Positions 1 to 38,915 of a stretch of DNA of 38,915 bases are shown here, in pieces. The DNA is taken from NCBI GenBank assembly GCA_016202645.1, contig JACQOF010000009.1, positions 1 through 38,915 of the forward strand, in the 5' to 3' direction. A model generated the notes under the pieces. That model saw only the letters and a program-made list of their open reading frames with translations, ran no database searches and was not told the origin of the DNA. The stretch is from a bacterium (GTDB lineage Bacteria; Lindowbacteria; 2-12-FULL-62-27). A program made the translations under genes and the position numbers. The stretch's first letter is position 1, and every line of letters starts with the position of its first letter.

Positions 1-1
1 G

Positions 2-664
2 GAACTCACGCGGCTCATGCGTCTCTATATGTCGCTCCACTGCGACCTCGAGGGCGGCAACGCCAGCGCGTTTACAAGCCATGTCGTTTCCTCAACCCTG
101 TCCGACCCCTACTACTCCATCAGCGCCGGATTCAACGCCCTGGCGGGGCCGCTCCACGGACTCGCCAACCAGGAGTGCCTGCAGTTTGTGCTGGACGTCC
201 GAAAAAAATTCAAAGGCGTTCCGACGAAGGACCAGTTCCGGGAGTACTGCTGGAGCGTTTTGAATTCCGGCCGGGTCATCCCCGGCTATGGCCACGCGGT
301 CCTGCGGGTGACCGACCCGCGCTTTACGGCGTTCCACCAATTCGGCAAACTCGTCTGCCCGAACGATGAGGTGTTCCGGATCGTCGACATGGGCTTCGAG
401 GTGATTCCGCAGGTGCTCAAGGAGCAGGGCAAGGCCAAGAACGTCTGGCCGAACGTCGACGCCGGGTCCGGAGCTCTCCTCTACCATTTTGGGATTACTC
501 AGGACATCTACTACACGGTCTTCTTCGCCGTGTCCCGCGCCCTGGGACTCGTCGCTCAACTGGTTCTGGACCGGGCCATGCTCATTCCCCTCACCCGCCC
601 GAAATCCTTTACGGTCGCCTGGCTGAAAAATTACATCAAGAAAACGGAGCCAGGCTCAGGATAA
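2..664 (+). CDS. gltA: Citrate synthase, C-terminal part (gene runs off the left edge)
   Basis: This is the C-terminal half of a citrate synthase, which condenses acetyl-CoA with oxaloacetate at the entry of the TCA cycle. The frame is open from base 2, so the true start lies outside the window. Three hallmark segments of the mitochondrial-type Si-citrate synthase are visible: GPLHGLANQE (first catalytic His), PGYGHAVLRVTDPRF (second His) and WPNVDAGSG (catalytic Asp). This subtype is typical of eukaryotes but is also known in some bacteria such as Geobacter. It lies 35 bases before icd and two genes before mdh, so three oxidative TCA enzymes are co-directional and probably co-transcribed. 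The gene symbol is by function; the bacterial hexameric type is a different branch. Confidence 0.95.
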   Translation, partial: ELTRLMRLYMSLHCDLEGGNASAFTSHVVSSTLSDPYYSISAGFNALAGPLHGLANQECLQFVLDVRKKFKGVPTKDQFREYCWSVLNSGRVIPGYGHAVLRVTDPRFTAFHQFGKLVCPNDEVFRIVDMGFEVIPQVLKEQGKAKNVWPNVDAGSGALLYHFGITQDIYYTVFFAVSRALGLVAQLVLDRAMLIPLTRPKSFTVAWLKNYIKKTEPGSG

Positions 665-699
665 GACTCCTCATTTCAGAATGAAAGGTGAACCGCATC

Positions 700-1953
700 A
701 TGCCGTATGAAAAAATCACCCCGCCCTCCGGCGGGGAGGCCATCACTGTCGGGCGGAACGGGAAACTCAAGGTCCCTGACCGGCCGATCATTCCGATGAT
801 CGACGGGGACGGCATCGGCCCCGACATTTCCCGCGCCACGCGGCGGGTGCTGGACGCGGCCGTCGAGAAATATTCCGCCGGGCAGAAGAAAATCGTGTGG
901 TTTCCGGTCTACGCGGGCGAAGCTGCGGTCGCCAAGTACAACGACACGCTCCCACAGGACACCCTGACCGCCGTCAGGGAATACATCGTCGCCCTCAAGG
1001 GGCCCCTGACGACGCCGGTCGGCCGCGGCTTCCGGAGTTTGAACGTGGCTCTCCGGCAGGAGCTGGACTTGTACGCCTGTGTCCGGCCCGTCCGGTATTT
1101 CCGGGGCGTGGGGTCTCCCGTGAAAAAACCCCAGCTCATGGACATCGTCATTTACCGGGAAAACACCGAGGACGTCTACGCCGGCATCGAGTGGGAAAAG
1201 GGAACCCCGGAGGCCCAGAAGGTGATTCGGTTTCTCAAGTCTGAAATGGGCGTCGGCAAGAAACTCCGGGAAGATGCCGGGATCGGGATCAAGCCGATCA
1301 GCGAGACCGGGACGAAACGGCTTGTTCGGCACGCCATCCGGTATGCGATCGCCCGCAAAAGAAAAAGCGTCACGATCGTCCACAAGGGCAACATCATGAA
1401 ATACACCGAAGGCGCTTTCCGGCAGTGGGGCTACGAGCTGGCCCGGGAGGAATTCGGAGACGAGACGGTGACGGAGGAGGAGGTCCAGAAATCCCACGGA
1501 GGGACGCCGCCGAATGGGAAGATCGTGATCAAGGACCGGATCGCCGACAGCATGTTCCAGCAGATCCTTCTGCGTCCGGACGAGTACGATATTCTGGCGA
1601 CTCCCAATCTCAACGGGGACTATCTCTCCGACGCCTGCGCCGCCACCGTCGGAGGTCTCGGGATGGCGCCCGGCGCCAACATGGGAGACGCTTTCGCCGT
1701 TTTCGAGGCGACCCACGGCACGGCGCCGAAATACGCCAATCTCGACAAGGTCAATCCCGGATCGCTCCTGCTCTCGGGCGTCATGATGCTCGAATATCTC
1801 GGCTGGACCAAACCCGCGAAGGCGATCCACAAGGCAGTCCAGGGCGCAATCCGCGCCAAGCGGGTGACGTACGACCTCGCGCGCCAGATGAAGGGCGCGA
1901 CGGAAGTCAAAGCCTCGGAGTTCGCCGAGGAGATTGTGAGGCATTTGCCATGA
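700..1953 (+). CDS. icd: Isocitrate dehydrogenase, NADP-dependent
   Basis: Oxidative decarboxylation of isocitrate to 2-oxoglutarate. The 417-residue protein resembles E. coli Icd over its whole length: [12 protein letters not shown] near the N-terminus, [20 protein letters not shown] with the substrate-binding Ser and Arg, [14 protein letters not shown], and [17 protein letters not shown]. The Lys-Tyr pair in APKY and the later Tyr and Arg in VTYDLARQM match the NADP-selecting residues of E. coli Icd, so NADP is the likely cofactor. The RSLN serine that AceK phosphorylates in enterics is present, but no aceK is seen here. A GTG at 688 is a possible start. I prefer ATG 700, because AAAGGTG at 684-690 then sits at normal spacing as ribosome-binding site. 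The stop overlaps the mdh start as ATGA. Confidence 0.95.
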
Positions 1954-2897
1954 TCCGCAGAAAGAAAATCACGGTGGTCGGCGCTGGGAATGTCGGCGCG
2001 TCCGCCGCTCTCTATCTGGCCGAGCGGGAGCTGGGGGACGTGGTCCTGCTCGACGTCGTCGAGGGCATTCCCCAAGGCAAGGGACTCGACATGCTGCAGT
2101 ACGGGCCGGTCAGCCGGTTCGACAGCCGGATCGCCGGCACGGAAGATCCAGCGGCGATGAAAGATTCCGACGTCGTCATCGTAACGGCCGGCGTGGCGCG
2201 CAAGCCGGGCATGTCGCGTCTCGATTTGCTCGCGATCAACGCCAAGATCATCCGGGCGGTCGCCCAGAACATCCGGGCGCACGCGCCCGGCGCGATCGTC
2301 GTCGTCATCACCAATCCGCTCGACGTCATGACGTATCTTTTATGGAAGGAAACCGGGTTCCCGCCGGAACGCGTGGTCGGCCAGGCCGGTATTCTCGACG
2401 GGGCGCGCTTCGCGGCCTTCATCGGCCAGGACCTGGGCGTATCGGTCGAGGACATATCGACCCTGGTGCTCGGCGGACACGGCGACGACATGGTGCCCCT
2501 CGTCCGGTACACCACGGTATCCGGCATTCCGCTGGCGGAACTCATGCCTCAGGACAAAATCGCCGCGCTGGTCGACCGCACGAGAAACGGCGGCGCCGAA
2601 ATCGTCAAACTCCTCAAAACCGGCAGCGCCTACTACGCGCCGGCCGCGTCGGGGGTCCAGATGGCGGAGGCGATTTTGAAAGACAAGAAAAGAATTCTGG
2701 CGTGCTCGGCCTATCTCACGGGCCAGTACGGCCTAAGCGACGTCTACATCGGCGTGCCGGTTGTCCTGGGAGGCGGAGGCGTGGAGCGGATCATTGAATT
2801 GAAGCTGGCCCAAGAAGAGAAAACGGCACTGCAGAATTCGGCAAAGATATACAAAGAGGCGATTGCCGACGCAATCAAGGTCCTGGAGGGCAAATGA
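1950..2897 (+). CDS. mdh: Malate dehydrogenase, LDH-like type
   Basis: NAD-dependent malate/oxaloacetate interconversion, 315 residues. The Rossmann motif GAGNVG starts at residue 11, and Asp35 at the end of the second strand indicates NAD rather than NADP. Substrate residues can be placed: Arg84 and Arg90 in RKPGMSR, Asn122 in TNPLD, Arg153 in DGARF and catalytic His177 in GGHGDD. The arginine-rich mobile loop (RKPGMSR) separates malate from lactate dehydrogenases. The reading frame stays open far upstream inside icd. The real start is ATG 1950, where homology begins and which overlaps the icd stop by four bases, implying translational coupling. Confidence 0.95.
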
Positions 2898-2918
2898 ATT
2901 CACGGCACGTGACTTGGG

Positions 2919-2955
2919 TCCCCCCTCCCAGCCTCCCCCTCAAGGGGGGAGGAGT
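2919..2955 (+). repeat. C/G-rich palindromic intergenic repeat, copy 1
   Basis: This stretch is almost all C then G. Its core is CCTCCCCC-TCAAG-GGGGGAGG-type, able to form an 8 bp stem, and there is a further C-run upstream. The same sequence recurs twice at 11921-12007, once in each orientation, with few changes. I recognise this kind of C-run/CTCAAG/G-run unit as a common dispersed repeat in environmental bacterial genomes, but I cannot name a family. The right arm supplies the GGGAGGAG that precedes the next gene. Confidence 0.75.
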
Positions 2956-2959
2956 TTAG

Positions 2960-3961
2960 ATGAGACTCGGGCGGGATTTCACCAATTTGCTCGAATACGA
3001 GTATCTGTCCAGGGAAGACCGGGAGGCGTTTCTCGCCGGGAAACTCACGGTGTCGGACATGGACGCGACGGTCCAGATCAAGGTCAAGGCCGACGTCACG
3101 CGGCAGTGCCAGGTCGCCGCGGAAACGGGACTTCAACATGTCGAACTCGACGGCGGCATTCCCAATCCCTATTTGTCTTTTTCGAAAGACGACATCCGGA
3201 AGGCCCGCGCGGCCGCGGAGAAATATGACATCACGCTCTCGATGCATCTGCCCTACACGTTTGTTTCCGCGGCCACCTGCGGGTTTCAGGAGGAGGACCG
3301 GCAGGCCGCGGTCGCGTACCTGAAACGCTACCTCGACGTCGCGGCCGACCTCGGCTGTAAATTCACCGTCATGCATCCCGGCCAGATCCCCTTTTACCAG
3401 GCGGTGGGCCGCTACCTCGAAATATCCAACCAGGCTCTCCTGGCAACCCTCACGGAACTCGGCGGTCATTCCGACAAAAGAAACATGCCGCTCCACATGG
3501 AGAACAACACGTTCTGGGACGGCCGGCTCTACACCGCCGCTGAATGCCTTCCGATTTTTGAGGCCATCCGCAAACGCGGGGTGAACATTAAGTTTTGTTT
3601 CGATCTCGCGCACGAATTCACCGGATACAAAACCCTGGATGAAATCCCGGAACACCCGGAAGAGCTCTATCACAGCGTTCCGGACGAACTCTACATGGGC
3701 ATTCAAATCGGCGATTTCATTCCGGAAGGCAGGCTCTTTCACCCGCCGATGCACAAGCTTCTCGGGCGGCTCAAGCGCGGGCACCTCGTCGAGATGTTCC
3801 GGATCTTTCAGAAAAAAGGCGTGGAATACGTGGTGATCGAAAGCGCCGTCCGCGAGCGCGACGATCTGATCCAGGCGTTCGAGCTTCAGGCGGAGGAAGC
3901 CCGCTTCATGCGCGGCGTGTTTGACGAAGCACTGTCGAAGGGAACGGCGTCTCCCCAATAG
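2960..3961 (+). CDS. Xylose-isomerase-like TIM-barrel protein (sugar phosphate isomerase/epimerase family)
   Basis: A 333-residue protein of the AP endonuclease 2 / xylose isomerase-like TIM-barrel superfamily. Likely metal ligands occur in the expected order: Glu in VELDGG, His in MHLPY, His in MHPGQ, Glu in HMENNTFW, Asp and His in FDLAHE, and Glu in VVIESAVRE. The family covers sugar isomerases, epimerases and endonuclease IV. Which reaction this member performs cannot be read from sequence, although a sugar role fits the downstream glycogen genes. The start is ATG 2960, preceded by GGGAGGAG at normal spacing. That site lies in the right arm of the C/G-rich hairpin, so translation might be modulated by it (inference). 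It ends three bases before the next gene. Confidence 0.8.
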   Translation: MRLGRDFTNLLEYEYLSREDREAFLAGKLTVSDMDATVQIKVKADVTRQCQVAAETGLQHVELDGGIPNPYLSFSKDDIRKARAAAEKYDITLSMHLPYTFVSAATCGFQEEDRQAAVAYLKRYLDVAADLGCKFTVMHPGQIPFYQAVGRYLEISNQALLATLTELGGHSDKRNMPLHMENNTFWDGRLYTAAECLPIFEAIRKRGVNIKFCFDLAHEFTGYKTLDEIPEHPEELYHSVPDELYMGIQIGDFIPEGRLFHPPMHKLLGRLKRGHLVEMFRIFQKKGVEYVVIESAVRERDDLIQAFELQAEEARFMRGVFDEALSKGTASPQ

Positions 3962-3963
3962 CC

Positions 3964-4332
3964 GTGGCCAGGCGACATTCCATCTGGAAATGGATCATCG
4001 CCGGCTTGATCGTGGCCCTCGTTCTGGGGCTGGCTTATCTCTCGATGACTCCCGATCCCGGCCCCTATCTCGTCGCGCTCCGGTCGGACCACCCGGACCA
4101 GGTGTCCGAGGCGCTGGACGCGCTGGAGGGAGACACCCGGGTTTACAACGGCGTCTATCCCGCCGTCGAAATGGAGGACCTGCAGGACCTGGGCCGGCGG
4201 TATTACCGGAAATACACGGGACAAAGCCAGGAACCGCTCATCGGAGACACCGCCGCATGGATCGGGTTTGCCCACCGCATCACCCGAATGATTTACGAGA
4301 GACAAGTCCCCCCGCGCAAACCCGGGCAGTGA
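3964..4332 (+). CDS. Small membrane-anchored protein of unknown function
   Basis: A 122-residue protein that I do not recognise. A basic N-terminus (ARRH..K) is followed by one hydrophobic helix at about residues 9-28 (IIAGLIVALVLGLAYLSM). That reads as a signal anchor, with about 90 soluble residues probably outside the cytoplasm. The soluble part is rich in Tyr, Asp and Arg and has no cysteines or known motif. It starts with GTG at 3964, three bases after the preceding stop, and ends a few bases before the GH57 gene. It is therefore very likely translated as part of that operon. The tight packing supports it as a real gene. Confidence 0.65.
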   Translation: MARRHSIWKWIIAGLIVALVLGLAYLSMTPDPGPYLVALRSDHPDQVSEALDALEGDTRVYNGVYPAVEMEDLQDLGRRYYRKYTGQSQEPLIGDTAAWIGFAHRITRMIYERQVPPRKPGQ

Positions 4333-4343
4333 ACCAGGGGTTG

Positions 4344-6386
4344 ATGTCGTCGGGCACGTCGCTCGCCTTCGGGGTCCACTGCCACCAGCCGATCGGTAAT
4401 TTTCCGGAAGTCATTCACCGGGCGGTGGACGAATGTTATCTGCCGTTTCTGAAGGCGGTCCTGGCCCGTCCGAAATTTAAATGCTTCGCGCATTTTTCCG
4501 GCGCTCTGCTCCTTCAGGTCGAATCCGACCGCCCGGAATTGATCGACATCCTCTCGACTCTCTCCAAACGGGGCCAGATGGAACTTCTCGGCGGCGGTCT
4601 CTTCGAACCCATCCTTTCGGTTCTTCCGGAACCGGAACGAACCGGTCAGATCCGCCGGATGAGCGATCTCATTGAGCGCCTCTTCGGATGCCGCCCCAGG
4701 GGTCTGTGGCTCGCCGAGCGCGTCTGGGAACCTCAGCTCTGCCGACCGCTCGCCGAGGCGCGGATCTCGTATGTACTTCTGGATGATTCGCACATCCAGG
4801 CCGGACGGTCCGAAGAGACAAGCCCGCACGGATATTATGTGACGGAAGACGCCGGGTGCCGGGTAGCGGTCTTCCCGATCAACGAGGATCTCCGGTACAT
4901 GATTCCGTACAAGCCGGTCGAGGATGTTCTCGACCGCGTTCGAAAGGACACCTCGTTTCCGGGAAGCCTTCTGACGTACGCCGACGACGGCGAAAAATTC
5001 GGGCTATGGCCGGGCACCCGGAAATGGATCGAGAACCCCGGCCTGATGGAGGCGTTTCTCGAGGCCCTGGAAACGGCGCCGGATGTGGACCTCGTTACGC
5101 CTTCCGAATGGATGGCCGCGCATTCTCCCATCGGCCTCGCCTATCCTCCGACCGCCTCCTACAGGGAGATGTCCGAGTGGGCCTTGTCGGGCAATCTGCA
5201 GGAGGAACATGTGAAACTAAAAGCCGAGATCGAGCGTCACCCGCGCGGGGGGACCCGGCGGCGTCTGCTCCGGGAGGGCCATTGGCGGAATTTCCTGACC
5301 AAGTATCCCGAGGCGAATTGGATGCAGAAACGCGTCTTCACCGCGATCGAGAAAATCGGGCCCCTCCTGGACAAACTTGGAGCGGACCGCGAAGCCCGCG
5401 CGATGCGCGAGCATCTGGACCGGGCGACCTGCAATGACGCCTACTGGCACGGCCTCTTCGGCGGACTCTACCTCCCGCATCTGCGTCAATCCGTTTTCGC
5501 GAATCTTCTGGAGGCCGAAAACCGGTTTTCCCGGAAGATGGGGCTGTTTCCGTCGGTCTTCACCACGGACCTCGACGCCGACGGCTGGCCGGAGATTCTG
5601 GTCTACACCAAAAAATGGGTGGCGGCTTTTAAACCCGACCTCGGCGGCGGCATCGTCGAATGGTCATTCCGACCGGCGCTCTACAATTTCCAGAATACCC
5701 TGACCCGACGGCACGAGGCTTATCATGGGCGGATCAGCCGCTCCGCGGCTCCAAGCGCCGGCGTGTACGACCGATACCGGAAAATGAGCGGCCTCCTTCA
5801 CGCCTTGGAGGCCGGCACGACCTTCGACCGCTTCAAAACCCGGACCCTCCCGGAACTCGTCCCGGCCGACGGGCCTTATGAATGGACGATCAAGGAAACC
5901 GAGGCGGCGTTCGGCATCCGGTTCAAGCGGGACGCCGGACCTGTTTTTTTTGAAAAGGAGGTTGTGATTTTCAAGGACGAAAGTAAACTTTCGATTCAGG
6001 CCGCGATGCAGCCGCGGGACGGGGCGGCGGGGCGCGCCGTCCTCGGCCTGGGATTCGAACTGTTCTACGCCTCGCCCAGAGACTTGACCATCCGAATCGG
6101 ATCGCAGGCGCCGGCGGATCTGCCCGGCCGGTGGGAGGGCGAATGGCGCGGGCGGGAAGTGGAGATCGTCGACCGGTGCGCGGGGACCCGCTGGGTGGGA
6201 ATGACCGACCGGGACGTTCGGATTTTTGTGGAGTCGTCCCTGATGGTCTGCCAGTCCGAAACCGGATTTGAGAAGACGTTTCAAGGCTTGTCGATCCTGT
6301 TGATCGCCGAACCGGGAGAAGCCGGAGACCGGCAGGGCCTGACCGTGATGGTGGAAACGGAAACATTGAACCGAAAGGACGCGTGA
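4344..6386 (+). CDS. GH57 4-alpha-glucanotransferase / alpha-amylase with DUF1925-DUF1926 C-terminal domains
   Basis: A 680-residue cytoplasmic GH57 enzyme expected to transfer or hydrolyse alpha-1,4-glucan segments. The N-terminus has FGVHCHQPIGNF, the usual first GH57 motif. The nucleophile Glu125 lies in LAERVWEP, and the acid/base Asp214 in TYADDGEKFG. Homology continues through a helical region (about 300-400) and a large beta-rich domain to the end, matching the Thermococcus glucanotransferase architecture. ATG 4344 follows AGGGG closely, and GTG 4329 is an alternative; the frame is open further upstream only inside the previous gene. Within it, at 5731-5763, is a segment nearly identical to one in the gene at 12028-14028. 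Together with galT and glgA it suggests glycogen or maltodextrin metabolism. Confidence 0.9.
   Translation: MSSGTSLAFGVHCHQPIGNFPEVIHRAVDECYLPFLKAVLARPKFKCFAHFSGALLLQVESDRPELIDILSTLSKRGQMELLGGGLFEPILSVLPEPERTGQIRRMSDLIERLFGCRPRGLWLAERVWEPQLCRPLAEARISYVLLDDSHIQAGRSEETSPHGYYVTEDAGCRVAVFPINEDLRYMIPYKPVEDVLDRVRKDTSFPGSLLTYADDGEKFGLWPGTRKWIENPGLMEAFLEALETAPDVDLVTPSEWMAAHSPIGLAYPPTASYREMSEWALSGNLQEEHVKLKAEIERHPRGGTRRRLLREGHWRNFLTKYPEANWMQKRVFTAIEKIGPLLDKLGADREARAMREHLDRATCNDAYWHGLFGGLYLPHLRQSVFANLLEAENRFSRKMGLFPSVFTTDLDADGWPEILVYTKKWVAAFKPDLGGGIVEWSFRPALYNFQNTLTRRHEAYHGRISRSAAPSAGVYDRYRKMSGLLHALEAGTTFDRFKTRTLPELVPADGPYEWTIKETEAAFGIRFKRDAGPVFFEKEVVIFKDESKLSIQAAMQPRDGAAGRAVLGLGFELFYASPRDLTIRIGSQAPADLPGRWEGEWRGREVEIVDRCAGTRWVGMTDRDVRIFVESSLMVCQSETGFEKTFQGLSILLIAEPGEAGDRQGLTVMVETETLNRKDA
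5731..5763 (+). repeat. 33 bp dispersed sequence inside a gene, copy 1
   Basis: This stretch, beginning GGATCAGCCGCTCCGCGG and ending CCGGCG, matches 13124-13156 at 31 of 33 bases. It lies within the GH57 gene and encodes RISRSAAPSAG, a hydrophilic and probably variable loop. The two host genes are unrelated, so shared ancestry of the proteins does not explain it. It contains the palindrome GCCGC-TCC-GCGGC-like core. Confidence 0.6.
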
Positions 6387-6389
6387 GAG

Positions 6390-7424
6390 ATGCCGGAACT
6401 GAGACGTGACCCGCTGTCGCACCGCTGGGTGATCATCGCGACGGAACGGGCGATGAGGCCCAGCGATTTCAAAGTTGAAAATCCGAAACCGCACGGAGGC
6501 GTCTGCCCGTTCTGTCCCGGCAACGAGCATCTCACCCCGCCGGAAATCCGGGCCGTCCGGCAGAACGGCGCCGGCCCGAACAAGCCGGGCTGGTCAATCC
6601 GGGTGATCCCGAACAAGTTTCCGGCGCTTCGGATCGAGGGGGAACTGGGCCGGCAGGGATACGGGATGTACGACAAGATGAACGGGATCGGCGCGCATGA
6701 AGTCATCATCGAAACGCCCGACCACTCCCTCGAGATGCCGCACTACCCGCTCGCCGCCATGGAACAGGTGATCCGGTCCTATAAGGACAGGCTCGATGAC
6801 CTCCGGAAGGATTCGCGGTTCAAGTACACCCTGATTTTTAAAAATCATGGCATCAACGCCGGCGCGAGTCTAGAACACCCCCACTCCCAGCTCATCGCCG
6901 TACCCGTCACCCCCAAACGTGTGGCGGAGGAGCTGTTTTATTGCCGGGACTACTACGCGTACAAGGAACGATGCCTCCTGTGCGACATCATCTCCCAGGA
7001 AACGCTCCTCGGCGAACGGGTGGTCCTCCAGGACGAAAACATGATCGCCTTCGTGCCATACGCTTCCCGGTTTCCGTTCGAAGTCCACGTTCTCCCGAAG
7101 CGGCACACGCACGATTTCTGCAAAATCTCTGACCGGGAAATTTCCTCGCTGGCCTACGTGCTCCGGACCGTCCTGAAAAAAATCCGGCAGGCCCTCGGGG
7201 ATCCCGCCTACAACTACATTCTCCAGACGTCCCCGGTGCCGCTCCCGAGACCGGGCCATCCCGAAATGTGGGGAACGATCGAGTTCGACTATCACTGGCA
7301 CATCGAGATCATCCCGCGCCTCACGCGCGTCGCCGGGTTTGAGTGGGGCACAGGCTTCTACATCAACCCGGTCACCCCTGAAAATTCGGCCAAGTACCTT
7401 CGAGACGAATCCGTTGACGACTGA
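6390..7424 (+). CDS. galT: Galactose-1-phosphate uridylyltransferase-like protein
   Basis: A HIT-superfamily nucleotidyltransferase of 344 residues. It is expected to move UMP between UDP-glucose and galactose-1-phosphate or to act on a related sugar phosphate. Visible features are CPFCPGNE and CLLC (zinc-type cysteines), the active-site segment SLEHPHSQLIAVP with the HPH nucleophile triad, and HWHIEIIPR near the C-terminus. Some bacterial relatives next to glycogen genes act as ADP-glucose phosphorylases or general hexose-1-phosphate transferases, so exact specificity is open. Its location between a glucanotransferase and glgA would fit either. ATG 6390 is preceded by AAAGGA, three bases after the upstream stop. 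Confidence 0.88.
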   Translation: MPELRRDPLSHRWVIIATERAMRPSDFKVENPKPHGGVCPFCPGNEHLTPPEIRAVRQNGAGPNKPGWSIRVIPNKFPALRIEGELGRQGYGMYDKMNGIGAHEVIIETPDHSLEMPHYPLAAMEQVIRSYKDRLDDLRKDSRFKYTLIFKNHGINAGASLEHPHSQLIAVPVTPKRVAEELFYCRDYYAYKERCLLCDIISQETLLGERVVLQDENMIAFVPYASRFPFEVHVLPKRHTHDFCKISDREISSLAYVLRTVLKKIRQALGDPAYNYILQTSPVPLPRPGHPEMWGTIEFDYHWHIEIIPRLTRVAGFEWGTGFYINPVTPENSAKYLRDESVDD

Positions 7425-7426
7425 TC

Positions 7427-7475
7427 CATTCTGCGAAGCACTCCGAAGCGCCAGCGTACTCCGCGAAGCAGAATG
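7427..7475 (+). promoter_or_regulatory. Inverted repeat enclosing the glgA start codon
   Basis: CATTCTGC at 7427-7434 is perfectly complementary to GCAGAATG at 7468-7475. The last three bases of the right arm are the glgA ATG. The loop holds repeated GCGAAGC words (7433-7440 and 7463-7470 are the same GCGAAGCA). If it folds in RNA, the start codon would be paired. No strong ribosome-binding site is visible for glgA. Regulatory function is inferred; the complementarity is direct. Confidence 0.45.
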
Positions 7476-9200
7476 AGGATCGCCTTTGTCTCCTCCGAAG
7501 TGCATCCCTTCTCCAAAACCGGCGGACTCGCCGACGTCTCCGGCGCCCTGCCGGCCGCCCTCGCCCGGATGGGACACGAGGTCGTCGTCATCACGCCCCT
7601 CTATCAGACAGTCGATCGGAAGTCGCATGGCCTGCGGATGCTGGCCGGCCGCGGCGAAATACCGGGACTCGGGGGGACGGAGATCTGGGAGGCGAGACTG
7701 CCATCGGGCGTTGGATGGAATGAGCGCGGCGGCGCGCGCGTGCTGTTCATCGCCACAGCGGCGTTCGAGCGGCCTGGCCTGTATCAGGAGGGCGGCAAGG
7801 ATTATCCGGACAACGATGTCCGGTTTTCCTTTTTTTCGCGCGCGTGTCTCACCCTCCTCAAACATCTTTCCTTCCGCCCCGACGCCTTTCATCTCAACGA
7901 CTGGCAGACAGCGCTGCTTCCTGTCTACCTCAAGACCATGCCGGCGGACGGCGGATTTTTTTCCGGGTCCGCGACGATTTTTTCCATCCATAATCTCGCC
8001 TATCAGGGTGTCTTCCCGGCGGACCGCTGGCGGACGCTGGACCTGCCGGACCGGTTCTTTCGAATATCGGGCTTGGAATTTTACGGCAAAATCAATTTCC
8101 TGAAAGGCGGAATCATCTTCTCGGACGTCCTCTCCACCGTCAGTCCGGGATATGCCCGGGAAATCTGCGCGAGAAGCGGCGGGGCGGGTCTGGAGGGAGT
8201 TCTGCGGTCGAGAAAGGAACATCTCTTCGGAATCCTCAATGGCATCGACTATGATGTCTGGAATCCAGCGCTTGGAAACGGCATTCCCGCCTACAGTCTT
8301 GAACGGCCGGAAGGGAAGGCCGCCGCGAAGGCCGTTCTCCAGGAAAAATCGGGCCTGCCGGCATCGGCCGACACACCCCTCTTCGGTTGTGTCACCCGAT
8401 TGGATCCCCAAAAAGGCTGTGACATCCTGCTCCAATCTCTCTTCCGCCTTCTGCCGAAAACGCGGATGCAGGTCGCGATCCTGGGCACCGGAGCCCACGA
8501 CCTGGAAATGGCCTTCGGCAATCTGGCGCGGAGGTTTCCCGGGAAAGTTTCCCTGAACCTGAAATTCGACAACGACCGGGCGCGGCTCATCTACGCCGGG
8601 AGCGACTTTTTTCTCATGCCCTCCAAATACGAACCCTGCGGACTCGGGCAGATGATAGCCATGGCCTACGGGACCATCCCCGTGGTACGTCTCACCGGGG
8701 GCCTCGCCAACTCGGTGCGGCCGTATCCCTCCTCCGGGAATGCCGCCACCGGAATCGGGTTTTCGGAATATTCCGCCGAAGCCCTGATCCACGCCGTTTC
8801 GCGGGCGATCGCGCTCCGTCGGGACACAAATAACTATTTATTTGTCCGGAAAAATGCTATGCTCACCCGCTTTACTTGGGCGGGCGCGGCGGACGCGTAC
8901 GTGGATTTGTACGCGCGCGCCGCTCAGATTCAACGGAAAGGAGGCGATGAACGAATGGCGGTTGCACTACAGGAAAAACAGGCGGCGACATCCCTTGTCT
9001 ACGAAGTCGGGGCTAACGCCGGCAAGGTGTATCAATACCTGACCAAAAAGCAGGACGGCGATACGCCGGCCCAGATCGCGAAAAGCTCGGGTCTGGAACC
9101 GGTGCACTGTGCCATGGCCATAGGATGGCTGGCTCGAGAAAACAACGTGGTGATCGAGAAGGTCGGCCGAAAAGTCCAGGTCCGTCTGATCAAGCGGTAA
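7473..9200 (+). CDS. glgA: Glycogen synthase fused to a C-terminal winged-helix domain
   Basis: Residues 1 to about 490 are a GT5 bacterial glycogen synthase that adds glucose from ADP-glucose (or UDP-glucose) to alpha-1,4-glucan. Lys15 in SKTGGLADV binds the nucleotide sugar; HLNDWQT, NGIDYDVWNP and PSKYEPCGLGQ (Glu387) follow. The usual protein ends about there. Here the frame continues without a stop into 81 more residues, starting MAVALQEKQ at 8955 and ending VQVRLIKR. These look like the small stand-alone winged-helix domain of the DUF2582 type. GGAAAGGAGG at 8935-8944 lies 10 bases before that internal ATG, so the small protein may also be made separately. Either this is a true fusion or a lost stop codon (or a sequence error) joined two genes. 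It follows galT by 48 bases. Confidence 0.9.
   Translation: MRIAFVSSEVHPFSKTGGLADVSGALPAALARMGHEVVVITPLYQTVDRKSHGLRMLAGRGEIPGLGGTEIWEARLPSGVGWNERGGARVLFIATAAFERPGLYQEGGKDYPDNDVRFSFFSRACLTLLKHLSFRPDAFHLNDWQTALLPVYLKTMPADGGFFSGSATIFSIHNLAYQGVFPADRWRTLDLPDRFFRISGLEFYGKINFLKGGIIFSDVLSTVSPGYAREICARSGGAGLEGVLRSRKEHLFGILNGIDYDVWNPALGNGIPAYSLERPEGKAAAKAVLQEKSGLPASADTPLFGCVTRLDPQKGCDILLQSLFRLLPKTRMQVAILGTGAHDLEMAFGNLARRFPGKVSLNLKFDNDRARLIYAGSDFFLMPSKYEPCGLGQMIAMAYGTIPVVRLTGGLANSVRPYPSSGNAATGIGFSEYSAEALIHAVSRAIALRRDTNNYLFVRKNAMLTRFTWAGAADAYVDLYARAAQIQRKGGDERMAVALQEKQAATSLVYEVGANAGKVYQYLTKKQDGDTPAQIAKSSGLEPVHCAMAIGWLARENNVVIEKVGRKVQVRLIKR
8935..8957 (+). promoter_or_regulatory. Internal ribosome-binding site and start codon inside the glgA fusion
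   Basis: GGAAAGGAGG at 8935-8944 is the strongest Shine-Dalgarno-like sequence noted in this part of the window. ATG at 8955-8957 lies in the glgA frame and starts an 81-residue winged-helix protein. This would let the DNA-binding-type domain be translated alone as well as on the end of glycogen synthase. The site is seen directly; its use is inferred. Confidence 0.6.
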
Positions 9201-9204
9201 TCGG

Positions 9205-9909
9205 TTGAAAAAGTCCTGGATTATTGCGCTTTCCGTCGTGGGCGTCATCGCCGTCACCGGGGGTGTCGCCTTCTTTTTTTGGGATGACCTGAGTCTGCTC
9301 TTCGGAAACGAATCCAAATCGGCGGCGGTCCCGGCCGGCGAGGTCAGCCTGGTCCTCGATTTCGAGGGCGGCGGCGACCCCGGATCCGCAGCCAGCCCGC
9401 CTGTGCGGGAAGTCTCACCGATGCCCGCGGAGACCGGAGACGCCGGCGCGGCGGATGCAACGGAGGAGGCAACCGACGACCTGTCCTTTGACGAGGTTGC
9501 AGAGGAGAAAGAGTCCCCGGCGCCTGCCCCGGAGGAACCCGCGCCTGCGCCACCGAAAAAAGCGGAGCCTGCGCCGACCCTGACCCGCGCGGCCGAACCT
9601 CCGCCCGCGCCGAAGCGCCAGGAATCGCGTCCCAAGCCCGAGCCGGTTCTGGAGTCCTCGTCCGTCAGTCTCCAGAAAAAAGTCCAGGGGCTGTTGGCCC
9701 GGAAAAATCACGCCGAGGCGCAGCGGCTCATGAATTCCCACCTGTCCGAACATCCGGACGACGGCGATGTTCACTTTCTGATGGGTTTTTCGCTCGTTCA
9801 GCAGAACCGGCCGGCCCAAGCCATCCCGCATTTTCAAAGGGCGGCCCGGGACGCGAAGGTCGCGCACGTCCGCCAGATGGCGGAACAGTACATCCGGAAA
9901 CTCCGCTGA
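9205..9909 (+). CDS. Membrane-anchored TPR-type protein with Pro/Ala/Glu-rich linker
   Basis: A 234-residue protein with a signal anchor at about residues 5-27 (WIIALSVVGVIAVTGGVAFFF). A long disordered linker rich in Ala, Pro and Glu follows (about 40-150, with PAPAPEEPAPAPPKK). The C-terminal helical part, from about 153, contains a TPR-like unit (VHFLMGFSLVQQNRPAQAIPHFQRA). Such proteins span the periplasm and serve as scaffolds; no specific partner can be named. The start is TTG 9205, four bases after the glgA stop. The ABC ATPase begins five bases after its end, so these are probably one transcript. Confidence 0.75.
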   Translation: MKKSWIIALSVVGVIAVTGGVAFFFWDDLSLLFGNESKSAAVPAGEVSLVLDFEGGGDPGSAASPPVREVSPMPAETGDAGAADATEEATDDLSFDEVAEEKESPAPAPEEPAPAPPKKAEPAPTLTRAAEPPPAPKRQESRPKPEPVLESSSVSLQKKVQGLLARKNHAEAQRLMNSHLSEHPDDGDVHFLMGFSLVQQNRPAQAIPHFQRAARDAKVAHVRQMAEQYIRKLR

Positions 9910-9914
9910 GACCC

Positions 9915-10640
9915 ATGGCATTCCTCGATGTGACGTCTCTGACCAAGCGCTTCGGCCCAAGCGTCGCGGTCGAGTCATTGGACCTCCGGATCGACGCGGG
10001 AGAAATTTACGCCCTCCTCGGGCCGAACGGCGCCGGCAAGACCACAACGCTCCGCATGATCGCCGGGATCACGCCGCCGACATTCGGAGAAATACGGGTG
10101 GGCGGGGCGGATCTGTTGACGGAACCGACCGTCGCCAAATCGAGGTTCTTCTTTATCCCCGACCGGCCCTACCTATATCAGAAACTCACAGGCCGGGAAT
10201 ATCTGGAATTTCTGGTCAATATCTACGATCGAGGAAATCTGGACACGATCGTGGAACTCATGGAGGATTTTGAAATGTCCGACCGCCTGGATCATTTGAT
10301 TGAATCGTATTCACACGGCATGCGCCAAAAATTGCTCCTCGGCGCGGCCTTCCTCATCAACCCGCCCCTCCTGCTCATCGACGAGCCTCTGGTGGGGCTG
10401 GATCCGAGAAGCGCGCGCGTGCTCCGGACAAAAATCGTTGACTTCGCGCGCGGTGATCATATGGCGCTCATCTCAACGCACCAGCTGGCGCTGGCTGAAA
10501 TGATTGCAACCCGGATCGGCATTCTGGACCGCGGGCGGCTCATTCTGGAGGGCGGGCCGCGTGAAATTCAGGAGCGGCATTCGGCGGGGACCCTGGAGCA
10601 GGCGTTTCTGGAGCTGACCGCCAAAGAGGGGGCTGTATGA
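9915..10640 (+). CDS. ABC transporter ATP-binding protein, ABC-2 type, no permease nearby
   Basis: A 241-residue ATPase subunit of an ABC-2-type exporter or of a membrane-complex regulator. Walker A GPNGAGKT is at residues 36-43, Walker B LLLIDEPLVGLD at about 153-164, and the switch His in STHQ. The signature motif is YSHGMRQK instead of LSGGQ, which is common in the CcmA/ABC-2 group (YSxGM). No membrane permease is encoded in the window beside it, so its partner is elsewhere or it works with a soluble or membrane partner here. The stop overlaps the start of the helicase gene (ATGA). Confidence 0.88.
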   Translation: MAFLDVTSLTKRFGPSVAVESLDLRIDAGEIYALLGPNGAGKTTTLRMIAGITPPTFGEIRVGGADLLTEPTVAKSRFFFIPDRPYLYQKLTGREYLEFLVNIYDRGNLDTIVELMEDFEMSDRLDHLIESYSHGMRQKLLLGAAFLINPPLLLIDEPLVGLDPRSARVLRTKIVDFARGDHMALISTHQLALAEMIATRIGILDRGRLILEGGPREIQERHSAGTLEQAFLELTAKEGAV

Positions 10641-11878
10641 CGGCCGATCCGAAACCGTTTTCCAACTTCGCGGAACTGGAAGTCCCGGCGCCCCTCAAGG
10701 AGAATCTTGAAAGACTGGGATTGCGGGATCCCACGCCCATTCAGGCCCAGGCCATCCCGAAAATCCTGGTGGGGAAAGACCTCATCGGGCAGTCCCAGAC
10801 CGGCAGCGGCAAGACCGCCGCGTATCTCGTGCCGGTGATCGCCCGCCTCGATTTTCAGTCTCCCGTCGTACAGGCCATCGTCCTCACGCCGACGAGGGAA
10901 CTGTGCGTCCAAGTGGCGGAAGTCGCGAACGATCTGGTGTTCAACACGGGTCTAAGAGTCATGGCGATCTTCGGCGGATTTTCGCTCGAAATCCAGGCCG
11001 CCGCGCTCCGCCAAGGCGTCCAGCTCGTCCTCGGAACGCCGGGCCGGGTCAAGGATCTCATCATGCGGGAGAGACTGGATTTGAGCCAGGTGAAGCATTT
11101 CATTCTCGACGAAGCGGACGAGATGCTGGACATGGGATTTTTAAACGACATCACCTACATCGCCAACCGCACGCCCAAGGTCCGCCAGAACCTGCTGTTT
11201 TCAGCGACGATGGCGCCGCCCGTGAAACAGCTCATCAACGATTACATGAACACCCCCGAACATATCGCCATCGAGCAAGTCACCCGGACCGCCGACACCA
11301 TCTCGCACAAACTGGTCCGGGCCGGCGGCCGGGAAAAGGACATGACCCTGCGCGCGATCCTGAACGACCTCAAGCCCGACGCCGCCCTCATTTTCAGCAA
11401 TAAAAAACACGCCGTCTCCGGCATTGCCCGATCCCTGAAGGGTCTTCCCATGACGGTCGAATACCTGCACGGCGGACTGGAACAGGAGGAGCGCATGCGC
11501 ATCATGAGACATTTCCGGGCGGGCCGGATCCAGGTCCTCGTCTGCACGGACGTCGCCGCGCGCGGCCTCGATGTGCTCTCCGTTTCCCTCGTCGTCAACT
11601 ACGACCTTCCGCCCGACCCCGACGTCTATATCCACCGCGTCGGCCGGACCGGCCGCATCGGCGAAAAAGGCCTCGCCATCAGTCTCGTCGGCCCGCATGA
11701 ACAGTATCTCCTCGGCCGCGTGGAATCTCACGCACGCATCCGGCTGGAACCCTACGACACCTCCCGCCTGAACATCCAGCAGGGCGGCGGAAGATCCGAA
11801 GGCCCGCGGCATGGGCGGGGACCGAGAGACAGGCACGGCAGACCCGACAGACCCCACGGACACCGCAAGCGACGCTGA
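10637..11878 (+). CDS. DEAD-box ATP-dependent RNA helicase
   Basis: A 413-residue RNA helicase of the RhlE/DeaD kind that unwinds short RNA duplexes, probably in ribosome assembly or mRNA decay. A Q-motif (PTPIQAQAIP) is at residues 33-42, motif I SQTGSGKT at 53-60, DEAD at 158-161, SAT in FSATM, then a helicase C domain with ARGLDVL and HRVGRTGR. The last 30 residues are a basic Gly/Arg/His-rich tail (HGRGPRDRHGRPDRPHGHRK), typical of an RNA-binding extension. The start overlaps the ABC ATPase stop. The C/G-rich repeat pair follows, and the next gene converges on it. Confidence 0.93.
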   Translation: MTADPKPFSNFAELEVPAPLKENLERLGLRDPTPIQAQAIPKILVGKDLIGQSQTGSGKTAAYLVPVIARLDFQSPVVQAIVLTPTRELCVQVAEVANDLVFNTGLRVMAIFGGFSLEIQAAALRQGVQLVLGTPGRVKDLIMRERLDLSQVKHFILDEADEMLDMGFLNDITYIANRTPKVRQNLLFSATMAPPVKQLINDYMNTPEHIAIEQVTRTADTISHKLVRAGGREKDMTLRAILNDLKPDAALIFSNKKHAVSGIARSLKGLPMTVEYLHGGLEQEERMRIMRHFRAGRIQVLVCTDVAARGLDVLSVSLVVNYDLPPDPDVYIHRVGRTGRIGEKGLAISLVGPHEQYLLGRVESHARIRLEPYDTSRLNIQQGGGRSEGPRHGRGPRDRHGRPDRPHGHRKRR

Positions 11879-11920
11879 CCGACCCGTTTCGATCCTATTG
11901 ACGGCAGTGTATTCAAATTC

Positions 11921-11960
11921 ACCTCTTCCCCCCCTTGAGGGGGAAGCTGGATGGGGGGTT
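11921..11960 (-). repeat. C/G-rich palindromic intergenic repeat, copy 2 (reverse orientation)
   Basis: Read on the minus strand this is a C-run, CTTCCCCCTCAAGGGGG and a purine tail, the same plan as the copies at 2919-2955 and 11971-12007 with a few substitutions. With copy 3 it forms a head-to-head pair in the gap between the convergent helicase and membrane-protein genes. The pair may act as a two-way transcription barrier, though there is no T-run for a classical terminator. Confidence 0.7.
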
Positions 11961-11970
11961 TCCGGGCGGA

Positions 11971-12007
11971 GTTCCCCCCTCCCAACCTCCCCCTCAAGGG
12001 GGGAGGA
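11971..12007 (+). repeat. C/G-rich palindromic intergenic repeat, copy 3
   Basis: This copy is almost identical to copy 1 at 2919-2955 (CCTCCCCCTCAAGGGGGG core and GGAGGA right flank) and inverted relative to copy 2. The whole gap 11879-12027 holds nothing else recognisable: no ORF, tRNA or T-tailed terminator. Confidence 0.75.
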
Positions 12008-12027
12008 TGAAATTAGAAATGCTGAGG

Positions 12028-14028
12028 TCAATAATGAGCGGGGTCTATTTTACAAATCGTATAAAACCGGTTTTGAAAAACGATAGGCAGTTCAAAGCGC
12101 TGTTTCAGTGAGTTCTGGTACACGGCATACGCGACTCGCGGGTATGTTTTCCCGATGCGGCGGATCGTCTCCGGGGGCAGATCGGAAAAACGGGCGGACA
12201 GATGTGCGGCGCGCTTCGACGCCGTCCTGGGTTTGAATTCCGAGATCGTCAGCGTCAACGCTTCAAAGCGATTCATGATTTCCTCATAGAGAAACGGGTT
12301 CATCCGCATGAAGGATACGTCCGCCCACTCAAAAAAAACGTCCCGTCTGGCATGCGTCCGAAATCCGACCAGAAGCGGGTCGACCAGAAATTCCGCGTCC
12401 TTCGGTGTGCTCCGGTACGCCCAGTCCTGGACATCCCGGAAGGCCTGAATCTTTTCGTCGCGGGCCAGGCGGCCGGTACACTGCTCGGCGCTTTTGGCCA
12501 GGCAGAGGCCCACCATCAAACCCACGAGGATCATCCGCCCGGCGCCGGGGAGATCGTTCCGAATCAATTCTGGAATACCCGCGCCGGCCGCCATTCCGAA
12601 GACGACCACCCCGATCTGCCACGGCTCCAGCGGCAGGTAGGAACCCAGATAGAGAAAACTGAATATGCGCGAAACCGGAAACGGAAGCCTGTCCGCCGGG
12701 AGAGCAACCGCGGCAAGCGGCAGGACAAAGGCAACCAGCGACAAACCGATGCGCCACCCCCGCGCCGCCGCATTTGATGGATGTCCGGAACGGGTCAGAT
12801 AAAGCTCGACCAAAATCAGCCCGATGGGAATCACAGGCAGGGCGTCCTGCGAGAAAAATGTGGCGCACAGTATCCACGCCGCCAATCCCCGTGTATAGAT
12901 CCCGGAACCGGGGTTGACGATGAAGGCGTACAACACGAAAAAAAATGGGACGATCAGCAGAACCGTCAGCGGCGAAAACGCCCGGAACGGGCCGAATTTG
13001 ATGACCGCGAATACGGGGAAAATTTCGACGAAAACAAACGCAGCGGATAGAAAAACCAGGTAGGTAACGGCCAGCACCCTGAATATTTTTTGCCGGTCCG
13101 CATCCGGACGCTGAGCGCCGGCCGGATCAGCCGCTCCGCGGCCCCAAGTGCCGGCGCCTCCGGCGCCGGCCCAGCTCATAGCCAGGAGTAGCAGAAAAAC
13201 CAAATACCTGGACGGATGCCACTCGCTCGGATAGGAGTGGTGAGGCTCCCGGATTTTCAACATTTCGATTACCTGGTCGATCGGCGCCGCGCCCCAGTTG
13301 GCGTACGATCCCATGGGCGTTGGCAGAATAAAGATCAGGTAGGGCAGGGATCCGACAAGTCCGGCCAGGAATGACGTCCAGAAAATTCGCGCGAGATTCG
13401 GATTTGATTTTTCCTTCCAGAGAACCGCCAACGGGATCACCGCCAGGGACACGGCCGCATAGCCGGGATGGGCGCACAGAGTCAATCCGATGCAGAACCC
13501 CGCCCACGGATACCGGCCGGCCATCAGCGCGGCCAGCGTCAGCATCGAACACGCAACGCCGTAATATGCGACCAGCAGAGACCGGGTCGTCTGCGCATGG
13601 TAGGCCGGGCCCGACATGGCGGCGTCCGAAAAAACAAAATAGGCTGCCGCCAGCACGGGCAACCACGGATCGGGGTGCTTCCAAGCCCTGGCCAGGGCGT
13701 AGATTCCGCACACACTCAGAAGAATCAGCAGAAACCCCATGGATTCCATCAGGATGTTCGGATCGACGTGACAGGTTCGGTACAGCCAGGACGGAAGGAG
13801 AGCGTAGAAGGTCGGCCAGTTCGAAAAGAAACCTTCGCTGTAGTGATCCAGAGAAATCTCACCCGCGTCAAAATAGACTTTTAACAGAACTTCCTCAACC
13901 GTCGCGCTCTGTTTCAGGTAAAAATCGCCCTGTTGGGAAAAATAAGAAACCGCGGTCAGGCAGAGCAACAGGAGCGCCGCGCGCCGAAACGGGAGCGCGG
14001 GTGGATTCGGGGCGCCTTCGATTGACAT
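12028..14028 (-). CDS. Large multi-pass membrane protein, GT-C-like, unknown function
   Basis: A 666-residue integral membrane protein with roughly 11-13 hydrophobic helices. The first is at about residues 17-32 (AALLLLCLTAVSYFSQ), and the helices are followed by a soluble C-terminal domain of about 130 residues with Arg, Glu and Tyr. An acidic loop after the first helix and many membrane spans recall GT-C glycosyltransferases that use lipid-linked sugars, but I see no diagnostic motif and the family is unknown to me. The start is ATG at 14028 (MSIEGAP); a GTG at 14100 would add 24 residues that look non-coding. The loop at about residues 310-320 (GAGTWGRGAADPAG) is encoded by the 33 bp dispersed sequence. 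It is divergent from the aminotransferase gene and may supply the membrane step for that cluster (inference). Confidence 0.75.
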   Translation of the reverse strand: MSIEGAPNPPALPFRRAALLLLCLTAVSYFSQQGDFYLKQSATVEEVLLKVYFDAGEISLDHYSEGFFSNWPTFYALLPSWLYRTCHVDPNILMESMGFLLILLSVCGIYALARAWKHPDPWLPVLAAAYFVFSDAAMSGPAYHAQTTRSLLVAYYGVACSMLTLAALMAGRYPWAGFCIGLTLCAHPGYAAVSLAVIPLAVLWKEKSNPNLARIFWTSFLAGLVGSLPYLIFILPTPMGSYANWGAAPIDQVIEMLKIREPHHSYPSEWHPSRYLVFLLLLAMSWAGAGGAGTWGRGAADPAGAQRPDADRQKIFRVLAVTYLVFLSAAFVFVEIFPVFAVIKFGPFRAFSPLTVLLIVPFFFVLYAFIVNPGSGIYTRGLAAWILCATFFSQDALPVIPIGLILVELYLTRSGHPSNAAARGWRIGLSLVAFVLPLAAVALPADRLPFPVSRIFSFLYLGSYLPLEPWQIGVVVFGMAAGAGIPELIRNDLPGAGRMILVGLMVGLCLAKSAEQCTGRLARDEKIQAFRDVQDWAYRSTPKDAEFLVDPLLVGFRTHARRDVFFEWADVSFMRMNPFLYEEIMNRFEALTLTISEFKPRTASKRAAHLSARFSDLPPETIRRIGKTYPRVAYAVYQNSLKQRFELPIVFQNRFYTICKIDPAHY
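13124..13170 (+). repeat. 33 bp dispersed sequence inside a gene, copy 2, plus adjoining hairpin
   Basis: Bases 13124-13156 match 5731-5763 at 31 of 33 positions. They overlap a perfect 9 bp stem, GCCGGCGCC (13150-13158) with GGCGCCGGC (13162-13170), around a three-base loop. In the host gene, read on the minus strand, the block encodes a Gly/Ala-rich hydrophilic loop between membrane helices. That is where an inserted short element could be tolerated. Confidence 0.6.
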
Positions 14029-14039
14029 ATATGGGGATG

Positions 14040-14069
14040 TTGTTACATTCTGCCTTTTGGTTTTACAAT
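14040..14069 (+). promoter_or_regulatory. Candidate sigma70-type promoter for the aminotransferase cluster
   Basis: TTGTTA (14040-14045) and TACAAT (14064-14069) are separated by 18 bases and lie about 50 bases before the ATG at 14119. The -10 box matches consensus at five of six positions and the -35 at four of six. It is in the AT-richer gap between divergent genes, where a promoter is expected. No equally good candidate was seen for the minus-strand gene. Confidence 0.4.
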
Positions 14070-14118
14070 AGCGCGTGAATGGAGTTGATGACCACGTCAC
14101 AGATGAAACCGGAACGAT

Positions 14119-15561
14119 ATGCCTGATCCAAAACTATGGGGGCTTGAGGATGTCGAACGCCTTTCGGCGGACGGCATCCGGGATGTCCACGAAACACACG
14201 TCAATCCGGGCCAGCTCAAATATACCCGCATGCTCGGGTTTGACCGGATCCGGATTGACCGCGCCCGCGGCGCCCATTACTTCACGCCGGACGGAACACC
14301 CCTCCTGGATTTCATGGGCGGGTTCGGGTCGGTGAACATCGGGCATAACCATCCCCGCATTCTCGCGCTGAGCCGGAGATTCCAGGAGGCCCTGCACCAC
14401 GACATCTCGCAGACGTTCCTCTCCGCATACGCGGCGGGGTTGGTCCACAACCTCGCGGAACTCGCGCCCGGCGATCTTGATTTTGTTTTCCTCGGGAATA
14501 CCGGGTCGGAGGTGATGGAGGCCGCCATCAAGCTGGCTGAACAATATCAGGGCCCGGATCGGACCCGGACGCTCTACGCGAAGAACTCCTTTCATGGAAA
14601 AAGCAAAGGCGCTCTCTCCGTCACAGACTCGGCCCTTCTCCGCGGCCATTTTCGGCTGATCGAGGAACCGCCCGCTGTCCCATTCGGAGACGCCGATGCG
14701 CTTGAGGCCGCGCTCGCCGCCGACCCGCGGATCGGCGCGGTCGTGCTGGAAACCATTCAGGGCGGCGCCGGCATTGTCGTGCCGCCCGCCGGTTATTTCT
14801 CCCGCGTTCGGGACATCTGCAATCAACGAAAGGTCCTGCTGGTGTTGGACGAAGTCCAGTGCGGACTGGGCCGCACCGGAAAATTTTTCGCGTTTGAACA
14901 TGAAGGCATCATCCCGGACGTGGTTGCCGTCGCCAAATCTCTCGGTGGGGCCAAGGCCGCCGTTGCCGCGTACATCGCGCGGCGGGACGTCTATCTGAAA
15001 GCGTACGGAGATCCAAAAACCTCCATCATCCACGGGTTTTCAACATTTGGCGGGATGGGGGAGGGAAGCGCCATTGCGATGGAGGCCGTTAAAATCATTC
15101 ATGAGGAAAAACTGGCGGAGCGGGCCGGCCAGACCGGCGAATACCTGATGACCCGGCTAAGAGAGCTGAAGGACCGGTATCCCTCTCTCATCAAGGATGT
15201 CCGGGGACGGGGGCTGATGGTTGGCGTTGAGTTCCAGGGAATCGGGCATGCCACGTTGAGCGCGATCAAGCCCCTGGCCGCCATGCTGGATGATCGGCTC
15301 CAGGGCGGCCTGCCGGGATTGATCGGCGCTCTGCTCTGCGCGGATTACCGCATTGTCGTAGCCTTCACCGAATACAACCGGAACGTCATCCGCTTGGAAC
15401 CTCCCTTGGTGCTCCGGCGCGAGGACGTGGACTACTTCATCCAATGCCTGGATGCCCTCCTCTCCAAAGGTCCGGTCGGGCTTGTCATGCGGTTCATGGC
15501 GCGGCGGCAGAATTTCGACGCGCAGCCCATCGACACGCCTCCCGTACCGCCGAATGGATAG
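14119..15561 (+). CDS. Class III PLP-dependent aminotransferase
   Basis: A 480-residue fold-type I aminotransferase of the ornithine / acetylornithine / putrescine class, which transfers an amino group to an aldehyde or ketone end of a small molecule. The N-terminal part has LLDFMGGFGSVNIGHNHP, then GNTGSEVMEAAIKLA for phosphate binding, LVLDEVQCGLGRTG with the PLP Asp, and the Schiff-base Lys273 in VAVAKSLGG. FSTFGG follows. It carries a C-terminal tail of about 40 residues beyond the usual end. It heads a run of overlapping genes including a deacetylase, radical SAM and glycosyltransferase. It may therefore install an amino group on a sugar or lipid head rather than serve arginine metabolism; this is inference. 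The stop overlaps the next start. Confidence 0.9.
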   Translation: MPDPKLWGLEDVERLSADGIRDVHETHVNPGQLKYTRMLGFDRIRIDRARGAHYFTPDGTPLLDFMGGFGSVNIGHNHPRILALSRRFQEALHHDISQTFLSAYAAGLVHNLAELAPGDLDFVFLGNTGSEVMEAAIKLAEQYQGPDRTRTLYAKNSFHGKSKGALSVTDSALLRGHFRLIEEPPAVPFGDADALEAALAADPRIGAVVLETIQGGAGIVVPPAGYFSRVRDICNQRKVLLVLDEVQCGLGRTGKFFAFEHEGIIPDVVAVAKSLGGAKAAVAAYIARRDVYLKAYGDPKTSIIHGFSTFGGMGEGSAIAMEAVKIIHEEKLAERAGQTGEYLMTRLRELKDRYPSLIKDVRGRGLMVGVEFQGIGHATLSAIKPLAAMLDDRLQGGLPGLIGALLCADYRIVVAFTEYNRNVIRLEPPLVLRREDVDYFIQCLDALLSKGPVGLVMRFMARRQNFDAQPIDTPPVPPNG

Positions 15562-17206
15562 AACGGAATTCTACCGCCGGCATCTTTTCGAGGGAATTCC
15601 CCGGATCCTCTCCAGTCTCAACCGCGACCCCCTGTCGGACACCTACGGATGTTTCGACCGGCAGTATTGGTCCTGGTGCAGCGTTGATTTTCCGAACGCG
15701 GACCTTCAGCGCGGGGTCTATCCGCTCACGCGGGTCTGGCTCCTGGATGAACCCGGGAACCCCTACCACCGCCATCCCAAAATCCTCGAATGGATCGGCG
15801 CCGGTCTGGCGTTTTGGCGCAAGATCCAGCACCCAAACGGATTCTTCGACCAGTGGTACCCGAACGAACAAAGCGTCGGCACCACCGCATTCACGCTCGG
15901 GCCGGCCGCCGCCTGCGTCCGCGACTTGTCCGGCGCCCTGCCGCCGGATCTGACGGCGAGCCTTGTGGAAAGTTTCCGCCGCGCGGGAGATCGACTCTTG
16001 CGGCTTAAAGAAACGCACGGTTTCATTTCCAATCATATCGCCGGGGCGGCCTGGGCCTTGCTCGAAATCCATCGGCTCACTTCCGACGACCGCTACAAAC
16101 ACGGCGCGCGGAAACTTCTGGATGACATCGCCGCACGGCAGTCATCGGAGGGCTGGTTCAGTGAATATGGAGGGGCGGACCCCGGTTACGAGACTCTGGG
16201 CATTTCCTATCTGGCCAAATGTATCGCCCTCCTGCCCGATCCCGAATGGATTGTTCGGCTGGAACGGTCGATTGAATTTTTGAGTTATGCCGTTCATCCC
16301 AACGGTTCGGTGGGCGGAGAATACGGAAACCGCAACACGGAGATTTTTTTTGCGGCGGGCCTGGAAATGCTGAGCGACCGGGTACCGGCCGCCGAATCTA
16401 TTTTGGCGCGAATGATTTCCGATTCGGGAGTGAAGTTCCCCCGGCCCCACGAGGTCGATGCCTGCAATTTCACGGTCTTTCTGTCTCAATTCGCGGATGC
16501 CTACGCCTGCTCCAGGTCGAGATCTCATCGCCCGGCGCCGCCTCCGGCATTGCCGTTTCACAAGACTTTCGCAAAGGAATTCCCAGAGGCCGGCTGGTTC
16601 ATCCAAAGCACCGATACCTATTACGCCGTGGTCAACATCCGCAAGGGAGGGCTGATCAGACTCTACGACAAGAAAACCGGCAGGCTTGCCGACGGGGACT
16701 GCGGCCTCGCCGCCGCGGACGGCGACGGACGCTGGATCGTCACCCAGTCAGCGGCCGCGCGGGGTTCGGTCAGACATGAGGGCCCGGTTACAGTGTTGAA
16801 AGTCGAAGGCGACTTTCACAGGCCGCCAAACCGGCGGATGACGCCGGTGAAGTTGATGCTCCTGCGCGCCTTTGCATTGACGCTCGGCCGAACCGTGTTT
16901 TTCTGCGAATGGGCCAAACAGGCCATGGCCCGCGCCTTGATCCTCCGTCGGGAAACAGTTCCCGTTTCGTTCACCCGGGAGATTCGGTTGGAACCCGGAC
17001 AGGTCAGCATCACCGATGCGGTCCCGGGTGAAGGGCGACGCCGGATCCGGGAACTTTATCGAGTCCTCAAATCGACGCCCTTCTTTATGGGATCCGCCAG
17101 ATACTTCACCTCGCAGGAATTGGACCTCCGCCGAGAGGACCTGGAAAAACTGAATCTTGCGGATCAGCAATGGGTAAGGCGGATCGGGTTTCCGCAGAGT
17201 CCGTGA
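15554..17206 (+). CDS. Alpha/alpha-barrel protein A, polysaccharide-lyase-like (unknown function)
   Basis: A 550-residue soluble protein with no signal peptide. The first two-thirds are helical repeats consistent with an alpha/alpha toroid. The last third is beta-rich and ends with FFMGSARYF. It is clearly paralogous to the protein at 20781-22409: both have FDRxxWxW, PGNPYHRH, FDQWxPN, HGFxSNH, EYxGADPGYxTLG, YGxRxT and FMGSxRYF. The Asn-His pair in SNH, with Tyr and Arg further on, recalls the Asn/His/Tyr/Arg active sites of toroid polysaccharide lyases such as heparinase II/III and PL17. I infer a lyase-like or terpenoid-cyclase-like fold and cannot name a substrate. The frame is open upstream, but ATG 15554 overlaps the aminotransferase stop and is the natural start. 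Its end overlaps the next gene by 37 bases. Confidence 0.7.
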   Translation: MDRTEFYRRHLFEGIPRILSSLNRDPLSDTYGCFDRQYWSWCSVDFPNADLQRGVYPLTRVWLLDEPGNPYHRHPKILEWIGAGLAFWRKIQHPNGFFDQWYPNEQSVGTTAFTLGPAAACVRDLSGALPPDLTASLVESFRRAGDRLLRLKETHGFISNHIAGAAWALLEIHRLTSDDRYKHGARKLLDDIAARQSSEGWFSEYGGADPGYETLGISYLAKCIALLPDPEWIVRLERSIEFLSYAVHPNGSVGGEYGNRNTEIFFAAGLEMLSDRVPAAESILARMISDSGVKFPRPHEVDACNFTVFLSQFADAYACSRSRSHRPAPPPALPFHKTFAKEFPEAGWFIQSTDTYYAVVNIRKGGLIRLYDKKTGRLADGDCGLAAADGDGRWIVTQSAAARGSVRHEGPVTVLKVEGDFHRPPNRRMTPVKLMLLRAFALTLGRTVFFCEWAKQAMARALILRRETVPVSFTREIRLEPGQVSITDAVPGEGRRRIRELYRVLKSTPFFMGSARYFTSQELDLRREDLEKLNLADQQWVRRIGFPQSP

Positions 17207-18177
17207 CGCCCGGTTCCGCCAAACCGCTCGCCGCGGTCAGCATGGACGTCGATACGCTCACCACCTTGCTGGGCGACGCCTACACCGGGCCGGACGACAC
17301 CTTCTGCCGGGGACTCGAAACGTGCCTGACCGAATTGGCGCGATGGCGTCTGCCCGTGACGTTTTTTGTCGTCGGCCGGGATTTGTCCGCCGAGCCGGCC
17401 CGTCAGATCGTTCGGGAGATGGCGCAGGCGGGGCATGAAATCGCCAGCCATAGTTTCACGCACCCCCAGGGCTTCCGTCAGCTTCGACGGGATGAAAAGG
17501 AAATGGAACTTCAACGCGCCGAGGAATCCATCCACGCGGCAACCGGAAACGCTCCCGTCGGATTTCGCGCGCCGGGGTGGAACGTCGACAGTGAAACCAC
17601 GGCCATCCTGGCCGGCCGCGGATACCGGTACGACTCGTCGGTCTTCCCGACTCTTCTGGCGCCGCTCTTGAAATGCGCGCACTGGTGGGCCAACCGAACC
17701 CGCCCGCCCGCGGCGAGAACGACGCTGGGCGATCCCAACATCTTCCGGGCGCCCAGAACCGCCTATCGGCCGGACCGGGATCATATCTGGAAGCGGGGGC
17801 GCCTGCCGCTAATCGAGATTCCCATTGCGACCACGCCTTTCTGGCGGCTCCCCTGTTACGGCACGACGCTCTTCCAAATCGGAGAATCCAGGTTCCGGCC
17901 GCTCTATGACAGGATCCGGCGGGAATGTCTGGCGTCGGCGAGTGAGCCCGGACCCAGGCCGGCCTTTGTTTTCCAGATGCATCTGGCGGAATGGGTGGAT
18001 GCTCCAGCCGGCGGGTTGAACCGCCATCTTCGACCGGGCGCCCGAACATATATTCCGGCGGCATTGCGAATGCCGTTGGCCGCCAAGCGCGACATCTACA
18101 GACGTTTCCTCACCACCCTCTGCGGCGACTTCGACACGATTCTCATGAAGGATCTGGCCTCGAGGTTTGAAGGATGA
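17170..18177 (+). CDS. Polysaccharide deacetylase (NodB homology, CE4)
   Basis: A 335-residue metal-dependent deacetylase expected to remove N- or O-acetyl groups from a sugar. Motif 1 is SMDVDT with Asp26 and Asp28, motif 2 HSFTH with His94 and His98 as metal ligands, and motif 3 GFRAPGW with the Arg near 134. YDSSVFP and a late His in FQMHLAEW complete the set. There is no signal peptide or membrane helix, so it would act in the cytoplasm, perhaps on a nucleotide- or lipid-linked sugar. The size and the RAP motif resemble deacetylases in exopolysaccharide clusters. The start overlaps the preceding gene by 37 bases, and the following methyltransferase starts within or just after its end. Confidence 0.9.
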   Translation: MGKADRVSAESVTPGSAKPLAAVSMDVDTLTTLLGDAYTGPDDTFCRGLETCLTELARWRLPVTFFVVGRDLSAEPARQIVREMAQAGHEIASHSFTHPQGFRQLRRDEKEMELQRAEESIHAATGNAPVGFRAPGWNVDSETTAILAGRGYRYDSSVFPTLLAPLLKCAHWWANRTRPPAARTTLGDPNIFRAPRTAYRPDRDHIWKRGRLPLIEIPIATTPFWRLPCYGTTLFQIGESRFRPLYDRIRRECLASASEPGPRPAFVFQMHLAEWVDAPAGGLNRHLRPGARTYIPAALRMPLAAKRDIYRRFLTTLCGDFDTILMKDLASRFEG

Positions 18178-18196
18178 TACCATCCCTTCAAGACCG

Positions 18197-19033
18197 ATGA
18201 TGAAGACGCAGACGCAGGTCGGGAATCCAGGGAACCTGCCGACGAAGAAGGACGTTGAGTCGTTCTGGTCGGCCCATCCGTGCAGCGGGTCGAAATTCCG
18301 GACGATCGAGGAACTGCAGGATTACCGGTACCGCAAAGATCCGGTGATCCGGGTGTTCACCTCCGGGCTGGCCAAGTCCCCCGCCGACCGTGTGCTCGAC
18401 ATCGGATGCGGCCAGGGCGCCGATATTTCCGACACGCTGAAAAAGTATTCCGGAACATTCGGAGGGGACCTGTCATTTGTTTCGCTTAAAAACGCCCTGT
18501 CGTATAACCCCTCTCTCAAAGGGCGTATTGTCCGCTTTGACGCGGAAAATCTTCCCTACAAGCCCGCCAGTTTTCATGCGATCTACTCGCACGGCGTCAT
18601 TCACCACTCGCCCCATATCGCCCGCTCCGTCGCCGAAATTTTTCGCATCCTGAAACCCGGCGGAATGGGGCGGGTCCTGCTGTACAGCAAATATTCCCCG
18701 AAAGGCATGGCCGTTCGGTTCTGCCGAATTCTGTTCCGGTCGGAGGCCTTCCGGAGGCTTCTGCTGAGGTGTTTTCCCAACTCGGGCAGCGCCGTCGATG
18801 AACTGTTTTTATGCCCGGTCATGGACATGCACACCCGCGGAGATATCCGGCGGCTCTTCGAGAAATTCACCGGCGTCAAAATCGAGGCGTGGCATATCGG
18901 TCTTCAGCATATCCTGTTTTTGATGGGACTGTCGGATCAAAATTTCCTCTACCGGACAGCCGGATCCGTCGAGGCGGCGTTCGAGCGGGTATTCGGGTTC
19001 TACTGGATCGTAACATTTCAGAAACCCGCCTGA
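18197..19033 (+). CDS. Class I SAM-dependent methyltransferase
   Basis: A 278-residue methyltransferase with motif I VLDIGCGQGAD at about residues 66-76. An acidic motif follows (FGGDLS), then FDAENLPYKPASFHAIYSHGVIHH and the post-motif EIFRILKPGG. The region up to residue 50 contains FWSAHPCSGS, a pattern I have seen in front of methyltransferases acting on sugars or lipids in biosynthetic clusters. The substrate is unknown; a sugar hydroxyl, amine or carboxyl of the product made by this cluster is the simplest guess. A TTG at 18167 overlapping the deacetylase would add ten residues. ATG 18197 (or the adjacent ATG 18200) is chosen, but no clear ribosome-binding site decides. The promoter at 19042-19070 follows. 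Confidence 0.82.
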   Translation: MMKTQTQVGNPGNLPTKKDVESFWSAHPCSGSKFRTIEELQDYRYRKDPVIRVFTSGLAKSPADRVLDIGCGQGADISDTLKKYSGTFGGDLSFVSLKNALSYNPSLKGRIVRFDAENLPYKPASFHAIYSHGVIHHSPHIARSVAEIFRILKPGGMGRVLLYSKYSPKGMAVRFCRILFRSEAFRRLLLRCFPNSGSAVDELFLCPVMDMHTRGDIRRLFEKFTGVKIEAWHIGLQHILFLMGLSDQNFLYRTAGSVEAAFERVFGFYWIVTFQKPA

Positions 19034-19041
19034 CCGGTGGA

Positions 19042-19070
19042 TTGACTTACCCGGATGCGTGGGGTATAGT
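19042..19070 (+). promoter_or_regulatory. Strong sigma70-type promoter before the B12 radical SAM gene
   Basis: TTGACT (19042-19047) and TATAGT (19065-19070) are separated by exactly 17 bases; each hexamer matches consensus at five of six positions. It lies in an 87-base gap and leaves about 45 bases of leader before the ATG at 19121. This divides the cluster into an upstream and a downstream transcription unit, although read-through from the upstream genes is also possible. Confidence 0.65.
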
Positions 19071-19120
19071 TGGGCATTGTGGAAGAGGGGAATCCACATG
19101 AAGAGGAGCGTTGTTAGTAT

Positions 19121-20731
19121 ATGCTGCTAAAATCCAAAGAATTAAGCAGATTCAACCATCCGGCCATCACCAAAGCGGGGGGGCCCATCCGGGTTCTGAT
19201 TATCTTCCCGCCGTCCCACCGGTCTGTCCGGGCCATGTGGACCATCCATAACGAAACTGAGAATTCCTCCATCGGCGCCAAGCCGCCTTTGGGCCCCATG
19301 TTTATCGCCGCTTACATGAAAAAACATACCCCGCACGACGTCCGGCTCCTCGACTGCCAGGTTCTGAACATGAAAGACGACGGCATCCGCGAGGAAATCA
19401 AAAAATTCCGGCCGGACCTGGTTGGCGTCTGCGCTTGGACGGATTTCTGGTACGACGCCTGGCGCTGCGTTCAGATCACCAAGGAAGTCGACCCGAACAT
19501 TCACGTGACGGTCGGAGGGCCGCACGTCGGCATTTACCCGGACGTGACCCTGGAGAATTCCGGCTGTGATTCGGTCATCGTCGGCGACGGCGAGATTCCC
19601 TTCACATGGCTCGCCAACGGCCTCTCGAACGGCGAGATCCCGGACAACCTGCCGGGACTGCACATCAAGAAGGGTTCTGGCGTGAAACCCGCCGATGACC
19701 TGTTTTACATCCACGGAGACCTCGACTCGCTCCCATTCCCGATCCGGACGATGCTGCCCTACAAAAAATATTCAAGCGTGATCGACAAGGGCGATTTTGT
19801 CACGACGATGATCACCAGCCGCGGCTGTCCCTACAAATGCACGTTCTGCAAACTCTCCTTTCAGAAAACTCTTTCCCGCAGCGCCGAAAACATCGTGGAC
19901 GAAATGCAGGAGATATCCGACCTCGGAATCCGCGAGATACAAGTCTACGACGACACCTTCACCTGGTCGAAAAAACGCCTGGTCGACATCTGCAAGGGCA
20001 TCATCGACCGCGGTCTGAAGCTTGACTGGGCCATCCGGGACCGGGTGTCGAGCGCCACGCCGGAAACGATGGAGTGGCTGGCCAAGGCCGGGTGTACCCG
20101 GGTGCATTTCGGAATCGAGTCCGGTTCGAACAAGACCCTGAACACCATCAAAAAATCCATCACGGTCGAGCAGACCCTGAACGCCGTCAAGATCGCCAAG
20201 GAAAACGGGCTTCAGGTCCTGGGCTATTTCATGATCGGTCTTCCGGGCGAAACGGTCGACGACATGAAGGATACGTTCCGCCTGGCCAACCGCCTGGATC
20301 TCGACTACGTCACCTATTCGGTCACGGTCCCTTATGCGGGCACCGAGATGTACGAAGAAGGGTTGAAGACCGGCATTATTCCCGTCGACTACTGGAGGGA
20401 ATACGCAAAACAGCCGACGCCCAATTACGTTGTTCCCTATTTCTGGGAGGAATATCTCAATAAGGAGCAGCTTCTGAAAATGCGGGACGAGGGCACCCGC
20501 AAGTTTTATTTCCGGCCAAAATACATCTTCCGCGAAATTCGCAAGATATCGGGCGTGAAGGAACTCGTCCGGAAGGCCAGGATGGCCTTGAACGTCTTTC
20601 AGACCTCCGTCCTCGGCGAAGGCGAGGATATCTATCTGCAGTCGACCGCCGCGGAGATGGGCGCCGGCCGCTTGGGCGTGTCCGGGGGGTATGCCAACAA
20701 CGCGGCCAACCCGGTGTCGGTCCGCAGCTAG
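19121..20731 (+). CDS. Cobalamin-binding-domain radical SAM protein (BchE/HpnJ-like architecture), first copy
   Basis: A 536-residue enzyme with an N-terminal B12-binding-type Rossmann domain (about 20-165; VLIIFPPSH, PPLGPMFIAAYM, VTVGGPHVGIYPD, VGDGEIPF). The radical SAM core begins SRGCPYKCTFC, with Cys236, Cys240 and Cys243 binding the 4Fe-4S cluster. VYDDTFTW, HFGIESGS and MIGLPGET follow in the barrel. A basic C-terminal extension of about 90 residues (FYFRPKYIFREIRK) ends in a low-complexity tail. The DxHxxG cobalamin motif is absent, as in many members. Likely chemistry is radical methylation or ring or carbon-skeleton rearrangement; the substrate is unknown. The copy at 24151-25698 has the same layout and a similar tail. 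ATG 19121 lies behind the promoter at 19042-19070. Confidence 0.9.
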   Translation: MLLKSKELSRFNHPAITKAGGPIRVLIIFPPSHRSVRAMWTIHNETENSSIGAKPPLGPMFIAAYMKKHTPHDVRLLDCQVLNMKDDGIREEIKKFRPDLVGVCAWTDFWYDAWRCVQITKEVDPNIHVTVGGPHVGIYPDVTLENSGCDSVIVGDGEIPFTWLANGLSNGEIPDNLPGLHIKKGSGVKPADDLFYIHGDLDSLPFPIRTMLPYKKYSSVIDKGDFVTTMITSRGCPYKCTFCKLSFQKTLSRSAENIVDEMQEISDLGIREIQVYDDTFTWSKKRLVDICKGIIDRGLKLDWAIRDRVSSATPETMEWLAKAGCTRVHFGIESGSNKTLNTIKKSITVEQTLNAVKIAKENGLQVLGYFMIGLPGETVDDMKDTFRLANRLDLDYVTYSVTVPYAGTEMYEEGLKTGIIPVDYWREYAKQPTPNYVVPYFWEEYLNKEQLLKMRDEGTRKFYFRPKYIFREIRKISGVKELVRKARMALNVFQTSVLGEGEDIYLQSTAAEMGAGRLGVSGGYANNAANPVSVRS

Positions 20732-20780
20732 AGTCTTTCTCTCCCTGAATTTCCCCTTTCCTTTTCCGGCCTGATCCATC

Positions 20781-22409
20781 GTGAGCCTGGAGTTCTATCG
20801 CGGCCACCTGCTCGATCAGGCGCCGCTCCTGCTCAGCCACCTGGACCGTGAACCGTTTTCGCCCACGCTCGGAAGTTTCGACCGGCTTCACTGGGGATGG
20901 AGTGCGATTGACATTTCCAACGCCGATTTTCAGAAGTTCGCCCTGCCGCTGGCCTACCTCTACCTCCGGGATTTTCCCGGAAACCCGTATCACCGGCACA
21001 CCCGGCTTCTGGAATGGATCGAGTCGTCAATGCTCTTTTTATGCGCCGACCAGAACCGCAGCGGCGGATTTGATCAATGGCTTCCCAACGACAACAGCAT
21101 CGTATCCGCCGGATTCGTTTTCCACGACATCATTCCGGCGGCGGATCTTCTGAAGGAAGTATTGGACCGCGGGGTCCGATCGAAGCTGGAGGAAGCGGCG
21201 GGCCGCGCCGCGCGGCTGCTCGCGCGGCATGAGGAAAAACATGGGTTTAATTCCAACCACCAATTGGCAAACGCGGCGGCCCTCTACGACATCCACAGCT
21301 GGACCGGTGACGCGGCCTGTCTCGATCGCGCGCGGGAAATTGTCCGGGGGGTGCTCAAGCGGCAGGCGAAATCGGGGGCGCTCTTTGAATATGCCGGCGC
21401 CGACCCAGGTTATCACACGCTCGGAACGGCCTTCCTGGCCGCCTGTATGGAACGCGATACCGACTTTGCCTGGCACAAGGAATTTCGGGCGGCGGTGGAA
21501 TTTTCCTCTTTTTTTATGAGCGGCGTCACAGGTTCCGGCGGATGCTACGGCAGCCGGGGAACAAAATTACTGTATCCGTCCGGGTTCATCCTCGGCGCCG
21601 GACGGGGCGTCCGGCCGGATCTTCCGGCGAAAGTCGAGGATATTATCCGGCGCGGCCTCTGCGTGACGCCCCGGAATACAGACCTCACCAATTTGATCCC
21701 CCTCCTCAGCGATTATACGAGAGCGTGCCTTGTCCTGGAAAATCATCCCCAGAAAGCCGATAGGATGGACGGGCCGCCGACGGGGGACCTCTTCTGCGGG
21801 GAAACCACGATGTTTTCCCTGAAACGGGGCGCATGCCGCCTGCGCGGGCGGCTCTCCGGCGGGATGATTGAGATCGAATCTGAAGTCTCCCGCGCGCTGG
21901 TTTTTTCCAGCGCCGGGTATCTGGTGAGGACGGACCGGGGAAACGCCTTCACGGGAGTCCTCGACGGCCGCTGGTCGAGAGAGGGCGGCGTGATGACGTT
22001 CGAAGGCGAAGCCCAACTCACCAACCGGATCCGGCAGAGACCGTTTTTATATCTTTGTCTTCGAATCCTGTTTGTGTCCGTCGGAAACTGGATGCCCGCC
22101 AACCTCCTGATCAAACGAATCCTCGGCTGGTTGCTGATTTTTAAAAAACAGGGCGGCGGCGTCGATTTTCACCGCCGGCTGGAGGTTGGCGAATCGCGGG
22201 CCGTCATCACGGACCGGTTCAAAAATAACCGGTCCGCGCCCGTCCGAATCAGGCATTGCCGGGAGGGATACATGAATTTCATGGGGAGTTCGAGATATTT
22301 TGACCTGTCCCTCCTGGCGACGCCATCCCACAACCCGGACGACCGGGACGAGAAGTCCCTCAAGCCGGGCGAAACGCTCGAAGTCACCTATTCCCTGCCC
22401 CTAAGTTGA
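20781..22409 (+). CDS. Alpha/alpha-barrel protein B, paralogue of 15554-17206
   Basis: A 542-residue soluble protein that aligns end to end with protein A. Shared blocks include GSFDRLHWGW, PGNPYHRH, FDQWLPN, HGFNSNH, EYAGADPGYHTLG, YGSRGT and FMGSSRYF. The copies differ a great deal elsewhere, so the duplication is old and the two probably act on different substrates or in different steps. In the beta-rich C-terminal half, a hydrophobic stretch at about residues 425-455 (RPFLYLCLRILFVSVGNW) could dip into a membrane; protein A has a weaker one at the same place. No signal peptide is seen. The start is GTG 20781, 49 bases after the radical SAM stop; that gap has no visible signal. Function is unknown; a lyase-like role is inferred as for protein A. 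Confidence 0.7.
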   Translation: MSLEFYRGHLLDQAPLLLSHLDREPFSPTLGSFDRLHWGWSAIDISNADFQKFALPLAYLYLRDFPGNPYHRHTRLLEWIESSMLFLCADQNRSGGFDQWLPNDNSIVSAGFVFHDIIPAADLLKEVLDRGVRSKLEEAAGRAARLLARHEEKHGFNSNHQLANAAALYDIHSWTGDAACLDRAREIVRGVLKRQAKSGALFEYAGADPGYHTLGTAFLAACMERDTDFAWHKEFRAAVEFSSFFMSGVTGSGGCYGSRGTKLLYPSGFILGAGRGVRPDLPAKVEDIIRRGLCVTPRNTDLTNLIPLLSDYTRACLVLENHPQKADRMDGPPTGDLFCGETTMFSLKRGACRLRGRLSGGMIEIESEVSRALVFSSAGYLVRTDRGNAFTGVLDGRWSREGGVMTFEGEAQLTNRIRQRPFLYLCLRILFVSVGNWMPANLLIKRILGWLLIFKKQGGGVDFHRRLEVGESRAVITDRFKNNRSAPVRIRHCREGYMNFMGSSRYFDLSLLATPSHNPDDRDEKSLKPGETLEVTYSLPLS

Positions 22410-22424
22410 CTGTCTCCGGCGGTC

Positions 22425-23174
22425 ATGGTTTTATGCGCCATGGCTGATGTCAGGACGACCGACGTGTCCGTCGTCATTCCCTTTTATAACGAGGAGGACA
22501 CTCTCCCGACCCTGTTTTTCAAGCTGAACCTCCTCCTCAAAATGGGCAGCCTGACGCGGTACCGGCTCCGGTTTATTCTGGTCGATGACGGCAGCGACGA
22601 CGCGACCGGCGATATCCTCGACGCCACGTATCGGGATCAGCCGGACTTTCGCATCATTCATCACCCCGAAAACCGGGGATTCGGCGCGGCGCTCCGAACC
22701 GGCCTGGACGCGGCGGACGGGGACTTGGTGGTCACCATCGATGCGGACAGCAATTACAATCATCTGGCCATCTTCAAGATTCTGGACTGGATGAAAGACG
22801 GCGTCGACGTCGTCACCGCCTCCCCTTTCTATCCCGGCGGAAAATGGCATTACCCGGCGCACCGGTTCATCTTCAGCATCACCGCCGGCATGGCTTACCG
22901 CTTTGTTCTGGGAAATGGAATTCCCAGACTCTACACCTACACGTCCGGTTTCCGGGTGTACCGCCGGACGGCTCTCAAGGAAATCATGCCGACGGCAAGT
23001 GATTTCACGGCGACGGCCGAAGTCCTCGTGCGGGCCCTCATCCGGGGATTCCGGGTTTCAGAATATCCGACCATCGTCTATCCAAGGGCGTTTGGCTATT
23101 CCAAACTCAAGACCATGCGCACGACTTGGGCGCACCTCAAGCTCCTCTGGAAAGTCTTCCGACGACAGCTCTAG
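22425..23174 (+). CDS. Glycosyltransferase family 2 (dolichol-phosphate-mannose-synthase-like)
   Basis: A 249-residue GT-A enzyme that transfers a sugar from a nucleotide donor, probably to a lipid phosphate or a lipid-linked acceptor. VSVVIPFYNEEDTL is at about residues 14-27, ILVDDGSDD supplies a donor-binding Asp, ENRGFGAALRTG follows, and TIDADSNYN carries the DXD metal motif. TSGFRVYRR and a basic C-terminus come after. The protein ends without the paired C-terminal membrane helices of many DPM-like enzymes. ATG 22425 and the in-frame ATG 22440 (MADVRTTD) are both possible starts. It is 15 bases after the barrel B gene and 8 bases before the epimerase, so it is in the same unit. Confidence 0.9.
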   Translation: MVLCAMADVRTTDVSVVIPFYNEEDTLPTLFFKLNLLLKMGSLTRYRLRFILVDDGSDDATGDILDATYRDQPDFRIIHHPENRGFGAALRTGLDAADGDLVVTIDADSNYNHLAIFKILDWMKDGVDVVTASPFYPGGKWHYPAHRFIFSITAGMAYRFVLGNGIPRLYTYTSGFRVYRRTALKEIMPTASDFTATAEVLVRALIRGFRVSEYPTIVYPRAFGYSKLKTMRTTWAHLKLLWKVFRRQL

Positions 23175-23182
23175 CCTGACGG

Positions 23183-24154
23183 ATGCGCGTCCTCATCACC
23201 GGCATAAGCGGATACGTCGGGCGGAGCCTGGCGAGGGTCCTCAAGGCCCGGGGCCACGACGTTGTGGGGCTCGGCCGCTCTGCGAAGGGGGCGGGCGCGG
23301 ATGAACATTGGACGTTTGACCTCGCGCGGGATGATGTCGCTTCGCTCGCCGGGCGGAAATTCAGGCCAACCCACGTCGTGCATCTCGCCGGGGTCCTCGC
23401 TTTCAACCAGCGGGCGGGACGCGACCTCTTCGAAAAAACCAACATCGGCGGAGCCCAAAAAATGGCCGATTATTGTTTGAGCGTGGGCGCCAGACTGATT
23501 TATGTTTCAACGATGGGAGTTCTCTTCAGGAAAAATTCCGGCCAGCCGCGAAACGAGGACGCGCCCTATGGAATTCCGCTGAACTTGTACGGGCGGTGCA
23601 AGATGGCCTCGGAAGAGATGCTGAAGTCCGCCCAGGTGGAAAAGGGTCTCGAGGTAGCCATCGCGCGGTTTCCGGCGATCTATGGAGACGCCGCCTATAC
23701 GGCCGGCTGGAACAAGATCCTGCGCGACGCCGCCGACCGGAAATTTCCGCTGATCGGAAGCGGAGAATTTACCTGCCGGTTTGTCCACCTGAAAGACGTC
23801 ATCGGGCTGATCGAACGAATCTTGGAAAAATCCCGGTTTAAGGCCGAGGTCTATCACGGACTGTCGCCGGACCGCCTGACCTTTCGGGAATGGTTCGAAT
23901 CGGCCTCGCGGATTTTACGCGGGTCGGGCCAATTCAAGCGCCTGCCCGAAGCTCCCCTGCGGATGGCCTGCGGGGTTGTGTCCCTTATTCCGGAGGCCCT
24001 GCGGATCGGTCCCCTGGCGAATCTTCGTTCGGAAAATATCGATTACTTCACAAATCCACACGCCTACGAGGATCCCTTCACCCGGGCGTTTGGATATGTT
24101 CCGGTCGTCGGAATCGAGGAGGGATTGAACGAGTTGAAGTCGGGGAGAAATTAG
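23183..24154 (+). CDS. NAD-dependent epimerase/dehydratase (extended SDR)
   Basis: A 323-residue extended short-chain dehydrogenase with the nucleotide motif GISGYVGRSL at residues 7-16, HLAGVL, and STMG. The catalytic YxxxK is in LYGRCKMASEE. Enzymes of this family epimerise, dehydrate or reduce nucleotide sugars, and some are associated with hopanoid and other lipid pathways. The C-terminal substrate domain here gives no clear assignment. Its TAG stop (24152-24154) overlaps the stop of the convergent radical SAM gene, leaving no room for a terminator between them. Confidence 0.88.
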   Translation: MRVLITGISGYVGRSLARVLKARGHDVVGLGRSAKGAGADEHWTFDLARDDVASLAGRKFRPTHVVHLAGVLAFNQRAGRDLFEKTNIGGAQKMADYCLSVGARLIYVSTMGVLFRKNSGQPRNEDAPYGIPLNLYGRCKMASEEMLKSAQVEKGLEVAIARFPAIYGDAAYTAGWNKILRDAADRKFPLIGSGEFTCRFVHLKDVIGLIERILEKSRFKAEVYHGLSPDRLTFREWFESASRILRGSGQFKRLPEAPLRMACGVVSLIPEALRIGPLANLRSENIDYFTNPHAYEDPFTRAFGYVPVVGIEEGLNELKSGRN

Positions 24155-25698
24155 CCGAAAGCGGCGGCGCCCTGCCGGAGCTCGTAGGTCAGCCGGTTGA
24201 CCTGCGGTTCCGAGATCGGCATATCCAGCAGATCCTCTTCCTTAAAATTCTTCCAGTATCCCCATTTCGGCGTCCTGTACCAGATGGCGCCGATGATGAG
24301 CATGCTGAACGCGTTGTAGAGATCCTTGATGTGCCGGAGAGTCCCGATGCGCTTGAGCTGTCTCAGGAGCATTTTCGGGCGGATGTAAAACCGGCGCCAC
24401 GCGTATTTTTCGAAATCATAGATGTCCTGGGGCGTGAGCGTGTCCAGTTTCACGATCACCTGGCCCTGGCCATAGTCGTGCCAGTTTTTGTGGAGGAGCA
24501 TGCCCCGGGGATCGGCGTAACTGTAGAGCTGGGTCCCGGGATAGGGCGTGTTGATGTTGAGCTGAAAAATGTCGACGTCCAGTTCAATCGCGAAATTGAG
24601 GGTCGCCCGCATGGTCTCGAATGTTTCCCCCACGTTTCCGATGATGAAAGACGCGCGAACTTCCAGGCCGTTGTCGTGCGCGGTCTTCACGGCCTTGTGG
24701 TACCGCTCCTTGTTGATCGGCTTCTGGATGACTTTCATGATCTCCTCGTCGCCCGTCTCAATCCCCATCAAGACCTGGTGACAGCCGGCGGCCTTCATCG
24801 CCGCCGCCATCTCATCGTTGAAACAATCGCCGCGGACGTAAGCCGTCCACGTCACGTCCACTTTGTCTTCCACCATTTTTTTGCAGAACCGGAGCACCAC
24901 CTGCTTGGCCACCGTGAACGTGTCGTCATAGAACATGACTTGCCGGATCCCGTGTTCGTAGCGGAGCATCTTGATCTGCTCGACCACCCGTTCCGGCGAA
25001 CGCCAGCGGAGGGTGGTGAAGGCCGAGTTGCAGAAGGTGCACTGGCCGGGACAGCCCCGGGTCATCAGCATGTTGATGGCCGGGAGGTTTCGATAGGAAC
25101 CCGCGGCCGGAAAATAATTGTCGAAATCGATGAGGTGATAGGCCGGGAAGGGAAATTTGTCGAGGTTCATTTCGACCGGGCGGGGCGGATTGTGCCGGAC
25201 CGTCATGCCCTCCCGGTAACTCAGACCCAGTATATCGGTGATGGGTTTGCCGGAGAGAATCTCCCACATCGCGTCCTCGCCGTCGCCGCGCACCACCAGG
25301 TCGACAGCGCTGTTGCGGAGCATCCGCTCCGGCATCGCCTCCGCGTGGACTCCGCCGACAACCACCGTGCAGTCCGGCACCTCGCGCTTGACGATCCGGG
25401 CGATGGCATGGGCCGGGATGGACATATTGGTCAATACGGCAATTCCGACGAACCTTGGTCGGGCCCTGGCCACCCGCTCGGCGACTTCCTTTTCGTCCAG
25501 CCGCTCCGCGTGTACGTCCACAATACCCACCCGGTACCCCTTCGATTCCAAGTATGACGCAATCGACAGGACACCGAGCGGCGGCAGGTTGTTTTGGAGA
25601 ATCGCCCGTTTCTCCAAAGCCGCCCAGGGTGGATAGATGAGGAGGACATCCAGACGGCCGTCTCCCTCAGGCTTGGGTTTATCTGCAGAAGTGTTCAT
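24151..25698 (-). CDS. Cobalamin-binding-domain radical SAM protein, second copy
   Basis: A 515-residue enzyme with the same architecture as the one at 19121-20731. The B12-type domain (VLLIYPPWAA, PPLGVLSIASYL, VVVGGVHAEAMPE) is followed by the radical SAM core TRGCPGQCTFC, with Cys216, Cys220 and Cys223. MFYDDTFT, LMGIETGDEE and IIGNVGET follow, then a basic C-terminal extension (FYIRPKMLLRQLKR). The product is unknown; radical methylation or C-C bond chemistry on a lipid or sugar is the usual range. ATG 25698 (MNTSADK) is chosen because GAGGGCGTT precedes it; a TTG at 25728 would overlap the glycosylase gene. It lies 26 bases after the DNA glycosylase gene on the same strand and may be co-transcribed with it, while converging on the epimerase. 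Confidence 0.9.
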   Translation of the reverse strand: MNTSADKPKPEGDGRLDVLLIYPPWAALEKRAILQNNLPPLGVLSIASYLESKGYRVGIVDVHAERLDEKEVAERVARARPRFVGIAVLTNMSIPAHAIARIVKREVPDCTVVVGGVHAEAMPERMLRNSAVDLVVRGDGEDAMWEILSGKPITDILGLSYREGMTVRHNPPRPVEMNLDKFPFPAYHLIDFDNYFPAAGSYRNLPAINMLMTRGCPGQCTFCNSAFTTLRWRSPERVVEQIKMLRYEHGIRQVMFYDDTFTVAKQVVLRFCKKMVEDKVDVTWTAYVRGDCFNDEMAAAMKAAGCHQVLMGIETGDEEIMKVIQKPINKERYHKAVKTAHDNGLEVRASFIIGNVGETFETMRATLNFAIELDVDIFQLNINTPYPGTQLYSYADPRGMLLHKNWHDYGQGQVIVKLDTLTPQDIYDFEKYAWRRFYIRPKMLLRQLKRIGTLRHIKDLYNAFSMLIIGAIWYRTPKWGYWKNFKEEDLLDMPISEPQVNRLTYELRQGAAAFG

Positions 25699-25724
25699 AA
25701 CGCCCTCATTATCATAAAAAAGGG

Positions 25725-26531
25725 TCAACTATGCAAGAAAGCCCGGCCGATTTTCAGTTTCTTCCACGACCGGATCGTCTTAAAAAAGGAACGGCGATAA
25801 AGCGGGCACGCGGGGCAGTCCGGGCGGACACGGTGACAGTAGCGCTTGCCGGTTTCGACGATCTGGGCGTGGTAGTCGTTGAAGAGGGGGGCGCCGGCCG
25901 GAAGATTTTTTTCGAACCACAATCGCACATCATCGTAGGGTTCATCGCCCCGGATCCATCCATGCCGGGAGAAAATCCGGCGGGTGTAGGCGTCGACGAC
26001 GAAGATGGGTTTGTCGAGCGCGTAGAGAAGGATCGAGTCGGCGGTTTCCGGGCCAATGCCGTTCACTTCAAGCAGTTTTTCCCGGGCGACGCCAAGCGGC
26101 TCGCGCAAGAGGCCTTCCAGTTCCCTGCCGCCTGATTTCCAATCATCCAGAAACGCCAGGAATGCTTTCAATTTTTTTGCTTTCTGATTGAAATATCCCG
26201 ACGGCCGGATCATCCGCGCCAGGCGGCCGCGCGGGATTCTCCGCAATCCCTCCCCCGACAGCATGGCGGCGCGGTGAAGGTTCACCAGCGCCTTGGACAC
26301 ATTCGCCCACGCCGTATTCTGCGTGAGGATCGCGCCGACGGCTACTTCAAACCGCTGACGCGCCGTGAGGCGTTTGCGTTTCGGATCGTACACCGGCCGG
26401 TCCTCCGGGCCCGCGCCCGGCCTCAGCACCGGCCACCACCCGCGCGGGCCGTGGGCGCGTCGCAGGGCCTGATAGATTTTTTTCAGGAGCAGGGTGTTTT
26501 CAGCAGGGTTTACAGATCCCATCGCGGGCAT
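25725..26531 (-). CDS. Endonuclease III / MagIII-like DNA glycosylase (HhH-GPD)
   Basis: A base-excision-repair glycosylase of about 268 residues. The core has VAVGAILTQNTAWANVSKA, the helix-hairpin-helix LLEVNGIGPETADSILLYA, and the catalytic Asp in FVVDAYTRRI. The Lys that gives EndoIII its lyase activity is Glu here (GIGPETA versus GxGxKTA), as in monofunctional 3-methyladenine glycosylases such as MagIII. The C-terminal cluster loop has only three cysteines (CHRVRPDCPAC); no fourth follows. A complete 4Fe-4S site is therefore not evident. Several starts are possible (TTG 26552, ATG 26531, ATG 26522) and none has a clear ribosome-binding site. It is divergent from the DUF2075-type gene. 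Confidence 0.85.
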   Translation of the reverse strand: MPAMGSVNPAENTLLLKKIYQALRRAHGPRGWWPVLRPGAGPEDRPVYDPKRKRLTARQRFEVAVGAILTQNTAWANVSKALVNLHRAAMLSGEGLRRIPRGRLARMIRPSGYFNQKAKKLKAFLAFLDDWKSGGRELEGLLREPLGVAREKLLEVNGIGPETADSILLYALDKPIFVVDAYTRRIFSRHGWIRGDEPYDDVRLWFEKNLPAGAPLFNDYHAQIVETGKRYCHRVRPDCPACPLYRRSFFKTIRSWKKLKIGRAFLHS

Positions 26532-26584
26532 GCAATCAGAATCGACAGGCAACCGTCAAGAACTCAGGGGTTCCCTGGGGACGG

Positions 26585-28444
26585 ATGGATGTTAAACTGG
26601 TTTCGATGTCAAACTTGAATCCGCAGTCCGGCAGGGCGATGTGGTTTGGATCGGTTGAGTCGTTTCTGGATGGCCCTCTCTCCGGGGCGGATCCGGGCCG
26701 GGAAACATTCCGGCTGGATCTGAGGAATGTCTTGCGAGGCATTTCCGCCGATCTGCCGCAGGCACGACGCTGGTGGCTGGCGATCGACTATGAACTGCCC
26801 GGCGAACCGGGCCGGCGGATCGATGCATGCCTCCTGACGAAGGGCGCTGTCGTGCTGATCGCCGCGCGGCGGGAGGATCGCCAGGCGCAAGCCGAAATGG
26901 AATCCTGCTCCGCGATCATCCGCGACATGCAGTCTTACCACTTCGAAAGTCAAACCTTCAAAATTCAGGGAGTGGTGCTTCTGACCGGCAGGGACGACGC
27001 GGTCGAGGCGATCGGCGAAGTCTGCGTCGTCGGGACGGACTATCTGGCCGAGCTTCTGAAGACGCTTCCCTCGGGATACCCTTCGCCCAGGGATGCGGAA
27101 GCCTGGCTGAATTCGCCCTACGAACCGCTGCCGAATCTGATCGAATCCGCCGCGCTCGTTTTTCGGGAGCGGGAATTGCCGCAGATTCCGAAGGTGAGCC
27201 GCACCCAGATCCCACGGACGTTGGAATATCTCGAGGCGGCGGCGGATGAAGCCCTCCGGAAGTCTGAAAAACATCTGGTGCTGATCAGCGGCCGGCCCGG
27301 TTCCGGCAAAACTCTTCTCGGACTTCAGTTTGTCCACGGCTATGGAGCCAGGGCCGACCGGCGCGGCGTGTTCCTTTCCGGAAACGGGCCCCTGATCCGT
27401 GTCCTGCAAACCCATCTGGAGAGCCGTGTCTTTGTTCGGGACGTTCACAGCTTCATCTACGATCACGCCATCCGGAAAGTCCCGCTCAAAACAGCGCGGA
27501 TACTGGTCTTTGACGAGGCCCAGCGGGCGTGGGACCGGGAGAAGGTCCGCGCCCATAACCGGGAACACCTGAACATCGACGTCGACCAGTCCGAACCTCG
27601 GCTCCTGTTGAACGCCGCCGGCGGGATCGATGGCGGCGTTCTGGTTGTCGGCATCATCGGGGAAGGCCAGCAGATCTATTCGGGCGAAGAGGGCGGCATC
27701 GGGCTATGGGAGGAAGCCGTCCGGGCGCACGGACGATCCTGGACCGTGCATGTGCCGCCGGATTTGAGGGACTTCCGCCATGCGGATTCTCTCCGGACGG
27801 ATCCCTGTTTGAAACTGCTGGAGTCTCTCCGGTCCCACGTCGCCGAGCAGGTGCATGACTGGGTGGACCGTCTACTGGAGGGGAGACTGGAGGCGGCGGC
27901 CGCGCTGGCCGAGCGGCTGATCGCCCAGAGGTTTTACCTCTATATCACGCGGACCCTGGAAACGGCCAAGTCCTTCCTGGCCGACCGCTACGCATCGGAA
28001 CCGCTGAAGACGTGCGGCATTCTGGCGTCATCCCACGCGCGAAGCCTTAAACCGCACGGGATCGACATCGAATACTTGGAATATCATTCGCCGCAGTTGA
28101 TCACCCTCGAAGACGTCGGCGAGTGGTACAGTCCGGACCCGCTCCAGTCGGAACGGCACTGCCGCGCGATGAACAGGATCGCGACGGAATTTTTCTGTCA
28201 GGGGCTCGAACTCGATGCGGCCCTGCTGGCCTGGGGCGCCGACCTCGCCTGGGACGGACAGGCCTGGCGTTCCGCGTCTCTGCCGTTCAAACACCCGGTT
28301 CAAGATCCTCACCGCCTGCGCATCAACAGCTACCGCGTGCTCCTCACCCGCGCCCGCGACGGTCTGATCGTGTTTTGCCCGGAGGATCCGGATATGGACC
28401 GCACCTGCGAAGGGTTGCTGCAGGCCGGGTTTAAAAAAATATGA
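26585..28444 (+). CDS. DUF2075-type P-loop helicase-like protein with possible degenerate N-terminal nuclease domain
   Basis: A 619-residue P-loop ATPase of the DUF2075 group, related to superfamily 1 helicases and often found in accessory or defence loci. Walker A SGRPGSGKT is at about residues 234-242, followed by VFLSGNGPLIRVL. Walker B LVFDEAQRAW is near 308-317, GEGQQIYSGEEGG follows, and the end has NSYRVLLTRARDGLIVF. The first 170 residues hold WLAIDYELPGEPGRRIDACL and VVLIAARRED. This is laid out like a NERD or PD-(D/E)XK nuclease, but the usual E-x-K is A-A-R, so it may be inactive. ATG 26606 is an alternative start. The nucleic-acid target and role are unknown. No other defence gene is beside it. 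Confidence 0.75.
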   Translation: MDVKLVSMSNLNPQSGRAMWFGSVESFLDGPLSGADPGRETFRLDLRNVLRGISADLPQARRWWLAIDYELPGEPGRRIDACLLTKGAVVLIAARREDRQAQAEMESCSAIIRDMQSYHFESQTFKIQGVVLLTGRDDAVEAIGEVCVVGTDYLAELLKTLPSGYPSPRDAEAWLNSPYEPLPNLIESAALVFRERELPQIPKVSRTQIPRTLEYLEAAADEALRKSEKHLVLISGRPGSGKTLLGLQFVHGYGARADRRGVFLSGNGPLIRVLQTHLESRVFVRDVHSFIYDHAIRKVPLKTARILVFDEAQRAWDREKVRAHNREHLNIDVDQSEPRLLLNAAGGIDGGVLVVGIIGEGQQIYSGEEGGIGLWEEAVRAHGRSWTVHVPPDLRDFRHADSLRTDPCLKLLESLRSHVAEQVHDWVDRLLEGRLEAAAALAERLIAQRFYLYITRTLETAKSFLADRYASEPLKTCGILASSHARSLKPHGIDIEYLEYHSPQLITLEDVGEWYSPDPLQSERHCRAMNRIATEFFCQGLELDAALLAWGADLAWDGQAWRSASLPFKHPVQDPHRLRINSYRVLLTRARDGLIVFCPEDPDMDRTCEGLLQAGFKKI

Positions 28445-28457
28445 TAAGGTTCCGCGC

Positions 28458-29075
28458 ATGATGCGGATTGCGCTGGCGAAGGGAAAACTTTTTGATGAGG
28501 CTATCGCGCTGTTTGACCGGGCGGGAATTGTCGTGCCGGAGGAGATTCGGCAGTCGCGCAAGCTCCTCGTGACGGACGAGCGTTCCGGCCGGACGTTTCT
28601 GGCCGTGCGCGCTCAGGATGTGCCGACGTACGTCGCGCAGGGCGCGGCCGACATCGGCGTCGTCGGCCGGGACGTTCTGGCGGAACAGGAGGCCGACCTC
28701 TATCAGATGCTCGATCTCGGAATTGGCCCATGCCGGCTGGTGGTGGCGGCGAAGGATCCGGCGGCGCTTTCGAAGAACGGCACACTGCGGGTGGCGACAA
28801 AGTATCCCAACGTCACGCGATCATTTTTCCTGGCGCGAGGCCGGGCCTGCTCGATCATCAAGCTTTACGGATCCGTGGAACTGGCCCCGCTCGTGAACTT
28901 GGCCGACGCGATCGTCGATCTTGTTTCGACCGGCGAGACTCTGAAAGCCAACGGCCTTGTGATCCTGGAGGAGGTCCTGAAATCAACGGGCCTCCTGGTC
29001 GTCAACCGCGTCAGCCTGAAAATGAACAAGACGGCCGTTGAAGAGATCCTTACCGCCCTGAAATCCCGCCTGTAA
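28458..29075 (+). CDS. hisG: ATP phosphoribosyltransferase, short form
   Basis: First step of histidine synthesis: joins ATP with PRPP. The 205-residue protein lacks the C-terminal regulatory domain, so it is the short form that needs HisZ as partner; no hisZ is in this window. MRIALAKGKLFDEA opens the protein, VPTYVAQGAADIGVVG and KYPNVTRSFF follow, and the PRPP loop is IVDLVSTGETLKANGL. ATG 28458 and 28461 are adjacent candidate starts. It is 13 bases after the DUF2075-type gene and starts the his operon, with hisD seven bases downstream. Confidence 0.95.
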   Translation: MMRIALAKGKLFDEAIALFDRAGIVVPEEIRQSRKLLVTDERSGRTFLAVRAQDVPTYVAQGAADIGVVGRDVLAEQEADLYQMLDLGIGPCRLVVAAKDPAALSKNGTLRVATKYPNVTRSFFLARGRACSIIKLYGSVELAPLVNLADAIVDLVSTGETLKANGLVILEEVLKSTGLLVVNRVSLKMNKTAVEEILTALKSRL

Positions 29076-29082
29076 ACCAGCC

Positions 29083-30330
29083 ATGCCAAAATCCACCACA
29101 GATCCGAGCCTGAGGTTGTTTACCCGGCGGAGAGCCGAATTTGCGGCGCAGTGCCGGCGGGCGGAAAAATCCGTGAGGAAAATTCTCGACGCGGTCAAAT
29201 CCGGCGGAGACCGGGCTGTCCTGCGCTTCACGAAACGCTGGGACCGCGCAGGCCTCCGGAATCTGCGGGTGACTGAAAAGGAATTCGCGGCGGCCCGGCG
29301 CGGCGTGACCGCGGAGGATTTGAGAGCCCTTCGGACTCTGGCGGCGCGGCTGGCCGGTTTTTATGAATCCCAAAAAATGCGGAACGCGCCGGTCGTCGAT
29401 TCGACCGGTTTTTATGCTGAACGCGTGACGCCCCTCGACCGGGCTGGACTTTACGTGCCGGGCGGCCGGGCGCCGCTCGTGTCGACCCTCCTCATGCTGG
29501 CCTGCCCGGCGAGGGCCGCCGGTGTCCGGGAAATTTTTGTGGCCACGCCGCCGGCGGCGGATGGATCCGTCCTCCCGCTGATGCTTGCGGCCGCCGAGAC
29601 CGCGGGGGTCACAGCCGTCTACAAAATGGGTGGGGCACAAGCCGTCGCGGCGTTCGCCTACGGCACCCGGAGCGTGCCGAAGGTCGATAAAATCTTCGGG
29701 CCGGGAAACCTCTACGTGACGGTCGCGAAAAAATTGGTCTTCGGCGACGTCGGGATCGATCTTCTGGCCGGACCGTCGGAGCTTGTCATCATCGCCGACG
29801 AATCGGCCGACCCGGCGCTTGTAACGGAGGATTTGCTGGCTCAGGCCGAGCACGGCCCGGACAGCGTGTCGCTCCTGCTCTCGACGTCGGCGGCGATCAT
29901 CGCGGCGGTGCGATCTCAGCTGAAAACCGCCGGGCTTGCCGGGACCGCGAGGCAGATCTTCACGAGCAGGCAGAAGTCCCTCGAAGCTTGCGCGGCCGTC
30001 GCTGCCGGGATCGCGCCGGAACACCTGAGCCTCTTCGTCGCCGAACCGGAGAAACTCCTGCCTGGGATAGGGCCGGTTGGGGCGATTTTTCTTGGACGAA
30101 CCGCTGTCGCCCATGGCGACTATGTGGCGGGCCCGAACCACACCCTGCCGACCCTGGGCACCGCGCGGTTTTCCTCGCCGCTGTCGGTCGAGGCCTTTTT
30201 CCGCCGAAGTTCCATCCTGAACGTCCGGGATCCGAAGGGAGACTTGGCGAACCTGGGCGCGCGGGTCGCCGGGTGGGAAGGCTTGAAGCACCATGCGGAA
30301 TCTCTGCGGCTGAGGCTAAACCGCGGGTGA
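29083..30330 (+). CDS. hisD: Histidinol dehydrogenase
   Basis: Catalyses the last two oxidations, from histidinol to histidine, with NAD and zinc. The 415-residue protein shows PLDRAGLYVPGGRAPL, KIFGPGNLYVTVAK, GPSELVIIADE and QAEHGPDS with zinc-site Gln and His. The catalytic Glu-His is in PEHLSLF, and the Asp and final His zinc ligands lie in HGDYVAGPNHTLPT and LKHHAES. The length is normal. The GTG start of hisC overlaps the stop. Confidence 0.96.
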   Translation: MPKSTTDPSLRLFTRRRAEFAAQCRRAEKSVRKILDAVKSGGDRAVLRFTKRWDRAGLRNLRVTEKEFAAARRGVTAEDLRALRTLAARLAGFYESQKMRNAPVVDSTGFYAERVTPLDRAGLYVPGGRAPLVSTLLMLACPARAAGVREIFVATPPAADGSVLPLMLAAAETAGVTAVYKMGGAQAVAAFAYGTRSVPKVDKIFGPGNLYVTVAKKLVFGDVGIDLLAGPSELVIIADESADPALVTEDLLAQAEHGPDSVSLLLSTSAAIIAAVRSQLKTAGLAGTARQIFTSRQKSLEACAAVAAGIAPEHLSLFVAEPEKLLPGIGPVGAIFLGRTAVAHGDYVAGPNHTLPTLGTARFSSPLSVEAFFRRSSILNVRDPKGDLANLGARVAGWEGLKHHAESLRLRLNRG

Positions 30331-31382
30331 ATCCGAACCTCCGGGGAATGCGTCCCTATCTTCCCGCGCCCCGTCTTGCCGGGGTGATTTCCCTGGACGC
30401 GAACGAAAGCCCGTTTGATCTGCCGGGTTCGATCCGGAAAAAGTTTCTGCGGAAAATCCGCACGCTGGTTTTCAACCGATACCCGGACGGCCCGTCGACA
30501 GAGCTGCGCGGGGCGGTCGGGAAACGCCTGGGCCTCCGCCCCGACTGGATCGTGGCGGGAAACGGCTCGGACGAGTTGATCGGCTGTCTCATCGACGCGC
30601 TCGTTTCGCCCGGCGAGACGGTCGTCGTTCCCGATCCGACGTTCGTCATGTACGAGCGCCTGGCCCGGATCCGCGGCGCGCGGGTCGTCAAACTTCCGCT
30701 CGGGGAGGACTTCGACCTCACGGAACGGTTTCTCGACCGGAAACTTCTGAATACCGCGCGGCTGTGGTTTTTCGCGTATCCGAACAATCCAACCGCAAAC
30801 TGTTTTTCCGAAAAAATACTCCGGGAGATTCTCCGGCGGGCGCGGGGTATCGTGGTGATCGACGAGGCCTACGTCGATTTTTCCGGAAGGACGTTTCTGC
30901 CGCTTCTCCGGAAATATCCGAACCTCGTCATCCTCCGCACGTTTTCGAAAGCCCTGGGGATCGCGCTCGGGCGCGTGGGTCTTGCACTCGCGCATCCAAA
31001 CGTCACAAGCCTCCTGAACGTCGTCCGCCTTCCCTACAACCTATCGGGCCTCGGCCAGGCCCTTGCGATGACCACGCTTGCGTCAGACCACGCCTTGCGA
31101 AAAAATATCCGGACGATTCTTGCGGAACGGGACAAGCTTCTCCGCCGCCTGAGGTCCAGCCCGAATCTGCGGCCCTGCCGGACCGACGCGAATTTTGTGC
31201 TGGTTCGCGCGCCGAACCCCAAAAAACTTTTTGAATTTCTCCGGGCGCGGGGTATACTCGTCAAGATATTCAGCGAGCCGCGGCTTGCATCCCACGTCCG
31301 GATCACGGTTGGCCGGCCGGAGGAAATGCGGAAGCTGGCTCGGAGTCTTGACCAACTGGAGAAAACTCGATGGCGCGCGTAA
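30327..31382 (+). CDS. hisC: Histidinol-phosphate aminotransferase
   Basis: A PLP enzyme that converts imidazole-acetol phosphate to histidinol phosphate, 351 residues. It has ISLDANESPFDLP near the N-terminus, NRYPDGPSTELR, GNGSDELIGCLIDA, FFAYPNNPTAN, VIDEAYVDFSG and the Schiff-base Lys in LRTFSKALGIALGRVG. The frame is open far back into hisD, but homology begins at GTG 30327, which overlaps the hisD stop as GTGA. ATG 30348 is an alternative. The end overlaps hisB by 13 bases. Confidence 0.95.
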   Translation: MNPNLRGMRPYLPAPRLAGVISLDANESPFDLPGSIRKKFLRKIRTLVFNRYPDGPSTELRGAVGKRLGLRPDWIVAGNGSDELIGCLIDALVSPGETVVVPDPTFVMYERLARIRGARVVKLPLGEDFDLTERFLDRKLLNTARLWFFAYPNNPTANCFSEKILREILRRARGIVVIDEAYVDFSGRTFLPLLRKYPNLVILRTFSKALGIALGRVGLALAHPNVTSLLNVVRLPYNLSGLGQALAMTTLASDHALRKNIRTILAERDKLLRRLRSSPNLRPCRTDANFVLVRAPNPKKLFEFLRARGILVKIFSEPRLASHVRITVGRPEEMRKLARSLDQLEKTRWRA

Positions 31383-32008
31383 TCAAAATCATCCGAAGAG
31401 CCGCCCGGCAGGCGGCGATCGACCGGAAGACCCGGGAAACCCAGATCGAAGTTCGTCTCGTCATCGAGGGGACCGGAAAATATCTCATCGACACCGGCAT
31501 GGGATTTCTGGACCACATGCTTGAGACCTTCACCAAGCATGGGCTGTTTGACCTCAAAGTCCACGCCCGGGGCGACCTCAAGGTCGATTTCCACCACACG
31601 GTCGAGGACATCGGCATCGTGCTCGGCCAAGCGTTCAAAAAAGCCCTGGGCGACAAAAAAGGAATCCTGCGCTTCGGATCGGCGCTCGTCCCGATGGACG
31701 AGTCCCTCGCCGAATGCGCCGTCGACCTGTCCGGCCGTCCGGTCCTCGTCTATTCGGTCGACCTCGGATCCAACGGCCGGTCACCGCAGGACGAACGCGT
31801 GGGTGATTTTCCGGTTTCCCTCGTGCGCGAATTCTTCGAGGCCTTCTCCACCAACTCCGAATCCACCCTCCACCTCACGCTCCGGCACGGCGAGAACGCC
31901 CATCACGGCATAGAGGCGCTCTTCAAAGCCGCCGCGCGGGCGATGCGGATCGCGGTTTCCATTGACCCCCGGAACCCGGGGATCCCCTCCACCAAAGGCG
32001 TCCTTTAA
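31370..32008 (+). CDS. hisB: Imidazoleglycerol-phosphate dehydratase
   Basis: Dehydrates imidazole-glycerol phosphate to imidazole-acetol phosphate, using manganese. The 212-residue, single-domain form has no phosphatase domain, unlike E. coli HisB. RETQIEVRLVIEGTGKYLIDTG opens the core (residues cited are the start of it). GFLDHMLETFTKHG, DFHHTVEDIGIVLGQAF and HHGIEALFKAAARAM carry the metal-binding His and Glu residues. The ending, with SIDPRNPGIPSTKGVL, is typical. The start overlaps hisC, and hisH follows at once. Confidence 0.96.
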   Translation: MARVIKIIRRAARQAAIDRKTRETQIEVRLVIEGTGKYLIDTGMGFLDHMLETFTKHGLFDLKVHARGDLKVDFHHTVEDIGIVLGQAFKKALGDKKGILRFGSALVPMDESLAECAVDLSGRPVLVYSVDLGSNGRSPQDERVGDFPVSLVREFFEAFSTNSESTLHLTLRHGENAHHGIEALFKAAARAMRIAVSIDPRNPGIPSTKGVL

Positions 32009-32615
32009 TATCCTGAATCGCCGCGTTGCGCTCGTCGATTACGGCGCGTCGAATCTCCGGAGCGTCGAAAAGGCCCTGGAAACGGCCGGCGCGGCGGTCA
32101 CGCGCGTCACGTCCGGAAAAGATCTGGGCGCGCCGGACGCGATTGTCGTGCCGGGCCAGGGACATTTCGGGCAGGCGATGGAGGGACTGCGAAGCCGCGG
32201 ATTTGAGGACACGCTGAAAAGAAAAGTTTTCGAGGAAAAAGTTCCCTACATCGGCATCTGCATCGGGTACCAGATTCTCTTTGACGAAAGCGAGGAAGCC
32301 CCCGGCGTCCGGGGGCTCGGCTGGTTCTCCGGCAAAGTCGTCCGATTCCGGGGAGACCTCAAGGTCCCTCACATGGGCTGGAATGAAGTCGCCCCGTCGC
32401 GCGAGCACCCTGCGCTTAAGCCGGGATTTTTCTATTTCGTCCACAGCTACTACCCGGAGCCGGACGACAAGAGCCTCATTCTGGCCACGACGGATTACGG
32501 GGCGCCGTTCGCCAGCGCCATCGCAAAAGACCATATCTTCGCCGTGCAATTCCACCCGGAGAAAAGCCAGGCCGCGGGGCAGACACTGCTGGCCGGTGTA
32601 ATAAAAAAATCGTGA
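31962..32615 (+). CDS. hisH: Imidazole glycerol phosphate synthase, glutaminase subunit (start uncertain)
   Basis: Class I glutamine amidotransferase that feeds ammonia to HisF. ALVDYGASNLRSVEKAL is the usual N-terminus, the Cys nucleophile is in YIGICIGYQILF, and the His-Glu pair is in FAVQFHPEKSQ; HMGWNEV is typical of HisH. The family begins about two residues before ALVDYG. No ATG, GTG or TTG is there; the nearest canonical start is TTG 31962, which would add 17 odd residues encoded by the end of hisB. CTG 32013, behind AAAGG at 31994-31998 and just after the hisB stop, would give the normal size of 200 residues. I list the outer limit. hisF and hisA are not in the window. Confidence 0.93.
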   Translation: MTPGTRGSPPPKASFNILNRRVALVDYGASNLRSVEKALETAGAAVTRVTSGKDLGAPDAIVVPGQGHFGQAMEGLRSRGFEDTLKRKVFEEKVPYIGICIGYQILFDESEEAPGVRGLGWFSGKVVRFRGDLKVPHMGWNEVAPSREHPALKPGFFYFVHSYYPEPDDKSLILATTDYGAPFASAIAKDHIFAVQFHPEKSQAAGQTLLAGVIKKS

Positions 32616-32625
32616 CGATTTATGT

Positions 32626-32704
32626 CGTCATTCCCGCGAAAGCGGGAATCCAGTCTGGTTTGCCGATAGGGAATGCCTGGATTCCCGCTTTCGCGGGAAT
32701 GACG
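32626..32704. repeat. Perfect nested palindrome (REP-like), 28 bp arms
   Basis: Bases 32627-32653 and 32677-32703 are exact reverse complements, with one more pair outside and a 23-base loop (32654-32676). Each arm contains its own hairpin, ATTCCCGC-GAAA-GCGGGAAT, with a GNRA tetraloop. The unit GTCATTCCCGCGAAAGCGGG is one I recognise as a widespread dispersed repeat in environmental bacterial genomes. It fills most of the 137-base gap between hisH and ftsY and could stop transcription or stabilise the his mRNA. There is no T-run on the far side. Confidence 0.9.
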
Positions 32705-32752
32705 GGCAGAATGCAACACCTCATATGCCTCAACACTTGTAAAAAAGCATAA

Positions 32753-33646
32753 ATGGACATCAAGGGTTTCTTCCGAAAAGCCCTGGCCAAAACCCAGGCC
32801 GTTATCCGGGAGGCGTTCGGCGAAACAATACCGGAGGCGGTGCTGACCGAACTGGAAGACCGCCTGATTCTGTCGGACGCCGGGCCGCGGACGGCTTCGA
32901 GGATCATCCAAGAAATCCGCGCGCGGAAGCCGCAGTCTCCGGAGGATGTCCGGGCGCATCTGAAAACCTCTTTGCTGGAACTCCTGCCCAAAGACGGCTC
33001 ACCCCGTTTCTGTCCGGCCCCCCCCACCGTCTGGTTTCTTCTCGGCACAAACGGGTCCGGCAAAACCACTACCGCCGCCAAACTCGCCGCGCACTACCGC
33101 CGCGAAAATCTGCGCACGGCCCTCGTGGCCGCCGATACATTCCGCGCCGCCGCCATCGACCAACTGCGGCTCTGGTCCGAACGCGCGGGCGCGGAACTCT
33201 TCGCGATGCAGGAAGGCTCGCACCCCTCGGCGGTCATTTTTGACGCGATGTCGGATAAAAAAATAAAATCCTGCGACCTCATCCTGGTTGACACGGCCGG
33301 ACGGCTTCACACAAAAACCTCGCTGCTGGAGGAACTGGCCAAGATGGCCAAAAGCTGTGAAAAATCCGCGCCGGGAACGCTGGTCGAACGGCTCCTGGTG
33401 CTCGATGGCACCGCCGGACAAAATACGCTGGCGCAGGCCAGGATTTTTCACGAGGCCCTGTCCCTGACGGGTCTCATCGTCACCAAACTCGACGCCTCCT
33501 CCAAAGCCGGCTTTCTCCTCTCGATCGGCTCGGATCTCAAAGATGTCCCGGTCAAATGGGTCGCCATGGGCGAATCCTTGGACGACATCGCGCCCTTTGA
33601 TCCGGCCGCGTTTGTCGAAGGCCTGGTCGGCGAAACACCGGCGTGA
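32753..33646 (+). CDS. ftsY: Signal recognition particle receptor FtsY
   Basis: SRP-family GTPase that docks ribosomes carrying membrane proteins at the inner membrane. The 297-residue protein is the short form without an acidic A domain. Residues 1-80 form the helical N domain ([15 protein letters not shown]). The G domain has [15 protein letters not shown] from about residue 98, [19 protein letters not shown] and TKLD, and it ends normally. ATG 32753 has no clear ribosome-binding site. The ribD start overlaps its stop (GTGA), an unusual neighbour for ftsY. Confidence 0.95.
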
Positions 33647-34674
33647 ACAACCGGCGCTGGATGCAGGAGGCCCTGGCGGAAGCGCGCAAGGGTCTCGGGT
33701 CGACGTCGCCCAACCCGGCGGTCGGCGCGGTCATCGTGCGCGGCGGGAAAATCATCGCGCGCGGACATCACCGGTATTTCGGCGGACCGCACGCCGAGGT
33801 CGAGGCATTGAGCCGGCTCTCCCGGAAGGACGCCGCCCGCCGTCGTGATCTGACCCTCGTCGTCACGCTGGAACCCTGCAACCATTACGGTAAAACTCCG
33901 CCATGCACGGAAGCGATCCTTAGGACCGGCATCCGCCGCGTCATCGTCGGGATGCTGGATCCGCACAAGATCGTCGCGGGTCAGGGCGTCCAGCGCCTGC
34001 GCCGCGCGGGCGTGCATGTCACCGTCATGGACAGCCCGGACGTCTTGGACTTCTATCGGCCCTATACGACCTATCAAACTAATCATCAACAGCACCGCCC
34101 CTATGTCACGCTCAAACTGGCCCTGAGCGCCGACGGCAAAATCGCGCGCCGCGGCGTCAAATGGATCACAGGCCCGGCCGCCCGCCGGGAAGTTCAACGG
34201 ATCCGATCTCAGGTGGACGGCATCCTGATCGGCCGGCGCACCGCCGTTCTCGATAACCCCAGACTGACGGTCCGTGGACCGCTATCCAAAAATCGCACGA
34301 AATTGCCCACAAGAATTATCCTGACCCGAACGGCCAAACTGCCGCCCGGCCTCCGCCTTCTCAGGGACGGCCTGGCCCCAACCCTGATCGTCTCGCCCAA
34401 ACCCTCGCTTCAAGCCCTTCTCGCGAATCTGGCAAAAAAAGGATTCGTCCATCTGCTGATCGAAGGCGGCTCAATAACCGCCAACGCCTTCCTCGAACAA
34501 AACCTGGTCGATGAAATCCACCTCTTCATCTCCCCAAAAATCCTCGGCCCGGCCGCCCTCCCGGCGTTCACGCCGCACCAGCACATACGTCCCTATAACG
34601 TCCACTGGATCCTCAGAAACGCCGGGCCCATCGGTCAAGATATCCGCCTCACGTTCCAAAAAATAAACTCATAA
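33643..34674 (+). CDS. ribD: Bifunctional riboflavin deaminase/reductase
   Basis: Performs deamination and side-chain reduction of the pyrimidine intermediate in riboflavin synthesis. The N-terminal deaminase domain (about 1-145) has the zinc site HAE in GGPHAEVEAL and PCNHYGKTPPC. The C-terminal reductase domain (about 150-343) begins RPYVTLKLALSADGKIA and has LIGRRTAVLDNP and LLIEGGSITANAFL, normal for the family. The 343-residue length is slightly below the usual 360. The GTG start at 33643 overlaps the ftsY stop. It begins the rib operon. Confidence 0.95.
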   Translation: MNNRRWMQEALAEARKGLGSTSPNPAVGAVIVRGGKIIARGHHRYFGGPHAEVEALSRLSRKDAARRRDLTLVVTLEPCNHYGKTPPCTEAILRTGIRRVIVGMLDPHKIVAGQGVQRLRRAGVHVTVMDSPDVLDFYRPYTTYQTNHQQHRPYVTLKLALSADGKIARRGVKWITGPAARREVQRIRSQVDGILIGRRTAVLDNPRLTVRGPLSKNRTKLPTRIILTRTAKLPPGLRLLRDGLAPTLIVSPKPSLQALLANLAKKGFVHLLIEGGSITANAFLEQNLVDEIHLFISPKILGPAALPAFTPHQHIRPYNVHWILRNAGPIGQDIRLTFQKINS

Positions 34675-34721
34675 ACGTAGGGAGTCTTTTCATCAGTCGT
34701 TTGTTTTGATATAGAAGCCGC

Positions 34722-35345
34722 ATGTTCAGCGGCATAGTTCGGGCTCAAGGGCGCATTCAATCGATCGACGTTCGGCAGGGGCGGGTCCGGATTTGGGCGC
34801 CGGTGGTAGCGCGGCAGGTCAAACTTGGGGATTCAGTTTCCGTCGATGGCATCTGTTTGACGGTAACCCGTAAGTTATTGGATGGGTTTGGGTTGGATGT
34901 TACGCCCGAGACTATTCGACGGACGCATCTTAAGTGGGTTCGGCCTGGGTGGCTGGTCAATTTGGAGCTATCGCTTCGGGTCGGGGACGCCCTGCACGGG
35001 CATCTGGTCCTCGGGCATGTCGATGGGGTCGGGGTTGTACGGTCTCTGGCATGGCCAGAAAAAAAACACGCCCCATACAAAAATTTTTACTCCAAAGGCG
35101 CAGTACTACAACTATATGTACCTGAAAAGATTGCACCATATCTTGCGGAAAAGGGATCGGTTTCCATCAATGGCGTGAGCTTGACGATCGCATTCCAGCG
35201 TGGCAAACTGGTGGGCATTGCTCTGATCCCAGAGACGCTTCGGCGAACGAATCTCCGGTTCCTTCGGGCCGGATCCCGCGTGAATGTCGAAGTCGATGTC
35301 CTGGCCAGATACATACGAACCGGTTACAGAAAAAGGAAGGGATGA
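34722..35345 (+). CDS. ribE: Riboflavin synthase, alpha subunit
   Basis: Final dismutation of two lumazine molecules to riboflavin. The 207-residue protein has two lumazine-binding repeats. The first opens [12 protein letters not shown] and has DGICLTVT; the second has [22 protein letters not shown] and [10 protein letters not shown] at its end. A short insert [14 protein letters not shown] lies between the parts of repeat two. Codon use looks more AT-tolerant than in ribD and ribBA. It follows ribD by 47 bases, a gap with no clear FMN riboswitch. ribBA begins just after its stop. Confidence 0.94.
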
Positions 35346-35349
35346 TGGG

Positions 35350-36600
35350 GTGACGGAAAAGAACACGTGTTCCACCATCGAGGAAGCGATCGCGGACATA
35401 CGCGCGGGCCTCATGGTGATCGTGGTTGACGACGAAGAGCGCGAAAACGAGGGCGACCTCGTGATGGCGGCCGACAAGGTCACGCCTGAAGCCGTGGCAT
35501 TCATGGCGACCTACGGCCGGGGCTTGATCTGCGCCCCGATCCAAGCCAAGCGCTGTCACCAGCTCGGCTTGGATCTTCTTCCCGAAAGTCCCGAACCCGG
35601 CCGGCACCGCACGGCATTCACGATCTCGGTCGACGCCAAATCCGGCACGACGACCGGAATTTCAGCGTTCGACCGTGCCGAGACGATTCGACGCCTGGCC
35701 GACATTTCCTCCAGCGAATCCGATTTCATCCGGCCGGGCCATGTTTTTCCGTTGAGCGCCCAGCCCGGCGGGGTCCTGAAGCGCGCCGGCCACACCGAAG
35801 CCGCCGTCGACTTGGCGACGCTTGCGGGCGCCTCGCCCTGCGGCGTCATCTGCGAAATCATGAAAGACGACGGCACGATGGCCCGGATGCCGGACCTCGC
35901 TCTCTTCGCCAAAAAACATGACCTGCGCATCATCACCATCCGCGACCTTATCGCCTTCCGCGCCCGCACCGAGAAACTGGTGCACCGGGTTGCCGAAGCC
36001 GATTTTCCGTCGGTCCATGGGCAGTTTGCGCTCAAGCTCTACCGGGACGACATCGAGGGCAAGGAGCACGTCGCGATCGTGAAAGGCGACGTCAGCGGCA
36101 AGGATCGGGTCCTGGTCCGGGTCCACTCCGAGTGTCTCACCGGGGATGTCTTCGGTTCCGCCCGCTGTGATTGCGGCGCCCAGCTGGCGACGGCCCTCGA
36201 TGCCATCGAAGCCGCCGGCGCCGGCGTCGTTCTCTACATTCGCCAGGAGGGCCGTGGAATTGGACTTGCCAACAAGATCAAGGCTTACGCTCTCCAGGAC
36301 CAGGGATTCGACACGGTGGAGGCCAACCGGAAGCTGGGATTCGCGCCGGACCTCCGGGACTACGGCGTCGGCGCGCAAATTCTGGCCGACCTCGGTCTTT
36401 CGACCATCCGTCTCCTCACCAACAATCCCAAAAAAATCGTCGGCCTGAACGGATACGGTCTTGAGATCGTCGAGCAGGTCCCGATTTCGGTCCGGCCGAC
36501 GGCGGCCAATCTGGAATATTTGAAAACCAAAAAGGAAAAACTCGGCCACCTCATCCAGTTGGATTCATTTCAAGCTCACAAGGAGGATACGATTCAATGA
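35350..36600 (+). CDS. ribBA: Bifunctional DHBP synthase / GTP cyclohydrolase II
   Basis: Supplies both precursors of riboflavin. Residues 1 to about 205 are 3,4-dihydroxy-2-butanone-4-phosphate synthase, with [23 protein letters not shown] and HTEAAVDLA. Residues from about 210 to the end are GTP cyclohydrolase II, with [20 protein letters not shown] supplying the zinc cysteines, [18 protein letters not shown] and DTVEAN. Both active sites look complete, 416 residues in all. The frame is open into ribE. GTG 35350 is chosen because AAGGAAGGG precedes it and homology starts there. The stop overlaps the ribH start (ATGA). Confidence 0.95.
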
Positions 36601-37229
36601 CAAGAAAAGTTGTGAAGAAAGAACAGGGCGGTGGGAAAGCCGCGGCGCCAAAGAAGGCGGCGGCCGCAGTGAAAGCCAAACCGGAGGCCGCCAAGCCTGT
36701 TGTCGCGGCGAAACCGCCCCTCAAGCGGCCGTCACCGGCGACCGCCCCCCGGTCTCCAACGGAAATCTGGGGGACGAAGGTCGCCATGGTAGTTTCGGAA
36801 TTCAACAAGGAATTCACCGACAAACTGTCGGAAGCGGCCATCGACGTGTTCCAGAAGGCCGGCGCGCAGTTCGAGCGCTATGACGTGCCCGGCGCGTTTG
36901 AAATCGCCGGCGTCCTGACGCGTCTTGGCCGGAGCCGCAGATACGACGGACTGATCGCGATCGGCTGCGTCATCCGCGGCGAAACCACGCATTTTGATCT
37001 GGTGGTCGACCAGGTCCGTGAGGGTGTCGGCCGGCTGGCCTCCGCCGGCGACGTCGCGGTCACGTTCGGGGTCCTCGCGGCCGATGACCGCAAGCAGGCG
37101 GCGGATCGCACCGGCGGCAAGTACGGGAACGTGGGCAGGGAGGCCGCGGAAGCATTGCTCAAGCTGATTCCTCTGTACCGGCGCACCGCTCATCCCGCGC
37201 TGGTGCAAACCCCGGCGACGGCGGCCTGA
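36597..37229 (+). CDS. ribH: Lumazine synthase with long Ala/Lys/Pro-rich N-terminal extension
   Basis: Condenses the two riboflavin precursors to lumazine, normally as a 60-subunit or pentameric shell. The catalytic core begins at about residue 58 ([12 protein letters not shown]) and has [21 protein letters not shown] with the catalytic His, [14 protein letters not shown] and [11 protein letters not shown]. These match the family well. Residues 1-57 are an extra low-complexity stretch rich in Ala, Lys and Pro ([20 protein letters not shown]), very basic and probably disordered. It could bind nucleic acid or other polyanions, or just be a linker. The ATG overlaps the ribBA stop, so the extension is not an annotation artefact unless a later start is used; Met86 (AMVV) is too far in. 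Confidence 0.94.
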
Positions 37230-37672
37230 GTCCTCAAACAAGCGGCGGCGGGGCGCAATCTCGCCGGCACCAGGCCCGGGCTCTGGCGGTTCAGGCGCTC
37301 TATGCGGCGAGTCTTAAGGCCGATTTAAAATCTGTGCAGGCGATGGAGGAGTTGACCGAAAGCGAGCCGGTCGACTCGGAAGTCGAATCTTACGCCCGCG
37401 ATCTGCTCAAAGCCGTCGAAGCCTGCGAAAGCGCCGCCGAAACACAGATCCGGGCGGCGCTCTCCTCCTGGACCTTCGAACGGGTCACCCCCGTGGAGCT
37501 GTGCATCCTGAGGGTCGGCCTGGCGGAACTCGAGGGCGGCTTGGGCGTCCCGCCGATCGTGGCGATCGACGAGGCGATCCGGCTGGCGAAGGAATTCGGC
37601 ACAAAAAACTCGGAGAAATTCATCAATGGCGTTCTGGACGCGATTTTTAAAAAGAAAAAGCCCGCTCCTTGA
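37226..37672 (+). CDS. nusB: Transcription antitermination protein NusB (probable CTG start)
   Basis: RNA-binding antitermination factor that works with NusE on rRNA boxA. The helical protein shows RALAVQALYA in helix 1, ARDLLKAVEA, RVTPVELCILRVGLAEL and the characteristic PPIVAIDEAIRLAKEFG and KFINGVLD. The only canonical start in this open frame is GTG 37334, which would cut off the conserved RALAVQALYA helix encoded from about 37277. No ATG, GTG or TTG occurs in frame upstream. CTG 37226 overlaps the ribH stop exactly as an ATGA overlap would and gives a normal 148 residues. The coordinates use that start. The end overlaps the TPR gene by 47 bases. Confidence 0.88.
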   Translation: MSPQTSGGGAQSRRHQARALAVQALYAASLKADLKSVQAMEELTESEPVDSEVESYARDLLKAVEACESAAETQIRAALSSWTFERVTPVELCILRVGLAELEGGLGVPPIVAIDEAIRLAKEFGTKNSEKFINGVLDAIFKKKKPAP

Positions 37673-38915
37673 GGGCCAGCCCGACGACGCCGGCGCCGTC
37701 AAAAAAGCCGCGCGCTGGGTGGTCCGCCAGAAACCCTTCTGGGCCTCCCTCGGCCTTTGCATGGTCATCATCGGCGGCTTCTTCTATTACTACGTCTTCG
37801 TCCGGCCCTACTCGCAGATAGACGAAAAACTCATGGGCATCGGACTCGAACGCCCACCCTCCACCTTCGAAAGGGCGGGCCCCCGCGGCGGGCGGCCGGA
37901 CACGTCGGAGATTCCCGATATCCGCGAAAGTGTTGTGGAGTCCAGGGCCGAAGCGGTTTCCCTCATCCGGCTGGCGGAGGTCCATTATCAGAAGGGATTG
38001 ATCGACCCGGCAAAAGACGCGTTGATCCGCGCCATCAGCCTGACGTCTGACACGAGCCTGCTGTCAACCGCCTACGCCAATCTGTCCAATATTCTCGACG
38101 GTGAGGGCCGCCTCGTTCAGGCCGAACAATTCCTCCAGCGAGCGCTCACATTCGACCGGCGCTTCGTCAAGGGATATCACAACCTTGGCGTCGTCTACGT
38201 GCACATGCACGAGTACGACAAGGCGCTCCTGGCGTTTCAAGTCGCGGTCCGGGAGGAGCCCGATTTCGCCCAGGCGCACGCGGGGATCGGCGAGGTGCAT
38301 TCCATCAAGGGAAATTTCGCCGAATCGATTCGGGCCTACACCGAGGCCCTGCGCCTGCGGGAAGATCCCCAGGTCCGGCTGAATTTGGGACTGGCCTATC
38401 TTCAGAGCGAAAACATCCCCAAGGCGATCGAAGAATTCACCGCGGTCCTGGCCGCCGCCCGGGATCCCTATATGGGATACCTGGCGCATTTCAACCGCGG
38501 ATTTGCCCTGGATTCCAGCCGCCGCTACGAGGAAGCCGTCTCGGATTATCAGGCGGCGCTGGAGAGGGCGCCGAAAGACGTCGACGCCCGGTTTAATCTG
38601 GGCCTGTCCCTGATGGCACTGAAGCGCCAGGCCGAAGCCCTCGCCGCGTTCCGGCGCGTGGTCGAGCTTGACCGGGACAACATGGACGCCTATCTGAACG
38701 CCGTGGCGATGCACTCGGAGCTCGGACAATATCCTGAGGCCTTGGCGCTCTTGCGCCCGGTTCACGACCGGATCCCCCACAACATCCGCGTTAATTATCA
38801 ACTCGGACACCTCTACCACCGGGTGGGGCAACTCGGGGATGCCCACGACTTTTTCAACCAGACCCTCGGACCCAATCCCTACGAGCAACTCACCACCACG
38901 CTCAAAGCCGACGCC
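37626..38915 (+). CDS. Membrane-anchored TPR protein (gene runs off the right edge)
   Basis: The first 430 residues of a larger protein, open to the last base of the window. A basic cytoplasmic N-terminus (FLKRK) is followed by one membrane helix at about 38-59 (FWASLGLCMVIIGGFFYYYV). A linker of about 50 residues comes next, and then at least eight tetratricopeptide repeats from about residue 115, with clear units such as GYHNLGVVYVHMHEYDKALL and DARFNLGLSLMALKRQAEAL. Such proteins are scaffolds for cell-envelope complexes or O-linked glycosylation; no specific role is evident. ATG 37626 has GGAG upstream at suitable distance and overlaps nusB out of frame. It is easy to miss because no stop falls inside the window. 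Confidence 0.85.
   Translation, partial: MAFWTRFLKRKSPLLEGQPDDAGAVKKAARWVVRQKPFWASLGLCMVIIGGFFYYYVFVRPYSQIDEKLMGIGLERPPSTFERAGPRGGRPDTSEIPDIRESVVESRAEAVSLIRLAEVHYQKGLIDPAKDALIRAISLTSDTSLLSTAYANLSNILDGEGRLVQAEQFLQRALTFDRRFVKGYHNLGVVYVHMHEYDKALLAFQVAVREEPDFAQAHAGIGEVHSIKGNFAESIRAYTEALRLREDPQVRLNLGLAYLQSENIPKAIEEFTAVLAAARDPYMGYLAHFNRGFALDSSRRYEEAVSDYQAALERAPKDVDARFNLGLSLMALKRQAEALAAFRRVVELDRDNMDAYLNAVAMHSELGQYPEALALLRPVHDRIPHNIRVNYQLGHLYHRVGQLGDAHDFFNQTLGPNPYEQLTTTLKADA

Follow-up and report, generated by a model that had tools for sequence, protein, structure and literature searches.

Organization of the Gene Cluster

The window analyzed here, i.e., the whole stretch of 38,915 bases, is a complete contig of a draft genome of 2.9 Mb that is ~82% complete. 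Housekeeping genes occupy both its left flank (TCA cycle, glycogen and DEAD-box helicase genes) and its right flank (DNA glycosylase, Schlafen-type helicase, histidine, FtsY and riboflavin genes). The following genes lie between them:

12028..14100, minus strand: polytopic membrane protein with a C-terminal DUF6798 (PF20604, E 2e-7), candidate GT-C-type transferase
14119..15561, plus strand: class III PLP aminotransferase (PF00202, E 3e-80)
15554..17206, plus strand: barrel protein A, predicted fold an alpha/alpha toroid with a beta-sheet domain
17170..18177, plus strand: NodB-type carbohydrate deacetylase, CE4 (PF01522, E 2e-17)
18197..19033, plus strand: SAM methyltransferase (PF08241, E 3e-16); coordinates from the ATG, TTG start at 18167 possible
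19121..20731, plus strand: B12-binding radical SAM 1 (PF04055 and PF02310)
20781..22409, plus strand: barrel protein B, a fast-evolving sister of barrel A
22425..23174, plus strand: soluble GT2 of the dolichol-phosphate-mannose-synthase/ArnC type (PF00535, E 8e-32)
23183..24154, plus strand: SDR-type sugar epimerase/dehydratase/reductase (PF01370, E 2e-30)
24151..25698, minus strand, convergent: B12-binding radical SAM 2, HpnJ/BchE/AprD4-like; TTG start at 25728 possible

The first-pass annotation had described nine of these genes, from the aminotransferase to radical SAM 2 (14119-25698, or to 25728 with the TTG start), and all nine were present and intact, in the order and on the strands given there. 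It had left out the polytopic DUF6798 membrane protein, which is probably a tenth member of the cluster. The start of this protein is probably the ATG at 14028, 90 bp from the divergently transcribed aminotransferase gene. The description of the genes as mostly overlapping was overstated: overlaps of 8, 37 and 4 bp were found, and the remaining junctions are gaps of ~8-87 bp. A DNA glycosylase gene (25725-26552, minus strand) leads straight into radical SAM 2, which lies on the same strand, and a shared transcript is possible.

The translations carry intact-looking signatures, namely the AKSLGG lysine, MDVD/HSFTH/RAP, the GT2 DAD as well as the SDR GxxGxxG and YxxxK, and both radical SAM proteins possess B12-binding and radical SAM domains with the CxxxCxxC motif. 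The aminotransferase is nearest to the C-terminal half of PigE and to putrescine aminotransferase. The nearest NCBIfam model for the NodB protein is the XrtA-system deacetylase, with a score under its cut-off, and the closest solved relatives of the GT2 include DPM synthase (5mlz) and ArnC.

A comparison of composition across the window revealed the same GC and GC3 in the cluster as in its flanks. By composition, the cluster is thus resident chromosomal DNA, and a recent foreign island is not supported. LpxC and several Wzy_C proteins are encoded on other contigs of the genome; the host is therefore probably a diderm with further glycan loci, and outer-membrane acceptors are plausible.

Predicted Fold and Conserved Residues of the Barrel Proteins

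The barrel family is the most interesting element of the cluster. Neither barrel A nor barrel B matched a Pfam or NCBIfam family at E 0.001, and no transmembrane or hydrophobic signal segment was predicted in either of them. An AlphaFold2 model of barrel A, calculated with 14 relatives as input, reached a pLDDT of 86 and a pTM of 0.90. Comparison of this model with the PDB by Foldseek gave 78 matches at E <= 0.001, and the best 39 of these 78 were all polysaccharide lyases or dermatan-sulfate epimerase, including hyaluronate, chondroitin AC, xanthan, alginate and heparin lyases as well as the human dermatan-sulfate epimerase. These matches had E values of 1e-5 to 3e-8 and a probability of 1.0, with a TM-score of ~0.5 and an rmsd of ~6-10 Å over both domains. 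The predicted structure of barrel A thus has the polysaccharide lyase/dermatan-sulfate epimerase fold, with the toroid and the beta domain that are common to the barrels and to the superfamily of PL8, PL12, PL15, PL17, PL21, PL33 and DS-epi1. Searches of the PDB with a barrel sequence profile gave exo-heparinase (6lja, E 0.018) and DS-epi1 (6hzn, E 0.11), and with a larger profile the matches were weak ones of toroid type (complement C4, E 5e-4), exo-heparinase reaching E 0.07. Because the sequence profiles give no more than a hint of lyases and epimerases, the relationship of the barrels to these enzymes is placed at the level of the fold.

Alignment of the family revealed four invariant residues (N160, E204, D209 and Y212 in barrel A numbering, 34 of 34 relatives), an arginine R260 present in 32 of 34, and either His or Gln at position 161. 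Similar Asn/His-Tyr-Arg sets occur in PL8 and in heparinase III. The candidate catalytic residues were placed by motif and spacing, and on this basis N160/H161, Y212 and R260 may correspond to the catalytic sets of the lyases and epimerases. The spacing in barrel A is also similar, since 52 and 51 residues separate N160 and H161 from Y212, and the catalytic His205 and Tyr261 of DS-epi1 are 56 residues apart (PMC8006597). A conserved counterpart of the beta-domain His of heparinase II and dermatan-sulfate epimerase was absent from the barrel family. The barrels further differ from the PL/DS-epi1 superfamily in having no Pfam sequence family, a length of ~550 amino acids with no predicted membrane or signal segment, and genes that lie within polyprenyl-phosphate sugar modules.

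Both the barrels and the radical SAM enzymes had been regarded as pairs of paralogs. This holds for the barrels, which are sister paralogs in the tree (support 95/87). Barrel B forms a long branch but keeps the conserved Asn, Glu, Asp, Tyr and Arg. The two radical SAM enzymes belong to different subfamilies in the tree, which rules out a local duplication of their genes.

Distribution and Genomic Context of the Barrel Family

The barrel family profile was found in 27 of 386 sampled genomes (~7%). A pattern search added barrels in archaea (Borrarchaeum, Woesearchaeota) and in further bacteria (Nealsonbacteria, Bacillota, Bdellovibrionota, Pseudomonadota and Chloroflexota). Neighboring genes were counted within 6 kb of 39 barrel loci, 0.38 Mb of flank in total. 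A flippase-like UPF0104/LPG-synthase-TM gene (PF03706) was present at 14 of the 39 loci, whereas ~0.3 would be expected from the background of 79 matches in ~93 Mb of 26 genomes. A GT2 gene was present at 22 of 39 loci (a raw count), an asparagine-synthase-type amidotransferase at 10, a methyltransferase at eight, a NodB deacetylase at six and a nitroreductase at four. Barrel relatives form trios in the exact order GT2-barrel-UPF0104 at several loci, and these recall the flippase-like UPF0104/GT2 pairs of polyprenyl-phosphate sugar systems; the cluster in the window differs from these in having no UPF0104 gene. The barrel family is thus strongly associated with polyprenyl-phosphate sugar genes.

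The expectation that barrels and B12 radical SAM genes would share conserved neighborhoods was mostly not borne out. They are neighbors at five of 39 loci, of which three belong to a single class, against ~1.1 expected from 270 B12-binding genes in ~93 Mb (~2.9 per Mb). This is a modest excess, and the two genes as a conserved unit are unsupported. In three genomes of the class concerned (L055, L056, L083), the barrel, an asparagine-synthase-type amidotransferase and a B12 radical SAM gene are neighbors, and the two full-length barrels among these loci diverge most within the family.

In the tree, the nearest relatives of the window barrels are L041, L042 and a proteobacterial/Bdellovibrionota group. 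L041 and L042 are both accompanied by NodB, and L042 additionally by an SDR, an amidotransferase and a GT2. In two genomes of the same family as the host (G001, G002) the barrel homolog is located elsewhere. At the loci of the two same-family genomes (L033, L034) the match covers the N-terminal part of the barrel only, and these partial barrels adjoin an alpha/beta-hydrolase-like gene, in one case inside an 866-aa ORF.

Other associations were seen at individual loci. In four unrelated lineages (L019, L023, L024, L075), the barrel has a nitroreductase-family gene immediately upstream or nearby, which at L075 carries a fused methyltransferase domain. At L027, L029 and L053, from three lineages, the barrel is closely preceded by the gene of a conserved protein of ~300 aa (starting ...IILGHNPFFG...), and at L027 and L053 an oxidoreductase-like gene comes before that one.

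Radical SAM Enzymes and the DUF6798 Protein

Radical SAM 1 and its orthologs form a supported clade (99/96). At L070/L071 the ortholog belongs to an Arn-like operon with a LegB-like dehydratase, a PseC/ArnB-like aminotransferase, an ArnD-like deformylase (176 bits), an AglJ/PpgS-like GT2, an ArnA-like formyltransferase and a flippase-like protein. At L069 it lies in tandem with a relative of radical SAM 2, with a deacetylase and a TMEM260-like O-mannosyltransferase nearby. The direct sister of radical SAM 1 in the tree is part of a single ORF (L091:2934-6080) in which a carbamoyltransferase is fused to an enzyme of this clade, and a DUF6798 gene follows it. Clade members L072 and L073 have no glycan neighbors. 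Literature searches on radical SAM glycan genes together with either heparinase or carbamoyltransferase yielded no papers.

The best NCBIfam match of both radical SAM enzymes was HpnJ, with 181 and 214 bits where the cut-off is 578. Radical SAM 2, which gave the 214 bits, lies below the cut-off of every NCBIfam model; its closest solved relative is AprD4 (6fd2, E 3e-23), and the AprD4 model scored 103 bits (cut-off 500).

The 386 genomes yielded two detectable homologs of the DUF6798 protein, each adjacent to a B12 radical SAM gene. The radical SAM enzyme beside DUF6798 at L089 matches radical SAM 1 weakly (24%, 57 bits), and in G001 the DUF6798-radical SAM pair lies on a contig other than that of its barrel homolog. 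The protein has nine TM-like windows. Its model, built from three sequences, had a pLDDT of 39, too low for use of the fold, so that the candidate GT-C role is based on topology and neighbors.

Comparison With Arn and Hopanoid Pathways

The cluster resembles the Arn system (ArnB, ArnC, ArnA, ArnD, ArnT) in that both contain an aminotransferase, a polyprenyl-phosphate GT2, a NodB-fold deacylase, an SDR enzyme and a polytopic membrane protein. It differs in that its aminotransferase is of class III rather than DegT, the window has no formyltransferase, and the barrels, a methyltransferase and a second as well as a first B12 radical SAM enzyme are added. Membership in the Arn system was rejected by the model cut-offs, since the ArnC model scored 62 against 529 bits and the ArnD model had no match.

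The similarity to hopanoid genes suggested in the first-pass annotation stands for the enzyme logic and falls for membership. HpnI is a glycosyltransferase, HpnK a deacetylase and HpnJ a radical SAM enzyme, and all three work on lipid-linked glucosamine (PMC12583986); the logic of glycosyltransferase, deacetylase, B12 radical SAM and, with HpnO, aminotransferase is common to both. The cluster has a different type of GT2 and no hopene cyclase, and a squalene-hopene cyclase (PF13243) was not matched anywhere in the ~82% complete genome. The HpnA model scored 48 against a cut-off of 368, and HpnI and HpnK were not among the NCBIfam matches. Within the limits of an 82% genome, hopanoid membership is refuted by the cyclase search and the model cut-offs, and the analogy is therefore mechanistic only. 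Overall, the logic is like that of Arn and of HpnI-HpnK-HpnJ, and the carrier in the cluster would be polyprenyl phosphate.

Proposed Pathway and Alternative Explanations

Each component of the cluster is of a known kind; Pfam and NCBIfam contain no entry for the barrel family, and the full set was not found in the sample. The earlier proposal of a candidate new glycan pathway gains support from the barrel relatives, which accompany polyprenyl-phosphate sugar genes, and from the radical SAM 1 orthologs, which accompany aminosugar genes. On balance we lean toward a cytoplasmic pathway that makes a modified amino/uronic sugar on a polyprenyl-phosphate carrier. In such a pathway, an amino sugar would come from the joint action of the SDR and the class III aminotransferase, the soluble GT2, judged by its family, would load a sugar onto polyprenyl phosphate, and the NodB protein would be expected from its family to strip an N-acyl group. 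Barrels A and B, as their fold and conserved residues suggest, might remove the proton at C5 of a uronic residue, leading to epimerization or, less likely, to elimination. Alkylation or rearrangement of the sugar could be the task of the methyltransferase and both B12 radical SAM enzymes, and the divergently encoded DUF6798 protein is a candidate transferase that may pass the finished sugar to a lipid, glycan or protein outside the membrane. The data show the gene content, the barrel fold as modeled, the conserved residues, the UPF0104 enrichment and the radical SAM 1 clade with its contexts; from them we infer the individual reactions, the substrate, the order of steps, epimerase over lyase activity, the GT-C role of the DUF6798 protein and the union of all ten genes in one pathway. 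Among the results that count against this reading, no sampled genome contained the full gene set, and a class III aminotransferase recurred at 0 of 39 barrel loci.

An alternative is that at least two unrelated modules lie side by side, i.e., a barrel-GT2 glycan module, a radical SAM-DUF6798 module and an independent aminotransferase. The rarity of barrel and radical SAM genes as neighbors (5/39 loci), the separate positions of the barrel homologs in G001 and G002 and of the DUF6798-radical SAM pair in G001, and the lack of a recurrent partner for the aminotransferase all fit it. Yet eight genes on the same strand are joined by overlaps or gaps of <90 bp, radical SAM 1 sits between two sister barrels, and the barrel part and the radical SAM part each independently indicate sugar modification, which makes this arrangement unlikely. 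Slightly less unlikely is that the barrels are lyases, trimming enzymes or catalytically dead binders that serve quality control or shortening of a glycan and are not epimerases. Most of the fold matches are indeed lyases, and the catalytic evidence is at the level of motifs. Still, neither barrel has a TM or hydrophobic signal segment, and the family is located in synthesis and export modules; moreover, the authors of the DS-epi1 structure noted that minute active-site changes can decide between lyase and epimerase (PMC8006597).

Two further products were considered. Class III aminotransferases serve aminoglycoside synthesis, and AprD4 is the closest solved relative of radical SAM 2, so that this enzyme and the SDR reductase could deoxygenate a sugar which the aminotransferase then aminates to yield a small aminoglycoside-like product. 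The AprD4 score far below its cut-off, the absence of resistance or export genes from the cluster and the polyprenyl-type GT2, which points to a lipid-linked sugar, render this improbable. A lipid head-group pathway of the HpnI/K/J/O type, on a hopanoid or another terpenoid, is the least probable of all and is largely refuted: a glycosyltransferase, a deacetylase and an aminotransferase are present and HpnJ is the best match of both radical SAM enzymes, but every hopanoid model is absent or far under its cut-off, the genome as assembled yielded no cyclase, and the GT2 is DPM-synthase-like.

Within the favored polyprenyl-phosphate pathway, we tentatively suggest for the barrels, as a reading that is itself rather doubtful, a widespread, undescribed prokaryotic cytoplasmic family that epimerizes uronic residues on polyprenyl-linked sugars, a biosynthetic counterpart of the animal glycosaminoglycan epimerases that in this cluster is coupled to a pair of B12 radical SAM enzymes. 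The cluster contains no uronic-acid-making sugar-nucleotide dehydrogenase, which counts against the favored pathway. The bacterial-eukaryotic history of glycosaminoglycan epimerase chemistry is still open (PMC8006597), and if the barrels are a biosynthetic relative of these epimerases, they would offer a concrete and testable source for that chemistry. A family with no Pfam or NCBIfam entry yet, occurring in Bacteria and Archaea and in ~7% of the sampled genomes, adjoins the genes that load and flip polyprenyl-phosphate sugars, and the radical SAM 1 clade, in which a fusion with a carbamoyltransferase occurs naturally, suggests that envelope sugars undergo radical chemistry.
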